Source: Pseudomicrostroma phylloplanum
Lineage: Eukaryota > Basidiomycota > Exobasidiomycetes > Microstromatales
Assembly: GCA_039545275.1 (NCBI GenBank)
Contig: BCHS01000007.1
Location: forward strand, 682,001-746,000
Direction: 5' to 3'
Length of the DNA stretch: 64,000 nt
Part shown: one piece after another, positions 1 to 64,000 of the stretch
How positions within the stretch are numbered: the stretch's first letter is position 1
Layout: each line of letters starts with the position of its first letter
The notes under the pieces: model-generated
The model's database searches: none
The model's input: only the letters and a program-made list of their open reading frames with translations
What the model was told of the DNA's origin: nothing
Program-made: the position numbers and the translations under genes

Positions 1-2028
1 AGCGGTAAGAGGGCCGCGGCTGCAAAGGCTGCTGCTGCTGCTGAAGCCGAAGCCGAAGACGGAGCAGAGAGCAAGGGCAACGCCGGCGCGAGCAAAAAGT
101 CGAAGAAGGACAAGTTCAAGGGTGGTCTAGTCTTTGACCCCAAGAGAGGATTGTGGGACCGCTACGTACTCGTCATGGACTTCAACTCGCTCTACCCAAG
201 TATCATCCAAGAGTACAACATCGACTTTACCACTGTGGATCGCTCGCGGTGGAACGAAGTATCAGCGGATGCAGAAGAGGATGTGGAAGGCGTGCCGGAC
301 ATCCCGTCGTCCGATGTCAGCCAGGGTGTCCTGCCCAACCTCATTGCCAAGCTCGTTGAGCGTCGACGTCAAGTCAAGTCCCTCATGAAGGACAAGCGGG
401 CCCCTGCCCACAAGCAGTTGCAGTGGAACGTCAAGCAGCTGGCTCTGAAGCTGACTGCCAACTCGATGTACGGATGTCTGGGTTTCGAGGGAAGTCGATT
501 CTACGCCCGCCCTCTCGCTGCCCTCACGACCTACAAGGGAAGAGAGATTCTGACCGCTACCAAGGAGCTCGCCGAATCCCTTGGGCTGGACGTCATCTAC
601 GGTGACACGGACTCGGTCATGATCAACACCAATGCTATGACCTACGCCCAGGCTGCCCGGATCGGTGCAGACTTCAAGAAGGCCGTCAACGAGCGTTACC
701 GCCTCTTGGAGATCGACATCGATGCCGTCTTTGAGCGCATGCTCCTCTTGCAGAAGAAGAAGTACGCTGCGAGAAAGGTAGAGGAGGTAGAGGTGATGCC
801 TTCGGGTGAGGAGAAGAAGAAGGTGACTACCGAGATCAAGGGTCTGGACATGAAGAGACGAGAGTACTCTGCCCTGAGCAAGAACGTCTCGAGCTACGTC
901 CTGGAGCAGATCCTCTCCGGAGAGTCTACCGAGAACGTCGTCGCCTCCATCCACGGCTATCTGACCGAGGTGGGTGAGTCGGTCCGTGGTGGTCAGATCC
1001 CCCTCGAGGACTTCATCATCTTCAAGAGACTCGGTAAAGACCCCAAGGCCTATGGTACCAACATTACTGGCCAACCCCACGTGCACGTCGCGCTACGAAT
1101 GCAAGAGCGAGGACAGAGCGCACGTATGGGTGATGTGATCCCATACATCTTCTGTCTCGCGGCCGACGGCACCTCTAGCTCCAAGTCAGCCCAGGCAGAC
1201 AAGGCTCACCACCCGGATGAGCTACGAAAGCAAGACTCGGAGCTCAAGGTCGACTATGAGCACTACCTCGCGCTGCAGATCCTGCCTCCCATTGAGAGGA
1301 TGTGCGACTCGATCCAGGGTACCGACCGCTCGAGGCTGGCAGAATGTCTCGGGCTGGACGCTTCGCGGTACGGTGTGAGCCAGGTCGCTAGCCTCACCTC
1401 GGCCGACCGCGAGTTCACCAGTCTGGACAGCCAGACGCCCGACGAGGTGCGCTTCGCGAAATGCGAGCGATTGTCCATCAAGTGTGGCCGCTGTGGCGAG
1501 ACGAGCGCCTTTGAGGGTCTGGCCGATGCCAAGCTGGGCGGCGAAAATGCCATGCTGCGTCCCGAGGGTCTCTTTTGCCCTTCTGCGAGCTGCGGCGGCA
1601 CCACTAGCCTGCCCCTGGCGAGCGTGGCAATCCAGCTCGAGATGTCCATCCGCCGTCACATCTCCCGCTACTACACCTCCTTTCAAGTCTGCACAGAGCC
1701 CTCCTGCGGGACACGTACCCGCCTGCTGGGCGTGTACGCCAAGCGGTGCCTAGTCCCCAACTGTCGCGGTGCAGTCTTGCCAGAGTACACCGACAAGGCT
1801 ATGTACGACCAACTCTGCTACTACAGCTCCCTCTTCGACGTCGAGAGTGCAGCGGACAAGTCCAAGGGACGCGCGAATGAGGAAGAGGTAAAGATCTTGT
1901 GCAGGAGGAACGCAGAGGCGCTTGCGATCTTGAGTCGCTCTAGTAGGAAGTACCTAGATAAGAATGGGAGGAGGTTCGTGGATTTGGGCAAGGTCTTTGG
2001 AAGGGGAGGCAGGAGAGCAGGAGCCTGA
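1..2028 (+). CDS. POL1: DNA polymerase alpha catalytic subunit, 3' part (5' end outside window)
   Basis: Replicative family B DNA polymerase that extends primers made by primase at origins and Okazaki fragments in the nucleus. The frame is open from base 1, so only the C-terminal ~675 residues are present. It starts in an Ala/Glu/Lys-rich linker followed by GGLVFDPKRGLWD, typical of the region just before motif A. All three polymerase motifs are visible: motif A (DFNSLYPSII, bases ~178-210), motif B (KLTANSMYG, ~448-475) and motif C (YGDTDSV, ~598-620). The C-terminus has the two cysteine clusters of pol alpha, C-x2-C...C-x4-C (~1483-1595) and C-x4-C...C-x4-C (~1690-1765), which bind metal and contact the B subunit. 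No intron is needed. It converges with the BAG gene downstream. Family assignment is secure; only the start is missing. Confidence 0.97.
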   Translation, partial: SGKRAAAAKAAAAAEAEAEDGAESKGNAGASKKSKKDKFKGGLVFDPKRGLWDRYVLVMDFNSLYPSIIQEYNIDFTTVDRSRWNEVSADAEEDVEGVPDIPSSDVSQGVLPNLIAKLVERRRQVKSLMKDKRAPAHKQLQWNVKQLALKLTANSMYGCLGFEGSRFYARPLAALTTYKGREILTATKELAESLGLDVIYGDTDSVMINTNAMTYAQAARIGADFKKAVNERYRLLEIDIDAVFERMLLLQKKKYAARKVEEVEVMPSGEEKKKVTTEIKGLDMKRREYSALSKNVSSYVLEQILSGESTENVVASIHGYLTEVGESVRGGQIPLEDFIIFKRLGKDPKAYGTNITGQPHVHVALRMQERGQSARMGDVIPYIFCLAADGTSSSKSAQADKAHHPDELRKQDSELKVDYEHYLALQILPPIERMCDSIQGTDRSRLAECLGLDASRYGVSQVASLTSADREFTSLDSQTPDEVRFAKCERLSIKCGRCGETSAFEGLADAKLGGENAMLRPEGLFCPSASCGGTTSLPLASVAIQLEMSIRRHISRYYTSFQVCTEPSCGTRTRLLGVYAKRCLVPNCRGAVLPEYTDKAMYDQLCYYSSLFDVESAADKSKGRANEEEVKILCRRNAEALAILSRSSRKYLDKNGRRFVDLGKVFGRGGRRAGA

Positions 2029-2346
2029 AGAGGGAAAGTCTAGGTGGAGGTTATGCTGCGCGCTACATCGATCCATTCCGCACGTCGCTACGTCTCTCCC
2101 TCTCTGTTGTAGTGTTGTCCCAATGTCTCGCCGATTCAGCTGTTCGACCCTGTCACTTTTCCCCGCAAAGCATCTTACAAATAGCAATCAACGAATAGTC
2201 GAATGAGAACGGCATGATCGTCCCTCCGACGAGCTATCAGAGATCAGTCCCGTAGTGTATATAGACGTGAACATAGTTTGCATTGATCCCAGGATTGGGC
2301 CCCGGTCTACTTGTGTTGTTGCTACTGCTGCTGCATCTCATCTGAT
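2029..2346. other. convergent 3' intergenic region
   Basis: This 318-bp space separates the stops of POL1 (+) and the BAG-domain gene (-). It should hold both 3' UTRs. No repeat or further gene is seen. Confidence 0.6.
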
Positions 2347-3362
2347 CTAATCCCTCGCCGCCTTCCTAGCCTCCTTCACCCCCTCCCACCCTTGATCCAA
2401 CCGATCAATCAACTGCTGCACCTCCCTCACCGCCCCTTTTCTCTTTGCGCGCGTCGTCTCTGACACGATTGGGATTGCGTCCAAAGAGAGGAGGGAGCGG
2501 GAGAGGAGCTCGTTGAGAAGGCGATGTGATTGCTCGAGGGATTCTTGAGGTTGGGGTTGTGCTGAAGCTGAAGCTGAAGCGGGCGAGGCGGTGGTGGTGG
2601 TAGTTGGTGTTGCGGTTGGTTGAGGGGCTGAGCTGCTCGTTGTTGCAGATGCTGAAAGGGAAGAAGCGCCAGCCGCTGAACCTCCCACGCCGATCCTGGC
2701 CTCAAAGTCGTCCAACTTGGGCTCAACGTCTAGCTTGACTTTATCCAGTACTTCCTGGATCCTACCCTGCACGCCGGCCTCTGTCCTGTCTTCTTCCTTG
2801 CGCCTCTTTTCCTCTGCCAGCATTTCTCCCTTGGTCATGGACCGGCCTACTCCACTTCCCCTTGCGCCGCCCGAAGAACCTGCTCCTGCTCCTCCTCCTT
2901 CCTCAGAGGCATACACGCTCCTCTTCTCTCCCGGTCCATCCCCCCTCACCTGCTCTACGCCATCTACAGATCCGATGAGCATGATGCGGGACCCGGAGCG
3001 GACATTGTAGGATCGAAGGGTGGCATTGGGGTCTTTGAGGACTAGACCGTGGTAGACGAGCTTGATGTGCTCGGGGGCGATGGATGTTTGCTGGGAGAGG
3101 TGCGACTTGAGCGTACTGAGGGTGTGGGGAGTGGGAGAGGGAGGTAGGGAGACGCGCAGCCTGGAGGAGGGGGGAAGGGGAGGCAGAAAGAAGGGATGTC
3201 AGAACAACGACAAAGGGCCCTGTGATGACAGCCTGAGTTGACTTACCTGTCTCTACCCCAGATGACCTCGATGTCCCTGATGCCTAGCGAGGATTCGTCC
3301 TGTCCTTGGTCATCGTCAAAGGCCCTGCTGAGCTTGTCCCATTGCTGTGAGAACCAGGACAT
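2347..3362 (-). CDS. BAG-family Hsp70 nucleotide exchange factor with ubiquitin-like domain
   Basis: Predicted Hsp70 cofactor of the BAG1 type. Two exons on the minus strand: 3362-3247 and 3160-2347. The intron (3161-3246) has GTAAGT/CAG ends and joins the frame within an Arg codon, giving 309 aa. The N-terminus begins MSWFSQQWDKLSRAF. Residues ~39-105 form a ubiquitin-like domain, with IKLVYHGLVLKD and RSGSRIMLIGS matching the ubiquitin core. An Ala/Thr/Pro-rich low-complexity linker follows. The C-terminal ~60 residues are a helical, Leu- and Arg-rich BAG-like segment ending VQQLIDRLDQGWEGVKEARK. The UBL-then-BAG order is that of BAG1 proteins, which couple Hsp70 to the proteasome. It is divergently paired with a J-protein gene. 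Family call is good; the exact BAG subtype is inferred. Confidence 0.85.
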
Positions 3363-3786
3363 GCTGGGAGGAGGGCGCTGGCCAAGTAGAGATCACAGAA
3401 GGTGAGGTGACTAGTACCTTTGAAGGTGTTGAGCGCTGCCTATGTGTATGAGGGAGCGTACTCAAGGTGTGTGATGGTGATGGTGGTGTCCCCTTGAGTC
3501 TACTAGTCTACTCTACTCTACGACTTCTTCCGCGCCTGGTCTGCTCGTTCCTCTTGGCGGGCGTTGCTCCACTTGGTTGCCTCTGCCTTTGCCTCTGGTG
3601 CTCTGCCCGCCTGCGCCTCTGCTGTGCGATTTTGCTCGGCGGCAAAAAAGATCATCATCGGACCATTTGGCGGCAGCACACACACACAAGGCACACTTGC
3701 CCACGACTTCTACCGTTTCCCTTTCTTAACCTCGCCTTCCATTTGCATATACCAGGAAGCTATCATCCCACGATCATCGCCTCACA
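3363..3786. promoter_or_regulatory. shared divergent promoter of BAG and J-domain genes
   Basis: This 424-bp region lies between the two start codons and must carry both promoters. It contains pyrimidine-rich stretches and a short CTACT-type repeat near 3497-3522. No clear TATA box or heat-shock element (alternating GAA/TTC) could be found by eye. Confidence 0.6.
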
Positions 3787-5417
3787 ATGGCCACATCAGC
3801 TCCCCCACCCGCCGCTGATGCCACAGCACCCGCCGCCGATGCCGCACCCGCCAAGCCTCGCGATCAAGGCAGAGATGGCAAGGTAGCAGACATGGAGTAC
3901 TACGACCTCCTCAAAGTCCCCGCATCCGCCACTGACCTCGAGCTCAAAAAGGCATACCGCAAAGCAGCCATCGTAAACCACCCTGACAAGGGAGGTGATG
4001 AGGAGACGTTCAAGCTCATTGGAGAGGCGTATAGGGTACTCAGCGATAACAATCTGAGGGGAGAGTATGACCGATACGGAAAGAAGAAGCCGACGGATGA
4101 GGTCGGACTCAAGGAGGCAACCGACATGGTGAGTAGTGCGGGCGTTATGAATTCTGAGCATGAGGCTGCAATCTAACACAGTGTCCCCCTCTCTTGCTCC
4201 CCCTTCCCTCTTCCCTTCGCTCACAGTTTGGATCACTCTTCGGTGGAGAGCGCTTCGTAGACTACATTGGTGAAATCTCCCTCATCAAGGACTTTGGCAA
4301 GGCCAGCGAGATCATGATGAGCGAAGAGGAAAAGGCAGAGATGGAACAGCAGCTCAAGGACGAGCACACAAAGGCCCATGCCGGTAGCGATGGTAACGTA
4401 GCAGCCCCAACACCAGCCACTGGAACTACTGAGGCTGGCACTACCCCTGCCGCCTCTGGCGCTTCCGGCGCAACGGCAACGGGAGCAAAGCCGGATGCTA
4501 CGACTGCTGGTCCATCTGGCTCGCATCTCCAAGCCCACGATGGTAAAGCAGGCAAGGCAGCCGCTTCTGGCTCTAAGGCCAACAAGGTCACCCCTGAGCA
4601 GCGGGCGAAGCTAGAAGAGTTCGAAAAGGAGAAGGAAATCGCAGAGGAGAAGCGGATCAAGGATCTCACCGAGAAGCTCAAGGACCGTATCCGCCCCTTC
4701 TGCTCTGCCAAGAACCCCGGAGACAAGGACGACTCGGAGACGCAGCTCTTTGAGAAGAAGATGAGGCAGGAGGCAGAGGACCTTAAGCTCGAGTCCTTTG
4801 GAGTCGAATTGCTCCACGTCATTGGCTCTATCTACCTCACCAAGTCCACCACCTGGATCAAGTCGCAACGTCATCACTTCCTCGGTCTACCTGGATTCTT
4901 CTCCAAGCTGAAAGAGAAGTCGGGCATGGTCAAGGAGACGTGGAACCTGCTGGGGTCGGCAGTGAGCGTGCAGATGAGCATGGAGGATCTAGCCAAGAGG
5001 CAGGAGAAGGGTGAGATTCCCGAAGACGAGCTCAAGCAGCTCGAGATGGAGATGAGCGGGAAGATGCTCTTGGCCACCTGGAGGGGGACTAGGTGGGAGG
5101 TGACGGGTGTGCTGAGAAAAGTCTGCGATAACCTCCTCAACGAAAAGGGAGTCGACAACAAGACGCTCCTCAACCGAGCAAGGGCACTGGCCTTGCTGGG
5201 AAGCATCTACAAGCAAGTCACACCAGACGAGTCGGATGAAGAGCGACGCGAGCTGGAACGTCTGGTGGCAGAAGCGGCGGGGAAGAAGAAGAACAAGGAC
5301 AAGAGTGCCCACGTGCATGGAGCTACCGCAAAGAAGTCTACAGCAGCGTCGGGAGCAGCAGCAAGCGGTACCGCGACACCGGCTGCTGGAGGAGCTGCTG
5401 GGGCTGATGCGAAGTAG
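3787..5417 (+). CDS. J-domain co-chaperone with DnaJ-X domain (Caj1/Djp1 type)
   Basis: Predicted Hsp40 that stimulates an Hsp70 ATPase. Two exons, 3787-4128 and 4227-5417. The intron (4129-4226, GTGAGT/CAG) falls between codons, giving 510 aa. The J domain spans ~37-100 with the catalytic HPD at residues 65-67 and the helix-IV end YDRYG. After the intron comes [19 protein letters not shown], which opens the DnaJ-X region of yeast Caj1 and Djp1. A Gly/Ala/Thr-rich linker and a charged helical segment follow, then the conserved C-terminal part ([19 protein letters not shown]) and a Lys/Ala-rich tail. There is no zinc finger or CTD, so it is a class C/X-type J protein. Yeast relatives act in peroxisomal import and cytosolic folding; which role applies here is unknown. 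Confidence 0.9.
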
Positions 5418-5595
5418 ATGGACGGCTTGAGTGGACGCTTCGGGCCCGGCTCCAACCCTGCTTCGCATGGATGTGATAGATCTCCCTTCATTTACCCCGC
5501 GAGTTGCTCCGCCTCGCCTTGCTCAATTGCTCGGCCCTCGAGAGAGCACAACTAGGCCCACTGCCACTGCCATTACCACGCTTGCTTGCTACGAT

Positions 5596-5615
5596 ATGCT
5601 ATGCTATGCTATGCT
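5596..5615. repeat. ATGCT microrepeat, 4 copies
   Basis: Four perfect tandem copies of ATGCT are visible in the DnaJ 3' flank. Confidence 0.9.
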
Positions 5616-5910
5616 TCATCTATCAATCTTCCACGGCCCTTCCTCCCCCGGCCCCTCATATCCTGTCCCTGCGTTTCGGTTCGTCGTGAATATATCTTTG
5701 ATTCTGATTTCGACATTGAAATTGACTTTGGGTGAGTCTAGATGTGAATGGTGGATGACGATTGTTGCCTTGAGAGGGACGCAGGGAGCGAGGCAGCGAG
5801 AGTGGGAGCCATCTCGGCCCTCTGCCCTACGTACCACGGCGAGACTTGTCGAGACATGTCGAGAGGGTCGACTCCAATGAGCTTGCAATGGCACTTCAGA
5901 GGACCGGCTT

Positions 5911-5959
5911 GCGTGCTGCGTGCTGCGTGCTGCGTGCTGCGTGCTGCGTGCTGCGTGCT
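5911..5959. repeat. GCGTGCT minisatellite, 7 copies
   Basis: Seven perfect head-to-tail copies of the 7-mer GCGTGCT. It is intergenic, about 600 bp before the first six-cysteine gene. There are no spacers between units, so it is not a CRISPR-like array. Confidence 0.95.
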
Positions 5960-6561
5960 TACTGCACTGGGCGCTGCACCGCCGTCACACACGGGTGCCT
6001 TTCACGGCCTGGCGTGCGTTCGGTGGTGGGCGTCCTTGCCATCGACACTCTCCTGCCGCACTCGCGCACTTTGATGAAACCAGCTCGCAGATCTGAGGCC
6101 CCTCGGAGATTGCCGGCGAGGATGCGATGGATCGAAAGTGCTCTGAGGTGAGGTGAGAGTGCTTCGTCAGTCACGTTCCTCCAGAGCGGCATGGAGTGCT
6201 GATTTTACCATGTTGAGGCTGCACAGCCCTCGTTATATGGTCAATGGGACGACCACAGCCGGCCCGTTGCCCTGGCGTTTGATTGATGCTGTGCCTGTCC
6301 TGGCAACAGAGGTGCGAGATCAGCGGTGGGATCTGATTGAGGGACTTAGGGCCCGTACGCCGACTTCATGTCGGAGTCCGGCCCGGTAGTCCATCCCTGG
6401 CGACGGCGCGGAAGGGGCACAGCTCGCCAAATGTGCCCAAAGCCGTCGTGCTCGAGGGGGGTTCGGGCTCGACCTGGTGGACGCGGTGACGAGGTACAAA
6501 TACCGTGCAGACTTCCCTCACCCTCTCCTTTGCCCACACCAACCAACCGTCCATCAACACC

Positions 6562-6958
6562 ATGAGAGCCAACATCCTCGGTCTCCTCTTGACCGCCTTG
6601 CCTCTTCTGGCCAGCGGCGCCGCTGTCATCAACCCTCTCGCCGATGTGGAGCTTTCGCGTCGACAAGGGTCCGACATGGACGGATGCTACGCATACCAGT
6701 ACTGCTTGGCAAACGACGATTGCTTCAAGGCGAGTATGGCAGGCAGGCAGGCAGGCGGCGTCGAAGCGTGTACTTTTGGGTGAGCTTGTTGCTGACCAGT
6801 GCAAGCTTTTCCCCCTGTCTATTTGCACGTAATAGGGTTACTGCTACTGCACTAAAGCGCCAGCCGGCTGCAAGGAACCTCCTCCGGGAGATGCCCCTGT
6901 GGGTGCTCCAGGCTGGTACCGCCCACCACCGCCCCCTTCCAAGCCACCCCACCCCTGA
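6562..6958 (+). CDS. small secreted six-cysteine (knottin-like) protein, copy 1
   Basis: Predicted secreted miniprotein of 96 aa; function unknown. Two exons, 6562-6729 and 6836-6958. The 106-nt intron begins GC (AAG|GCGAGT) and ends AG. It sits at exactly the same phase-0 position as the GT-AG introns of copies 2 and 3. Residues 1-20 form a signal peptide. A short pro-region ends in Arg-Arg (33-34), a Kex2-like site, followed by Gln-Gly. The core cysteines are at 42, 48, 54, 59, 61 and 68 (spacing 5-5-4-1-6) and include the motif G-Y-C-Y-C. The tail is Pro-rich (GWYRPPPPP). Copies 2 and 3 share the first-loop residues CYAYQYC (copy 2) and the K|G-x-C-Y-C junction. It resembles an inhibitor cystine knot; an effector or other secreted miniprotein is equally possible. 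Confidence 0.8.
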
Positions 6959-7817
6959 GCGCCTCCTTGGCTGCTCGCATGATGGCCTGCTCGCAGAGCT
7001 CCTTCGCGACTGCAATGAGCAAGCTTGATTGTATAGGGACACTGTTGGAGATGACTTGGCCTCCGTCTAAGGTTGCGATGCGTGTACACAATACTATGCC
7101 CGAATGAATGACATCGTGACCATTGACGACGACCCCTACCGTGAGCATGCTTCGTCCCATTGCACAAGCTCCCTGCGAGACTTTTTCGTGTGCTACAGGT
7201 CGATAGGATCCTCAGAACGAGTAGCCGGAACAGTGTCGTCTGAACATGGGTCACCGCATCTCAGATCGACACCATTCGTCGAGATGGCGTGCTGGTGCTG
7301 CTGTGAGGTATTGTGTGCACGCTCTCGGCAATTGACCTGAGGACAAAGTCAGAGCCAAGCCCCTAGCACAGCATCTGAGTTTACTTCAGGTCCACCTTCG
7401 CCGCTGGACACATGCTCCGCATCTCCTAGGCTAAGTGACGAGGGGAAGAGAGGGGTTGGAGGGCAGACGGAGCACCGAGGAAGCCGGACTTGCTCGCTGC
7501 TCTTTTCGGCGATCTGTACCGGGTGTCTTGGACCACCGACTAGAGCCTTGGCATTTGTTTCTCCAGACCTCAGGAGGCCGCCGCTCCTCCTCAAACCATC
7601 AGTTCCTGAGCCGAAAGAGCGACTCGCTGCCCTGGCCGGCAGCGCGGACCCCGCCCCCGACGACTGGGAGTCCCGAGGCTCCGCATTGCTCCACGCGAGT
7701 AGACCACGTCTGACCCCGGTGTCGTATATAATCATGGCCTACTTGCGCTGCTGCACACTCCCAACATCGTCTCCATCTCCACCCACAAATTCACCCATAC
7801 AACACAACAAAGTCAAC
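6959..7817. other. intergenic region between copies 1 and 2
   Basis: No further gene is supported. The last ~90 bp hold the TATA box and A/C-rich 5' leader of copy 2. Confidence 0.5.
7725..7732 (+). promoter_or_regulatory. TATA box of six-cysteine copy 2
   Basis: TATATAAT lies 93 bp upstream of the copy 2 ATG and is followed by an A/C-rich leader. Confidence 0.6.
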
Positions 7818-8224
7818 ATGCGCTTCTCTGTCTTTGCACTCCTGCTCTCCGCCATGCCTCTCTTGGCCATGGGCGCTACCGTAGGCCCAATGTCCGACCT
7901 TGGTGAGTATGCCGACCCTCATGAGGCACAGTCGCTTTCTCTGACAGAATCTTCATCTTCTCTTGGCCATTCGAAAGTCGAACTCGAGCTCACTCCGCGA
8001 CAGGGCGTTGATCCCTCGGGTTGCTATGCATACCAGTACTGCGATCCGCGAGAGACGGACTGCTACAAGGTAAGAGCACGAATCTGTCGCATGGCAGGTC
8101 TTTGACCAGAGTTGACGCTGATGAACGAGCACAATACCTACCTCTTGCTGGGCGATGCATTCTTCAAATCTCACAGGGAATGTGCTATTGCAATAAGCGC
8201 AACCCCAACCTGCCTCAATGCTAG
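7818..8224 (+). CDS. small secreted six-cysteine (knottin-like) protein, copy 2
   Basis: Secreted miniprotein of unknown function. The certain structure is exon 7818-8069, intron 8070-8176 (GTAAGA/CAG, phase 0), exon 8177-8224, giving 99 aa. A second possible intron, 7903-7947, has GTGAGT at its start and a pyrimidine-rich tract before CAG. It is 45 nt and in frame, so the message could also give 84 aa. Its phase-1 position matches the intron of copies 4 and 5. There is a signal peptide (1-19), a Ser-rich pro-region and a Pro-Arg|Gln-Gly processing-type site at 60-63. Cysteines (99-aa form) are at 69, 75, 82, 87, 89 and 99, spacing 5-6-4-1-9, ending at the last residue. First loop CYAYQYC is identical to copy 1. 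Confidence 0.8.
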
Positions 8225-8714
8225 ATCTAGCTCCGCCGCTCTTGAGCCCGGTCAATAGCCGACTCGTCTCTTTATGCGAAGCTCGCTGAGCACGTTGTAC
8301 GACGTTGGGTGCGCGCATGAAAACTGCAAGCCCCTTCTGCCATGTCTTCCCTTGTTATCTTGTCCGAATAAAGGTCAGCTCCACTGTGTGTCCTTGTGAA
8401 TGACTGATCGACTGGCAGAAGGATATGGAACCTGAACGACCGAAGTCGATCCGCGCTCCGGTCATTTTGGTCCGTCAAATACCTACGGGGATTTGATTGA
8501 TCTTGCTGTATGCTCTGGCGGGCATACTCCTGATCGGGATCCGTCAGCCCGTCATGTGCGCCCTGACCAATTTCCGGTGCAGCAAGCCAAATCTCTTGCC
8601 CTCTTGCCCTCGGAGACCGCGGTCTTCTGCCGTGGTGTGAGAATTTGCATCGCTTGTCGCTGCATACCTTCAATCCTTGTCTTCCTAAGAATTCAGCACA
8701 TACACCAAGTCATC
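8225..8714. other. intergenic region between copies 2 and 3
   Basis: No gene is supported. The sequence TCGATCCG (near 8450) also occurs upstream of copy 4 (near 9340), a possible shared promoter element. Confidence 0.4.
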
Positions 8715-9048
8715 ATGCGCTGCACCATCTTCGGGTTGTTGCTTCTCGCCTTGCCTCTCGTGGCTCAAGCAGCTGCCATCAATGAGCCAGCTGCTTCTGG
8801 CGAAATCTCTATTCGACAGGATAAGCCGGGCGTCTGCCGCCCTGCTGAACACTGCCACGCTCTGTCGCCTTGCTACAAGGTGATGTGATCATGTCGTACG
8901 ATAGCCTCTCCAATGAACCCGCCGCTGATCGATGCACGTTTTCCCTCCTTCCAACTTGTCGACCACCACAATTCCAAAGGGCATCTGCTACTGCAATCCC
9001 CACTTGGGTCCGTGCAACCCCGGCGCAGGTCTGCAAGACGGCCACTGA
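8715..9048 (+). CDS. small secreted six-cysteine (knottin-like) protein, copy 3
   Basis: Predicted secreted 77-aa protein of unknown function. Exons are 8715-8879 and 8980-9048. The 100-nt intron (GTGATG...AAAG) has weak ends, but its phase-0 position equals that of copies 1 and 2 and restores the cysteine frame. Signal peptide ~1-20, then a short pro-region ending Ile-Arg|Gln-Asp at residues 33-36. Core cysteines are at 41, 47, 53, 58, 60 and 67, spacing 5-5-4-1-6, identical to copy 1. The G-I-C-Y-C motif follows the intron. A Gly-rich tail (NPGAGLQDGH) closes the protein. Loop residues differ strongly from copies 1 and 2 while spacing is kept, as expected of fast-evolving disulfide proteins. 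Confidence 0.75.
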
Positions 9049-9430
9049 GTACTCACACGCTTCAGTCCTCGAGCTCCACGCATACCAGACGTCAGCGGAG
9101 ACCGTCTTTCTACTATTGCTTCGAAAGCGCTCGATCCCTTCTCATGCTGTAGGAGGCAAAATATCTGGGCACACTGCTTCCCTGACAATGACATTGTGAT
9201 TTTCTCTTTCCCTGCGGCCTTGTGTGAGCATTGCATGTCTGCAAACGGGACGGTCCGCTGTGCTTGAGAGGGTTTCGTTGAGCTTCATCGCCCGCTCGAA
9301 CAGCAGCGATGGAGTCGGGCTGAGCGGACCGTCGGAATCGATCCGGCACAGCCCCCCCCCCCCCACGTCCGCCGGGCCTGTTTGAGCCCATCTCCGGACC
9401 TGCATCATACTCGCGCCCGCGTTCCTGCAT

Positions 9431-9491
9431 GCGCAATCCAGCACAAGGTACCTCGCTTCGGCTGTCGGCCAGCTCTGCCTCTCCGGTCGCC
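9431..9491 (+). repeat. duplicated upstream segment, copy A (partner 10475-10534)
   Basis: This stretch aligns with 10475-10534, sharing CGCAATCC, AGGTACCT, CGGCT and CTCTGC blocks in the same order and spacing. Both lie upstream of intron-type-II six-cysteine genes, so promoter and gene were probably duplicated together. Confidence 0.7.
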
Positions 9492-9562
9492 AAGCCCCGA
9501 GTGTACTCCGGGAAGGCCGGCTTTCTGCCTGTACGGGGTAAGGGCTAAGCTGAGCTGCTGCC

Positions 9563-9568
9563 TATAAG
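9563..9568 (+). promoter_or_regulatory. TATA box of six-cysteine copy 4
   Basis: TATAAG lies 119 bp before the ATG of copy 4. Confidence 0.5.
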
Positions 9569-9681
9569 TACGGCAGCCTTGGGTCGCTACGGAGGAGTCG
9601 TCAACCCTCACCAGAGCCTCTTCTGCTCTTCGTTCTCTACATCCAATACACCTCGCCAATTCCGAAGCCATTTGGATCACC

Positions 9682-9981
9682 ATGCAGTTCTCGACTTGCA
9701 GCCTATTCTTGCTGAGTACCATGCTCCTGACATCGGTAGCTGCCGTCCCTTCGACTCACGGTGTGTGACAATCTAGATCAATGCGAGACAGTGTACAGCA
9801 GCTAACGCGGTCTATCCGCCTGTTCCACCTCGCCCATGACGACGCAGTGATTACACGTGATGACTGCGACGTCTGCGACCAGAACAGTGGCTGCTGGTCC
9901 GGCCCTTGTATCTGTAATTGGAGGCACTGTCCGCCCTTGAGTGGCGTACCTAAGGAAGTGAAGGCTTTGCAACCCAACTGA
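9682..9981 (+). CDS. small secreted six-cysteine (knottin-like) protein, copy 4
   Basis: Predicted secreted 70-aa protein of unknown function. Exons are 9682-9760 (79 nt) and 9848-9981. The 87-nt intron (GTGTGT/CAG) is in phase 1, just after the signal peptide. Signal peptide ~1-21, then VPSTHVITR, with the processing-type Arg at 30. Core cysteines are at 33, 36, 42, 47, 49 and 54, spacing 2-5-4-1-4, with the G-x-C-I-C motif (GPCIC). An 16-residue tail follows. The first exon has exactly the same length and phase as that of copy 5, so the two are close duplicates. Loop 1 is only two residues, shorter than in classic knottins, so the disulfide fold is inferred. Confidence 0.78.
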
Positions 9982-10691
9982 TGAGCGCAGCCTCGATGCT
10001 GCCCTGCACCTGCCCTGATGGAGTGCTTTCTGCTCAGAGTACAGTGCGAAGGAGAGGCGAGCAGCTTGGTTGGAAGAGCAGAATCTGTGGGCGCTAGACC
10101 TGTTTCAAGTAGTACTTTTGTGGACGCCAGCCACTTGTTGAATCATACTAGAGACACACACTGCATTGGCAGATGACTGTGCGGTTCAGAACGGAGATCA
10201 GCCCGGTTTCCTCTGAACCTCTGACTGGTGTTACGAGGAGTAATGCAGCGCCGAGCAGCAGGTCTGCATTGAGATCTTAGCTCCATGCTCCAAGGTGACA
10301 ATGCCGACCGGATGTGTTCCGTCGATACCGATCGGCCGTGCAGCCACCGGTGCCTGGTGTCCGAGCCGGTGTAAGGACCTGCAGCAACTTCGCGTCCCTT
10401 GGCTAGTTGCGTGACTGATGTTGGTTCATGCCCCTGAGACCAACTCGCGTCCCCGAGGCCGAGTTCGACTTGCTACGCAATCCGTTCAGGTACCTGGCTC
10501 CGGCTTTCGGGAAACTCTGCATGTCCCCGCTGCCGGGTACGCCGGGCAAAACGAGCTGATCCGTTGCTCATGAGAACGCTGGCTTTGAGTGTCCAGTGCT
10601 GATCTTCGAACCTCATCCCAGATTGAAGTCCTACCCAGACTTTGTGCTACATACGCCTCCAAGACACCTTCACACCGACGGCCTGAAGATC
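9982..10691. other. intergenic region between copies 4 and 5
   Basis: No intact gene is seen in 710 bp. It contains the second copy of the duplicated upstream segment. I searched for a decayed sixth copy by the G-x-C-x-C motif and found none convincing. Confidence 0.5.
10475..10534 (+). repeat. duplicated upstream segment, copy B (partner 9431-9491)
   Basis: Partner of 9431-9491, lying ~160-215 bp before the copy 5 ATG. See that entry for the shared blocks. Confidence 0.7.
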
Positions 10692-10946
10692 ATGCACTTC
10701 CAACATTTCAAGCTCTTCCTGCTGAGCGTCGTGCTCGCAGCGACGGCATTTGCTCTCCCCTCCTCCCAAGGTGAGTGACAAGTCTCGACTCAGGTGAAGG
10801 AGCGCGTGCACCTCATCTGACTGCTGGTCTCACCACATGCCAAAGCCGGAGAGCTGTCTACGCGTCTTATTAATTGCGACATTTGCGATGTCAACGGGCC
10901 CTGCTGGGGAGGTTGCGTCTGTGACTCAGACGGACCCCACTGTTAG
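10692..10946 (+). CDS. small secreted six-cysteine (knottin-like) protein, copy 5
   Basis: Predicted secreted 59-aa protein of unknown function. Exons are 10692-10770 (79 nt) and 10846-10946. The 75-nt intron (GTGAGT...AAAG) is in phase 1, as in copy 4. Signal peptide ~1-21, then a pro-region ending Ser-Thr-Arg at residues 31-33. Core cysteines are at 37, 40, 46, 50, 52 and 59 (spacing 2-5-3-1-6), the last being the C-terminal residue. The segment from Cys3 to Cys6, C-WGG-C-V-C-DSDGPH-C, is strikingly like the corresponding part of squash trypsin inhibitors (C-x3-C-x-C-x5-C). This may be convergence. No reactive-site loop can be assigned. Confidence 0.78.
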
Positions 10947-11357
10947 TGAGAGGGCCACCTGCTGTTGCAGCCGTGGCGACCCAGCCAGCGCGTACTTCAT
11001 GGGTTCTTGCTTCCTTTCACGAATTGAGTGAGGCTGCCGGAGACTTTCGAGAGAGAGCAGCCCGAGTCGCACGGCAGTGTTCAAAGCGATACCGGGCGAA
11101 ACACAGTGGCCATTGTAAATATTGTCGGAATAGACTTATGTTCATCGGCACAGGAGTATGGTAGCGAGACGACTCTCGAGTAGAGCCTTTCCCCTCCTCC
11201 ACAAGTGTGAGGACCCAGATTTGCGCTCGCTCGTGTCCCTTTCCGGCCCCCCTTCCGGTCCGGCGACCACCCATATCTTCCCACTTTATCCTCCCTCCGT
11301 CCGAAGCTCAAACCTCCCACCAAGGAGTAGCAGACCCGCCCCCAAGATCGACTCTTG
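10947..11357. other. intergenic region after the six-cysteine array
   Basis: No gene is supported in 411 bp. It holds the copy 5 3' UTR and the YIH1 promoter with a pyrimidine-rich leader. Confidence 0.5.
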
Positions 11358-12788
11358 ATGCTCGTCGATGATCTGATAGCTCAGCTATCAGCCGCAGCCT
11401 GCAGTGCAGAGGTAGATGCGGACCAGTCGAGTTCGTGCCAGGCGCTTGCGGATGAGCTGCTGGCGCTGCAGTCCATCTACGCCCTGGACGATCCGGCAGC
11501 GCTGAAGGTCGTTTTCCTCTACGCCTCGCCTGCAGGAAGTGCTAGTGAAAGTGGTAGACCTCAGAAGGAGCAGCATAAGCAGTCGCTAGCAGAATGGCAG
11601 CCGGGCTGTAAGGTGCGCCTCAGCCTGGACTTACCGCTTGATCTGCCCAATACCCCCTCTGGCTCCTCCTCTACTCCCTCCACCCCTCCCACCTCGATAC
11701 GTCTCTCTATTACACTTCCACCCTCATATCCATCCTCTACTTCTGCACCCCAATTGCAGCTCCTCGACCGCTTCATAGGCGACTACGAAGTCGACTCATC
11801 CCTCTTCGGCCAAGTCCTGCGCACCTTCTTCCACCACAGCGATGCACCAAGCGGCGGCGGGAGCAGGGAAGGAGCAGGCGTGCAGTGGCAGAGCGGAGAT
11901 GTGGTCCTCTTTGAGGGGTGCGAGAGCGTGAAGGAGCGGGTGGAGGGATGGTACAAGGAGCAGAAGAGGCGGGAAGAGGAGAGGAGGAGGAAAGATGGCA
12001 GGGCGGGAGTGGGGGCAGTCGTTGCTTCAGGCGGCGGCAGCGAGATGGCTTCCAACTCGGAGTTCCGAGACGAGGAAGAGAATACGAGTTCAGCCGTTTC
12101 GCGGCCAAGGACTAGCTCGGCGGTGGAAGACCCAGATCTCCGGCGGCTCGTCTCATCCAAGAAGTGGACCTCAACAGCCCCCCTCCTCGAGCGCAAATCC
12201 ACCTTCATAGGGCACGCGACCCGCCTAGACCGGGCAGAGGAAGTGCCTCTCCTGCTGCAGTCTCTTCTGGACCTATACCCAAGGATGGAGAAGGCGACAC
12301 ATCCGCTCATGAGAGCCTGGGTATGTACAGAGGGAGGAGAAGCTGCAGGAGAAGGAGGAGGGGTCGACAAGGGAAGGAAGGTCGTGCATAGGGACTGTGA
12401 TGATGATGGAGAGAGCGCCGCTGGTGGACGCTTGGCCCATCTGCTCGAGATGCTGGTGAGTCTGGCTGATATCGATACTTGCAGGCGTCATTCACTTGCG
12501 GCAAACTCGTTACCTGGACTCGACCTTCTGAACTGCGACGCAGCACCTGGAAAACGCCCTAGTCGTCGTGACGCGCTACTACGGCGGCATCCACCTGGGG
12601 GCAGATCGCTTCAAGGTGAGTAGCTCGAGCGTCGCGGCTTCTCCCTCCCGCTAGCATCAGCTTGAATGACCATGCTCTGACCTCTTACATCCCCCACTAT
12701 GGCGCAGCTAATCAACCGTGTAGCCCGTGATGCACTCGAGGCTGCTGGACTCCTTTCGCAAAGCGGGGCGAAGGGCAGCGGCGGCTAG
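11358..12788 (+). CDS. YIH1: RWD + IMPACT domain protein (YIH1/IMPACT homologue)
   Basis: Predicted inhibitor of Gcn2 activation that competes for Gcn1 in the amino-acid starvation response. Three exons: 11358-12455, 12544-12615 and 12708-12788. Introns 12456-12543 and 12616-12707 are both phase 0 with GTGAG/CAG ends, giving 416 aa. The N-terminus carries an RWD-type segment (LADELLALQSIY, residues ~30-190) with Ser/Thr-rich insertions, then a charged coiled-coil-like Arg/Glu stretch. The C-terminal IMPACT domain starts near residue 275 (LERKSTFIGHA) and ends with the diagnostic VVVTRYYGGIHLGADRFKLI across the last intron. The ATG used is the first in frame after a pyrimidine-rich leader. The protein is longer than yeast Yih1 (258 aa), mainly through linkers. 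Confidence 0.9.
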
Positions 12789-13053
12789 AAGCGGAGTACA
12801 GCTGGACATGATGCACTCTGTATCTCTGTACTTTCTTCACCAATGTTCATACTGATGTATCAGCATACACATATCATCGAAGCTTCGGCAATGAGTGCTC
12901 GCAGATGCATTCGAAAAGCTCGCAGGCAAGCAGGGGGTAACAGTGCTCGTAATTCAGAATGCTGATAAGTGACGAAGAGAGCAGGTATGAACGCCGGATC
13001 TAATTTTGATGACAGACAAAGTAATTGTTCGGGCCCAGTCCGGCTCGGCTAGG

Positions 13054-16000
13054 CTATCCAGCACCTCTGGGCAGCCAGAAGGCATCGTCGTCCTCATCTC
13101 CCACGAAACGGTCGAGCGTGCCGCCACGCTCGGCGCGTTGAGCGGCATCCTCCTCTGCCTCCTCGTCCGAAGCAGCACCAACACCGGTACGTCTACTACT
13201 TGTGTTCCGCGGGGTCCTCCCAGGGGTTGTCTGCTCCGCAAAGGGATCCTGCGCTGCTGCAGCGGAGCCCATCATCGAAGATGGCAGGCCCGCCTCCTCA
13301 TTCTCCTTCTGATCCCCAGTCGGGCCTCGTGGACGATTCCGAGGTGCAGATGCGCGTGGAGCGCCAGCAGCAGCCGAGAGTGTCTGAGCGCCCGAGTCGT
13401 GTTGACCTGCTGCTGCTGCTGCTGCTGTCCTGCCAGATGGGCCTGGACGTCCAGCAGTAGAGTTAGCGCGGGCGGGCAGAGAGGCGTACTGGGGTGGCAG
13501 TTCTAGCAACTCGCCCTGGTCGGCTCCGTCATCGTCGTCGCTTAGACGGTCGTCCATGAGCATACCGGCGTCCGAGTGGATCATGACATTCCCGCTTCGG
13601 AGGGTTCCGCCGGGAGTGGCAGAGCGAGAGATGCCTCCGCCATTGGAGGAGGAGGCTGGTGAGCGTCGATAGGCTTCAGGGAAGGCCGGAAGAGGAGGAG
13701 CGCCGTCGTCTCGTGAAGATTGACCTCGGCGGGGACGAGGTGCGGCGCCTCTTGACGTGGGCGTGTACAGAGACACATTCGAAGCGCTGTCCCCTCCAAT
13801 TGAAGCGCTGCGATACGGCATGCTCCTGCCAGTGCTGGTGCTTCTGCTAGAGGGTCTGCGGTCGTGCAGTTGCACGTCTTCGTATGTGCCCTCGACGTCT
13901 GCTTCCGGTGTGCCCAGGACGCTCCGATACGCCGAGGCGAGATTCGAAGAGCCGCCTCTAGGCGAGCCGAGACTGCCCCTCTTGCCGTGGAAGGGGTCCG
14001 ATGGGGAAGACGTCGACGGGTTCGTCACGATGAGAGTGTCTCTCTCATCTTGAGCCGATCCGTCCACTCTTGATCTGTTGCTGAAAGGGCCAGGCTGTGT
14101 GCTGTCAGCGCTTCGAAGCGAACCGTCCGAATAAGGCACATCGCCCATGATGGGTCTAGCGGGCGTAGGTGGACTGCTGCTCGGAGTGCCAAGGTCATCG
14201 CGGCTACCGTCGATGCGAGGATCGTACATTGAGCTGCCTAGGCTTCGGAAGGAACCGCGTAGGGACTGGCCCCTCTGGAAAGAGGCACCAGCAGGATCGC
14301 TGCTTCCTGACCCCATGCCGTTACCCAGATTCAGCGTGAGTCCACTACCAGGCCCGCCTTCTCCTCCTTTCTTTCTGCTGCCTTTGGCGATGAATCTCCT
14401 GTCGACAGGCATGCCTTTTGGATAATCGCTGCCGCTCGGCATCTCCCATCGCGTCTCCCGCCTCTTCTCTCGCCGCTTGTAGATGGCAAAGAAGACGAGG
14501 GCAATGAGAATGCCTGCCGCTGCTCCAAGTCCGAGGGCGATGCCGACGATGGAACCGGTGCCGAATCTACCACCTGAGTCAGCGCCAGCCTTGTGTATCA
14601 CTGTGTGAATGGTTGTCACCACGCCTTTGTCTGTGGTGACGATGGCGGTAGTCAAGTCCGGTGTGACTGTCATCGGACCAGCGGTCATGGTTGGAGTGGC
14701 GAGACCAATTGGATTTTCGAGGATACAAGCAGAGCCAGAGTACTAAGGGATGAGAGTAGGGAAAGGGTCAGTGCCTCGAGATCACAGCTTGGCCAGCTTG
14801 ACCACGACTATGCTCCTAGACTCACCTGATCGGACCCTACCAGGTTCTTGCCACCAATTCCTCCACTGCCTCCTGTTCCTCCATCAATCATAGCATACGT
14901 GATGTAGGTGCCAGCAGGGATAGCGACTGTCCAATTCATCCCACCTGTTCCATCCGAATCAAGAATGAGATTCTCCGGAGGACTCAGGAGGACAGGAGGC
15001 CGCTTCTCCGGTAGGATCATGGCCACCAGGGGACCCACGAAGCTAGGACCACTGACGTTCCAGCCCAGCTGCCAAGCTTGACACTGCACTGGCCCACCTG
15101 ACGACCAAGTTTCGAACTCCAGGGGGGTGCTATCCCGAGCGCAAGACGTATTTGCGTTGTCCACAGTGATGAAGGCCGAGGTATTGGCCATGAGCCCAGA
15201 AGAGTCAGTGATGGCAGCATAGACGGTTGGAGTGTTGCCGACGGCTATCGGCCCTGCTTGAAACTGGGGAAGCTCGATCTGATACAGCCACAAGCTGAGA
15301 TCGGGGTCTGCGTAGGATGCAGGAACTGAGGGCGATTACGAATAGACATGCGACGATAGCAAATCAGTCTTTGCAACGTGGTGCACAGCACGCTCCCCTC
15401 TGTAGATACTCACTGCTGACAATCGCAAGAGGGAACCACAGCTCAACAAAGATCGCGAGGGTAAAGGGCGCCGTCCCCTTGGAAGGATCCCACGTTATGT
15501 TCAAAGTGGAACAAGTGGCGGGAGGCGACAAGTTGAGATCCACTCGATGGTCTGCTGTGACATTGTCGGTCCCCTGTCGCTTCTGCAGGGGAGCGATGAA
15601 GTCATTGTAGGTGGCCGGCAAGGCCCTCTTGGACAGCTCTCGAGGAGAGAGGCCGAAGCTGGGGTGTCTCTCCGACGCCAGACCTTGGGCTCTTACCAAA
15701 GACGGGCCCAAGAAAGCCAACGAGGCTGCAATTGTTGCAGCTATTGTGACGAGCATATGAAACAGGGAGGAGCCGCCTCTCGAAGATGCCGCTGTGCGTT
15801 TGTTGGGGCGTCTGCCAATGCGCTCAGAGGACGCCGATGCTGATGATGCTGATGATGATGATGTTGGTGTCAGGGGCGAGGAGAAGCCCCTCAGTGTGTC
15901 ATGTTTGGCCATTGATTCGGCATGAGAGACCGTACTGATCTGCGCGTCCCGGCTGCTTCTCGACCTCTTTGGTGTCCCAGGACGTCCTGTCCACGCAGAA

Positions 16001-16446
16001 GCGGGCGTGGTATGAAGTTGCCGGCGGCGGGTCTCAGGAGTAGAAGAAGGAGCAATGGTTGCAAGTGCTGATTTAAATTGTTGCTGTTCTTCCAGAGTCC
16101 GCTTTGACAAGAACGATGATGATTCTGCAACGGATGGTGGTTGTAGTGGCAAGGAAGTGGGACGCGAAAGCACGAGAGCGAGGGCGGGCCCTTGCGAGGC
16201 ACAGGGCGGGTCGTCTGATGCTGAGCTTGCAATCGCACTCGCACTCGAGCTAGGTACCGCCCGCATTCGCCGGGGCCGGGCCGGCAGGGGTGAAGAGGCG
16301 GGCGTGGATGAAGGCGAAGCGCCTGGAGAGGTGGTGGTCCTATCTAGCGATGAGTGGACAGAGGTATCTTGGGAGGATGAGGCTTGGGAGCATTGGCCGA
16401 GTACGCAGCACGAAGGTATAGCAGAGACGTTGCGAATGGGTGCCAT
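13054..16446 (-). CDS. membrane protein with ectodomain, TM helix and long Ser-rich tail; unrecognised
   Basis: I do not recognise the family. Three exons on the minus strand: 16446-15414, 15307-14826 and 14742-13054, with introns 15308-15413 and 14743-14825 (GTGAGT ends), giving 1067 aa. The ATG at 16446 has a good context (A at -3, G at +4). The first ~225 residues are Ser/Pro/Arg-rich. A hydrophobic stretch at ~228-250 (MLVTIAATIAASLAFLG) looks like a signal peptide or signal anchor, so translation may really begin at Met231. The ectodomain has N-glycosylation sites (NVTA, NITW, NWTV) and two Lys-Arg sites. A second hydrophobic helix (~566-592) is followed by KRREKRR, then ~480 Ser/Pro/Arg-rich residues, presumably cytosolic. 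The layout suggests a cell-surface sensor-like protein. Confidence 0.7.
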
Positions 16447-18105
16447 TATGCAATGAGCCTGGAAACAGAGGGATGCTCTCACGGACGGGAAAGGGGGCCA
16501 GGAAGGCCGGCAGGGCCGCGGCGGTAAAGATGCGAGAGGGTGATTTGTGCCTGAAGGAGCTTGAAAGGCGCCGATGCTTGGCAGCAGCAGGGGGTGGGGA
16601 GGGAGGGAGAAGGGAGAAAAGGGGGGGGAAAGAAGGAAAGGGAGATGGCGTAGTGGATAGGAATGTTGAGCAGATGTTCACCAAGGGAGATACGGTCCAG
16701 ACATGGGTCGTGGTGATGATGCGTTGCGAGGTGGTGAGCCAAGCGAAGCAAGCAAGGGGGCGACTGGGGGGGAAGGGGCACCAAGGAAGGGAGCGTGTCT
16801 CAGATTTCCGCCTGCCGTTCCGATGGAGGCGACCCGCGGCCGAACCATACAACACCACCAGCTTCTGTGTCTGTCTGTTGTCTGCAGCACGGTCCCCTCA
16901 CGCAGCAAGGCGACGAGTCCAAGCGGGAACTGGGTTGACCCTTGCCTGCTCGCAGCTATGAACGGCCTCTTTTGCATCTCTTTGCCTGATCAGCTGGCCG
17001 TGCTTCACACATGGTTCGTGACGCTGGAGGCTGTGTACTGCCACGACTCGAGGGCAGCAAGGCCAGGCTCGCCTACACACCTACACACCACACACGCGCG
17101 TGGGAGGCCCAGAGCCACCTGGTCCCCCCAAGGCACCACCCACGATGCAATTGATTGCTGGGTGGTGGTGCTGGGTGTGCAGTCCATACCTCCGGCGCGG
17201 AACTCCGTCCTGTGCCTCTGCTGTAACGCCAACCTCGCCTAAAAGTGTGTGCGAATGTAGCTGCCCGCGTGGGTGCCGACGCTGACGCTGACCCTGATGC
17301 CGATGTGGTGCCCTGTTGCCTCCTGCGTCGAAGCACCACAGAATCCCGAGGGGCGCGTGTGAACCTCGGTTGCCTCTGCCCTCTGCCTAGGGCTCGCTAG
17401 AACCCTTGGCGGAGAGGCCCGACGCGCCTATCTCACTCCCGTTTGCTCTCTGCCGACGGCTCCCCTCCTCCAAGAGCTGCACCTACGGCGTTCTACACCA
17501 GCCTCGTGCTCTCATCCTTTCGTGCGAGTTCGAAGGAGCCAACTTTCGGAAAAAGAAAAGGCAGTGTCAATTCGGAAGATTCGTCGGAGGATCCCGTAGG
17601 GGTGGTTCTATGCTACCTCGATACGGGCTGTACACGTCGAATTCCTGCACTTTTGATCGCCGTGGCCAGGAGTCGACAGACCAAAAGTTGCTGTGGCCTC
17701 CATATTCTGCAACGAAAATAGAGAACAGCCCGAAGCCCTACGCCCTAGACCCTCGTACCCTTGCTTCGTTTCTGCCCTTCGCTGTTCCTTGTCTGCGTCC
17801 CGCATCCCAGTGTGCTTTGCTTCGGAGCAAGCCGGGAGTGCGCTGCGATCTTTGACGCGGGACACGCGGGACATTCGGTGGGCTGACGAGTGGTACGTAA
17901 GGGGGAAGACGAAGAGCCAATGAGCGCATAGCGCAGGAGGCACGGAGCTCGAGCAAGTGGAGGAAATGGGCATGTTGCATTGAGAAGCTAAGGTGCTGTA
18001 CTGTAGAGGTGAACACAAGCGGGAAAGGAAGCAAGGAGACGTAGACGTAGACGTAGACGAATGGAGGAATGACAAAGCAAGCGCAAAGAAGGAGGCAGGG
18101 AGGGC
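16447..18105. other. 1.66-kb intergenic region
   Basis: It lies between the 5' end of the membrane-protein gene (-) and the 3' end of the arrestin gene (-). It has G-rich and purine-rich tracts (16590-16650), a CA-rich stretch near 17080-17100 and a GTAGAC repeat near 18035-18058. No gene is supported. Confidence 0.5.
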
Positions 18106-21100
18106 TCACTCGGCAAGCCGAGCCATGCCTCGACCCTGACGTGTCCTGGCCTCGTACGTCGAGGGAGACATGGCCAAGGTCCCCTCTGCGCCGACGAGCC
18201 TGTCGACCTCGTTTGCATCCAGGAAGCTCTCGTCGCCTTCGTCCTCGCCATCATCCACACCCTGGGGTGACTCGAACCTGACGATTGCCGTTGTCCCGTC
18301 TTCGCCCTCGCCTTCTCCATCACCTTCACCTTCAGCGCTGCTTTCCTCCGTATTGGCCCTCGTCTCCTCATCCCTTAGTGCAGCAGCAGAGAGCATCAGG
18401 TCCCTCTCGCTCTCCAGCTCGGCCATCTCCCTCTCTTGCTCTCGCATCTCCGCTCTAGACTGATCCGGGTCGGTAATATTGCGCAATGCCTCATCTACCA
18501 CCTGCTCCGGAGCCAGAGAATTGTCCAAAGGAAGCTCGAGCTCGTCTTCTTCGTCTTCCTGGTCTCCGACGCCTCCTCTGCCATTGCTGATTGAGGCGCG
18601 AGGGAGGAAAGGGCCTGTGACAGAGCCGCGAGTTGAGAGGGCGGGTCTTCCTGCTTCGCCAAGCGTGCCTCTTCTAGTGAGACGCGGAGGACCAGTAACG
18701 GATCCTCTGGAGGACAGAGTAGGTCTCATGCCAACGCCACCGCCGCCGTTGGCTGCGCTCCCACCTCTTCTTGGACCCGGGTAGGCGGGCAAGTCCTCTG
18801 CCTCGTTCAGTCGAGAGCCGTCGTCCCTGAACAGCTGCGTATACGCCGGCAGGACGGGAGCGCTATTGGGATCCGCCATGGAGATGATCGGCTGAATGAC
18901 TCCCGCATTGGCTTCCCCAGCAGACGTCATAGTGATGGGCATAGGCGCGAATTGATCACTGATCTCCTTTGGAGGAGCTTCTGTGAAGCGGACTGGCACA
19001 CACATCACCAGCGACTGACCCCACTCTCCGTCTCCCGCCAATGGCTTCGGTCCGAATCCGAAGCCCAGCTTGACCTTGAGCTTGTGTCTGACACGCATGT
19101 GTGGGGACTCATAGTCCGGTAGAAGTTGCGGGCTGGCCTCCCTCCGAGCCATGGTGGCCGAAGATGATACAAGCGGGAGATTGACAGTCATCCTGACCCT
19201 ACCTTTCGTGAGATCGACGCCGTGCCCGTCGTCGCCTTGGAAGCTGTAGGACGCTCTGGGCTGGTCTCCGTTGGGGAAAGAGTCGTGGTGTCCTCCCATA
19301 GGCGCGTAGGGCGTCGGAGGTCCAGCTTCTTCGAAGCCCGCCTCTAACATGGCCGTGGCAAAGGCGCTTAGACCTCGGATTGTCGCCTCGTAAGCTCTAC
19401 GTCCGCGTCCGCTTCTCCTACCATCGGGACCAGCAGCTTCTGCCCCGCTTGATGCACCGCCTTCGGGGCCAGAGCCTGTACCCAGGCCTTCGGTGGGTCG
19501 AGAAGCGATACCGTGCTCGTCTACCTCGGCCTGGCCTCGCGAGATTGAAGCCGGAGCGGCAGGTACGCCGTATAGAGATGGGATGGGAGCCCGAGTGGAT
19601 GGTCTGCGGCTACTCGAGCCAGTTGCATTCGCAGCATTGCCGGGAGACAGAGCTTGAGAGGATGATGAAGAGCTCGGCATCCGTCCTGATAGTCCAGCGC
19701 CAGACGGGGTGGCGGATGCTCGGCGACTTCCGTTAGCCCTCCCCACAGGTGACTCATCGCTGAGTGCTCGAGCATCGCTGTTACGCTGTTGCTGGTCTGG
19801 CCGTCTTTCCTTGCCCTTGCCTGAACCATCCTCGACGATCCTCTCTCGATGCTTATTCGCCTTGAAGTTCGGAGGCGGACCCACGACACCTGCTCTGACC
19901 CTTTCGACATCGTTGTTCTCGACAGGAGCGGGGTTTCCAGCTTCCGCCATCGAAAGGTACGTCGCGATGGGGGCCGGATCGTAGCCGATTCTGACCCTGG
20001 CCTCTTGCGAAGAGGCTACACGGCGGTTGTTGATGGGCGGACTGTACTCGGGTACCACGGGTAGATCCGCCGCTGCGATCTTGGCCTCGGTGGGCACCGG
20101 GAAGGTGGAGCAGAAGGTCCTCGAAGGGACCGAGGTGTGTCTTTCCGTCTGTAGACAGACGAGCTCCATGTCTCTCAAACGCAGGCCTCCCAGCTCCCTG
20201 ACCTTGGCCCAGCCAAAGGACCGACCCACTTCAACTTGTACACCAAAGGTGAGTACGTCTGCGCCTTGTACCCGAATATGAGAAGGCACTGAGATGGTCA
20301 GACTGAATGGCAGCCCCTGACCTTCCTGAATGCCAGAATCGATGGGCGGATGCAATATCGGTCGGTGTAAGAAGTGCCGCATGGGAACTCCTCCGTCCGT
20401 CGAAGAGGAGGTAGTAGTCCGTGCTAGTGTCTGGTCCATGACATCTGCGGTGGAACTCGTCCTCACTGGTGCATTTGGTGCTTGGACGGCGCTAGCCACC
20501 TTGGCCGGGTCAAAGGGCGCGTTGAGAGCTGTTGAAGTAGACGGCGAGGGAGCAGCAGGGAGCGAGGGAGCAGCCCTCGGAGTTGTAGCGGGGACGACAT
20601 CTGATGGTTCGGTAGTGGCCTCTGTTGTTGGGCCGTCAGCGTCAACTGCCGGCGCAGACACTGATGGAGCTGGACCGACAGCTGCAGCGGTTTCACTGCC
20701 AGCCGTCACAGTTTGTGAGGTGGCTTGGGTCGATTGTCTTGTCTCCATCGCTGGCTCAGGCTCCGTCGCTGGCTGCACTGCCTCTTGAGCTGACTCTGCC
20801 AAGCTCGCCGGTGCAGTGCTCACAGGGGCTGCAGTGGTGTTGCCGTCGAATAGTCTTGAACCCACTGGCAACAGCGTCCTGGGGAGATCTTGAGCACCAG
20901 CTGGGACATGATCGCCTAGGATCGCCATGCGCGCTACAGGAACAGGCACAACATCCCGACACCTTTGGATGATGATGAGCTGCTTCTTGCTCTTGATCTC
21001 ATACGTTCCATCTGGCAGCTTCTTGGTACCTGCTTGGTCAGTGCGTGGAATGGCGATGCGACCCACAGGGCTGGAACCGCCGCGAGTGCTGCCTGCGAGA

Positions 21101-23436
21101 CTGCCGCTCCCGGTGGCTGTACTGGACGGATTGGCCCTGGCTTTGAACGAGATCGCCTTCGCCTTCTGCGTCAACCAGCTTGGTTTGCTCTTCTGCTTCG
21201 GCACCGGCTGCAATTGTACCTTCCCGGTCTCGCTGACCGTACGTACCAGCTCGTTGAATCCATCCGAGGGCCCAGTAGGACTGCTTCTGCCGCTGCGTTC
21301 GCCGCGAGCCTCACTTGGAGATGACATGAGTCCCAGCAGAGGACTGCTCGTACGTCTCTGGCTTGCGACGCGATCTTCAACGGCCGATCCAATGCTCCGC
21401 GCGATCAGAGAGGCCGAGGAAGGGTCTCTGGTAGCGTTGCGTACGAGCATCTCTTGACCAGAGCTATACACCACAATCGCGGTCGCACTGAGGCAGAAGA
21501 ACGTCGAGCCAAAGCGAGAATAGGCGCTACCAGGCAGCCATCCAGGCACGCTCAGATCGAACTGGATCTCGTATTTCAGTGGCTCTTCATTGAATGTCTC
21601 AGCGCTGCCCCGCCGTTGCTGCGATGACTGCAGGTCAGCTGGAAGCGGCAAAGTAGCTTCCTCGGGGAGAAGATTCTGCTTGACTTCGCAGAGCCGGATG
21701 CCAGAGTAGCGGCCTGAGTGATCTGCGTACGTCGAGTATCCATTGAAGGCGATATGGAGATCTTTTACTGTCATCGGGGCTTCAAGGTCAGCTTGCGGGA
21801 CCTCTGGGGTTGAGGAGGGGCCTGAGTCGCCTTCCTGCTCTGGCCCTCCGCCTAGCGAGACTCCACTCGACCCCTCTGCGGTGGGTCGCCTTGTGTTCAA
21901 TGACTGCTGCGACCCGCTTTCCTGAGCAAGTGCTGATCCCGATGCCTTTCTCATGATCTGCGGCCGAGGCAGAGAGATTACCACGCTGCCAGAGAGCGAG
22001 TAATTTGCGCTTGTTTGTGTAGACCCGAACATCGTCATCACATCCGTCATCGGCTTGACTGTTATGACCACCCCTTCATCCGCTGCCCGAGCCTGCGAAG
22101 CTCGCGCGCACCCCTCTGGGGTAGACGTAGATGTGTCTACCCGTAGCGGGGTCTTGCGAGGGAGGCCGTTGGCGGTCCTGTTTCCATCAAGGAACTCCGA
22201 TGTAGATGCCGAGGCTGGGCCTGTCTCTACAGCTGTATATGCAGAAGGGTCGACTACCAGAGATCTGGGCCTCTGTCTGATGCGGGTAGGCGATGTTCGC
22301 AGAGAGTCGATAGGACCCGACCTGGACGAAGTCGGGGTTGCAGAAGTCGAAGCACTGTGTGGATCTGATGGTCCCAGGGATTCGCCAGTAGAGAGGAAGT
22401 CCATCATCGTCAGCCGTCTTCTAGCTGCGGACTTTCGAGCAGCAGTACCTTCCGCTTCGTCGTAAGAATTGTCTTCTTCCGCAGCCTCGTCATTGCCTCT
22501 TGGCATGCGGCTCATCACTGGCGAGCGAGGTGAAAGGGGCGCGAGAGTATGTGCGCTCGGACGACGTGAGCTGCTCGGAGAGGGTGATGTAGAGGATCCG
22601 GCGTAGCCTGGAGGTATGAGCATAGAGAGACGTCTGGGAGGTGCTTCCTGGGAAGCGTCTAGCTTCGACGCAGCTGTACGACGGATTTCGCGCATAGAGA
22701 CCGGTGATGAGCCAGAGGGGACCTGGCTCGCTGAAGAGGTGATGCTGGGTTGGTACAGAGGAGCTTCGCTGTCTTGAGGGGCAACCAAGCCGGCCGCGCT
22801 GCTGCTGCTTGCAGAGATCTCGCTTGGACTCAGTAGATCGCTCGAGGTATTGTCGTGCTGTCGGAAGTCTCTGCTTGACATACGTTGAGGTACGCCATGA
22901 TGAGATGCGACCGAGCCTTGTCCTGAAGAAGAAGCAGTCATTCCTCCGTATCGGGCGACGATCGGCTTCGATCCCACATCGCCCTCATCGGAGAAGGGTT
23001 GGGGACTGGTGGACCGCTGCTGTTGGCCATACCCGTTCTGAGCAGCTGTCGCATGCTCTGTGCTTTCCCAGCTGCCCTTGAGACTCTGCTTGCTAGACTT
23101 CTGTCGAACGAACTCGAAGAACGAGGGCCGCTTCTTCAGTGACTTGACTCCTGCCTCGCCAGCCTGGACAGGCGTGGGGGGCGCGAGAGAGGCGCTACTG
23201 CGATCAGCGTGACGCCGAAGATGGTGACTGGCGTCTCTCTCCGAATCGCTAGGTGCACTCTCGCGAAAGGGTGATGTAGCGAGAGTAGAAGGGGAGGAAG
23301 GGTGCGGCGAGGAGGACCGAGAGCTGAGGTTGCTCGAAGCACGCGCGGCCTGAGGCCGTAGGGAAGGTGCGCTTCCTGAGACGGCGGTGCTTACTGAGGG
23401 TCGGGAGAGCATCGCCCCTGTCGTCGAGTCCGTCAT
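18106..23436 (-). CDS. large alpha-arrestin-like protein with LPxY motifs
   Basis: Predicted ubiquitin-ligase adaptor for membrane-protein endocytosis. A single uninterrupted frame gives 1776 aa from the ATG at 23436; the frame is open further upstream but has no earlier Met. The N-terminal ~540 residues are Ser-rich and disordered. Arrestin-like beta-strand segments follow: VKDLHIAFNGYSTYAD with RLCEVKQNLLPEE (~550-600), KYEIQFDLSVPGWLPGS (~625-645), KKQLIIIQRCRDVVPVPV (~808) and PFSLTISVPSHI plus FGVQVEVGRSFGW (~1038-1080). Three LPxY motifs (LPDY ~1439, LPAY ~1529, LPAY ~1548) fit Rsp5/Nedd4 WW-domain binding sites. The C-terminus is acidic. It is much longer than most yeast ARTs, mainly through linkers. 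Arrestin fold is inferred from pattern, not from a search. Confidence 0.65.
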   Translation of the reverse strand: MTDSTTGAMLSRPSVSTAVSGSAPSLRPQAARASSNLSSRSSSPHPSSPSTLATSPFRESAPSDSERDASHHLRRHADRSSASLAPPTPVQAGEAGVKSLKKRPSFFEFVRQKSSKQSLKGSWESTEHATAAQNGYGQQQRSTSPQPFSDEGDVGSKPIVARYGGMTASSSGQGSVASHHGVPQRMSSRDFRQHDNTSSDLLSPSEISASSSSAAGLVAPQDSEAPLYQPSITSSASQVPSGSSPVSMREIRRTAASKLDASQEAPPRRLSMLIPPGYAGSSTSPSPSSSRRPSAHTLAPLSPRSPVMSRMPRGNDEAAEEDNSYDEAEGTAARKSAARRRLTMMDFLSTGESLGPSDPHSASTSATPTSSRSGPIDSLRTSPTRIRQRPRSLVVDPSAYTAVETGPASASTSEFLDGNRTANGLPRKTPLRVDTSTSTPEGCARASQARAADEGVVITVKPMTDVMTMFGSTQTSANYSLSGSVVISLPRPQIMRKASGSALAQESGSQQSLNTRRPTAEGSSGVSLGGGPEQEGDSGPSSTPEVPQADLEAPMTVKDLHIAFNGYSTYADHSGRYSGIRLCEVKQNLLPEEATLPLPADLQSSQQRRGSAETFNEEPLKYEIQFDLSVPGWLPGSAYSRFGSTFFCLSATAIVVYSSGQEMLVRNATRDPSSASLIARSIGSAVEDRVASQRRTSSPLLGLMSSPSEARGERSGRSSPTGPSDGFNELVRTVSETGKVQLQPVPKQKSKPSWLTQKAKAISFKARANPSSTATGSGSLAGSTRGGSSPVGRIAIPRTDQAGTKKLPDGTYEIKSKKQLIIIQRCRDVVPVPVARMAILGDHVPAGAQDLPRTLLPVGSRLFDGNTTAAPVSTAPASLAESAQEAVQPATEPEPAMETRQSTQATSQTVTAGSETAAAVGPAPSVSAPAVDADGPTTEATTEPSDVVPATTPRAAPSLPAAPSPSTSTALNAPFDPAKVASAVQAPNAPVRTSSTADVMDQTLARTTTSSSTDGGVPMRHFLHRPILHPPIDSGIQEGQGLPFSLTISVPSHIRVQGADVLTFGVQVEVGRSFGWAKVRELGGLRLRDMELVCLQTERHTSVPSRTFCSTFPVPTEAKIAAADLPVVPEYSPPINNRRVASSQEARVRIGYDPAPIATYLSMAEAGNPAPVENNDVERVRAGVVGPPPNFKANKHRERIVEDGSGKGKERRPDQQQRNSDARALSDESPVGRANGSRRASATPSGAGLSGRMPSSSSSSQALSPGNAANATGSSSRRPSTRAPIPSLYGVPAAPASISRGQAEVDEHGIASRPTEGLGTGSGPEGGASSGAEAAGPDGRRSGRGRRAYEATIRGLSAFATAMLEAGFEEAGPPTPYAPMGGHHDSFPNGDQPRASYSFQGDDGHGVDLTKGRVRMTVNLPLVSSSATMARREASPQLLPDYESPHMRVRHKLKVKLGFGFGPKPLAGDGEWGQSLVMCVPVRFTEAPPKEISDQFAPMPITMTSAGEANAGVIQPIISMADPNSAPVLPAYTQLFRDDGSRLNEAEDLPAYPGPRRGGSAANGGGGVGMRPTLSSRGSVTGPPRLTRRGTLGEAGRPALSTRGSVTGPFLPRASISNGRGGVGDQEDEEDELELPLDNSLAPEQVVDEALRNITDPDQSRAEMREQEREMAELESERDLMLSAAALRDEETRANTEESSAEGEGDGEGEGEDGTTAIVRFESPQGVDDGEDEGDESFLDANEVDRLVGAEGTLAMSPSTYEARTRQGRGMARLAE

Positions 23437-24176
23437 GACGACTGCGAGGGAGGAAAGAGGCGTAGTGAAGGGACCAGCTTGGAGGGATATGTCGAGGCAG
23501 AGCAGATTAAGAGTGCATCGAATCCCTCGACGTGTCTCAGCGGTGCATTGCGAGGGGTGCAAAGGGCAAAGGAGCTTTGCCGGTCAGGCTGCAGCGATGA
23601 AGACGATGCTGGCAGACGATGCCGGAACGAGGATGGGAAGGGTGTGTGTGTGGTAGCTGGCGAGGAGGTGTGACCACTGTGGAAGCGGAGGGGGGACGAC
23701 GAAGAAGGCGGGCTACGGAAGCAAAGCGATCTACGTCCGTACGGTGTTCGGGCACAGAGCGTCCAGCGGTGATCGTGCGGGGCGGTGAAATGTGGTTGTG
23801 GTTCTGTGGCTGCAGGCAGAGATGCACGGCAGCGGTGCTTGAAATTCTTAGGCCCCGATCCGCTCCCGGGCTTCTGTACGGCAGCGCTGCCGCACCCGCA
23901 CCAACCAGCCAGTCAATCGGCAGGCAAGCGTAGCGGGCCGCCAACCATAACCGCCAGGCGCAGCAGAGTACGCAGCATGGATGATTATGGTAGGCGTTGC
24001 GACCAGCGACGTAGCTGATGGGCGTGAGGCATACGAGATAGCTCTGCTATCCGGTCCAGGGCAGACCACGCAACAGTCGTTGGGGCTATTTGCAGAGGTG
24101 AGGTGATGCCCTTGACGGGGGCAGCAGCCGCTCGATGGCAGCTCACACCAAATCATTCCGTCTGTCCTTTGGATAG
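23437..24176. other. divergent intergenic region and unresolved 5' exon(s) of SET gene
   Basis: It holds the arrestin promoter. The first exon of the SET-domain gene is probably also here, since no in-frame Met exists in its first recognisable exon. ATG at 23979 (MDDYG, followed by GTAGGC) is one candidate, but its phase does not fit the acceptor at 24176. Confidence 0.4.
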
Positions 24177-25304
24177 TACATTCCGACATGTGTCGCCCAC
24201 GACTCGCTGCTCGACCAATTCACTCCTATTGGTAGGACATCGAGCGACCAGTTCACTCCTTCTGACTGGTCATCGAGCGACAGAGACCAATCGCCAGACT
24301 CTCCGTCCTCTGAGCCCGTCTACGGCTGCTCCTGCACCTCTCAAACGACGCAGTGCTGTACGCCGGAGTCAGATTGCGAGTGCGTAGCAGAACATGGTCA
24401 GTACTTCCGCCAAAACTACAAGATACGATGCTCCGACACACGCAGTTGCTGAACCAGCTGCCTGCTGCCTTTGTCCGCTGTTTGGCTTCGGTTGACCAGG
24501 CAACTTCTACGACACTGATGGTCGACTACAGCTCGACGCTGTCCCGCCGCGTCACGTCCTAGTAGAGTGCTCAGAGCAATGTGCCTGCCGAGCTCAGCTG
24601 GATCAGGGGACATGTGCCAACTCAGTGGTCCGCGACGGCATCAGCGCACCCCTCGAGATCCGTCCCACCCGCAGCAGTGGGCTGGGCCTCTTCTCCCGCA
24701 CACCTCTGACGAGAGGAACCTTCGTATGCGAATTCGCTGGTGAGCTGATCTCGGATGAGGAAGCGAGCAGGAGGTGGGAGGAATATCGGGCGATGGGTGT
24801 CGGGAATTATATACTGTGTATTAACGAGGGCGCTGCAGAGGCTGGAAAGGGATTGAGGACAAACATCGATCCGACTCGGAGAGGCAACATCGCGTGAGTC
24901 TCCCCATCTTGTACATGCTACAATCACCGCCTACCCTCTTCTCCGACCTCTCACGCCCCTTCTCTATCTCTCCCTTCTCGAACATCAGGCGCTTCATCAA
25001 CCACCTCTGTCCCCCACTCACGAACCTCCTCATCCTCCCAGTCAGGTGCGACTCTCATCTTTACCCTCTGCCTGCGAGCGCAGCAGTCCCACCACGAGCG
25101 GCCATTTTTGCCAAGAGGGATATTGCTGCTGGTGAGGAGTTGGGGTATGATTATGCTGATGCTGGAGGCGAGAGGGAAGAGGGGGTGGGAGGCGAAGTTG
25201 CAGTGACGACAGAGGAGGGGGAGAGGGACGAGGGACGGACAGTGTGTCGGTGTGGAAGCGAGCAATGTCGCGGCTGGATGCCGTCGGCGGCTCACCTCGT
25301 CTGA
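24177..25304 (+). CDS. SUV39-class SET histone methyltransferase (H3K9 type), 5' end unresolved
   Basis: Predicted histone H3K9 lysine methyltransferase of heterochromatin. Recognisable exons are 24177-24396, 24500-24893 and 24989-25304. The introns are GTCAGT/CAG (phase 1) and GTGAGT/CAG (phase 2). The pre-SET domain is assembled across the first intron: GCSC, CC, CEC, then GNFYDTDGRL, ECSEQCAC and C-x-NSVV. The SET domain has GLGLFS, the EFAGELIS strand, NIARFINH, and GYDYA with the catalytic Tyr. Post-SET is C-x-C-x4-C-x-G (CRCGSEQCRG). About 310 aa are visible with no chromodomain, like Neurospora DIM-5. Odd points: the usual NHSC is NHLC with two extra residues before the following Asn, and TYDY is GYDY. 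The start codon could not be placed. Confidence 0.8.
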
Positions 25305-25633
25305 GAGCTAGCTGTTCAGGCGGGAGTCGCTCCAATGCCAACAGACTTTGTCACTCAGATGTCAAGGTATCAAGATAATACATCGCTCGAATGGGTATTG
25401 GCGAGAAAAGACCGACCAGCCGGACCGGCAGATAGAGAAAACTAGTACAAGTGGGGAGGGGAGTGTCTATCGTACATCGATCAAGGAGATAGGAAGAGAG
25501 GTGACTGGATGACCCGGGGAGTGAGTGAGTGTGGCGATGGGAGGGAGTGCTAGTGTGGGAGTATGTGGATGGATGGATACGGTGACATTGTCTATACACA
25601 AAGAAGTCTCTATCGCCAATCGCAGCACTCCGC
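25305..25633. other. convergent 3' intergenic region
   Basis: This 329-bp space lies between the SET (+) and cyclin (-) stops. Nothing further is seen. Confidence 0.5.
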
Positions 25634-27112
25634 TTACTGCCAAGCAGAGCTGTCACGCTGCTGCTGCTGCTGTGGCTGTGGCTGTTGGTAGTGCTGAGGG
25701 TATGCATGCTTGAGAGCCGACGAGCCACTGGTGTGAGGGCGGTAGTGCGTCGTGGCGGGCTGTCGGTGCTGGAGATGCCTAGCAAAGGCCTGGTGCTCCC
25801 TGTCGTATGTGCCGGCGGGCTTCTCCTGGTAGAGATCCTCATCGCCATGGCGCACCGACGTGGCAGTGGAGTTCCAGTTGGGACTCGATAGCTCTGAGCC
25901 GGGAGTCTCTGGTGAGGTGTGGCTGCTACTTGCCGCTGATGATCGCGAGCCAAATGGACTTGGGACGTAGGAGAAGACGTCGTTGGTGGTGGTGCGCGAC
26001 ATGGGCGACGAGTAAAACTCTGCCGCCGGAGAAGAGGGAGCAAAGTAGCCTTGCATCGGTACCGAGGGTGCTGCCACGACCGATCGGAAGTGATTGGGAG
26101 GAGGTACTGGCGAGCGAACGTCCTGTCGGTGAGATGCCGATGAGATCGGTCGGACGTACTGATGACCACGGTGGAGAGACGGGTCACTGGCACTGGCAGC
26201 CATCGGCACGCTAGAAGCGATGGAAGGGTATCCCGAGATGCTGGCGCGGGTGCTGAAAGCATTGGCCGAGAGATGACGACCGCGAAGTACAGTAGCCGCG
26301 GGAGCTTCGGTCTGGGTGTAGGCTGCGTCGGCCGAGTGCGAGGGCGAGGAGGCCACACGACGTGCTGGAGATGGGGCCGGTGAGGCGACGGGGACAGCAG
26401 GGAGGGCGTCGACGCCCATGGCGGGAGAAGGTGGCTGCATTGGAGGTGCGTTGATGCGACCTTGTGCCAGACCCTCAACGAAGTCTTGGAGCTCCTCGTT
26501 CTGTACATTGACGCGAAAGCCGAGGTAACCGAAGAGTTCACGCTCCATCTGGTTGATCTCGGCGAGGGAGAAGAGCCCCTGACCGACGATGGTCCAGCTC
26601 TTGTTGGAGTAGGTGTCATCGCACTCCACCTTGCTTGCCAGCATGAGAGCGGAGATGAAGAGGCGGTGGCCGGAAGACCCAAGGGCAGCTGGGAAGCGAG
26701 ACTTGAGCCGCTTCAAGAGGAAGAGGGCATGGTGGGTGACGACGGTCGGCAGGCGTGTGCGGTGCAGAGCGTAGGCGATGAACTCTGACAATCGCGGTGC
26801 GGGGCGAACCGAAGGAGTGGTACCGTTGGCCGCGGTGGATGCAGAGTCGAGGGGGCAAGAGAAGAGGGCAAAGATGACTCGCTCACACAGCTCGGCAATG
26901 TTGCGGTGGCCGTAGAAGCGGTCCTCGTGATGATGATGCTGCTGCTGTTGCTGTTGTTGGCGGCTCTGACGCTCGACTTCTTCCTTGTCGCTGGCGTGGC
27001 TGGATCTGCGAGAAGAAGAGGCTACGTTGGCAGACTGCGAGCAGCTGTACTGGGCCGTTGCGTGGCTGGAGGGTCCGGCGCTGATGGGCCATGCTGTGGC
27101 GGCGGTGGCCAT
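25634..27112 (-). CDS. Pho85-type cyclin (PCL family)
   Basis: Predicted cyclin partner of a Pho85/Cdk5-like kinase. One exon of 492 aa; the ATG at 27112 starts MATAATAWPIS. A Gln/His run (QQQQQQQHHHH) precedes the cyclin box at ~65-200: LCERVIFALFSCP, RLSEFIAYALHRTRL, FISALMLASKVECDDTYSNKSW and INQMERELFGYLGF. The ALMLASKxxxDxTYxNKxW signature is typical of the PCL1/2 group. The C-terminal ~290 residues are Ser/Pro/Gln-rich and disordered, with a second Gln-rich run near the end. The substrate or cell-cycle role cannot be read from sequence. Confidence 0.88.
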   Translation of the reverse strand: MATAATAWPISAGPSSHATAQYSCSQSANVASSSRRSSHASDKEEVERQSRQQQQQQQHHHHEDRFYGHRNIAELCERVIFALFSCPLDSASTAANGTTPSVRPAPRLSEFIAYALHRTRLPTVVTHHALFLLKRLKSRFPAALGSSGHRLFISALMLASKVECDDTYSNKSWTIVGQGLFSLAEINQMERELFGYLGFRVNVQNEELQDFVEGLAQGRINAPPMQPPSPAMGVDALPAVPVASPAPSPARRVASSPSHSADAAYTQTEAPAATVLRGRHLSANAFSTRASISGYPSIASSVPMAASASDPSLHRGHQYVRPISSASHRQDVRSPVPPPNHFRSVVAAPSVPMQGYFAPSSPAAEFYSSPMSRTTTNDVFSYVPSPFGSRSSAASSSHTSPETPGSELSSPNWNSTATSVRHGDEDLYQEKPAGTYDREHQAFARHLQHRQPATTHYRPHTSGSSALKHAYPQHYQQPQPQQQQQRDSSAWQ

Positions 27113-30100
27113 GCTGTAAGATGTGCTAGGTGGTGGCGGTAGTGGTTATGCTGCAGGCCAGGAAGAGCGGGCGGTGGCCAAGGTGAGGCTGCTAGAGGGC
27201 CTGTCGCTTGGGTATGAGATACGGTGGCGGGCGGTGCCAAGATGCGCCTGCTCGCGGGAAGGTCTTTGGCTGACGGTAAGGATAGGGGGCCAAAGGAAGA
27301 CGCGGTCCAGAAGGAGGCGGTGGGTCGCGGATGAAAGAGAGGGAGAGCGCGAGTTGGCGCAAAGGTGATGGGGATGGAGGTACGTTGGTGGGAACGGGTG
27401 AGGATGAGTGGGGCAAGGGTCGTCGTCTTTATGACCACTTATGGAACTCTTTGCGAGAAGTCCCGCGAGGGATGCGCCGTGACCAGGCGTGGTGGCGGCG
27501 GCGGCGTTCGGGGATGAGAAGGCAAGACACGCAGGGAGCCGAGCCAGGGAAAGGGGAGGAAGCGAGGCCGAGGCGGAGGCGGAGAGGCGTGCCTGCCTGC
27601 CTGCCTGCACTGCGTGCATTGCTTGCTTGCTTGCCAGCTGCATGTCCCCCGCCGACTCCCACCGAGATTAGACAGAGACACGACTCACGCAACGCATAGA
27701 CGACTCATCTAGCCCCCATCTTCATGCACTCACTCATTTGTCCTCACCCCACCCGCGCCTTCCCCCTTTGGTCCACTCACACCCACATCTCCACTCACTC
27801 AATTACTGCCTCGCCCTCCTCCCCCCTGCTGGACATTGTCGTGGCTCAGTCCTTGTTTATTAAATTAAGACTTTTCTTTGCCTTTACTCGTACATTGCCC
27901 CCCCCCCCTCCTGCCACCTCTACATGATCCACTCCACTCATCCGCCAGGGCCTGGGGCGGGCGGTCGGTGCACACTGCTTCTGCTCTTGCACCTTCTTCG
28001 CAGTCTCTTCTTTTCAGTCACAAAACAAAAGCCAAGTCCCCCTCTCCTCTACAAATGTCTGAGGTCTGCGAGCGAGTGGGCGTGTGAGTGGTGAGCCGAC
28101 TGGCCATCTGCTTGTGACCGTGGTTTGGGCGGGTCGGACCTGTTTTCGGAAACGTCTTACAAAGCAAGACACAAACCCTGGGGGTCTGAGATGGGGCCCG
28201 TGGTTGAAGTGCCCTCGAGGGATCCGAGGGGCGACTTTCGGATCTGTTTGTGTGTGAAACGAGCTCTGATGTTGGGCGGAATCCGCAAGCGCCACGCATA
28301 CTGAGACACTTGCTGTTTCAGGCAGGCCCCCTGGCGCAGATGCACACGGCCAAGACAAAAAGGGCTAAAGTGGAGCGGAGAACTCTTGACCTGCAGGTGA
28401 TCTGCCCGCCCTGGCTGCTCGAGCTGCCCCTGTCCCAATCTGCCCGGCCCTGCGTCCCACTGCCTGGCTGCCCAAAGTAGGTCTTACCCGATGGGAGCTC
28501 CATCGAGGCGGCTTCACACGCGCCTCTCGCAGCTGTTCCGCCGCCTCGGCTCTACCAATCCTGACCCACCGTCAGCCAATGGGACACACACACACTCCCA
28601 AGAGGCCCTCTGATCTCGTTTACGCGACCAAACCTCGGGAACGGGGCATGACCTGCCTCTTTGGGAAGGGGCCGTAAGAGAGCTCCGTCCCCCTTGCTTG
28701 TGGCCAATTGGTTTCTGCTGCACAGAAGGCACCTACCTGCCTAGACAGGAGCAGCCACCTGCGTCCCGCCCCTATAGAAGCCTGTGAGGCTTCTTCGACG
28801 AATCACGGCCGTCATCATTCACCGGTGCCTGCGCCAAGCTTGACGGTCAGCGATCGCGACTTCTGCGCTTGGACCTTCCATCGTGCTTTGGCGAGCTAGT
28901 GACGTACGTACAAGAGGCCCAAGCTGAGGACGTGATGAGATCGGTGGGGCCTGATACATGCCGAAGAGCGCATAGCTTTTCACTACTGCGTGTGACTTGG
29001 CCAGACGAGAACGTGACACGGAGCTCGGCGACGACGAGCCTATCTGGAGCTGTCACAAAGAATCAATTGCAGTAGCTGATTCGGCCTTGCGTCTCCGCTC
29101 CTGCATCTCGCCTCCTTTTGCTGGCTTCGCCACATTCCGGTCTGCCAGGGTGAGTGGGGCCTAGGTACCACTTTACGAAAAGGGGGAGGCGATAGGGTAA
29201 CGCGACACCTTTACGCGACGCAGGGAGGCTGTATCTCAGTACGCCACGCGAGCTTTCAACAGACACAGATGTGTTGAGTCCAAGTGACCGGTCGACATTG
29301 GCGGCCCCGCGACCCCCCGGAGAGAGCTCCGTGGCCGTGTTTCCTCCATAGAACCCCGTGAGGGTCTAGTGTAAAGCGCCACTGTAGCGCTTCATATTGA
29401 CCAGAGGCAGAAACGGTTGTCCCGGTCCGTGTGTGAGTGCCCTTGCATGCCATACTCCACGGAGTGTCGGCACACATGGAGCTTGAGCGATGCCGCCACC
29501 GGTCGGGCTGACGCAAAAAACGTCCAAGTCCGTGTCGCGGCTGCACCATGCTCACACGTCGTCGTATACGGCCCGGCGCGAATCGCACTTTCAGGCCGCA
29601 GGTGACTTCAGAGCTGCATGCTCACTGGCATGCGTTCCACTGCATATGGACTTCCAGGTGAAAGGCACTGCTGAAAGGCGACTAGCAGGAGTGCGCGAGT
29701 GTGCCACTGCCCAGCTTCTCACAGTACTGAGGATGTCTCACACCCTTGCGCCGCCGGAGAAGGTCGCTGTCGCAGCAGCGGATCTCACAGGATGGCAGCA
29801 GAAGCCACGGCCGGCCGCTGTGTGCACTCACGCAGGCAGGCAGGCGCGGCGCGTGTCTTGGGCTAAAAACGCCCTGTCTCGAACGAAGGAGTCTAGATCT
29901 CGCGCCGCGTTCGGCCCAGTCGGACGGACTGGACTGGACTGGATTGGGCTGCGCTATTCGCAGTCCCTTTACCAAGTTTTGCTCAAAGCGTACCCTGACT
30001 GAATCAAATTTGTATGTTTGTAGACTCGAGACTGGATGAGACGTCTCAGCCTTGACTCTGCGGTATGCGGGTACCGAAAGGAGGGACACACACTCTATGC

Positions 30101-30706
30101 ACTTGATAGCGAGCGTCGAACGTACCAGGGGGTCCCTGGCTGCGCAAGTGGATGAGACAGGGACGCTCCTGATGCTTCACAGCAGAGGCTCGTTTGGAAG
30201 CGGCTCTGAGCCGTGCGTGCAGGGAAGGCAGGCATTATCAGATATGGTCTATTAAAAGGCCCGGCCTACCCATACAGACGAGCACGTGAGACACTGCCAC
30301 CTTTGCACTCTCTGTCGCTTTGCAGGAAGGTACAGCCCAGATCTGTCAATGGCCCGCCCTTGGAAAGTGGATCCGCATTCATGACCTCTCCATACCCGGC
30401 AAGATGCACCCTGGCAGACGCCATTGACATGTAGATGATCCACGAAACTGGTCTGTCTGCTGTGGGAGACACAATCCGGAATGCCGTTGGACCAAAGCAG
30501 TCATTCTAGCTGAGCAGCCAAAACCTGAAACACGGCAGAATGCGGTCGGCAGCTAGGATGGTATTGGTACAACGTGGCTGATGAATGGAGCGATGGTTGG
30601 ATCACGCTAGCACATGAGATGAAGATAAGGAGCTTTCCTCGAATGCGGATGCCATTTGTAGACCCATTCTCCATGCTCCATGCTCCATCTGCTCTCCTCC
30701 ACCTCC
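27113..30706. other. 3.6-kb region without a supported gene
   Basis: It lies upstream of the cyclin gene and downstream of POM34. Short open frames here lack recognisable domains, signal peptides with plausible splice partners, or good codon patterns. Visible features are an A/T-rich spot at 27858-27868 (TTAAATTAAG), a C run near 27898-27908, a 7-bp stem inverted repeat at 28776-28794 (AGAAGCC-TGTGA-GGCTTCT) and GGACT repeats near 29925-29940. It could hold a long 5' UTR, a non-coding RNA or decayed genes. Confidence 0.5.
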
Positions 30707-31931
30707 CTATCGTGCGTGCGAAACAGGCGTCTGAGGAGCGGGAGCAGCAGCAGCGGCAGAAGACGATCGCATGTAGCTGTTGCTCAACGCTCGCAGCGCC
30801 CGGTCCACCTCGATGCTCTCGCTCGACAGATCCCCCACCCCATCAAAGTCCGAGCTGGCACTTCTCTCTTGTTCCCTCGGAGTACCTCTCCTCGCAAGGT
30901 ACGCTGCGAGAGGGCTTGACCCGCTTGTGGGAGGAGCAGAAGGGAGTCTTCGTCCGGCAACGCTTCCTACGCGTGCGTTTGCATTGGGCAGTCCAGAGGG
31001 ATTTAGAGGGCTGCTCTGGGCTGGGCTAGATGAGTTGAAGTTGCCGCTTACTGAGCGTCCTGCTGCTTCGAGACTAGCCTTCAGAGGCGACTGAGGGCTG
31101 TACCGGGCCTCTGATGGGCCACGAGAACGGGCAGAAGTAGCAGGCGGCGCAGGCGGAGGAGGAGTTGCTGTGACTGGCCCTCCAATTCGTGGCGGTTGTG
31201 AGAGGCCAACAGGCTTAGTGGCTGCTGCGTTGAAGCGAGGTTTCGAAAATTGCAGCAATGCCAGAGCTTCGATGAGGTTTACCAGGAACACGATGACGAG
31301 AGCCCACTTGAGCCACGCTGCCGCTCCGTCCACCGTCTGATCAGAGCGCCCTCCCAGAGTGGCGTACACAGCGTCCAAAAGCGACCTGGAGGAGTGAGGC
31401 AGAACATGGTCAGAATCTGCGCTGCGTACGAGATGCCTTCGAGTCTCTGCTCCTGAGGGTAGCGCAATGCTTTCAGCAACTTGCCACTGTCTGCTTGACT
31501 CACCAATAGACTTTCTTTGAAACGTCCAGCCTGGGCAGCACCGCGATGGCCACCAATGCCCCCACGTTCCACTTGACTCGTGTCCGTAACGACGCAGGCG
31601 ATGCTTGAGGTGCAGAGGACACCGCTGCTGAGGCTGGTGCAGAACTTTGGGGAGGTGCAGGCTTCGGCGACGTCACAGAGACAGGAGTCACAGCGGAAGC
31701 TACGCTAGAGATGGCCCGCTTCACTGGCGTGGACACGGCAGAAGAGGTAGTACCAGTCCTAGCTAGAGAAGATGTGCTGGCGGAAGGCGCGACTGCATTG
31801 CTCTGCTCCTGGGCCCACCGGACCGTCTTCGATCCGGAGGGTAACGACGATGAGGCGTCACGGAAGGACGAAGAGCGTGAGACGCCCGACTGGCCAGGCG
31901 TGCTGGGTACCATGGCCTGGAAGCTTGACAT
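30707..31931 (-). CDS. POM34: nuclear pore membrane protein POM34-like
   Basis: Predicted pore-membrane nucleoporin. Two exons on the minus strand, 31931-31504 and 31385-30707. The 118-nt intron (GTGAGT/CAG) joins phase 2 within a Trp codon, giving 368 aa. A Ser/Thr/Ala-rich N-terminus (~120 residues) precedes the first hydrophobic segment (KWNVGALVAIAVLPRLDVSKK, with VYWSLLDAVYATL across the splice). The second membrane helix is WLKWALVIVFLVNLIEALALLQF. The tail is Ser/Pro-rich with FDGVGDL. Two close membrane segments followed by a disordered tail fit the POM34 family (yeast 299 aa). The call is by architecture and the second-helix sequence, so moderate. Confidence 0.68.
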
Positions 31932-32123
31932 TCTTTAAGTGGGGATGGACGAGGAAAGGGCGTAGGCAAACAGACAGATTCGGAAGCGGAAAGAGCGTGG
32001 AGAAGAGTGGAGTGTCCATCAGCACGCTCGCGCTCGCTGCCTACAGAGAGTTCTTCTGTGGAGAGAGACAGATCCAGAGAGCCGTAACAAGGACGGCCAG
32101 GGGCAATTGGATGCATCGAGCGC

Positions 32124-32129
32124 AAAAAA
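32124..32129 (-). terminator. RNA polymerase III terminator of tRNA-Gln
   Basis: Six T residues on the minus strand begin 2 nt after the tRNA discriminator base. Confidence 0.85.
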
Positions 32130-32131
32130 TC

Positions 32132-32228
32132 AGGTCTCACTGGGAATCGAACCCAGATCACAAGAATGAACGAAACGTTGTAGGCTTCTAATCAGAATCT
32201 TATGTACTAACCATTATACTATGAAACC
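32132..32228 (-). tRNA. tRNA-Gln (CUG anticodon) with a 25-nt intron
   Basis: Read on the minus strand, the acceptor stem GGTTTCA pairs with TGAGACC (one G-U), and the discriminator is T. The D stem is GTAT/GTAC and the anticodon stem TAAGA/TCTTG. The loop TTCTGAT carries anticodon CTG, decoding CAG. The T arm is CTGGG-TTCGATT-CCCAG. An intron at 32167-32191 sits one base 3' of the anticodon, the canonical eukaryotic position. Mature length is 72 nt. The start GGTTTCATAGT and end GACCT resemble yeast tRNA-Gln. Confidence 0.95.
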
Positions 32229-32397
32229 GGAGATGTTGTCCTTGCGCCGAGGAACCATACTAGTATCTGCCATGTTGCGGCTCTCCACGCCCGAGTCGAG
32301 AGCAACACAAAGGATGCAGCTGCAGCGTCAAGCAACACTTTAGTCCGCTCGGACTCGTTTACCATCGCAGCTCCCATCACCTCCTATACCACACCAG

Positions 32398-33645
32398 ATG
32401 AGCGACTTTGACGATTCAGATGCTTCGTCGTCTTACGCTCGTCGCGCAAACTACCGTCGACGTATCAGGTCAGCATCGCTTGACTCTGATGATCTCGGGC
32501 CCTCGCTAGCGGACGAGCTCGGCTCAGGGGAGGAAGGCATGGAGATGAGCCATAGCAATTCCGTCGGGGAGCTAGGCGATATGGCAGTGGTGGGCAGTAG
32601 TCTTCAGGACGAGCTATCGGGTCTCGATGACGGGATTGAGGAGCAGATGGGGCCGAGTTTGGGAGACGAGCTAGATTTCAATACCAGCGGCGATGGTGCT
32701 GCTACTCCTTTGCCGTCTGCTCAGCAAGCAGCCAATTCAATCGAGGATTATGACGACACAGCTCAACTCGCACAAAGACAAGCAGCATACGAAGCTACAT
32801 ATGCATCTCTTGTGGACTCGATACATTCCACAGATGCGTACATTGCTACCCTGAAGAGCACCACGAGCGGGGACGACACTCGCGGCATGGAAGACCTTGG
32901 TAGGCAGGTTGTCCTGGCGCTACAGGAGTCTGCACAAGAGAGAGACTTCCAGGCCAGGGAGCTGCAAGATATTCTCAGAAGTCTGGAAAGGGACGATGGC
33001 GATGCTCTCCTCGCTGCGTTGGCCGAGACTGTGACGGCTCAAGACGAGAGTGCCTTGGACCTTTCATCAGGTGATAGTCATACGAACTCCTCTTCGACAG
33101 GCATGAGCTCGGGCTCTACCGGAGCATTCGCGTCTCCAGGCATCACGCAGACTATCAGGCAAGGAAGCAGCCGATCTGAAGAGTCCTCTTCTAGTCGATA
33201 CAGTGCCTTACCCCCTCCAGGTCCATCTCGCAAAGCACCGCTGCCAGAACATTTTGCCCATCTCCAAGTCGTGACCTCGTCCCTCGTGTCATCCCTGCAG
33301 AACCTCAATGAGCAGACTCAGGTCAATCAAGCCACTTTCAGAGAAAGCACGAAGGTACTTCGCAAGCTGAGGCAACAGATTACCGAGGCAAGCCGGGAGT
33401 TGGATGCAGCCGAGAATAGCCAGCTCTGGATTGAGAGCCGAAGGAAGGCAGAGGAGGAGGCGCAAGCAGCCTCGCAATCGGGTACATCGGGCGGTGCGCC
33501 CCTCGTATCCCTGACAAGTAGGGGCGGAGGCCTCCAAACCTGGTGTAGACGTCAGATGGAAGATTATGAACAGTACCTCGACCACGCTGCGCTCAAAGCT
33601 AATCAGCTTCTGGGTGTGGACAGAGGAGATGCCATTACGACCTAG
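32398..33645 (+). CDS. acidic coiled-coil protein with SLxDEL repeats; unrecognised
   Basis: I do not recognise the family. One exon of 415 aa; the ATG follows a leader ending ACCACACCAG and the product starts MSDFDDSDASSSYARR. The N-terminal third is acidic and contains three spaced SL-x-DEL elements: GPSLADEL, GSSLQDEL and GPSLGDEL (residues ~37-100). Predicted helical segments follow (~115-200). A conserved-looking coiled coil spans ~285-365 (HLQVVTSSLVSSLQNLNEQTQ, RKLRQQITEASRELDAAE). The end is DYEQYLDHAALKANQLLGV. No membrane segment or zinc site is seen. The repeated SLxDEL element suggests a multivalent short-motif binding region, but no partner can be named. Confidence 0.72.
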   Translation: MSDFDDSDASSSYARRANYRRRIRSASLDSDDLGPSLADELGSGEEGMEMSHSNSVGELGDMAVVGSSLQDELSGLDDGIEEQMGPSLGDELDFNTSGDGAATPLPSAQQAANSIEDYDDTAQLAQRQAAYEATYASLVDSIHSTDAYIATLKSTTSGDDTRGMEDLGRQVVLALQESAQERDFQARELQDILRSLERDDGDALLAALAETVTAQDESALDLSSGDSHTNSSSTGMSSGSTGAFASPGITQTIRQGSSRSEESSSSRYSALPPPGPSRKAPLPEHFAHLQVVTSSLVSSLQNLNEQTQVNQATFRESTKVLRKLRQQITEASRELDAAENSQLWIESRRKAEEEAQAASQSGTSGGAPLVSLTSRGGGLQTWCRRQMEDYEQYLDHAALKANQLLGVDRGDAITT

Positions 33646-33951
33646 AGGCGCAGGGGAGGGATCCTCAGAGGACTTAGGAGACGCTGAAAAAGACGAATCT
33701 CACGTAGACATGCTAGACGATCCTCATATACCACACACATCATTCTGTACTCATCACAATCAACCTTTTTGACCGCTCATGCAGCCCTGCGCTATGAAGG
33801 GGAGTCCGATGCCGTGCTTACGTAATTGGGCTGGTCGTACTTCTGAGAAGCTGTTTCCGCCTCTCCTTCCGCTCCAGACTCTATCCTTCCTCCATCAGCC
33901 CAGTCCACCTTTGCTTCCTCGACCATTCCTCGAAGCAGGCAGTCTTGCACA
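33646..33951. other. intergenic region
   Basis: This 306-bp space separates the coiled-coil gene from the FHA gene (both +). It holds the first gene's 3' UTR and the second's pyrimidine-rich promoter. Nothing else is seen. Confidence 0.5.
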
Positions 33952-35237
33952 ATGCCTCGCTTCGTATCTCCACCTCCTCGATCCTCTCGAGGGAATGACG
34001 CCTCGACATCCTACCCTCGCAGAGGCGAGGACTACCGGAACGGCTCTTCTTCCAGTCGCAGGGATGGTGGCTCCTCTTCCGATCTGAAGAGGGACAGGTA
34101 CGAGGACAGGGATCGATACAGGGAGAGTCATCGTTCCTCGCGAGAAACAGAAGAGGAGAGGAGGAGGCACAGGCGGTACGAAGATGACACGCGGGGAGGC
34201 AGCAGTAGCAGGTATGAGCGGGAGTCTGCTAGCAGGAGCGAGCGGCCAAGGGAGGGGCAACATCGGTCCAGAGATGAGGCTTCACATCGAGAGGGTCACT
34301 CGCGACATCGAGACGGGAACTCCTACGATCGAGATCGTCGCTCACCGACGAGGAGCAGACGCAGCCCTCCGCCCCGAACCCGCGACGAGCCCTCCTCATC
34401 TCGCTCAGCGCCTCGCTCCAACTTCGAAGAAGATCGCAGACGAGAGCGCGAGCGCTACGATGCTACTTCCGGCCACTCCTCCACTGCCTCTCGCAGCCGA
34501 GTTGAAGAAGCTCCTGCTCCATCGACATCGATGGCACCGCCAGAGGGGCTCGCTGAAGAGGAAGACCAAGATCAGCCGGACTTCAAGCCCAGTGGTCTGC
34601 TCGCGAAGGAGAGCAATCAGGTCAATGGCACTGCCCTCAAATACCATGAGCCGCCGGAAGCCAAGAAGCCAAAGAGGAAGTGGAGGCTGTACGTCTTCAA
34701 GGACGGCAAAGAGATTGGTGAGTGTTCAAGCGCAGGTACGGACAGAGCTTCTGACGCTGACAGATCTTCCGTCCCGTGCGTATCTCCCTCTCTCTGTCTC
34801 CCTCAGATCTCCTCCACCTCTCCCGTCAGTCCTGCTACCTCTTCGGCAGAGACCAAGCCGTCGTCGATGTGCCCCTTGAGCACACCTCTTGCTCAAAGCA
34901 ACACGCCGTGCTGCAGTACCGTCTGCTGATTGAGCGCAACGAGTTTGGAGACGAGAAGAGGAACATCAAGTGAGTCTATGCTTTGGGAGCACTGCAGGAA
35001 GCCAGTCTGAAGGTCGATGCGGTGTGACGATCCTGTCAGAGCAAGCACTGATCACTGTCCCCCTCCCTTCGCTGTACTGTGCGGCTCAGACCCTATCTGC
35101 TCGATCTAGCCTCGGCGAACGGTACAACAGTGAACAAGCGCGAGGTGCCCGCCTCGCGGTACTACGAGCTCAAGAATGGAGATACCATCCAGTTTGGGGG
35201 CAGCGAGAGGGAGTACGTCCTGCTGTGTGAAGATTGA
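33952..35237 (+). CDS. FHA-domain RNA-processing protein, SNIP1/Pml1-like
   Basis: Predicted spliceosome-associated FHA protein (SNIP1; yeast Pml1 of the RES complex). Three exons: 33952-34717, 34807-34969 and 35090-35237. Introns are GTGAGT/CAG (phases 1 and 2), giving 358 aa. The first ~190 residues are an Arg/Ser/Asp/Glu-rich RS-like region (MPRFVSPPPRSSRG onward). The linker DFKPSGLLAKESNQVNGTALKYHEPPEAKKPKRKWRLYVF (split here over several elements) is typical of SNIP1. The FHA domain (~246-355) shows LFGRD, SCSKQHAVLQYR, LASANGT and GDTIQFGGSEREYVLL, with the phosphothreonine-binding Arg, Ser, His and Asn in place. A 12-nt microexon inside intron 1 was considered and rejected. Confidence 0.92.
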
Positions 35238-35367
35238 AGCAGAGATTCCTGATCTTGTGGTCACGATTTTGCTATTGTACAAGTAGACAGCTCACGAGAC
35301 AGGGAATGTATGGGTATCCAGTGAAGTAACAGCGGGATCTACAGTACCAGCCCCGCAACGCTTCACT

Positions 35368-38300
35368 TCACGAAATGACGATCCACTGTCCCCCGCAGAA
35401 CGTGCAGCCGTTGATCCCTTCGATCAATACATCCTCCTCGCTAGGACTCGACTTGATGGAGAGGTCTTGAGCCTTAAGACCACAGCTGGAGCACGTCCTG
35501 ACCTCGGCGGAGCTGGTGATCGCATACGTCTGAGAGCATCGGGCTTTTCACCCAAGATTGGCAAGGCAGGAGTGATAAGTTGATGCAAGACGGATAACAC
35601 AGTTCGAGGCGGGGACTTACCGCTAACATGACCCCTCCCACAGACGGCCCTCTGTGGCCAGAGGCTTGATGGGGCCCACTCCACCTCTACCGTGGCATCG
35701 TCGCATATCGGACACTTCTCTTGCTCGTCCAGCGCCTGCCGTGAACGCCAATCCTGCGCAGATCGAGACAAGTCCGAGATTAGCGGTCGAAGGGTACATC
35801 GACAAGCCCATCCAGCGCCGCTCTACTTACCGGCGGAGACCTCTGCCAGAAAGCAGTGCCTTCGTTCACTTCGGAAGAGAATTGCGTACGCAGTGTGGCC
35901 TCCACGTCGAAGTTGCTTCGCAGGTACTGTTGCTGAGCACAGTCCGCCTTCTCGTAGTCGACCGAAAAGGCAGAGTGTGCCCTTCCTGCTGTGACTTCGA
36001 CGCGCTTCGAGTGCAGTCGACCTGTGTCACTGTCTACGGCTTGAGCTGAAGGGTGGAATCGTGGAAGAGTTCGGGGTGTGAGCAACGCATACAAGAGTGA
36101 CAGTTCACAATGTAAGCGTGTCTTACCTTGTTTGGTGAGCCTCTGTTGTCTCGGCAGCCAGTGGCTCAAGATCTTCGCTTCTTCGAGCAGTTTTGTCTTC
36201 CTGTACTGAGCCAGCACGCTCTTGTTATGGCTGTCTGTCTTCCTAGACTCGCGCGTTAGCCAGTCAAGGATGTAGAACATCTTACGCGGACCATCACGGA
36301 GGAGTTCCACGGTCTCCTCTCGGTCAGAGGGATCTTCGCTCGTATCTTGTTCAAGGCTCGTCTCAGCACCGTAGTGGTGGAATTGGATCTCCTCAAAGGC
36401 CTCGGTCAGCATGTCGGCCTTCGCATTTGAAGACAGGGCTTGATAGAGCGCAATCAGCGGTCGAAAGAGATGTACCGGGCGTTTCGCCGATTCAATCGAG
36501 CGCTCGGATGAGGAGCTGAACAGCTCCCTGGCTACTCGATAGGCATCCGTAGCCGAGGTCGGGGGCAGCATGAACGTAATGTGGACATTGCGGTCCGCGT
36601 GATTCCGAAAGGACGATATATCACCGGCGCTGTCATCAGAGAAATGACCAGTGTGAGCTGACGTGTGACGTAGGCAATGGCGGCCCGTCGTAAGCTCTGT
36701 CCAGCCACTCACCTTTGTACGACGGCAATCAACCCATTGGGCCCGTCCTGTGCCCAAGCATCGACTCTCTGGTGCGCCTCAACGCTCTGTCTCAGACTGT
36801 CCAGCGGTGTCTCTGCCTCAGCGGTCGTGCTCACAACACAGTGTGGTCTTGAGCTTGAGGGGAGGGGCAGCGCAGCTTTGTACTGCAGTCCAGATGTAAG
36901 AGTCAGCAGGTAGGTATGAAGGTCCAAACGGTCCAACGCTGAGTGGTATGTGAAAGAGGAGTAGGTGTCAGCTCACTAACGCAGAAGTCGACTCGTGATG
37001 AGCCTTCTAGCATAGCCATGACTCACCAATCGACTCGGCATGCGGATCTCTCTCGCCTTCGAATCCTCTCTCGTCCGAAGGCAGAAGCTGACATGTCTTC
37101 CACTGCTTTTTCGGAGCGTCTGGCTCAGTGTCAAGGAAGTGCCAGGTATGTACAGCCCCAGGCGAGGTACAGACGACCGCCTGAGGCTGCTTCGAATCAT
37201 TCTCCCACTCTAGGAACTTGGCCACTGATATTTGCAGACCCCGCGGGACTTCGTTGCCTGATTGCAGCACAGAGCGCAAGCGCACACCTGAGTCGCTCAG
37301 GGCGATGTGGAGGATCGTGAAGCCGGTAGACTGGACCGCAAGTAGCATAGTATCGAATTCTGCTTCTGGTGCGGCAGAGCCGTCTGCAGCGGCACCCCCG
37401 TTGACCGACTTATCAGACGAGGTGAGCGAAGACGACCAAGAGAGCGCTGTCACAGGACCCGGGCCTATGTCGGCCAAAATGACGACCTGGTGATCGTAAG
37501 CGATGTGAACCTGTCCGGTCCTCATGCCCATCGCAAGGTGGTCCTGGGATGACCAGCCCAGCGAGACCGTCTGCACAGCAAGAGCGTCCTTGCCTGTCCC
37601 ATCAACCGGGCGCACGCTCTTACTCATCGTCCACGGACCACTTATAGGATTCGCAGGGGCATCCAAGACCCGTGCATTGAGGTCCGAGTCGATGAAGGCC
37701 AGCTTGTCTCCGTCTGGTGACCACTCTGCACTTTTGAAGCGTTTGAAAGTCTGGCCGGGGTGAGGCACGTTATAGTCTGTTCGCCGGAAGGAAAAGGAAA
37801 AGATTCAGCGGCTCATCGGACATCTTTAACTTTGCGAAGTCGTCAGTCCCGTGAATGAATCTCACCCTCATCTCTGAGCTCGCGGCTGACGGGTTGCTCA
37901 GCCCCTGTCGATGTTGCAGTGCCGATGTCAATGGCGCACTCGAAGAAGTCGATGGAGCTCGAGGAGGCATGCGCAGGGCGAGGAGCTGCTGCCATTGGCC
38001 CTTTGTCATTTGCAGAGTAATGCAGAAACCGACTTTGAATGATCTGAGATGATCTTGTTGGCTTGAGGATAGAATCGTACCCGAGAGCAGGGGTCTGCAG
38101 GTAGAGCCTCTCCATCAGTGTCAAGCTACATGCATTGCTGTAGGAGAGCCGCGCTCTGAGCAGCTACTTACCAAGATGTACAGGCAGGTGTCTGTGATGA
38201 TGCAGGCTTGCCCCTCACTGCTCCACTTGATACACCGTGGATGAGAAAGATCGGGCAGGGTGATGGAGCACAGGGGTGCCCCGCAAAGCGGCAGCGATGA

Positions 38301-38468
38301 CCCCGAAGCATCTTCAGCAGGGGGCGCAGCTTCGCTTGGCTGCGTAGCCTCCTCGATAGCGAGGGGTACAGTCGATTCATGTATCGATGCTGAAGCTGAT
38401 GTGACTTCCTCAGAGACGGCATCCTCCTCTTCCTTTGAGTGCCTTGCTACCTTGCGGGGTCGAGGCAT
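35368..38468 (-). CDS. TFIIIC 90-kDa subunit (GTF3C4/Sfc9 type)
   Basis: Predicted subunit of the RNA polymerase III factor TFIIIC, which binds tRNA and 5S promoters. Eight exons on the minus strand: 38468-38172, 38094-37866, 37776-37027, 36938-36713, 36629-36127, 36045-35831, 35753-35621 and 35543-35368, giving 842 aa. Seven introns of 77-89 nt with GT-AG ends keep the frame throughout. The 81-nt intron 36046-36126 is in frame and could be retained. The last intron ends AAAG. The N-terminal beta-propeller-like domain shows IKWSSEGQACIITDTCLYIL|TPALGY and SAEWSPDGDKLAFID. The C-terminal TFIIIC zinc finger shows CPICDD...CGRGHVS, then RCSQTYAIT, TCSSCG and CTFCGG. It is the most intron-rich gene of the window. 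Confidence 0.85.
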
Positions 38469-39049
38469 GCTTGCATGCGCTGACTGCGACGAGCAACGAG
38501 GAGTGAGTACGGCCGATCTTGAACGGAAGCAGGGCGCGTCTGTGATGCAAGGCGCGTTTGCCCAGAGTCTTCTTCAGCACTGGCCCGTGCGTTTGCCCCG
38601 GGCCGGAACGGAGGTGGAGGCGGTGCGCGAAAGAGACTCTTAGCGGGGCGGCCTGGCTTCTGGGTTCCGTACTTGGTTCCTCTTGGCGGTACAAGACTGG
38701 GTGCCGCTTTGCTCTTGCGACGTTGTCAGTTGCGGGCGTAGTTGTTCCTCCCAGCCTCGTCTCCTCGGCTTCTTGCGGCCGTCATATTGCCAAGCCACTC
38801 CAGGCACAAGGAGAAAGCAAACGCCGCGATCAAGCCGGCGCAGGTACGCACAGCCACACGCACCCACAAGTAGCGGTCAAAGCCACACGACCAACCAAAT
38901 TATAAAGGCTTGACGGACGAAATCTCCAATACGGCTTGTGGCAGTGAGCGCTTTCCTTCAACCTCTCCGCCTCCAATCTCTACTGCCAGCCTCTACGGCC
39001 ACGCAGAGGCAGCCGCAATCGTCCGACAGACATCAAACCCTGCAGCGCA
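38469..39049. other. divergent intergenic region
   Basis: This 581-bp region holds the promoters of the TFIIIC90 gene (-) and the unrecognised gene at 39050 (+). No gene or clear TATA box is seen. Confidence 0.5.
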
Positions 39050-42000
39050 ATGAGCCTCGACGCTGCCCTCTTCACCTTACACTTTCTTCCTCGGCAAGGC
39101 TCGCCATCGATCACGGACCTCTCTCCGACCATTCCGGATGCCTCGTCTAGCTCGATCACCCCTACATACACGCTCTCACGAGCTATCAGATCGCCCAAGT
39201 ACCAGAACACACTTCTAGACGGCCTCACCTACACCGAGCTCGGATCAGCCTCCGCACCTTCTACCGGCGAGAAGAGTAAGGCGCTTCGGCTCTTCAATCC
39301 CGATCAGGACAATGAGATCAGGAAAGCAGGAGCCATCCTGCGTACAGAGTGGCAATTCTCATGGCAAGGAGAGAAGCTAGCCATCAACGGAAAGGGAAGC
39401 TACGATGTGGAGATTGTTCGCAAGCCAGACCCGCCTATCAAGATTGCCATCTACAGGCCAGAGTCAAAGAAGTCATTCGCTTTCCTGCAGATCTTTGACT
39501 ACAACATCGATCGCTGTGAGGCAATCACAGACAAGAGGGGTTTGGAGCATACCATCATACTAGCCATCGCCTCGTGCCTGGATGCCGAGTACGACGAGAG
39601 GCATCGCACTCCAGAAGACAACCTCTTCCTGTCTCTAGCCGGCGCAGCACCTGCCGACTCTTCTCAAAGCGGCATGACGGGCATGCCAACATCTGAGCCG
39701 CTGGAGCCCAACGAGGTCGTGATCACCCCCCTCGTCGAACCTGCTCACATAGTGGAGCACTGTCTCAATCTGCTCAAGAGCGGGATGGACGGAGCTGACC
39801 CCAGAGGGCTCAAAGCCGCGACCGTAGGCCAGAATCTAGAGCTGGTAGTCATCAAAGCAGTTGGCGAGGAGATGGCCAAGCGCGCAATTGGCATTGCCGA
39901 GAGGGTGAAGGTGGGATTCTACCGTCTTCCTGACTCGCGGAAGGGCACGCTATGGGATGGAACTGTGCCGGTAGAGCTCTACCAGTATGTTAGGACTAGC
40001 GAGCTTAGATCTCAGACCGAGTCGGAGGGAAGCAAACCTCGTATCCCTGAACGCCCGCCTGCGCCACCGGCATCAGGAGCTCGTCCCCGCATCAAGCTTG
40101 GCGGTGGACACTCGCCCGAGCCGATCAGCACACCGCAACTCCCTGCTTCACCTCTGCCGGCCGCCAGGACACCGCCCATGCTGTCCGACATCACCATCTT
40201 CCTGTCAAAGACGAAGCTGGAGGAGTTCGAAGCGGAAAGATCTCAACAGGCACGATTGTACGAAGAGAAGCAGAGTAGACGGTTGGCTGAGAAGCTCCAA
40301 GAGGAGCAAGCGCGCCATGGAGGGAGTCCTCAGGGCTCGCTTCCAAAGGGGCAGAGTAGCAGAAGGCCAATCTCGAGTGGACGGGAGTCACCTGATGCTG
40401 CAAGGTTGAGACCTGCAGCGAGTAGAGACGGGAGACCGACATCTGCTGGAGGATCTTCAGGAGGTAGGAATGCCACGAATGGCGCGCAGGATGACGCGCG
40501 AGCTTCGGAACAGGTAAGTTTTGAGATGTCATGCGGCTCGTCTAGACGTCCCTGTATACATGGTACGCATAGCAATCATTGCAACGCTCGAGGACTGGGA
40601 TTACGAGGAAGCGCACGATCTGTGCGCCCAGACACCGGAATACACGGCGACCAGCTGTTCAATGAAGAAGTCGGCGACGAGGATGACTACACTCTGCTGT
40701 CTGTCCATACCGCAAGCTATCTGGACCCTGACTTCGCCTTTCGAAGAGATGACAACGCATTTCCTCCAAACGGCAGGACATCATTTCAGGCCCACAGTCA
40801 CGATGACGCCTTTCTACCGAAGGACACCTTCCATCATGAGTCCGTATCGTCTTCAAGTCTCATGAGGCACGCAACATGGTCCTCTCGTCCCACGCACTAT
40901 TCTGAACACAAGGCATCGTATCCTGCAACTACAGACCATATTCCGAGAGGTACGCACACAGACCCTCTTGATCTTCTTCAACTCTACTCGATCTCTTCCT
41001 TCATCTGATCAAAATGTCTCTGTGCTCCACCTGCGGCTGCTCGACCTCTCTGCACGAGGGGACCATTTCTAGGCTCCGGTGTGACTCCACCGCTGCCCCG
41101 TCCGCTCCATGCTGACACCCAGTCTTGCCTTCTTCCTCCTGCTCGTACAGAATCGCCTCGCTCGCCTCTTCAATCGCGTGCACGTGACACAGGTCCCGCA
41201 CCCTTCCTCGTCGCCCTTCAAGACGACTCCGCCCTCATCGAGGTGAAGGTGAAGACGTCCGATGCGCCAAAGCATCCCGTCGTCGTTGCGGATCCGCGGA
41301 TCGCCCGCGCAGAGTCGATGGCTGCTCTGCTAGATGGAGAGATAGGGGGTTCGGGGACTTGTGGGCTTCGTAGCGAAGATTCTGAGCTTGATGCAGATGC
41401 TGACGCAAGTGAAGCAGGCACAACCGCTGATCCAGACGACGCTGAAGACTTCGGGAGTCTATGTGAAGCCGAATGCGGGTCGTGGTACGGCTCTGAGCGA
41501 TCTTGCTCGTCCGATGATACGTCTCCACCTCTGGAGAGTAGGAGTCACGATATCGCGGCCGTCAGCGGGTCTGCTTTGCTACGACATTTTGAGCATACAC
41601 ACTCCAGGCAATCCGGTCTTCCGACCTTGGAGCATGAGAGCCTTACCCCGCGAGCCTTCTCCCGAGCGCATGGTGCGATTTCAACTCGCTCCCAACACCA
41701 TCGACGGAACACTCTGCAATCGCTTCTGCCTAGCTCCACCGGCATACCGGTCGCTTTCAGCCGGACGCCTGCCGGTCTACCACCACCGATACTGGCAGGA
41801 AGGAAAGAGGCAGAAACCACTGCCTCTCGTGAGGAAGCTCCCGGTCCCCTACCTCCTGCCCTGAAGGAGGTCACACCGGCTGCCAAGGACAGCAGAAGAG
41901 CGTCTGCGCCTGTCAAATTGGGACGTATCTCGAGAGGAGACAGTCGAAAGGAGGCCTTATCGTTGTCTGCTGATGCTGGCGTAGCGGACCGCTCTAATCA

Positions 42001-42196
42001 GCCAAGCAAGAGGAAACCTATAAGAAAGGAGAAGAAATCAGAAGCAGACAGATGGAGCTCTACGCCCATCAGGGACCTGCATGAGCAGTGGGCCGCTGAT
42101 TTCAGGGGAGGTAGTGGGGCTGTGAGTAGACGGAAGCGAGGGAAGGAGGACAGGCAAGAGACAAAGAAGAAGCAAGAGAGTCGATTGGGGAAGTGA
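39050..42196 (+). CDS. unrecognised 934-aa protein, three-exon model
   Basis: I do not recognise the family. The N-terminal exon (39050-40513) encodes 488 aa starting MSLDAALFTLHFLP. It contains a compact globular-looking region, WQFSWQGEKLAINGKGSYDVEIVR, FAFLQIFDYNIDR and HTIILAIASCLDAEYDER, with some likeness to tubby/LURP-type barrels (weak). My model continues through 40655-40949 (acidic NEEVGDEDDYTLL) and 41151-42196, with introns GTAAGT/CAG (141 nt, in frame) and GTACGC/CAG (201 nt, phase 1). The total length is a multiple of three. The C-terminal part is Ser/Arg-rich and ends in a Lys/Arg-rich tail (KRGKEDRQETKKKQ). Alternatively the first intron is retained, or 41081-42196 is a separate gene. 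Exon joins are inferred. Confidence 0.55.
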
Positions 42197-42776
42197 CGTC
42201 CAGCTTGAGTATGTGTAAAGCATCCATCTTGTATATATCCTCCCGTGTAATACCCTCATAAGTGGGATCATCCACCCCATTCTGGTGTAGGCCCGGCCGG
42301 ATCGTTGCGAGGACCGGAATCGCGGTGTCGGACCGGAAGAACGAGCGGCGCATCTCGGAACGGGGCAGTGCTGGCTGGCGGGGGTCGGGGGCGTGTGCGT
42401 GCGTGTGTGTGTGTGTGTGGATGCAGACGCTCCACCGTGTCAAGGGGCCGAGCGCTTGTTGCCGTCAATTCTTCTTGTTGTTGTTCCCCCATCGTCTCCC
42501 ACAGCCTCACCTCTACGCCCACGCTACATACCCATTGCGCTTGACTAGGCTACGAATACGTCGGTCTGGTCTACTTCCGTCGAACCTGTTACTCCTCGCA
42601 GTCGTGATCTAGGGCTTGATTGCTCTCGCTCGGCCGGAATAGCGGATCTCGTACAAGGCTCTGCTTTTGAAATCTCCGCCTAAACATCGGCAAGGTCCAG
42701 CTCAGTACGAGCTTGTGACCGCTTCAACAACTCCTAGAGGGCCTCGTACCCTCGCTCTACCTATACAGTCGCCGCC
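42197..42776. other. intergenic region with ERD2 promoter
   Basis: This 580-bp region contains a GT dinucleotide repeat and the ERD2 promoter. No gene is supported. Confidence 0.5.
42403..42418. repeat. GT dinucleotide microsatellite, 8 copies
   Basis: Eight perfect GT units within a longer GTGC/GT-rich stretch (42391-42419). Confidence 0.9.
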
Positions 42777-43552
42777 ATGGCTGAGCACATGAACATCTTC
42801 CGTCTCGGGGGGGACTTGTCCCACCTCGCCTCAATCGGCATCCTCATCCACAAGATCCAGACGTCCCGCTCAGCTCGGGGTATCTCATTCCGTACCCAGA
42901 TCCTGTACACCATCGTCTTCTGTACAAGATACCTGGACGTCTTTTCGGAAAACTCCCTGTACCGGTTCGTGATGAAGCTCTTCTTCATTGCCTCGAGCGT
43001 GTATATCCTCTACCTCATGAGGATCAGGTTCAGGCCCACTCACGACCCAGCAATCGATACGATTCGGCTGGAGTACATGATCGGCCCCTGCGCCGTACTA
43101 GCGCTCATCTTCAACTACCAATTCACCATCACCGAGATCCTCTGGGCCTTTTCCATCTACCTCGAATCGGTCGCGATCCTGCCTCAGCTCTTCATGCTCC
43201 AGCGCACCGGAGAGGCAGAGACGATCACCACGCACTACCTCTTTGCACTCGGAGCGTACAGGGCGCTGTACATTCCCAATTGGATCTACAGGTACTTTGT
43301 TTGGAACAAGGTAGACCCCATTTCCGTCGTTGCGGGTCTCGTGCAGACTGGACTGTATGCCGACTTCTTCTGGAGTGAGTAGCGCGAGCGAGCGGGAGCG
43401 TGAGGAGTAGTGAGAGAGGGGTGGGCTAACATGTTGCCATCCGTACTCTGATCTGACCCATCTGCCCTGTTCCTCTTTTTTTCCCCTCTCCCTCTCCATC
43501 AGTCTACTTCAACAAGGTCATGAAGGGAGAGAAGTTCACACTGCCGGCATAG
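42777..43552 (+). CDS. ERD2: ER lumen protein-retaining receptor (K/HDEL receptor)
   Basis: Seven-helix Golgi receptor that returns K/HDEL-tagged proteins to the ER in COPI vesicles. Two exons, 42777-43374 and 43503-43552. The 128-nt intron (GTGAGT/CAG, phase 1) precedes a tiny last exon, giving 215 aa, the usual family length. The start ATG sits in GCCGCCATGG, an ideal Kozak context. Family hallmarks include MNIFRLGGDLSHLASIGILIHKI, SFRTQILYTIVFCTRYLD, FWAFSIYLESVAILPQLFMLQRTGEAE-like helix five (here LWAFSIYLESVAILPQ), HYLFALGAYRALYIPNWIYRY and the terminal GEKFTLPA. All conserved charged ligand-pocket positions that I can place appear retained. Confidence 0.97.
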
Positions 43553-44104
43553 GCAGGAGAAGCGGATGTGGTGGACTGGGTCAAGGCGAAAGCAAGGGGG
43601 ATGCCAAGAGCAATCCACAGCGAGGAGCCTAAGACTGGTGCAGAGGCTCCTCCCGGTTCTGTGTGGTACGGCGGGAATTGTTGAGCAAGCAGATATTGCA
43701 ACGAAGCGGTGTTCTGACCATCCAGGGAAAGGAGGGGAAAGGGTCAATGGACAGACGCGGACCTGCTCGGGCTCTCTCTCTCCCTGTTGCAAGGTGTATC
43801 AACGGCCGACCCTCGCCCGAGGGCAGCGACGACGTCCGGCGGCGGCAGCAGCAGCAGACTGAGATTCATCTAGACGTATCAGGTGTTTTGGCAAGCGCAA
43901 TATAGTAAAGATGTCTCTACTCTACCCTCACGGCCCTAATGATGGATTACACGCAGACGTCTGACCTGCCTCTGCCAGAGCTCGCATCCCGTCGTGACTG
44001 ATCGCGCCTTGGTGCGATGCCCATACTAATGGCCTTGTACACTATATGTTCAATTGCACAGAGCACGACGCTGCTGGCAGGTAAGTACCACCCCTGCGGC
44101 TAGC
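43553..44104. other. convergent 3' intergenic region
   Basis: This 552-bp space lies between the ERD2 (+) and PNKP (-) stops. No gene or repeat of note. Confidence 0.5.
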
Positions 44105-45792
44105 TCAGCTATACCACATCCTCCACGCCTTGATCTCGTGTTCATCTCCCTCGAACTCAAAGCCCACGCAAAGGACCTCGTCGAAGCCTTCCTCTGCCGC
44201 ACCTGGCTCGGGCCTCTCCAGGGCTTTGTAGTACGAATTGAACGCGATGCCAGGCATGGGCGGAGGGAGCGCTTCCCTTGCCTCTGAAGGTGTTTGAGTA
44301 TTGGAAGGGAAGAACCACCGTTTAGACCGGAAGGCGTCATTGTGCTGTGCCTCTTCCAGCGTGAGGTCAAAGTGCACGCAGATCACTGTTCCCACATCGT
44401 AGCGCTTCCCCAGGGAGGTATACAGCGCCCGCGTCGCCTTTGCCGGATTGGTATTGTCTACGATCACACTCTTGCCTGCCTTGAGGGCCTCCTCTGCTGC
44501 CTTGAGACACTTCTCCTTGGTCTTGAGCGCGTCTTGGTTTACGCGCACCCACTGACCTGCGCTTTCTGCTTCGAGCCTCTTGGCGAAGAAGGATTTGCCG
44601 CTGGCCTGAGGGCCGACGAGGATCACTAGTGATGGCTTGCTTGCAGCGGCTGTAGACTCCAAGAGGCGACTGCGTAGGTCCTGCAGTCTTGCCTTGCTGG
44701 AGGACGTTGAGCCCTCGGCGGGAGGGGTGGCTGGACGATGTCCACTCCACTCGAAAGCGGCCGTCTCCTCACTAGCAAAGTACTCCTCAGGCGTCAGGAA
44801 CCTCCAGCCAAGATTGTGAGCCAGCTTCCGATCTGTATCGGCAAAGTCCTTGGCTTTCTTCCCAATGGCCGTCCTACCCGCGGCATCGCCCACGAAGAAG
44901 CTTCTCGTCTGGTCGTCGTGATCGGCAGGCATACCAGGGTCGATGTCCAGCTCCTTCGTGCCACCAGCCGCGCTCCACATTGCCCTCAGCTCCTCGACCC
45001 ATCCCGCGCCAGGCTTCCTGTACGCATCTCTCCGCGTGCCGGCAAAGACTACAGCGGGCACGTCGAGCTGACGTAGTATCAGGCCCAGTCGCGCCTTCCA
45101 GATCTTCAGCCTCGCTGGCTTCTGGTCTAGATTGAGCTGGTTGGTCAGGATGAGGATCAGAGAACCAGCCTGGTGCTCCTCTTGCAGCTTGTTCTTCACC
45201 GCCGTCCTCTCCTTTGGCGTCCGGCCCCAGATCCGAAAGTCGTTCTCATCAACGAAGTTGTATGCTGCTCGGCCGGAGGATGTCTCGATCAGATTGCCGT
45301 CCAGGTCAAAGGCTGCGATTCTTTGCCTCTTCGACTGCGAGGCATTGCTTGCTTTGGCGACGCTCCGAAGGGCGTCCTTGAATTCGCCCAGGAGACACGA
45401 TTGCGCTGGGCCGAGGCTGGGGAGCCAGTTGATCCGCTCGAGGGCAGCACCTCCAGCAGCAGAGCTTGAGCTACCCGGCTTGGAGAAGAAGGAGTGTACA
45501 GGCTTGCTTCCTGAGGCGCCAGAAGGGGACGACTTGGAGTCTGTGCGTGGACATAACGAGAGTGGATGTGGGAGCTGGCGGCTTGAGAAATGCGGGGTAC
45601 AAGCGGTCTTTGCCTACCGGGTCACCCCTCCTACTCACCAGGCAGGGTGTTCTTCTGAGTCCTTGATGTCTTACTCGAAGCGACACCGAGGACTTCGATC
45701 TCCTCGCCATCACTATCCAGCAGAGCAGCCGCTGCCCTCTTCTTGCTCTCTAAGGCCAAAGTGGACCTAGGGAAAGAGGCCGAGGGCGCCAT
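44105..45792 (-). CDS. polynucleotide 5'-kinase/3'-phosphatase (PNKP)
   Basis: Nuclear DNA end-processing enzyme that removes 3'-phosphates and phosphorylates 5'-OH ends for ligation. Exons on the minus strand are 45792-45639 and 45540-44105. The 98-nt intron (GTGAGT/CAG, phase 1) gives 529 aa. The HAD phosphatase region shows motif I FDLDGNLIET (~residues 127-136), motif II ILTNQ and motif III SFFVGDAAGR. The kinase domain has Walker A GPQASGKS and IVDNTNPAK. No FHA domain precedes them. Odd: motif I reads DLDGN where PNKPs have DLDGT; both Asp are kept. An N-terminal VHSFFSKP is a degenerate PIP-box-like element lacking the Gln. The frame is open upstream of Met1 but has no earlier ATG. Confidence 0.93.
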
Positions 45793-46721
45793 GCTAAAGG
45801 GGCGCCACAATCGGGGGCCTAGCCTGGGTACACGAGAGGAGAAGAGCCTAGTGAGACTTTCCAGTCCCGTTCTTCTGACAGACGGAGCCAGTGTGATGAC
45901 TCTAGAGGAGGGGACAATGACTTGAGTGTCTGCTACCTTGACAAGGTCGAGTAGGATACTGTACAAGGAGTGCCATTGGACGGAAGGGAGCGGGGGAGCG
46001 GAAAGGGCCACGCGAGGGCGGAAGTGAGGCTTTGTGCTGACGCTGCTGAATCCTCCTTCCCCACAGGTGCCGCCCTATGATAGACGCCTCATCCCAAGTC
46101 GACTGGCGATGCTCATCTCACTGGGCCTGGACCCAATCGAAGGGGTTTCGTCTCAGCTCTCACAATAGCAGTGGCGTAGATCTCGCTGTCGTTTGTGCAA
46201 TGTGATTGCTGTGAAAGCTGCACCAACGCGCAGCTGCTACGCCCACCATGTACAAAGCCCTTTGTTCTCCGTGCAGCTAGGCGTCAAGCCTAATGGTGAA
46301 TGCTGCTGGCGCCTCCCGGGTAGCTCGAAGCTGCCACCGTGCAAGCCAAATCAAGGACAAGGACCCAGGTAAAGCAAGGCAGAGGCCAATCGGACCCTGC
46401 CGCTCCGATCCGCAAACGACGGCGGTGGCTGGGGCGAACAAACAAAGGGTGCGCCTCGCCTCGCGTCCTTGTCCCACAAGACCGCCTTTGTCCTGGTACT
46501 GAGAGCAATCGCTCAGACAAAAAGGGGGGAGGCCCATCTCATTCAGCATGCTAGGAACCCCAATATCTCCATCGCTACCACTCTCCTCTCCACGAACGAT
46601 ACACTCATCATACTTGGCTGGTCCAACCTCTTCTTGGCTTCTCGGACACATTCATTCACTCATTCATTCGACAGACTTCGACAGACATACCTTCATCCTC
46701 TGAGCATACCATTAGCCCAAG
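45793..46721. other. divergent intergenic region
   Basis: This 929-bp region holds the PNKP (-) and SUR7-family (+) promoters. ATTC/ACTC repeats occur just before the SUR7 start (46648-46670), followed by GACAGAC direct repeats. No gene is supported. Confidence 0.5.
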
Positions 46722-48971
46722 ATGTTGCCAAAGGTGCCTCTGCTTACCCTCTTGCAGCCAGCCCTGCAATTCACCGCTATCGTCCTCCTCTTCGTCGTCT
46801 TGCTATGTCCCAATCCCTTCACCGAGAGCGGAATGGACCTCATGGTCGTCAGGCCATACAACATCAGCAGCACGAGCACTACTAGCGCTGCGACGAGCAC
46901 CATCGTAGTAAGCGTGACCAATACTTCTACAGCAACGGCTGTGCCCACGAGTAGTACCACGGCCTCGACGATTTCTTCGACTACTACGGCACCGACTGCA
47001 ACCTCGAACAATACGTCTGCCGCCAGCACATCGTCCACCACTCCCACATCCAATGCATCGACAAGCACGACTACCTCCGCAGCTCAGATCGGCCTGACAC
47101 CTGCGACCACCAGCAGTTCGACCGCCTCGTTGGCGCGCAGGGAATACACGCTTCCAAATCTGTCCAATCTCGAGGCCATGTCCAACAGCAGCACATCTTC
47201 CGCTTCTACTACCCTCTACTCGAACCAGGAGTACTCACTCCTTGAGCTCAAGTATGGGCCTCTAGGAGGTTGCTTCCGAGACGCGACCGGCGTTCGGACA
47301 TGCACGCCGGCGAGCATGAGCCCCTCGCTGGCCTCGCTCAATGCCCGCCTGTCGATCGTTGGCCAGCTGTCGACAACGGTTAGTGTCACCGGTCTCCCCT
47401 CAGCATTCAAGATCACACCGATTCTGCTCTTCGTCACTTTTTCGACCCTGTTTCTGCTCTACCTCCTGAGCGTACCTCAACTTCTTCCCCGCTTGTTCCC
47501 CAAGTCTACCAAATTTTCCACCTATCTCAGCCCCGAGTCGCGAGTGCAGCAATACCTCGGAAAGGTGGTCGGACTAGCCGTATACGCTCGTATGGGCTGT
47601 ATAGGTCTCTTGCTGGGCGCTGGCATCAGCTTACGACTCAAAGTCAGCAAGGCGATATACGCCTTCAATGCCGCCAACATCTCCAACGCGATGCCTGCTT
47701 CCCTCACCCTCATCGACTCGGACGATATTGGTATGCAGGCCGTCGTCGGCTCAAGCTTCAGCCTCATCTGGGCCACTGTCGTACTCATCGGCGTCGAGGT
47801 CTATTTGGAGCGAAAACGCATCGCCTCCGAAGCCGCCATCGCCCAGGCTCGCAAGGACATTGAGAGCCAGTACGGCCGAGGCGTCTTCGAGATGCTCGAG
47901 GAAGCTCGCTCGCGCGGGGATCTGAGCGCAAAGGCCGAGTCCATCTATCAGAGCCACGCTCCCTCCATCAAGCCAGCCCGCTCCATCTATGGTGGCTCGG
48001 AGTACGGTTACGGTGCCGACACCAAGGAACGTCCAACGAAGAGTGTGATGCGTGCTGCCTCCTTCAAGTCGACTGGATCATCATACTACAACGGACCACA
48101 ACGCTACCCGTCTTCAGACAAGGAGCTGAGCTACAACGGCACAGGTCCTCCCTCCAGGCGAGTGCAGCTCCATCCTGCCTCTTCACAAGAGTGGCTCGAC
48201 GAGACAGACAAGGGAGCGTACTACGAGCAACCAGGCCCTTTTAGCGGTCCAGGCTGGGCCGACGCTCACCCCTCCCTGGGCCTGCAGCCTCGCTCCCTCT
48301 CTCGCTCTCGCTCCCGCTCCCGCTCCCGTGCCGCATCTCCCACACCCTCCTACTGGACCACGAGCGGCAAAGAGGCCCTCGACGCAAGCACGCTGCATAC
48401 GCTCCCCCCCTCGCGCATGGATAAACGCGGTTCGTACGCAGGCTCCGACGTAGACCCAGAGATGGAGCACCACCTCCCACCTCGCGGACCCTCAGCCCTC
48501 TCCGACTACTCCATCGAGCCTTCCCGCTCCGTCGCAGGGGTGACAGGTGGGCGCAGGCAGCTCCAGACGGGCCACGCAGGCGCGACGACGCACACGCCCT
48601 TTGCGAATCTGCGGCGCAAGCCCTCGTACGGCTCGCGTCTCGCGCGCGGACCCTCCAGCGACGTGCATCAGCAGGATCAGGAGGAAGAAGACGATTCGGA
48701 GGAGTACCTCGACTCTCACCACACTGCAGGCAGTGTAAGTGAGGAGCGTCGTCGTCGTGATCGCGAGCGAGAGGAGCTGGCTGCACTCGAGAGGGAGATT
48801 CTGCAGAGGAGACGGAGGGAACTCGAGTGGCAGATGGGCCGGGATCAGGATCGGGCTGCTGCTGCTGCCGCTAATGCCAGTACACGTAGCAGCACTAGTA
48901 ATGACGACGGAAAGATTGTCGGGCTTGGCAGGCTGGGCTACCGCAAGGCTGTTGATGGTGGTAGGATGTAG
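46722..48971 (+). CDS. SUR7/PalI (Rim9)-family four-helix membrane protein
   Basis: Predicted plasma-membrane protein of the SUR7/PalI group, which acts in eisosomes or in pH sensing. One exon of 749 aa from ATG 46722. The first helix is ~12-30 (ALQFTAIVLLFVVLLC). A long Ser/Thr/Ala-rich extracellular loop (~50-215) carries many N-x-S/T sites and a family-like GGCFRDATGVRTCTP with two cysteines. Three more helices follow: ILLFVTFSTLFLLYLLSV, MGCIGLLLGAGISL and SFSLIWATVVLIGVEVYLE. The cytosolic tail of ~370 residues is Ser/Arg-rich (SRSRSRSRSR) and ends in a coiled coil, RRDREREELAALEREILQ. The tail is much longer than in yeast Sur7 (302 aa). PalI versus SUR7 subtype is undecided. Confidence 0.78.
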   Translation: MLPKVPLLTLLQPALQFTAIVLLFVVLLCPNPFTESGMDLMVVRPYNISSTSTTSAATSTIVVSVTNTSTATAVPTSSTTASTISSTTTAPTATSNNTSAASTSSTTPTSNASTSTTTSAAQIGLTPATTSSSTASLARREYTLPNLSNLEAMSNSSTSSASTTLYSNQEYSLLELKYGPLGGCFRDATGVRTCTPASMSPSLASLNARLSIVGQLSTTVSVTGLPSAFKITPILLFVTFSTLFLLYLLSVPQLLPRLFPKSTKFSTYLSPESRVQQYLGKVVGLAVYARMGCIGLLLGAGISLRLKVSKAIYAFNAANISNAMPASLTLIDSDDIGMQAVVGSSFSLIWATVVLIGVEVYLERKRIASEAAIAQARKDIESQYGRGVFEMLEEARSRGDLSAKAESIYQSHAPSIKPARSIYGGSEYGYGADTKERPTKSVMRAASFKSTGSSYYNGPQRYPSSDKELSYNGTGPPSRRVQLHPASSQEWLDETDKGAYYEQPGPFSGPGWADAHPSLGLQPRSLSRSRSRSRSRAASPTPSYWTTSGKEALDASTLHTLPPSRMDKRGSYAGSDVDPEMEHHLPPRGPSALSDYSIEPSRSVAGVTGGRRQLQTGHAGATTHTPFANLRRKPSYGSRLARGPSSDVHQQDQEEEDDSEEYLDSHHTAGSVSEERRRRDREREELAALEREILQRRRRELEWQMGRDQDRAAAAAANASTRSSTSNDDGKIVGLGRLGYRKAVDGGRM

Positions 48972-49311
48972 AGATAGCGGCGGCGAGAGCATCTTCCACT
49001 TTCATCTCTTGCGACGCACTCAGCTTCTCCTGTTTGACCTCCTTCACTTCACTTGTAGCCCTTGTATCGTCTAATCCATTCGACTTCGTCTCTGCCGAAC
49101 CAGAGGCCAAAGTAGTGAGCACTGAGGATACATTACACACATTCTTTCGAGTGTCAGGCCACGATTCTCGTACAGGAGGAGGGGACCAACAGGGCACTGA
49201 GCTGCAAAAGGCCAGCAGCAGAGCAAGCATCGAGTCTCGCACTGTGCCGATCCCTGGCTGCAAGTCCTATCAGCATCCTACGACCGAGCTAGCAAGCTAA
49301 CATTCAGCCAT
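48972..49311. other. convergent 3' intergenic region
   Basis: This 340-bp space lies between the SUR7-family (+) and TspO (-) stops. Nothing else is seen. Confidence 0.5.
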
Positions 49312-50154
49312 CTAAAGGTCCTTTCCCTTGTCCTTGGCCCCACCCACAATCTTCTGAATGCTAGTCTTGACAAACTTCTCCCCTCCATTCAACCACCAAG
49401 CAGCTCCACTAAGGTACGTCGCATAAGTCGACCAGAGGAAGTAAGGCACATTAAGCCAGAAGGCCTTTTCGCTCACATCCTTTGTCTCGTAGAGCCAGAA
49501 GCCAAGAGTGGTGGTAAGGGCAGTTAGGTCGATGAAGGCCAGACCGAGCTGGCCGAACCCGAAGCGGATGGGAGTCCAGATTTGGTTGAGGAAGAGTTGG
49601 CCGTAGTATAGCTGGAGAGCACGGTTGGCGCGCTGGCGACCGAAGCCTGAAGGGAGGGAGGGACAAGAGGAAGCGGGGGAGACCCAACGGTGAGATCGGG
49701 AACACGGCAAGGCTGCACAGCAGCTGTATTGGCGAGGCGGGGTAGGCAGGAGGGCTGCGCTACTCACCAGGGGGAGTCTTGTCCAGGGACTTTACGATGA
49801 GGTGGGAACCGTAGCCCATGGCGGCAAAGAGGGCGGGCCAGACGATACCGAATGCCTGCCTGTGGGAGCGGAGAGCGTGTGCAGCACTGGGTCAGTAATG
49901 AGGCTCATTGGCTAGGCCCAGCTGCTCCTCCCTCACCCAGCAGCGTCTCTCTCTCTGCTTGAAACGCATCTCCCCTCGACTCACTTGGGAGGGCTGTAAG
50001 GAGGCCTAGTGAGGGTCTTCTCAAAGACACTCTCTGGTCCGTAGTTTCCCTTGTTGGTGACCAGTCCTGCGCCCATTCCCAGCAGGGTGGGGATACCGAC
50101 TGCGAAGACGGGGTTCCTGGGCAGATCGATGAGCAGAGGTGGGAGAGAAGCCAT
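49312..50154 (-). CDS. TspO/MBR (TSPO) family membrane protein
   Basis: Five-helix translocator protein of the mitochondrial outer membrane or ER family, known to bind porphyrins and sterols. Exons on the minus strand: 50154-49985, 49859-49768 and 49646-49312. Introns of 125 and 121 nt (GTGAGT/CAG; phases 2 and 1) give 198 aa. The family pattern is clear: GIPTLLGMGAGL (helix 1), RPPYSPPK, QAFGIVWPALFAAMGYGSHL (helix 2), YYGQLFLNQIWTPIRFG (helix 3), LAFIDLTALTTTLGFWLY (helix 4) and PYFLWSTYATYLSGAAWWLN (helix 5). A Lys-rich C-terminal tail follows. TSPO proteins are patchily distributed in fungi. It shares a promoter region with the secreted beta-barrel gene. Confidence 0.95.
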
Positions 50155-51140
50155 GGTGAGACTGATGGTGTTGGTGGTGTTGGTGAGGATGGGTACTGTA
50201 GGTAGATGGGGTGAGTAGGAGTAGCAGTTGGTGAGAGATTAGACTTTCGCCTCCTCGGCAGCCGGCCACACGCACACGCACACACGCACGCACAGGCTCA
50301 TGCTCCCCGCCGCGAGCTTGGGCCAAGGCAATCTAGTCCGCCCCACGCCCGAGGCGGTGCGCGCGCCCAAACGTCACGTCACCGCACAGACGAACACCCA
50401 CGCCAAGGCGCTGGCTGGAGAGTCGACTCCTCCGCTTCCGGACGCGACCGGACCGGAGACCGGGGTACCTTGGCTGGCAGTGGGCCTACCGGGCAAGGAA
50501 GAACGTAGAGACGCTGGCTGTAGGCAACAAGGATGCTAGGTGCGGACAATCTGGGTGCCACTTAGCAACTCAGGGGAGCAATAGAGGTACGCGCTGGATG
50601 CCTCGAGGAAGTCGGATCGGGTGCAGAGCTATTGCTGTTGTGATGCGGCGGCGTCTCCTCGGAAAAGGCACCGTTGCTCTATGCCTCTACGCACTCTGCT
50701 CATGGCAACTTGGGACGTTAGGTCGGATCGCGTTGTGAGGCCGCAAGCTTCTCGAGCGTGGTGTGAGGCAACTGCGTGATCGCTGACTCGCGAGATGTGG
50801 CGATTGTTCTCGCAAGAGCTGTCAGGAAGCAAAGGCAAAGGCGACTTCTGGCAAGCAGGCAACCCTTCGAGCGCGACATATCGACTGTACTGTTTGCGTT
50901 GCCGCAACACCAAATGTCAATTGACTTGTTGCCTTTGGCTCACGCATCCAACTTTCGTCCGACTCTTGCAGCGAGGTATATAAGGTGTGGTTTGGCTGCG
51001 TCCGTCACCATGTCACCGACACCCCGCCAACTCCTCCCCTCCCTAGCCACTCCACTCGCCGCGACTCATACTCCCCCGCCCAAGTCGAAGCTCTATCACC
51101 CACACCGATACAACCGCACACACATATATTCTATCCTACC
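50155..51140. promoter_or_regulatory. divergent promoter region, TspO and secreted beta-barrel genes
   Basis: 986 bp between two start codons. TATATAAG at 50977-50984 lies 164 bp before the secreted-protein ATG and is a likely TATA box. No TATA was seen on the TspO side. No gene is supported in between. Confidence 0.6.
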
Positions 51141-52363
51141 ATGCGCTCCATCTCCACCCATGGCTCACGCAGCCATGCCATCCTCTGCCTGGCAGCATTG
51201 CTCAGCCTCTCCCTCTCCCTCACGCTCTGCCAGGCGACACCCCTCCCGCAGCTCCCCAGCGCAGCAGCCGGAGGAGGACCAGGCGGCATGCAAAGCTCTC
51301 CCTACGAGGAGCTCGACCCACTCGCGGCCTATGGAGTCTCACCGCTCCCCGTGCAGCTACAGTCACAGCAGCAACAGCAAGAGCTACAGCAGCAGGAGCT
51401 ACAGCAACAGCAAGGTGTCCCCACCACAGGTCCAACATCCTACATGGCCTCGGTCACACTGCAGCAAGCCGATACCGGCTCCGGCTCTGGCTTCGGCCCT
51501 GCCCCTGGCTCTGGTTCCGACTCCGCTTCCGACTCGGGCATGGGAGCCAACCCTTACGCTCCCCAGTCTATCCCCGGCGCAGGTGATACTCAGCAGGGCG
51601 GCAGCAGCGGCCCCTTCACTCTACTGAGGGAGGCAGTGGATCGAGCTGCGGCGGCTATTGCGGCCGCTTCGGGTGCTGCTGCTCATGCGGCCGTTGTTGA
51701 AGCTGCAGCTGGTGGCGGTGACGGAATGGGTCAAGGCCAGGGTCAGGGTGGCGATGATGAGTCCGGCGCACCTGGCGCACAGGGCGGGCAGGGCGGGCAG
51801 GGTGGTGCCGGTCCTGGCGCTGGAGCAGGCGCAGGTGGAGCACTCGAAGCGACGCAGCGACACAAGCTGGTAAGCTGGACCGACTTCTCCAAGGGCGTCA
51901 CCGCCTGCGGTCAACGTGGAGACCCTTCGTACAACCAGGGGATGTTCCTCGCTGTCGATACGGCGCTTGGGGCTGAGAATGTTTGGTGAGTACGACGAGA
52001 CGTAGTGCATCGTATTGGACGATGCAGGCCGAGAGAAATACTGACGACACCCTCTTCTTCCCCCCCCCTGCCCTTCACGGTCATCCTTGTCATCTCAGTG
52101 GAAAGCAAGTCCTCATCAGTACCAAGAACGGCAAGAGCGCCGTAGGCACAGTCATCGACCTCGGGTGAGTCACATGGTTTCTTTTCTACGGTGGCAGCAC
52201 ATGCACAGACACTATGTCTGAAGCACAAACTGACTCTATGTCCCTCCTTTGTCCTCGAACTGTCAGCGGCACCGATGGCAGCATCATCCTCAGCCCGGCC
52301 CTGTTTGCCCAATTCCACGATCTGGACAAGGGCATATTCCATGCGACATACACCTTCCTTTGA
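51141..52363 (+). CDS. secreted double-psi beta-barrel (RlpA/expansin-like) protein
   Basis: Predicted extracellular or wall-associated protein; fungal relatives include plant-interaction and wall proteins, without proven catalysis. Exons are 51141-51985, 52099-52164 and 52267-52363. Introns of 113 and 102 nt (GTGAGT/CAG, both phase 2) give 335 aa. Signal peptide ~1-31 (AILCLAALLSLSLSLTLCQA). A long low-complexity linker (~35-240) contains Gln runs (QQQQQELQQQELQQQQ), Gly/Ser and Gly/Gln repeats. The barrel is the last ~95 residues: VSWTDFSKGVTACG, MFLAVD, VCGKQVLISTKNGKSAVGTVIDL, SIILSPALFAQF and KGIFHATYTFL. The catalytic-type Asp of D-L is kept, but the Cys pair often following it is absent (GGTDGS). 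Confidence 0.88.
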
Positions 52364-52932
52364 GCGGTTGAGCGGTAAAGTCGGCGGCGAATTCTTGTGA
52401 CACTCGTATTGTGGTGGCGTGATGTGGCGGTCTGTAGCTCTCGTCATTACATTGTACATTCCGAAAAACCGTCTTCTGCCTTCTGATGTTTCTTGGACAG
52501 CGCGAATCATGCTTTACACCCACATCCCCACTTGTGCACTGAGAGCCAGGATCACAGGCTACCGCCTCTCTTGTGTGACTCAAGACTGCTCAACCCCTCC
52601 TCAGACCACACCGCCACCGCCAATAGTAAGATCACATGGTATCTAGTATTATCGCTTCCTCATCACAGAAACCAAAATCAGGGTAGTGGTATGGTACAAG
52701 ACGAAAGACACAAAGTCGGCAATAGAGGAACGCGGGACGAACAAGAACCAAGACGAATAGAGAAAACGAGCGAATATAGAAGTTGTGCGAATGATCCGCA
52801 ACGAATGGGTTGGGCTTGTGTGTGCCTCGGCTATCGCTTTCTGCGAGGCGATGGAGGGAGCCCTTGCGAATTTGCAGTGAGAGTGTGGGAACCGTCTTTG
52901 CGCTCCAGCCCTCTTTGAGTCTGGCTGCCTCT
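52364..52932. other. convergent 3' intergenic region
   Basis: This 569-bp region between the beta-barrel (+) and RGS (-) stops shows no gene or repeat. Confidence 0.5.
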
Positions 52933-55526
52933 TCATGGAATTGCCACGATGATGATCATGACCACGGCGGAAAGGGCGCCATCGATGGCAAGTGCCTTTG
53001 CCGCTCTCCACAGATGGATCCTCCTGATCCGCTCATCCCTCACCCGCTCCGTGTTGACCGACATGCCCACGAGCGTCTGTGCTCCATCCACTGCTCTACC
53101 CCAGACGCCTCTCCTGCGTCTAGCAGGAGCAGAGCTGGTTGAAGTGGCAGGAGGGAGGAAGGAGACTTGCCCGATGACATTCGACGGGGCGGCTCCTTCA
53201 ACTTGGTCTGCCAAGCTCTGACGGCGGATGCTCGACGGCACGCCTGACTGTCCCTCCTCGAGGCCGGCAAGCGACATAGCCCTCGACGAAGCCACCGAAG
53301 CAGCATTGGAGTGCGCCCTCGCGCGACCGATGATCGAAGCCGCCGCTGCAGAGACAGAGAGGACACTCGGAGGTCTGTGTCCTGGTGAGGCAGGCGGGGT
53401 CAGTGCCTCGCCTCCGGGACCCACCAGGGTCCGCACGCCGACTTCCAGACCGGGGACGATGCTGATCGTCTTTGTCATCAGACGCGGGGAGACAGACTTG
53501 GCTGGTGCTGATGGAGTGCCCATAAGACTCGGAGACTGCGTCGCTGTTTCACCACGCGAAGAGGCCTTCGCCATCTTGGTTGCCGCCGCTGCTGAAGTGT
53601 AGAGGGGCTGTTCAGTCCTCTCCTCGACTGGCGTGAGAGGCTTGCGCTGTGACTTGGCCTGCCCATTGGCGGAAGAGTCCTCCTCCTCCGCAACAGTGGC
53701 CATGTCCTGCTGCTGTGAGAGCCTCGAGGATGTGCGCTGTACTTGGTTTCCAAAACCCGAGGTGGGATTCCGGCCATTGCCGATCTTGTCCAGCATCCTC
53801 TTGAGACCGACGTACTCCAGCATTCTCCAGACCTCTGGCGCAAGCAACCACTGCCTATTGTCCGCCGCCGCCGTCGGGTTCAACTCCTCGTCGCTTTCTG
53901 CCTCGGAAGGTGTAGCGAGGCCCTTCTCTTCGCCAGTGACATCTCTGTTGCCCCTCAGACTGAGCCACATACAGACGCCAGTGTACGCTGCAAAGATGAA
54001 ACCGATTCCAAATGCCCAAAGAGGGAAAGTTAGGAGACGATACCAGCGCGAGATCTTGGTACCGGTCAAGGGACTCGGGTCGAGGCACAAAAGCACGCTA
54101 AAGAGGATGGCTAGTGCGGTCAAAGCCACGCCGGAGTACAACCTTCCGTTCGAGGTACCCTTGCCAAGGTTACGAGAGGCGGCCTCGAGGAAGGAGGGCA
54201 GCACATAGGTGTCGACGTGGGTCACGATGCAGTTCACCACGGGAAGCAACACCTCTGGATCCGTGGTGAGGCCAGCTTCCGACAGAGCCAAGGACACAAT
54301 GGTCTCGTCGAGCAAGCCCAGATCGATCATCCATTGCAGCCGACAGGTAGGTCGTGGCCGTGGCGAGATGGGCATGAGGCCCGTCGTGATCGTCTTGCCC
54401 TTGTCTGACTTGGTGGCTGCCGATGAGGAACGACTGCGAGAAAGGGTCGATCCTGGAAGAGGTCCGACGTGTCGCTGCACGAGTCGATCAAATCGTTCGC
54501 GCATGCTTTGATTGGCGCTGGTGGCAGGACCGGCCATGGCCTGCTTCTGTTGTGACGTGAGGGCTCGATATTGTCGTGCATATCGGTCAAAGGCGACCAC
54601 GAATTCGACGGCGCTGTACTCTCCTGACGCTTGCGATTGGAGGTGCGCAGTTGGCTCAACGAAACTGATGGCCACCTTCTCCCTTCCGTACTCCTCTACT
54701 GGAGACGTCTGAGTAGGGAGATTCTCCAAGCTTGCCGTTGAGAGACTACTCTGTTGGGGAAGCTCGCTCAATTGGAAGGAGGCGACGGGAGCCATCACTT
54801 CATTCGCGTCCTCAATGTCACGCTGTTTGGCGAGGTATATCCTCAGGTCGCCTATCGGACAGTGAAGGGAAAGGGATGAGTATGAGCACGGCCAGTCCCT
54901 CTTCGATAGCATCGTCACGACGTCTGGCGTTGATGCTACTCACTAAGCGCAATAGGTCGACACGTTCTTCCACCAACGATGTCTGCCAATGTGATGGCAG
55001 AAGATCCCGCTCCGTTGCCACTGTGTTTCCCACCCCTCCCTGTGAAGGTGCTCATCCACGATTTACCACCACTTGCGGCTTCCCCTAGTCCACCGTCCTC
55101 TGCTCTCTTCTCTCCGAATGTGGCGGGTCCTTCGGCAGGATGACAGTGATTGAGGTTGCTAGTGGCAGCCTGTGTGGGATGCGGCGATGGCTGGGCTCGC
55201 TCACGTCCCTTGCCAGCAGCAGGCGCAGCGATCGCCTTTGTAACATCACCCACGTTCGCCCATCCGCTCTCGCCGGTGGTAGATCCATCAATGGCCAGTC
55301 CGCCGATGAGGAGTTGGCCGTCAACGGTGTAGGCGAGACCAGAACAGTCACCTTCAGCGGAACAGGGTTGCAGTGGCTCCGGAGCGGATCCTGCTTGTAG
55401 GTACGAGGGGATGGAAGACTTGTTCTCCTCTCGGAAAGCCATCGCCGAGGAGCCGATGCCTGGTCCAGACTCGTCGGCTGCGTCGTCTGCCTCTGTGTTT
55501 GCCCAGGGGGCAATGGGAGTGGTCAT
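52933..55526 (-). CDS. Rax1-like RGS-domain membrane protein
   Basis: Predicted membrane protein of the Rax1/RGS type; yeast Rax1 works in bipolar bud-site selection. Exons on the minus strand are 55526-54944 and 54851-52933. The 92-nt intron (GTGAGT/TAG, phase 1) gives 833 aa. The RGS-like fold begins around the splice: ITLADIVGGR, then SDLRIYLAKQRDIEDANEVM, SAVEFVVAFDRYARQYRAL and MRERFDRLVQRHV. Three hydrophobic segments follow: GVALTALAILFSVLLCL, LTFPLWAFGIGFIFAAYTGVCMWL and the extreme C-terminus ALSAVVMIIIVAIP. Between the second and third lies a ~280-residue Ser/Pro-rich loop. Rax1 has the same RGS-then-three-helix layout but is shorter (435 aa). The RGS call rests on pattern, not alignment scores. 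Confidence 0.75.
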
Positions 55527-57391
55527 GGATGCTGTGTGGTAGGACTGCGTGTTTGGAGCAGCAACAGCAGCAGCGATGGTCTTGCAAAGATGGCAGGCCT
55601 AACTCGCAGGCAGCATGCTTATGGTCTCCAGAATCGCGATGTAGACAAGAGGACGTGTAGACTGAATTAGTATCCGTCGAACCGATTAGGCACCAAGGAA
55701 CGCGACGCTAGGGGTCGTAATGATCCAGCGTGGCCCCTGCCAAGAACTGCTGCAACGTCTAGACTAGCTCGAGATTGAAACAGCCCGGCGAGAATGGGCC
55801 CTTTTCCAGAATGATGATGACGATGATGTAGGGAAAGACGATGCGTGGAGGGTATGAGACCGATAAATGACAAAGGAACAGGTCCGGGGGAGGGAGGCCA
55901 AGGTAGAGAGTGTGTGTGATCGATGAGGCAGATCCGAGTAGGTAAGGCTCGCCTGATCGGCAGGTCCGAACGAAGGATGAACGGATACACCGGTCTACGT
56001 CAATGGAGGTGCTACTCCTCTTGTGTGTGGCTGCGAGGGCGAAATCAACTTCCGCTTGCTCGGTGGATGGGTCCGGACCAGCTTTTCCCCGTGTTTCAAG
56101 GGATGGAGGGAGCGCTGACGCCTGAGATTCGAAAGGGGTCAAGGGGAATGGAGGGAGTTGCGATCTGGTGGGAGTATTCGGAGAGAGGAGTGAGTAAAGT
56201 TCAGCTCTGCAGGCGGAGAGAGTTCCGAGCGAAGGGAATGGCTCAGAGGATCGTCACCGGGGTGTGTGGAAACAAAGGGATGACACGGCTCGAGGCGACT
56301 GAGGGTGCGGATTGCGCCATTGCCAAGGGACTGAGCAGAGCAGTGATGAGAGGGGGAGCGGCCGGACAACAGAGCAAAACCCGTTCACGATGGTATGGGT
56401 CGACGCCTCTCCGACGAAGTGCTGAGTCAAGCTACGGGTGTCGCTGGGCGTCGCCTCCCCGTAGACGTCGTCCTCCCTTGCTACCTAGCCTAGCCCGGCC
56501 CTGCCTTTACGCGCCAGTGTCCCGAAAGGTGGCTTGGCCCGCTGCAGCCTCAAGCCACGCCAAGATCTCACGCCACGGCACCCGCATCTGTTTAGCAGCA
56601 GTCGGTCGCCACGTGGCTCAACGCCGACGCTCGGAGACTTGGAGACTCCCACCCAGTCTGCCAATCGAGCAGTCAAAGCGACGAAGTGCGGAATTGTAGC
56701 CCTGCATGCCGGCCGAGACAGTCGCGATCGACAGACCATGTCCAGCTGGTGCCGTTCCTATGAGGAGGCGGTGACAGATGGAGCCGTTGTAACATCTCGA
56801 CACCCAGGCATTAGCAGTGGTACCCGCGACACTACTTCGATCACTTCAACCCCTATGCGTCCCGTCCAACCGAGGCACGCCGGTAGTACTCCATATCTGC
56901 ATGCACGCCAACGCTTCTTTGCCAGGCCCCTCCCAGTGGGAATGACCCCCTTATCTCGTCCCGCTCCGTCCCGTCTTGTGAAAGAAGCGAGGTCGTTGTC
57001 CCCCATGCGCGCCTGTGTGCCTGGAATACCATGCCTGCGCGCACCTCGCTTGTCACGCCTTGCCTTGAGCCTCTACGGCCTTTAATGATCGAAGCGAGCC
57101 CTCTAGACATGCAATTCAACGCCCTTACACACGAAGCGAGGTCATTAAAGACATAGAGCCCCATCGGGAAAGGTCACATGGTGCTAAAATTGACGACGCG
57201 CGAGACGGCGACGACAAAGGAGAGGCATGTTAAGATCGTACATGGGTGTGGTCGTGGAGTGAAGCCTGCTCTTTCTTGCTCGGCCCTTTTCCCTGCTCAG
57301 TCATCCCGTCCTGGTCGAGAGGGTTGCAGGGAGCAAGGCGGTGCGTCTGCTCAGCCTGTCGAATTGCTCGAGCGAGGCAAGCTGTGGGATG
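55527..57391. other. 1.87-kb intergenic region
   Basis: It holds the RGS-gene promoter and the 3' flank of the RTC4 gene. A longer open frame (55923-56699, +) has no domain or typical composition and was not accepted. A short inverted repeat lies at 57080-57150. Confidence 0.5.
57080..57150. repeat. short inverted repeat CTTTAATGA...TCATTAAAG
   Basis: Arms are 57080-57088 and 57142-57150, perfect over 9 bp with a 53-bp spacer. GAAGCGAG occurs next to each arm (57091 and 57133) in direct orientation and again near 56987. Confidence 0.7.
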
Positions 57392-59882
57392 CTACGTCTG
57401 TAGAGTCGCACCAGCAGTAGAGGGCACGGCGCGGTGGTTGCTTCGAGGGGTATCGTCCTTCTCGTGTCTATCTTCGTACGCCTGGTCCACTGCTAGCCTC
57501 TCCCCACTGGAAGGTATGAACATAGCCTCCTCCCTGCCCTTGCCCGCCATCCAGCCACGCAGGTCCTCGTCGTCGTCGTCATCACGAAGATCCACGACGA
57601 CGCGTTGAGTGTTAGGAACGTGTCGCGGAGTGCTCTTCTTGGGCTTGCTGGAGAGGGACGCCCGGCTTCGATCAAAGAAGTCATCGTCGTCGTCATCGTC
57701 ATCAACATCATCAACACCGTTGTCCTTGACCCCCTCATCATCCGAGACCACGATGCTCCTCTTGTTCAGACCTCTTTTGCTTTCGTCCGATGTGCCTGCC
57801 CCGCTGCTGCCGACGGGCTGCGAAAGAGCGTGAGCAGGACGAGGTCTCACCGGCTTGATCTCGTCGAAGAAAGACTTCGAGGCACCAGTGGCGGGAAGAG
57901 CACTTCCCCCGCCGAGGGGCGTCGGAGCAGAAGAGGAGGGAGAACGCTGAAGCAGTGGCCTCGCTTTGGCCTTGACAGTGACCATAGGTGCGCTCGCAAC
58001 TGAATCGACAGCGCGCCGTGGCGAGCGAAAAGCTGTGGTTGTCGCGACTGAAGACATCGAAGGTGCCCGTCGGCCTGCAGAAGGGCTGCTCATTTGAGAT
58101 GCCACCGTCTTGTTCATCAGCTGACCGCCCTTGGCAAAGAGGTCATCTCCCGCACCAGCGCCTTCAGCAGGGAACATGGCGATTCCATACGGCGCGCTGT
58201 CGAGCTTGATCTCCCTCGCTTCTTCGAAGCTGAGCATGCGCTTGTTGACGCCCTTGCGTCTGTCGTAGTCCTCGATGATCAGTCGGCATGCTAGCTCTGG
58301 CACCAGGACATCTCCGACGAATTCGACGGAGGTGAGGGGCTTGATGGTCTCGATGAGCGTCGCCGATTGCAAATTGCTAGCTTCGTCTAGAGGCTGGAAG
58401 TAGAACCAGGTAGTGAGAGTCTTGCGTAGTACTTCGTACCCTGTCTCGCCATAGCTGAGCAAAGAGAGACAGGTGCGCAGCCAGATAGTCAGCAAGACAT
58501 TGCAGGTGTCACAAGCACTCAATTCTGACGACTCACTAGCCAGCTTGAAGGTCGAGAATTTCGGCAGGCGATCGGTCCATCTTGTTCGTTCGCGCTGTCC
58601 GCCGTTGTAGAGCAGATTTGAAGAACGGACTGTCACGAGGCGCACGCAGCAGCTCTGTCATGCTGTCTCTCCCCTGACCCCCCTCAAGCCTTTGAGCCAA
58701 CTTGTCGAGATCGAGCGTCGTAGGCCAGCCTTGCTTCTTTCCCCGTGGGATGATATCCGACTCTGCTCGATGCTTCTCACACACAGCGGCCGTGTCAGTC
58801 ACCTTGATCGGCTTGCCAGCGTGGTATCGATCCAGCCAGGGCTGCATCATCTCACAGCACTCGAGTGATACTCGCCGGGGCATCGCCGCCTCACAAAAGG
58901 GACACACTCTAAGCAGTCTGACTTCAGTTGGTACCTTGACTTCCTTGCGCTGTCTTTGTCGCGGAGACGCCTTGGCTCCCGACTGGCTGGCTGCGATCAG
59001 CATGTCCCATTGAGACTCTGGCTCCTCTGGTGGTTTGATGGCATCATCATGACTCTCCTGGGAGCTCTGCTGGCTCGCCCTCCCGACTCCGTTCTTGGAC
59101 GGTAGCACGATACCCATTCTGGCCTTTTTCGTAGGTGTAGAGGGTCCAGGCTGTGACCGAGTAGGCTGGCTGCTCAACAAGCTTGTATACCCTGAGAAAT
59201 TCTCTAGAGAGAATATGGAGCTGCTAGAGAGGACTCTTGTGCCGGGGCCGAAAGACATCTCCCTTGAGTCGGATGCGTTGCTCACTTGTGCTTGTATGCC
59301 CGACATGAGTGAATCCTTGGAAGAAGCGGCGCCTGACTGAGGAGCAGATGGACCGTCCTCGTATCGGACCTTCGCTGGGAGGTTGATGGAGGGGAACAGA
59401 GGGGCCGGGGTTGCAAGCTTGGGCGGAATCCTGATGCCCGTCTTCGCCTTGGCCGAGGGCCTTTCTGCAGAACCACTACCGTTAACCTCCCCTTCGCCTT
59501 CACCTGTACCTCCTTCTGCACTAGCTGAGGCCTTCCTCTTGCCATTGCTTCGCCCTTTGGCCTTGGGAGGCTGCGCTAGCGCTCGAGCTTTTGGTCTTGC
59601 CTTGCTTCGTGAAGTCTCATCTGCTGCGCCACCCTTCTCTGTATACTCTTCGCCGTCTGATAGCCCAGCCGAGCTGCTTGAGGACGAGGCCGAGGATAGA
59701 GAGGAGTCTGAGGGGGCTCTTTCAGCCTTGCGAGCACGCGGTCTGGTACTGCTCACGGAGCGAGGAGCAGGCGTAGGCGCGGACGCGGACGCCTCTTGTG
59801 ACTTTGACGATGAAGATTGACAATGCTGAGATCCCATGGAGAGCTCGCTCTCGCCATTACCAAAGCGTCTGCGTCTGTCCAT
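57392..59882 (-). CDS. RTC4-domain protein
   Basis: Relative of yeast Rtc4 (restriction of telomere capping 4), a nuclear protein of unclear biochemistry. Exons on the minus strand are 59882-58537 and 58454-57392. The 82-nt intron (GTGAGT/CAG, phase 2) gives 802 aa. The first ~330 residues are Ser/Lys-rich and disordered. The RTC4-like region begins with CPFCEAAMPRRVSLECCEM (~345-365). It spans the splice at GYYGETGYEVLRKTL and ends PLTSVEFVGDVLVPELACRLIIEDY, the family's most conserved block. The C-terminal tail is acidic with an eight-Asp run and DLRDDDDDEDLRGW. The ATG at 59882 (MDRRRRFGNG) is the first in a frame that is open further upstream. Confidence 0.82.
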
Positions 59883-60471
59883 CTTGGATCGGACTGGCGT
59901 GACTGAACAGGGACGCACGCGTGACGCTGGAAGCAAACCCTGCCTATGTGTGGATAGAGTCAAGCATGAAACGGGAAGGGGCGGCGACACCCGGAGAGGC
60001 GGCGGTAAGAGATTGAGAACGTGAGATCACCAGGAGCCAGCAGAGATGATCTCGAGGAGAGTTGAACAGCTGTCCCCCGCTCTGAAGCGAGCAAGATCAC
60101 AGGGAAGGTGACTGGAAAGCGCTAATGGTCAGGGAAGGTGTTCGCTCACTCGCCTGGTCACTCGCGAAAGCGGAAAGGAGCACGCGACCGAACAACTGCC
60201 AACGGAGGCAATTTTGCTGTTGCCCCTTTAGTATCTCGTCGCAAATCTCACAAAGGTAGCACACATGGTTTGGTATCGAGTGACAGAGTTTTGTATTGCG
60301 GTGACCATTGTAGGGGTGCAAAGTAGGTGTGGCAGGTGACGTGACAAAGGAGAAAAAGACGAGGCAAAAAAGTACAAGAACGTCAACACTTGTGGGTAAC
60401 TACTTCATCTATCGACGACGACGACGAGAGATGAGAAACAAAGCTGGGTAAAGGAGGAGAAGCTCTTCTGC
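59883..60471. other. intergenic region
   Basis: 589 bp between the RTC4 start (-) and the permease stop (-). No gene is supported. GAC/GTC-type triplet repeats (CGACGA) occur at 60413-60426 in the permease 3' flank. Confidence 0.5.
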
Positions 60472-62130
60472 TTAGCAGATGACCTTCCAGGTCTTCTCCC
60501 AGAGGTTCTTGGGAGCGGGCTCCTCGTAGGTGTCGGCCTCGATCTCCTTGATACCGGTGAAGAAGTCGATGTTCTGGACACTGATGACCGAGTCCTTTCC
60601 GTAGTAGATCCATGCACCGAAGAACATGATGAGGAAGACGGGGATGGGAATGTAGGTGGTGACGAAGGTGGAGACGTCGAAGGGTGCGTTGGCAGCCAGG
60701 AAGACGTCGAAGCCGGAGAAGAGGATGACGATGGAGGTCCAGAAGATGACCCACCACGACATGAAGGTGCTGCCCCTGGCGACAAAGGGGAGCAGGCTCT
60801 TCTTCTCGAGTCCCTGAGCCTTGAGACCCCTGGTGAACTGGACGTGCATGACACCGATGCAGAACCAGGAGGAGAGACCACAGACGGCAGTCATCGAGGC
60901 GAACCAGTTGAAGACGACGGAAGAACCGCTGCCCAGGTCGAGGAAGGAGAGGAAGGAGAAGAGGACAGAGAAGAGGACGGAGACGTAGGGGAGTCCTCGC
61001 TTGGTGGTCCTGGCGAAGATACGAGGGAGCTGGCCGGCGATGGACAGAGAGTAGATGGCTCGGGACGAGGTGTAGATGTCCGATGAGGCAGCGCTGACGG
61101 CCGAGGTGATGAGGGCGGCGTTGATGACCGAAGGCAGACCCTTGATACCGGCAACTCGGATGGCGACGACGAAGGGAGATCGGTTGACCTTGGCACCGAC
61201 GGTGAGGGTGGGTGCGTTGGAGGGGCAGACGAGACCGATGCAGAAGGTACCGACGACGTAGAAGAAGACGATTCGGATCCAGACCTTCTTGATGGCGCTG
61301 GTGACCGACTTCCTGGGGTTGCGGGCCTCACCGGCAGCGATGGCGACGATCTCGGTACCGATGTAGGAGAAGGCAGACTGGATCAGGACCGAGAAGAATC
61401 CGAGGAAGCGTCCCCAAGATCCGGCAATCTCATTGTACTGAACAAAGGGACCGGGGTTCTTCCAGTAGCGGAAGCCGAGGCGGCCCTGCTCACCAGCACC
61501 GAGGTCGATGCAGATGGAGAGGATGATCAGGCCGACGATGGTTATGACCTTGATGGATGCAAACCAGAACTCGGCCTCTCCGTAGGCACGTGTGCCGAGC
61601 AAGTTGATGCCGACGACGACGACGAGGAAGACGGCAATGAAGACACCGGCGTTGACGGTGGTCCAGTATTCGACGAGGAGGGCGGCGGCGGAGAGCTCGG
61701 CGGGGAGAACGATGAGCCAGTTGTATGCGTAGTTGAAACCAAGGGCGAAGGAGAGGGGCTTGCCGACGAATCGCTCGGCGAGCTTGATGGGTCCACCGGG
61801 AACGGGGAGGTAAGAGATCATCTCACCCAGGCACATCATCATGGAGTAGCAGACGGAACCCATGAGCATGTATCCGAGCCAGAGACCGACGGGACCAGCG
61901 TGGGCGAGGGCGCCACCGGTACCGACGAAGAGACCTGTACCAATGACACCTCCGATGGAAATCATGGCAAGATGACGAGGCTTGAGCTGGTGGGTGAGCT
62001 GCTCGCCCTGCTTCTGACCGAAGGCGTTGATCTCGCCAGCGGGGATCTCATCTACAGAGCCGGATTCGAGAGTGGCGACGGCCTTGTCGTTGCTGTAGCC
62101 GGGAACATCCTTCTTGTCCTCGAACGACAT
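60472..62130 (-). CDS. amino acid permease, fungal YAT/AAP family
   Basis: Predicted plasma-membrane proton-coupled amino acid importer of the Gap1-like YAT family. One exon, 552 aa, the usual length, starting MSFEDKKDVPGY. The first helix signature is LKPRHLAMISIGGVIGTGLFVGTG (residues ~48-71, divided here). Twelve hydrophobic helices are apparent, with PGGPIKLAERFVGKPLSFALGFNYAYNW and YIGTEIVAIAAGEARNPRKSVTSAIKKV as family blocks. The protein ends WEKTWKVIC; a C-terminal Cys in this place is palmitoylated in many fungal permeases. Substrate range cannot be read. The N-terminal Lys residues (5-15) may serve ubiquitin-driven endocytosis, in which alpha-arrestins act. Codon choice is strongly biased to C/G-ending codons, suggesting high expression. 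Confidence 0.95.
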   Translation of the reverse strand: MSFEDKKDVPGYSNDKAVATLESGSVDEIPAGEINAFGQKQGEQLTHQLKPRHLAMISIGGVIGTGLFVGTGGALAHAGPVGLWLGYMLMGSVCYSMMMCLGEMISYLPVPGGPIKLAERFVGKPLSFALGFNYAYNWLIVLPAELSAAALLVEYWTTVNAGVFIAVFLVVVVGINLLGTRAYGEAEFWFASIKVITIVGLIILSICIDLGAGEQGRLGFRYWKNPGPFVQYNEIAGSWGRFLGFFSVLIQSAFSYIGTEIVAIAAGEARNPRKSVTSAIKKVWIRIVFFYVVGTFCIGLVCPSNAPTLTVGAKVNRSPFVVAIRVAGIKGLPSVINAALITSAVSAASSDIYTSSRAIYSLSIAGQLPRIFARTTKRGLPYVSVLFSVLFSFLSFLDLGSGSSVVFNWFASMTAVCGLSSWFCIGVMHVQFTRGLKAQGLEKKSLLPFVARGSTFMSWWVIFWTSIVILFSGFDVFLAANAPFDVSTFVTTYIPIPVFLIMFFGAWIYYGKDSVISVQNIDFFTGIKEIEADTYEEPAPKNLWEKTWKVIC

Positions 62131-64000
62131 TGTGTGTGAGTGTGTTGGGGAGTGGGTGGGTGTGGGGTGGATGAAGGACGGTGCAAGTACGTAGCAAAGT
62201 GCTTATGTAGGTGCGGAGGGTAGGAAGAAGCCGGAGGAGGAGGAGAAGAAGAAGAGTCGGGAGGAGATTGGTTGGTAGGGAAGTGTTCGTTTGTTTGATG
62301 ATGGGGGATGAGGATGGGGGGGGGGGGCCTTTGTACCTGCCTCTTTATAGATCAGGGCAACGGTCTGCCTTATCCAGCGGCGGCAATAGAGTACAGCGGT
62401 CGTCCGTCGCTGTGGGATGTGCGGGGCGCGGTGGCGCCTGAGCTGTGGCTGGACGCCTCCCCCGCCTGCTGGAGGGGGCTTATCTCGTAGGTCTCATTCG
62501 ACGACGCAGGGCAACGCAGGACAAGGCAGCGCTCGAAGTCGATATCGCAACCAAAGGGGCCCGGCCGTGGCAGCGTCGCCGACGCAGGGTCAGCTGCCTG
62601 CGTGATATGCAAGATGGCTACCCCACTCTGTGCCTCTTGCGCCGCCGCCCGCCGCCACAAAAAGCGAAGCAAGTTGCGGGGAGGGGCAGGCAGGCGGCGA
62701 TTGGGGTGGCGGCGGTAAAGACACCCAAATCTAACCAGTCTAGGCTCACCTTGGGGAGTGAAGCCGTGGATGTTCCGCTTGACCACTTGGGCTCCGGTAC
62801 AGGAGTGACAGCCCAGCGCCGCCGCCGGCGAAGTGGCCGCTGCCGGAGTTTGCGCCCGAGGAGCAGACAGCTGGCAGCAGCGCACGACGCGGAAGGGCCC
62901 AGACGGCAGAATCCCGCAATAGCCTCTCTTTTATCTTCCGCTTCTTCGTCCCAACCGCCTTCTCCTGCGCATTGAAAGGAACCTTCTGCAAGGCTGTTGG
63001 CAGACGGGTGAATTTAGTCTGGCCAACCTCGCAGAGCTCGGTTGCGATATCAGTGAGCCATCGAAGTCGTGAATTAGGCTCATCGTTGCCCTTATCGCAC
63101 GCAAATAGCAGTCGTCGCTGACCTTCCCAAGCTGGAAGCCAGGTATGAGATATCTCTGACCACTTGTCGCCACTTGTCGCCACATCACACGACTCGTGAA
63201 ACAAGTGAACGGGGAAATCCCGTGGGATCGAAAGGAGAATGCGCCCCTCCAAATGTAAACAACAAAAGGGCCGTGCGGGCTGCCCTGTCTCCTGTGCACT
63301 GCTGTGCTGCCGCTTCTCTCGGACGAGATCCCGAGGGCGACGCCACCCCGTTTGTCCCTCAGCGCCACGTCCCACCACCGCTCAGGCGCTGGAGCAGTGT
63401 CCCTTCTGTCCCGTGTCTTTACCGCCAGTTGCCCTCACGCCGCCGCCTACACCGACCGGCCTCTGCTCCGAAGAGGGCAAGCGAGCGAGCCGGAGGTGTG
63501 CTATGTGTAGGAGCAGGACCAGGTACAGGACCAGGATGAAGGGGCCAGACCCACCTTCGGCTCTGATCCCGTCCCGCGCCTCCTCTCGCCCGCCACCTCT
63601 AGCGAAGGCTGCTAAAAACAAAGATCCTCGCCCCTGTGAGCGGGAGAAGCAAGAAGAGGGAACGGAGCCGTCTTTTGCCTATCGATTCCATGCGTCGTGC
63701 GAGGCCTCCGCCGTCCAGCGGAAGATTGACCGTGAGAAGGGACAGCGAGCTGGAGGACACCACAGCCAGAGAGAGGACTTTGGGCTCCGTCTTTCGCACA
63801 CTGCACACCACCCAGCCCAAATCTGCGTCCATGATTAGCCTTGCCGCCCGCCCGCCTTGAGATCTTGCGGGAGAGATTACCATCGTCGACCCCGACGGTT
63901 GCTGCTATCTTATCGCACCGCCGAGCGGCAACGCAGGGAGGGGGGGCCATCCAACACGATCTACCGATCGACTGGTCGCTGAGATCGGATTACACTCGCT
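62131..64000. other. permease promoter and 1.87-kb region without a supported gene
   Basis: The permease leader is GT/GA-rich. A run of 12 G lies near 62316-62327 and a tandem CCACTTGTCG repeat at 63160-63181. Open frames at 62746-63378 (-) and 63239-63838 (+) are Arg/Pro-rich and lack recognisable domains. A gene entering from beyond the right edge cannot be excluded. Confidence 0.45.

Follow-up and report, generated by a model that had tools for sequence, protein, structure and literature searches.

Knottin-like proteins are already known from fungi, including MLP124266/AvrP4 of rusts, AVR9 of Cladosporium fulvum, and the KNOTTIN 'Fungi1' proteins with their expansion in Histoplasma, according to two published accounts (PMC6889267, PMC4503680). 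The five tandem genes described here lie in a 64-kb stretch of Pseudomicrostroma phylloplanum DNA (the window), and their products share with the fungal proteins, as characterized in those accounts, a small size, a six-cysteine core, frequent secretion, and lineage expansion. The cysteine numbers given for MLP124266 correspond to loops of 4-5-4-2-5, whereas the spacing between cysteines IV and V is always one residue here, within a motif, G-x-C-[YIV]-C, that had been predicted to be invariant and is present in 5/5 copies. Searches of Pfam, NCBIfam, and the PDB found no sequence match to MLP124266/AvrP4, AVR9, or Fungi1-type proteins.

With the squash trypsin inhibitors and cyclotides of plants, the copies have in common a one-residue IV-V spacing and a III-IV loop that is short. 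They differ in having no basic inhibitory P1, in the two-residue loop 1 of copies 4 and 5, and in showing no significant similarity. The mig2 genes of Ustilago maydis are a secreted-protein gene cluster of smut fungi. It has in common with the present one tandem paralogs, small secreted cysteine-rich proteins, a compact genome, and the same subphylum; the proteins themselves are different.

Five intact plus-strand genes occupy positions 6562-10946 of the window and encode precursors of 59-96 aa in models rebuilt from the DNA (Table 1). These models confirmed the predicted tandem array, in which each gene has a signal-peptide-like start, a pro-region, an Arg site (5/5), and six core cysteines, and the five loop series given for it proved exact.

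Table 1. Features of the cluster and its limits; positions are those of the window.
Feature	Position	Strand	Gene structure	Precursor (aa)	Pro-site	Core	Loops	Remarks
Left neighbour	4194..5417	+	open frame					DnaJ-X domain; cluster limit
Copy 1 (group A)	6562..6958	+	exons 6562-6729 + 6836-6958	96	VELSRR	CYAYQYCLANDDCFK / GYCYCTKAPAGC	5-5-4-1-6	Pro-rich tail
Copy 1 intron	6730..6835	+	106 nt, phase 0					GC-AG; CTGAC branch-like site
Copy 2 (group A)	7818..8224	+	exons 7818-7902 + 7978-8069 + 8177-8224	74	LELTPR	CYAYQYCDPRETDCYK / GMCYCNKRNPNLPQC	5-6-4-1-9	last residue Cys
Copy 2 intron 1 (proposed)	7903..7977	+	75 nt, phase 1					GTGAGT...CTGAC...AAAG
Copy 2 intron 2	8070..8176	+	107 nt, phase 0					between core K and G
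Copy 3 (group A)	8715..9048	+	exons 8715-8879 + 8980-9048	77	GEISIR	CRPAEHCHALSPCYK / GICYCNPHLGPC	5-5-4-1-6	
Copy 3 intron	8880..8979	+	100 nt, phase 0					ortholog P0001 spliced at same point
Copy 4 (group B)	9682..9981	+	exons 9682-9760 + 9848-9981	70	THVITR	CDVCDQNSGCWSGPCICNWRHC	2-5-4-1-4	
Copy 4 intron	9761..9847	+	87 nt, phase 1					CTAAC branch-like site
Copy 5 (group B)	10692..10946	+	exons 10692-10770 + 10846-10946	59	GELSTR	CDICDVNGPCWGGCVCDSDGPHC	2-5-3-1-6	last residue Cys
Copy 5 intron	10771..10845	+	75 nt, phase 1					CTGAC branch-like site
Right neighbour	11355..12623	+						open frame; UPF0029 domain above cut-off; RWD match weak, below cut-off; cluster limit

All five precursors run from a signal-peptide-like, hydrophobic N-terminus (highest 11-residue Kyte-Doolittle average 2.17-2.72) through a pro-region to the six-cysteine core, and their length (59-96 aa), N-terminus, and six core cysteines are those of small secreted cysteine-rich fungal proteins. 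Each mature peptide has exactly six cysteines; copies 3 and 4 each carry one extra cysteine within the signal peptide. The pro-region ends in [LIV]xxR in 10/10 readable sequences (the five copies and the relatives P0001-P0005), a count in which P0002 closely duplicates copy 1, and P0005 copy 2, and which leaves aside P0006, as it stops short of the site. Ser or Thr follows the aliphatic residue in nine of these ten, the exception being copy 4 (VITR), and the pro-sites of four of the five copies are not dibasic. From copy 1 to copy 5, the net charge of the mature peptide is -1, 0, 0, -2, and -4, and loop 1 reads YAYQY, YAYQY, RPAEH, DV, and DI.

A single-exon six-cysteine scan of the window returned five rows. 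Copies 4 and 5 account for two of them, and the remainder, at one place at 13764 (+) and as two overlapping rows at 51353 (-), are antisense to longer open frames or of low complexity. The spliced pattern returned four rows, namely copies 1, 2, and 3 and an overlapping alternative inside copy 2. Across 20 first-order Markov sequences there was one match in total to the single-exon pattern and none to the spliced one, both patterns having been drafted after the genes were seen.

Copy 2 probably carries a further intron of 75 nt in phase 1, at the position where copies 4 and 5 carry theirs. We infer its splicing, because the intron is open in frame: with 7903-7977 retained, the precursor would be 99 aa long and the mature peptide unchanged. 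Among AG acceptors giving introns of at least 41 nt, those at 7947 (45 nt, in frame) and 8052 (150 nt, in frame) were rejected, the former because the branch-like CTGAC would abut the acceptor and the latter because two core cysteines would be lost. Some searches, including those of Pfam, the PDB, and relatives, used an 84-aa model of copy 2 with the 45-nt intron, in which the core is identical. In copies 2 (as proposed), 4, and 5, a phase-1 intron follows the first exon, which measures 85, 79, and 79 nt, respectively. In an hhalign comparison, group A (four sequences) matched group B (an alignment of three rows, two contributed by copy 4) with a probability of 96.4% and an E value of 1.1e-9, and the similarity of the non-cysteine loop residues between the groups exceeded that in 5000 shuffles of B (p = 0.002). 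Together, the proposed phase-1 intron of copy 2, the profile match, and the loop test support a single family and are good evidence that groups A and B share a common origin.

The ortholog of copy 3 is P0001, the hypothetical protein BCV69DRAFT_283142 of Microstroma (Pseudomicrostroma) glucosiphilum, which has the same precursor plan and whose annotated, spliced form reads across the common splice point identically, providing independent support for the gene model. Identity between the two is 24/27 for the core, 14/20 for the signal peptide, and 8/14 for the pro-region, and copy 1 and P0003 are identical over CYAYQYCLANDDCFK and differ in the pro-region. Judged from these two comparisons, in which the core is conserved more than the pro-region and, for copy 3, more than the signal peptide, the core appears to be under selection. 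The first exons of copies 1, 2, 3, and 5 were found again in other contigs: that of copy 1 recurs in P0002 and P0003, where the read-through residues K|ASMA at the intron are also the same, that of copy 5 recurs in P0006, and P0005 is an unspliced relative of copy 2. Conservation in the relatives of copies 1 and 3 is confined to exons. In the searches for relatives, an annotated one was found for copy 3 only and none was found beyond this lineage, which lies in or near the order Microstromatales; copy 4 had no relative outside the window, and our searches detected no family member elsewhere in the 17 Mb genome. Two further genomic sites that matched the beginning of exon 2, at C3:761749 and C2:1174054, were rejected, as each lies within a longer ORF read in a different frame (a transporter-like one and a short-chain-dehydrogenase-like one, judging from the ORFs), and a loose exon-2 pattern with 289 sites against 177 in the control was set aside.

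Neither the precursors nor the cores had a significant match in Pfam or NCBIfam, and single-sequence and profile searches of the PDB gave no significant match, including to any solved knottin. The view of the array as a fungal family expanded locally and apart from described ones was upheld, and the copies apparently form a lineage-restricted group of miniproteins with no catalogued family match in the libraries searched. PDB searches returned either nothing or matches at E 0.039-7.2, namely phospholipase A2, beta-lactamase, a scorpion toxin peptide (BmKK4), an SMP-30 family protein, NCOA4, reelin, and one squash-type trypsin inhibitor (E 7.2). The phospholipase A2 matches (six-core PDB profile, E 0.039-0.3) covered only the II-VI half and were taken as chance.

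A published cystine-knot consensus, CX3-7CX3-8CX0-7CX1-4CX4-13C (PMC4942781), accommodates 4/4 group A sequences (copies 1-3 and P0001) and fails to accommodate copies 4 and 5, in both of which loop 1 has two residues and the remaining four loops fit. The original prediction called all five copies knottin-like and doubted the short loop 1 of the last two; the doubt was justified, the published range being 3-7, and the designation holds for the spacing of copies 1-3 and not for copies 4 and 5. On this spacing, knottin identity for copies 1-3 is plausible but unproven. No fold is readable from the AlphaFold2 models of P0001 (five rows, including four helper rows; mean pLDDT 50.5) and of the core of copy 4, with copy 5 as the second sequence (two rows; mean pLDDT 46.9), as their confidence is too low, and a Foldseek search with the P0001 model returned no chain. 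It is rather unlikely that the copies, or at least those of group B, are three-disulfide miniproteins with a non-knot fold, whether EGF/EB-like (I-III, II-IV, V-VI), a disulfide-directed hairpin with one added bond, or some distinct fold. Such folds would suit the two-residue loop 1 of copies 4 and 5, which is below the inhibitor-cystine-knot (ICK) range, as well as the matches to the Pfam EB module (PF01683; copy 3 at E 0.015 and 15.8 bits, below the cut-off of 24.3; 2/6 cores at E up to 10, best E 0.011) and to a stretch of reelin (E 6); however, the EB and reelin matches are all insignificant, and group A spacing falls within the ICK range. The III-IV loop of EGF-type domains is much longer, and the 3-4 residues found here count against an EGF-like fold.

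Our preferred reading, to which we give about an even chance, is a processed six-cysteine family in which group A is ICK-like and group B shortened, and whose members may serve as extracellular ligands or inhibitors. The precursor would enter the secretory pathway, the six-cysteine core would fold with three disulfides, and a Kex2-like protease would cut after the pro-site Arg, freeing a peptide of 26-62 aa. The group A core is most likely an ICK-like scaffold displaying loops 1 and 5, and group B would be a shortened, acidic derivative. The peptides most likely act as stable extracellular binding ligands or inhibitors, directed at a protein of the plant surface or of competing organisms, rather than as agents of cationic membrane disruption. 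Counting against the preferred reading are the low-confidence models, the lack of a significant PDB match to a solved knottin, the short loop 1 of copies 4 and 5, the pro-sites, of which four of the five are not dibasic and that of copy 4 deviates from the usual form, and the in-frame bridging intron of copy 2, which may be retained.

Squash trypsin inhibitors carry Lys/Arg-Ile in loop 1 (a basic P1 followed by Ile or Leu). Copies 1-5 lack this feature, and the suggestion that the products are inhibitors gained no positive support. Group A resembles the squash pattern in its 5-5-4-1-6 spacing and GxCYC (against 6-5-3-1-5 and GACIC, the squash values of the original prediction), but the sole squash match disappears with a group A profile, and we regard squash-type protease inhibitors as improbable. 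Antimicrobial peptides are usually cationic, and because the net charge of the mature peptides is neutral or negative (0 to -4, copies 4 and 5 being the most acidic), action as cationic antimicrobials is disfavoured. A role against leaf-surface competitors is unlikely, even if secretion and a pro-region are compatible with it and fungal knottin- or defensin-like proteins are discussed as possible antimicrobials in PMC9632046. Plant-directed effectors, encoded by a smut-type cluster of small secreted proteins acting on host plants, are a tenable alternative at somewhat less than an even chance: the proteins are small, cysteine-rich, secreted-looking, and tandemly encoded, their relatives were found in this lineage only among those searched, and knottin-like effectors or candidates are reported from fungi (PMC6889267, PMC9632046). 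Against this, the core sequences in copies 1 and 3 show conservation between relatives, not diversification, and Pseudomicrostroma glucosiphilum showed yeast-only growth under the conditions reported in PMC7766764. That some copies are gene-prediction artefacts is very improbable; copy 2 would be open with its extra intron unspliced and no relative of copy 4 turned up outside the window, but the six-cysteine pattern is far above controls, the copy 3 ortholog is annotated as a spliced protein, and only the exons of copies 1 and 3 are conserved in their relatives.

Within the processed six-cysteine family, it is doubtful that the cores of copies 4 and 5 are genuinely threaded into a three-disulfide knot. 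Such a knot, with a loop 1 of two residues and a loop 4 of one in 22-23 residues, would have a tighter ring than the consensus permits and be derived in the cluster from a normal knottin-like ancestor kept as copies 1-3, in a natural scaffold-shortening series. The case for a tighter ring derives solely from the consensus loop range, the literature searched having given no figure for the smallest knot ring. If group B were knotted, the limits of the cystine-knot scaffold would be extended, with longer-loop paralogs adjacent as built-in comparators; only this two-residue-loop subgroup would be unusual. Otherwise, the cluster would represent a new and tidy family, apparently restricted to this lineage, among the many small secreted proteins of fungi. 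It would be a convenient set for probing peptide roles in smut-related yeasts. Of the genes that limit it, the one on the right is presumably IMPACT/YIH1-like, and an assignment of the one on the left to TIM44 was dropped, its domain match being to DnaJ-X.

Five + strand genes for secreted-looking six-cysteine miniproteins (copies 1-5) lie within 4.4 kb, flanked by two domain-bearing open frames, in an assembly of 17.08 Mb and 20 contigs. Gene models rebuilt from the DNA matched the original prediction exactly in coordinates, in numbers of cysteines and in all five loop series. A spliced-pattern scan of the window returned four rows, namely copies 1-3 and an overlapping alternative inside copy 2, and none in 20 Markov controls, while a single-exon scan returned five rows, two being copies 4 and 5, with one hit in 20 controls. 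The other three single-exon rows were antisense or low in complexity. Both patterns were drawn up only once the genes were known; read as post hoc patterns, they place the six-cysteine arrangement far above chance in the window.

Features of the cluster and of the surrounding window (copies from rebuilt gene models)
Feature	Position	Loops	Length (aa)	Pro-site
DNA polymerase alpha catalytic subunit gene, C-terminal part (DNA_pol_B, zf-DNA_Pol), truncated by window edge	151-2028			
Left neighbour, open frame with DnaJ-X domain	4194-5417			
Short TGCGTGC tandem repeat, upstream of cluster	5910-5959			
Copy 1	6562-6958	5-5-4-1-6	96	VELSRR
Copy 2	7818-8224	5-6-4-1-9	74	LELTPR
Copy 3	8715-9048	5-5-4-1-6	77	GEISIR
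Twelve-C run separating copies 3 and 4	9353-9364			
Copy 4	9682-9981	2-5-4-1-4	70	THVITR
Copy 5	10692-10946	2-5-3-1-6	59	GELSTR
Right neighbour, open frame with UPF0029 domain and weak RWD match	11355-12623			
Open frame, partly Ser/Thr-rich, with several hydrophobic segments; unmatched in Pfam at 1e-3	46722-48971		749	
Gln/Gly-rich open frame, low complexity, secreted-protein-like, apparent signal peptide internal	50985-51989			

Protein searches over 5.77 billion proteins (6 matches from 679 candidates, 1 from 1, and 1 from 39) yielded six distinct related proteins, none of them a relative of copy 4. P0001 (BCV69DRAFT_283142), the ortholog of copy 3, is annotated in Microstroma glucosiphilum (Microstromatales) as a spliced protein. 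The remaining relatives are unspliced frames matching copy 1 (P0002, P0003), copy 2 (P0005), copy 3 (P0004) and, weakly, copy 5 (P0006; E 0.047, then 4.7e-4 in a second search). All five come from contigs of source 'lgn', which we regard as assemblies from metagenomes or read archives. The longest contig for P0002 and for P0005 is 2823 bases, possibly one and the same, and both proteins may derive from Pseudomicrostroma phylloplanum itself. P0004 continues past the intron, and because another frame of it gives SATAIPTWVRA, as in the window, exon 2 is retained there too. Single-protein searches of the own genome with copies 1, 3, 4 and 5 found nothing beyond the cluster, at a low sensitivity evident from copies 4 and 5 missing each other. 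The exon-2 start pattern occurred across this genome at the three group A genes (copies 1-3) and at two unrelated places.

A common precursor plan runs through these sequences. The N-terminus is hydrophobic in all five copies, and [LIV]xxR stands immediately N-terminal to the mature part in all 10 readable sequences (copies 1-5 and P0001-P0005), as VGLSIR in P0001, PELSAR in P0003 and VHLSTR in P0004, while P0002 has the site of copy 1 and P0005 that of copy 2. Ser/Thr follows the aliphatic residue in 9 of the 10, the exception being copy 4, with Ile. Kex2-like proteases prefer an aliphatic P4 and Arg at P1, and we read the pro-site as a putative cut of this type. The mature part of copies 1-3 starts with Gln.

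Conservation is uneven along the precursor. Copy 3 and P0001 share 24/27 core residues, 14/20 in the signal peptide and 8/14 in the pro-region; copy 1 and P0003 are identical in the first-exon core and differ in the pro-region. The cores of copies 1 and 3 appear to be held as the remainder drifts, which, in these two copies at least, argues for a kept function and against rapid change of an arms-race kind.

The array had been proposed to be knottin-like, and this description suits one group better than the other. Copies 1-3 and P0001 (4/4) fall within the inhibitor-cystine-knot spacing excerpted from PMC4942781, and also within the slightly narrower form in an excerpt of PMC3210452, whereas loop 1 of copies 4 and 5 (group B) lies outside both. 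By spacing alone, group A would most likely fold as a knot. No usable model of P0001 or the copy 4 core came from AlphaFold2, and Pfam, NCBIfam and PDB gave no significant family or solved-structure match. If proved knotted, copies 4 and 5 would represent a real variant.

Gene structure suggests how the two groups may be related. Copies 1-3 have in common a phase-0 intron between a core Lys and Gly (106, 107 and 100 nt), which in copy 1 (6730-6835) is GC-AG; its non-canonical donor may be conserved, since the first read-through residues, K|ASMA, are identical in P0002 and P0003. Copies 4 and 5 lack this intron; the one they have instead is phase 1 and follows a first exon of 79 nt. Copy 2, originally modeled with a long pro-region, contains a candidate additional intron at 7903-7977 (75 nt, phase 1, GTGAGT donor, CTGAC branch-like site), identified among AG acceptors giving introns of at least 41 nt. 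It follows an 85-nt first exon, at the same position as the introns of copies 4 and 5, and its removal aligns the pro-region with that of copy 1. Because the stretch is open in frame, we only infer its splicing; the mature peptide is identical either way. So spliced, copy 2 would carry both introns and bridge groups A and B. A further link comes from comparing profiles of A alone and B alone (96.4%, E 1.1e-9, with few sequences and a contribution from signal peptides) and from a cysteine-blind loop similarity test (p = 0.002, 5000 shuffles of B).

We call copies 1-5 a new family, although fungal knottin-like proteins as such are already described. Among them are the AvrP4 homolog MLP124266, whose knot was shown by NMR (PMC6889267), and the Fungi1 family, which has expanded in Histoplasma and its relatives (PMC4503680); others are predicted in Venturia (PMC9632046) and Beauveria (PMC12099005). 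Among open-licence PMC literature, we found no paper on knottins in Ustilaginomycotina and none on a genome under the name Microstroma glucosiphilum; the name Pseudomicrostroma glucosiphilum occurs in 7 papers. The word knottin is absent from the main text of PMC9816061.

With regard to function, the mature peptides have a net charge of 0 to -4, which argues against cationic membrane killing, and a squash-type reactive site is not present in loop 1. The best supported reading would be a peptide that is stable outside the cell and serves as ligand or inhibitor of a putative protein target, which may belong to a plant, a microbe or the fungus itself. We treat Pseudomicrostroma glucosiphilum and M. 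glucosiphilum as one species. According to excerpts of the respective papers, P. glucosiphilum showed yeast growth only, under the conditions of PMC7766764, and 29.0% of its secretome is clustered, the lowest share among the species of PMC9816061.
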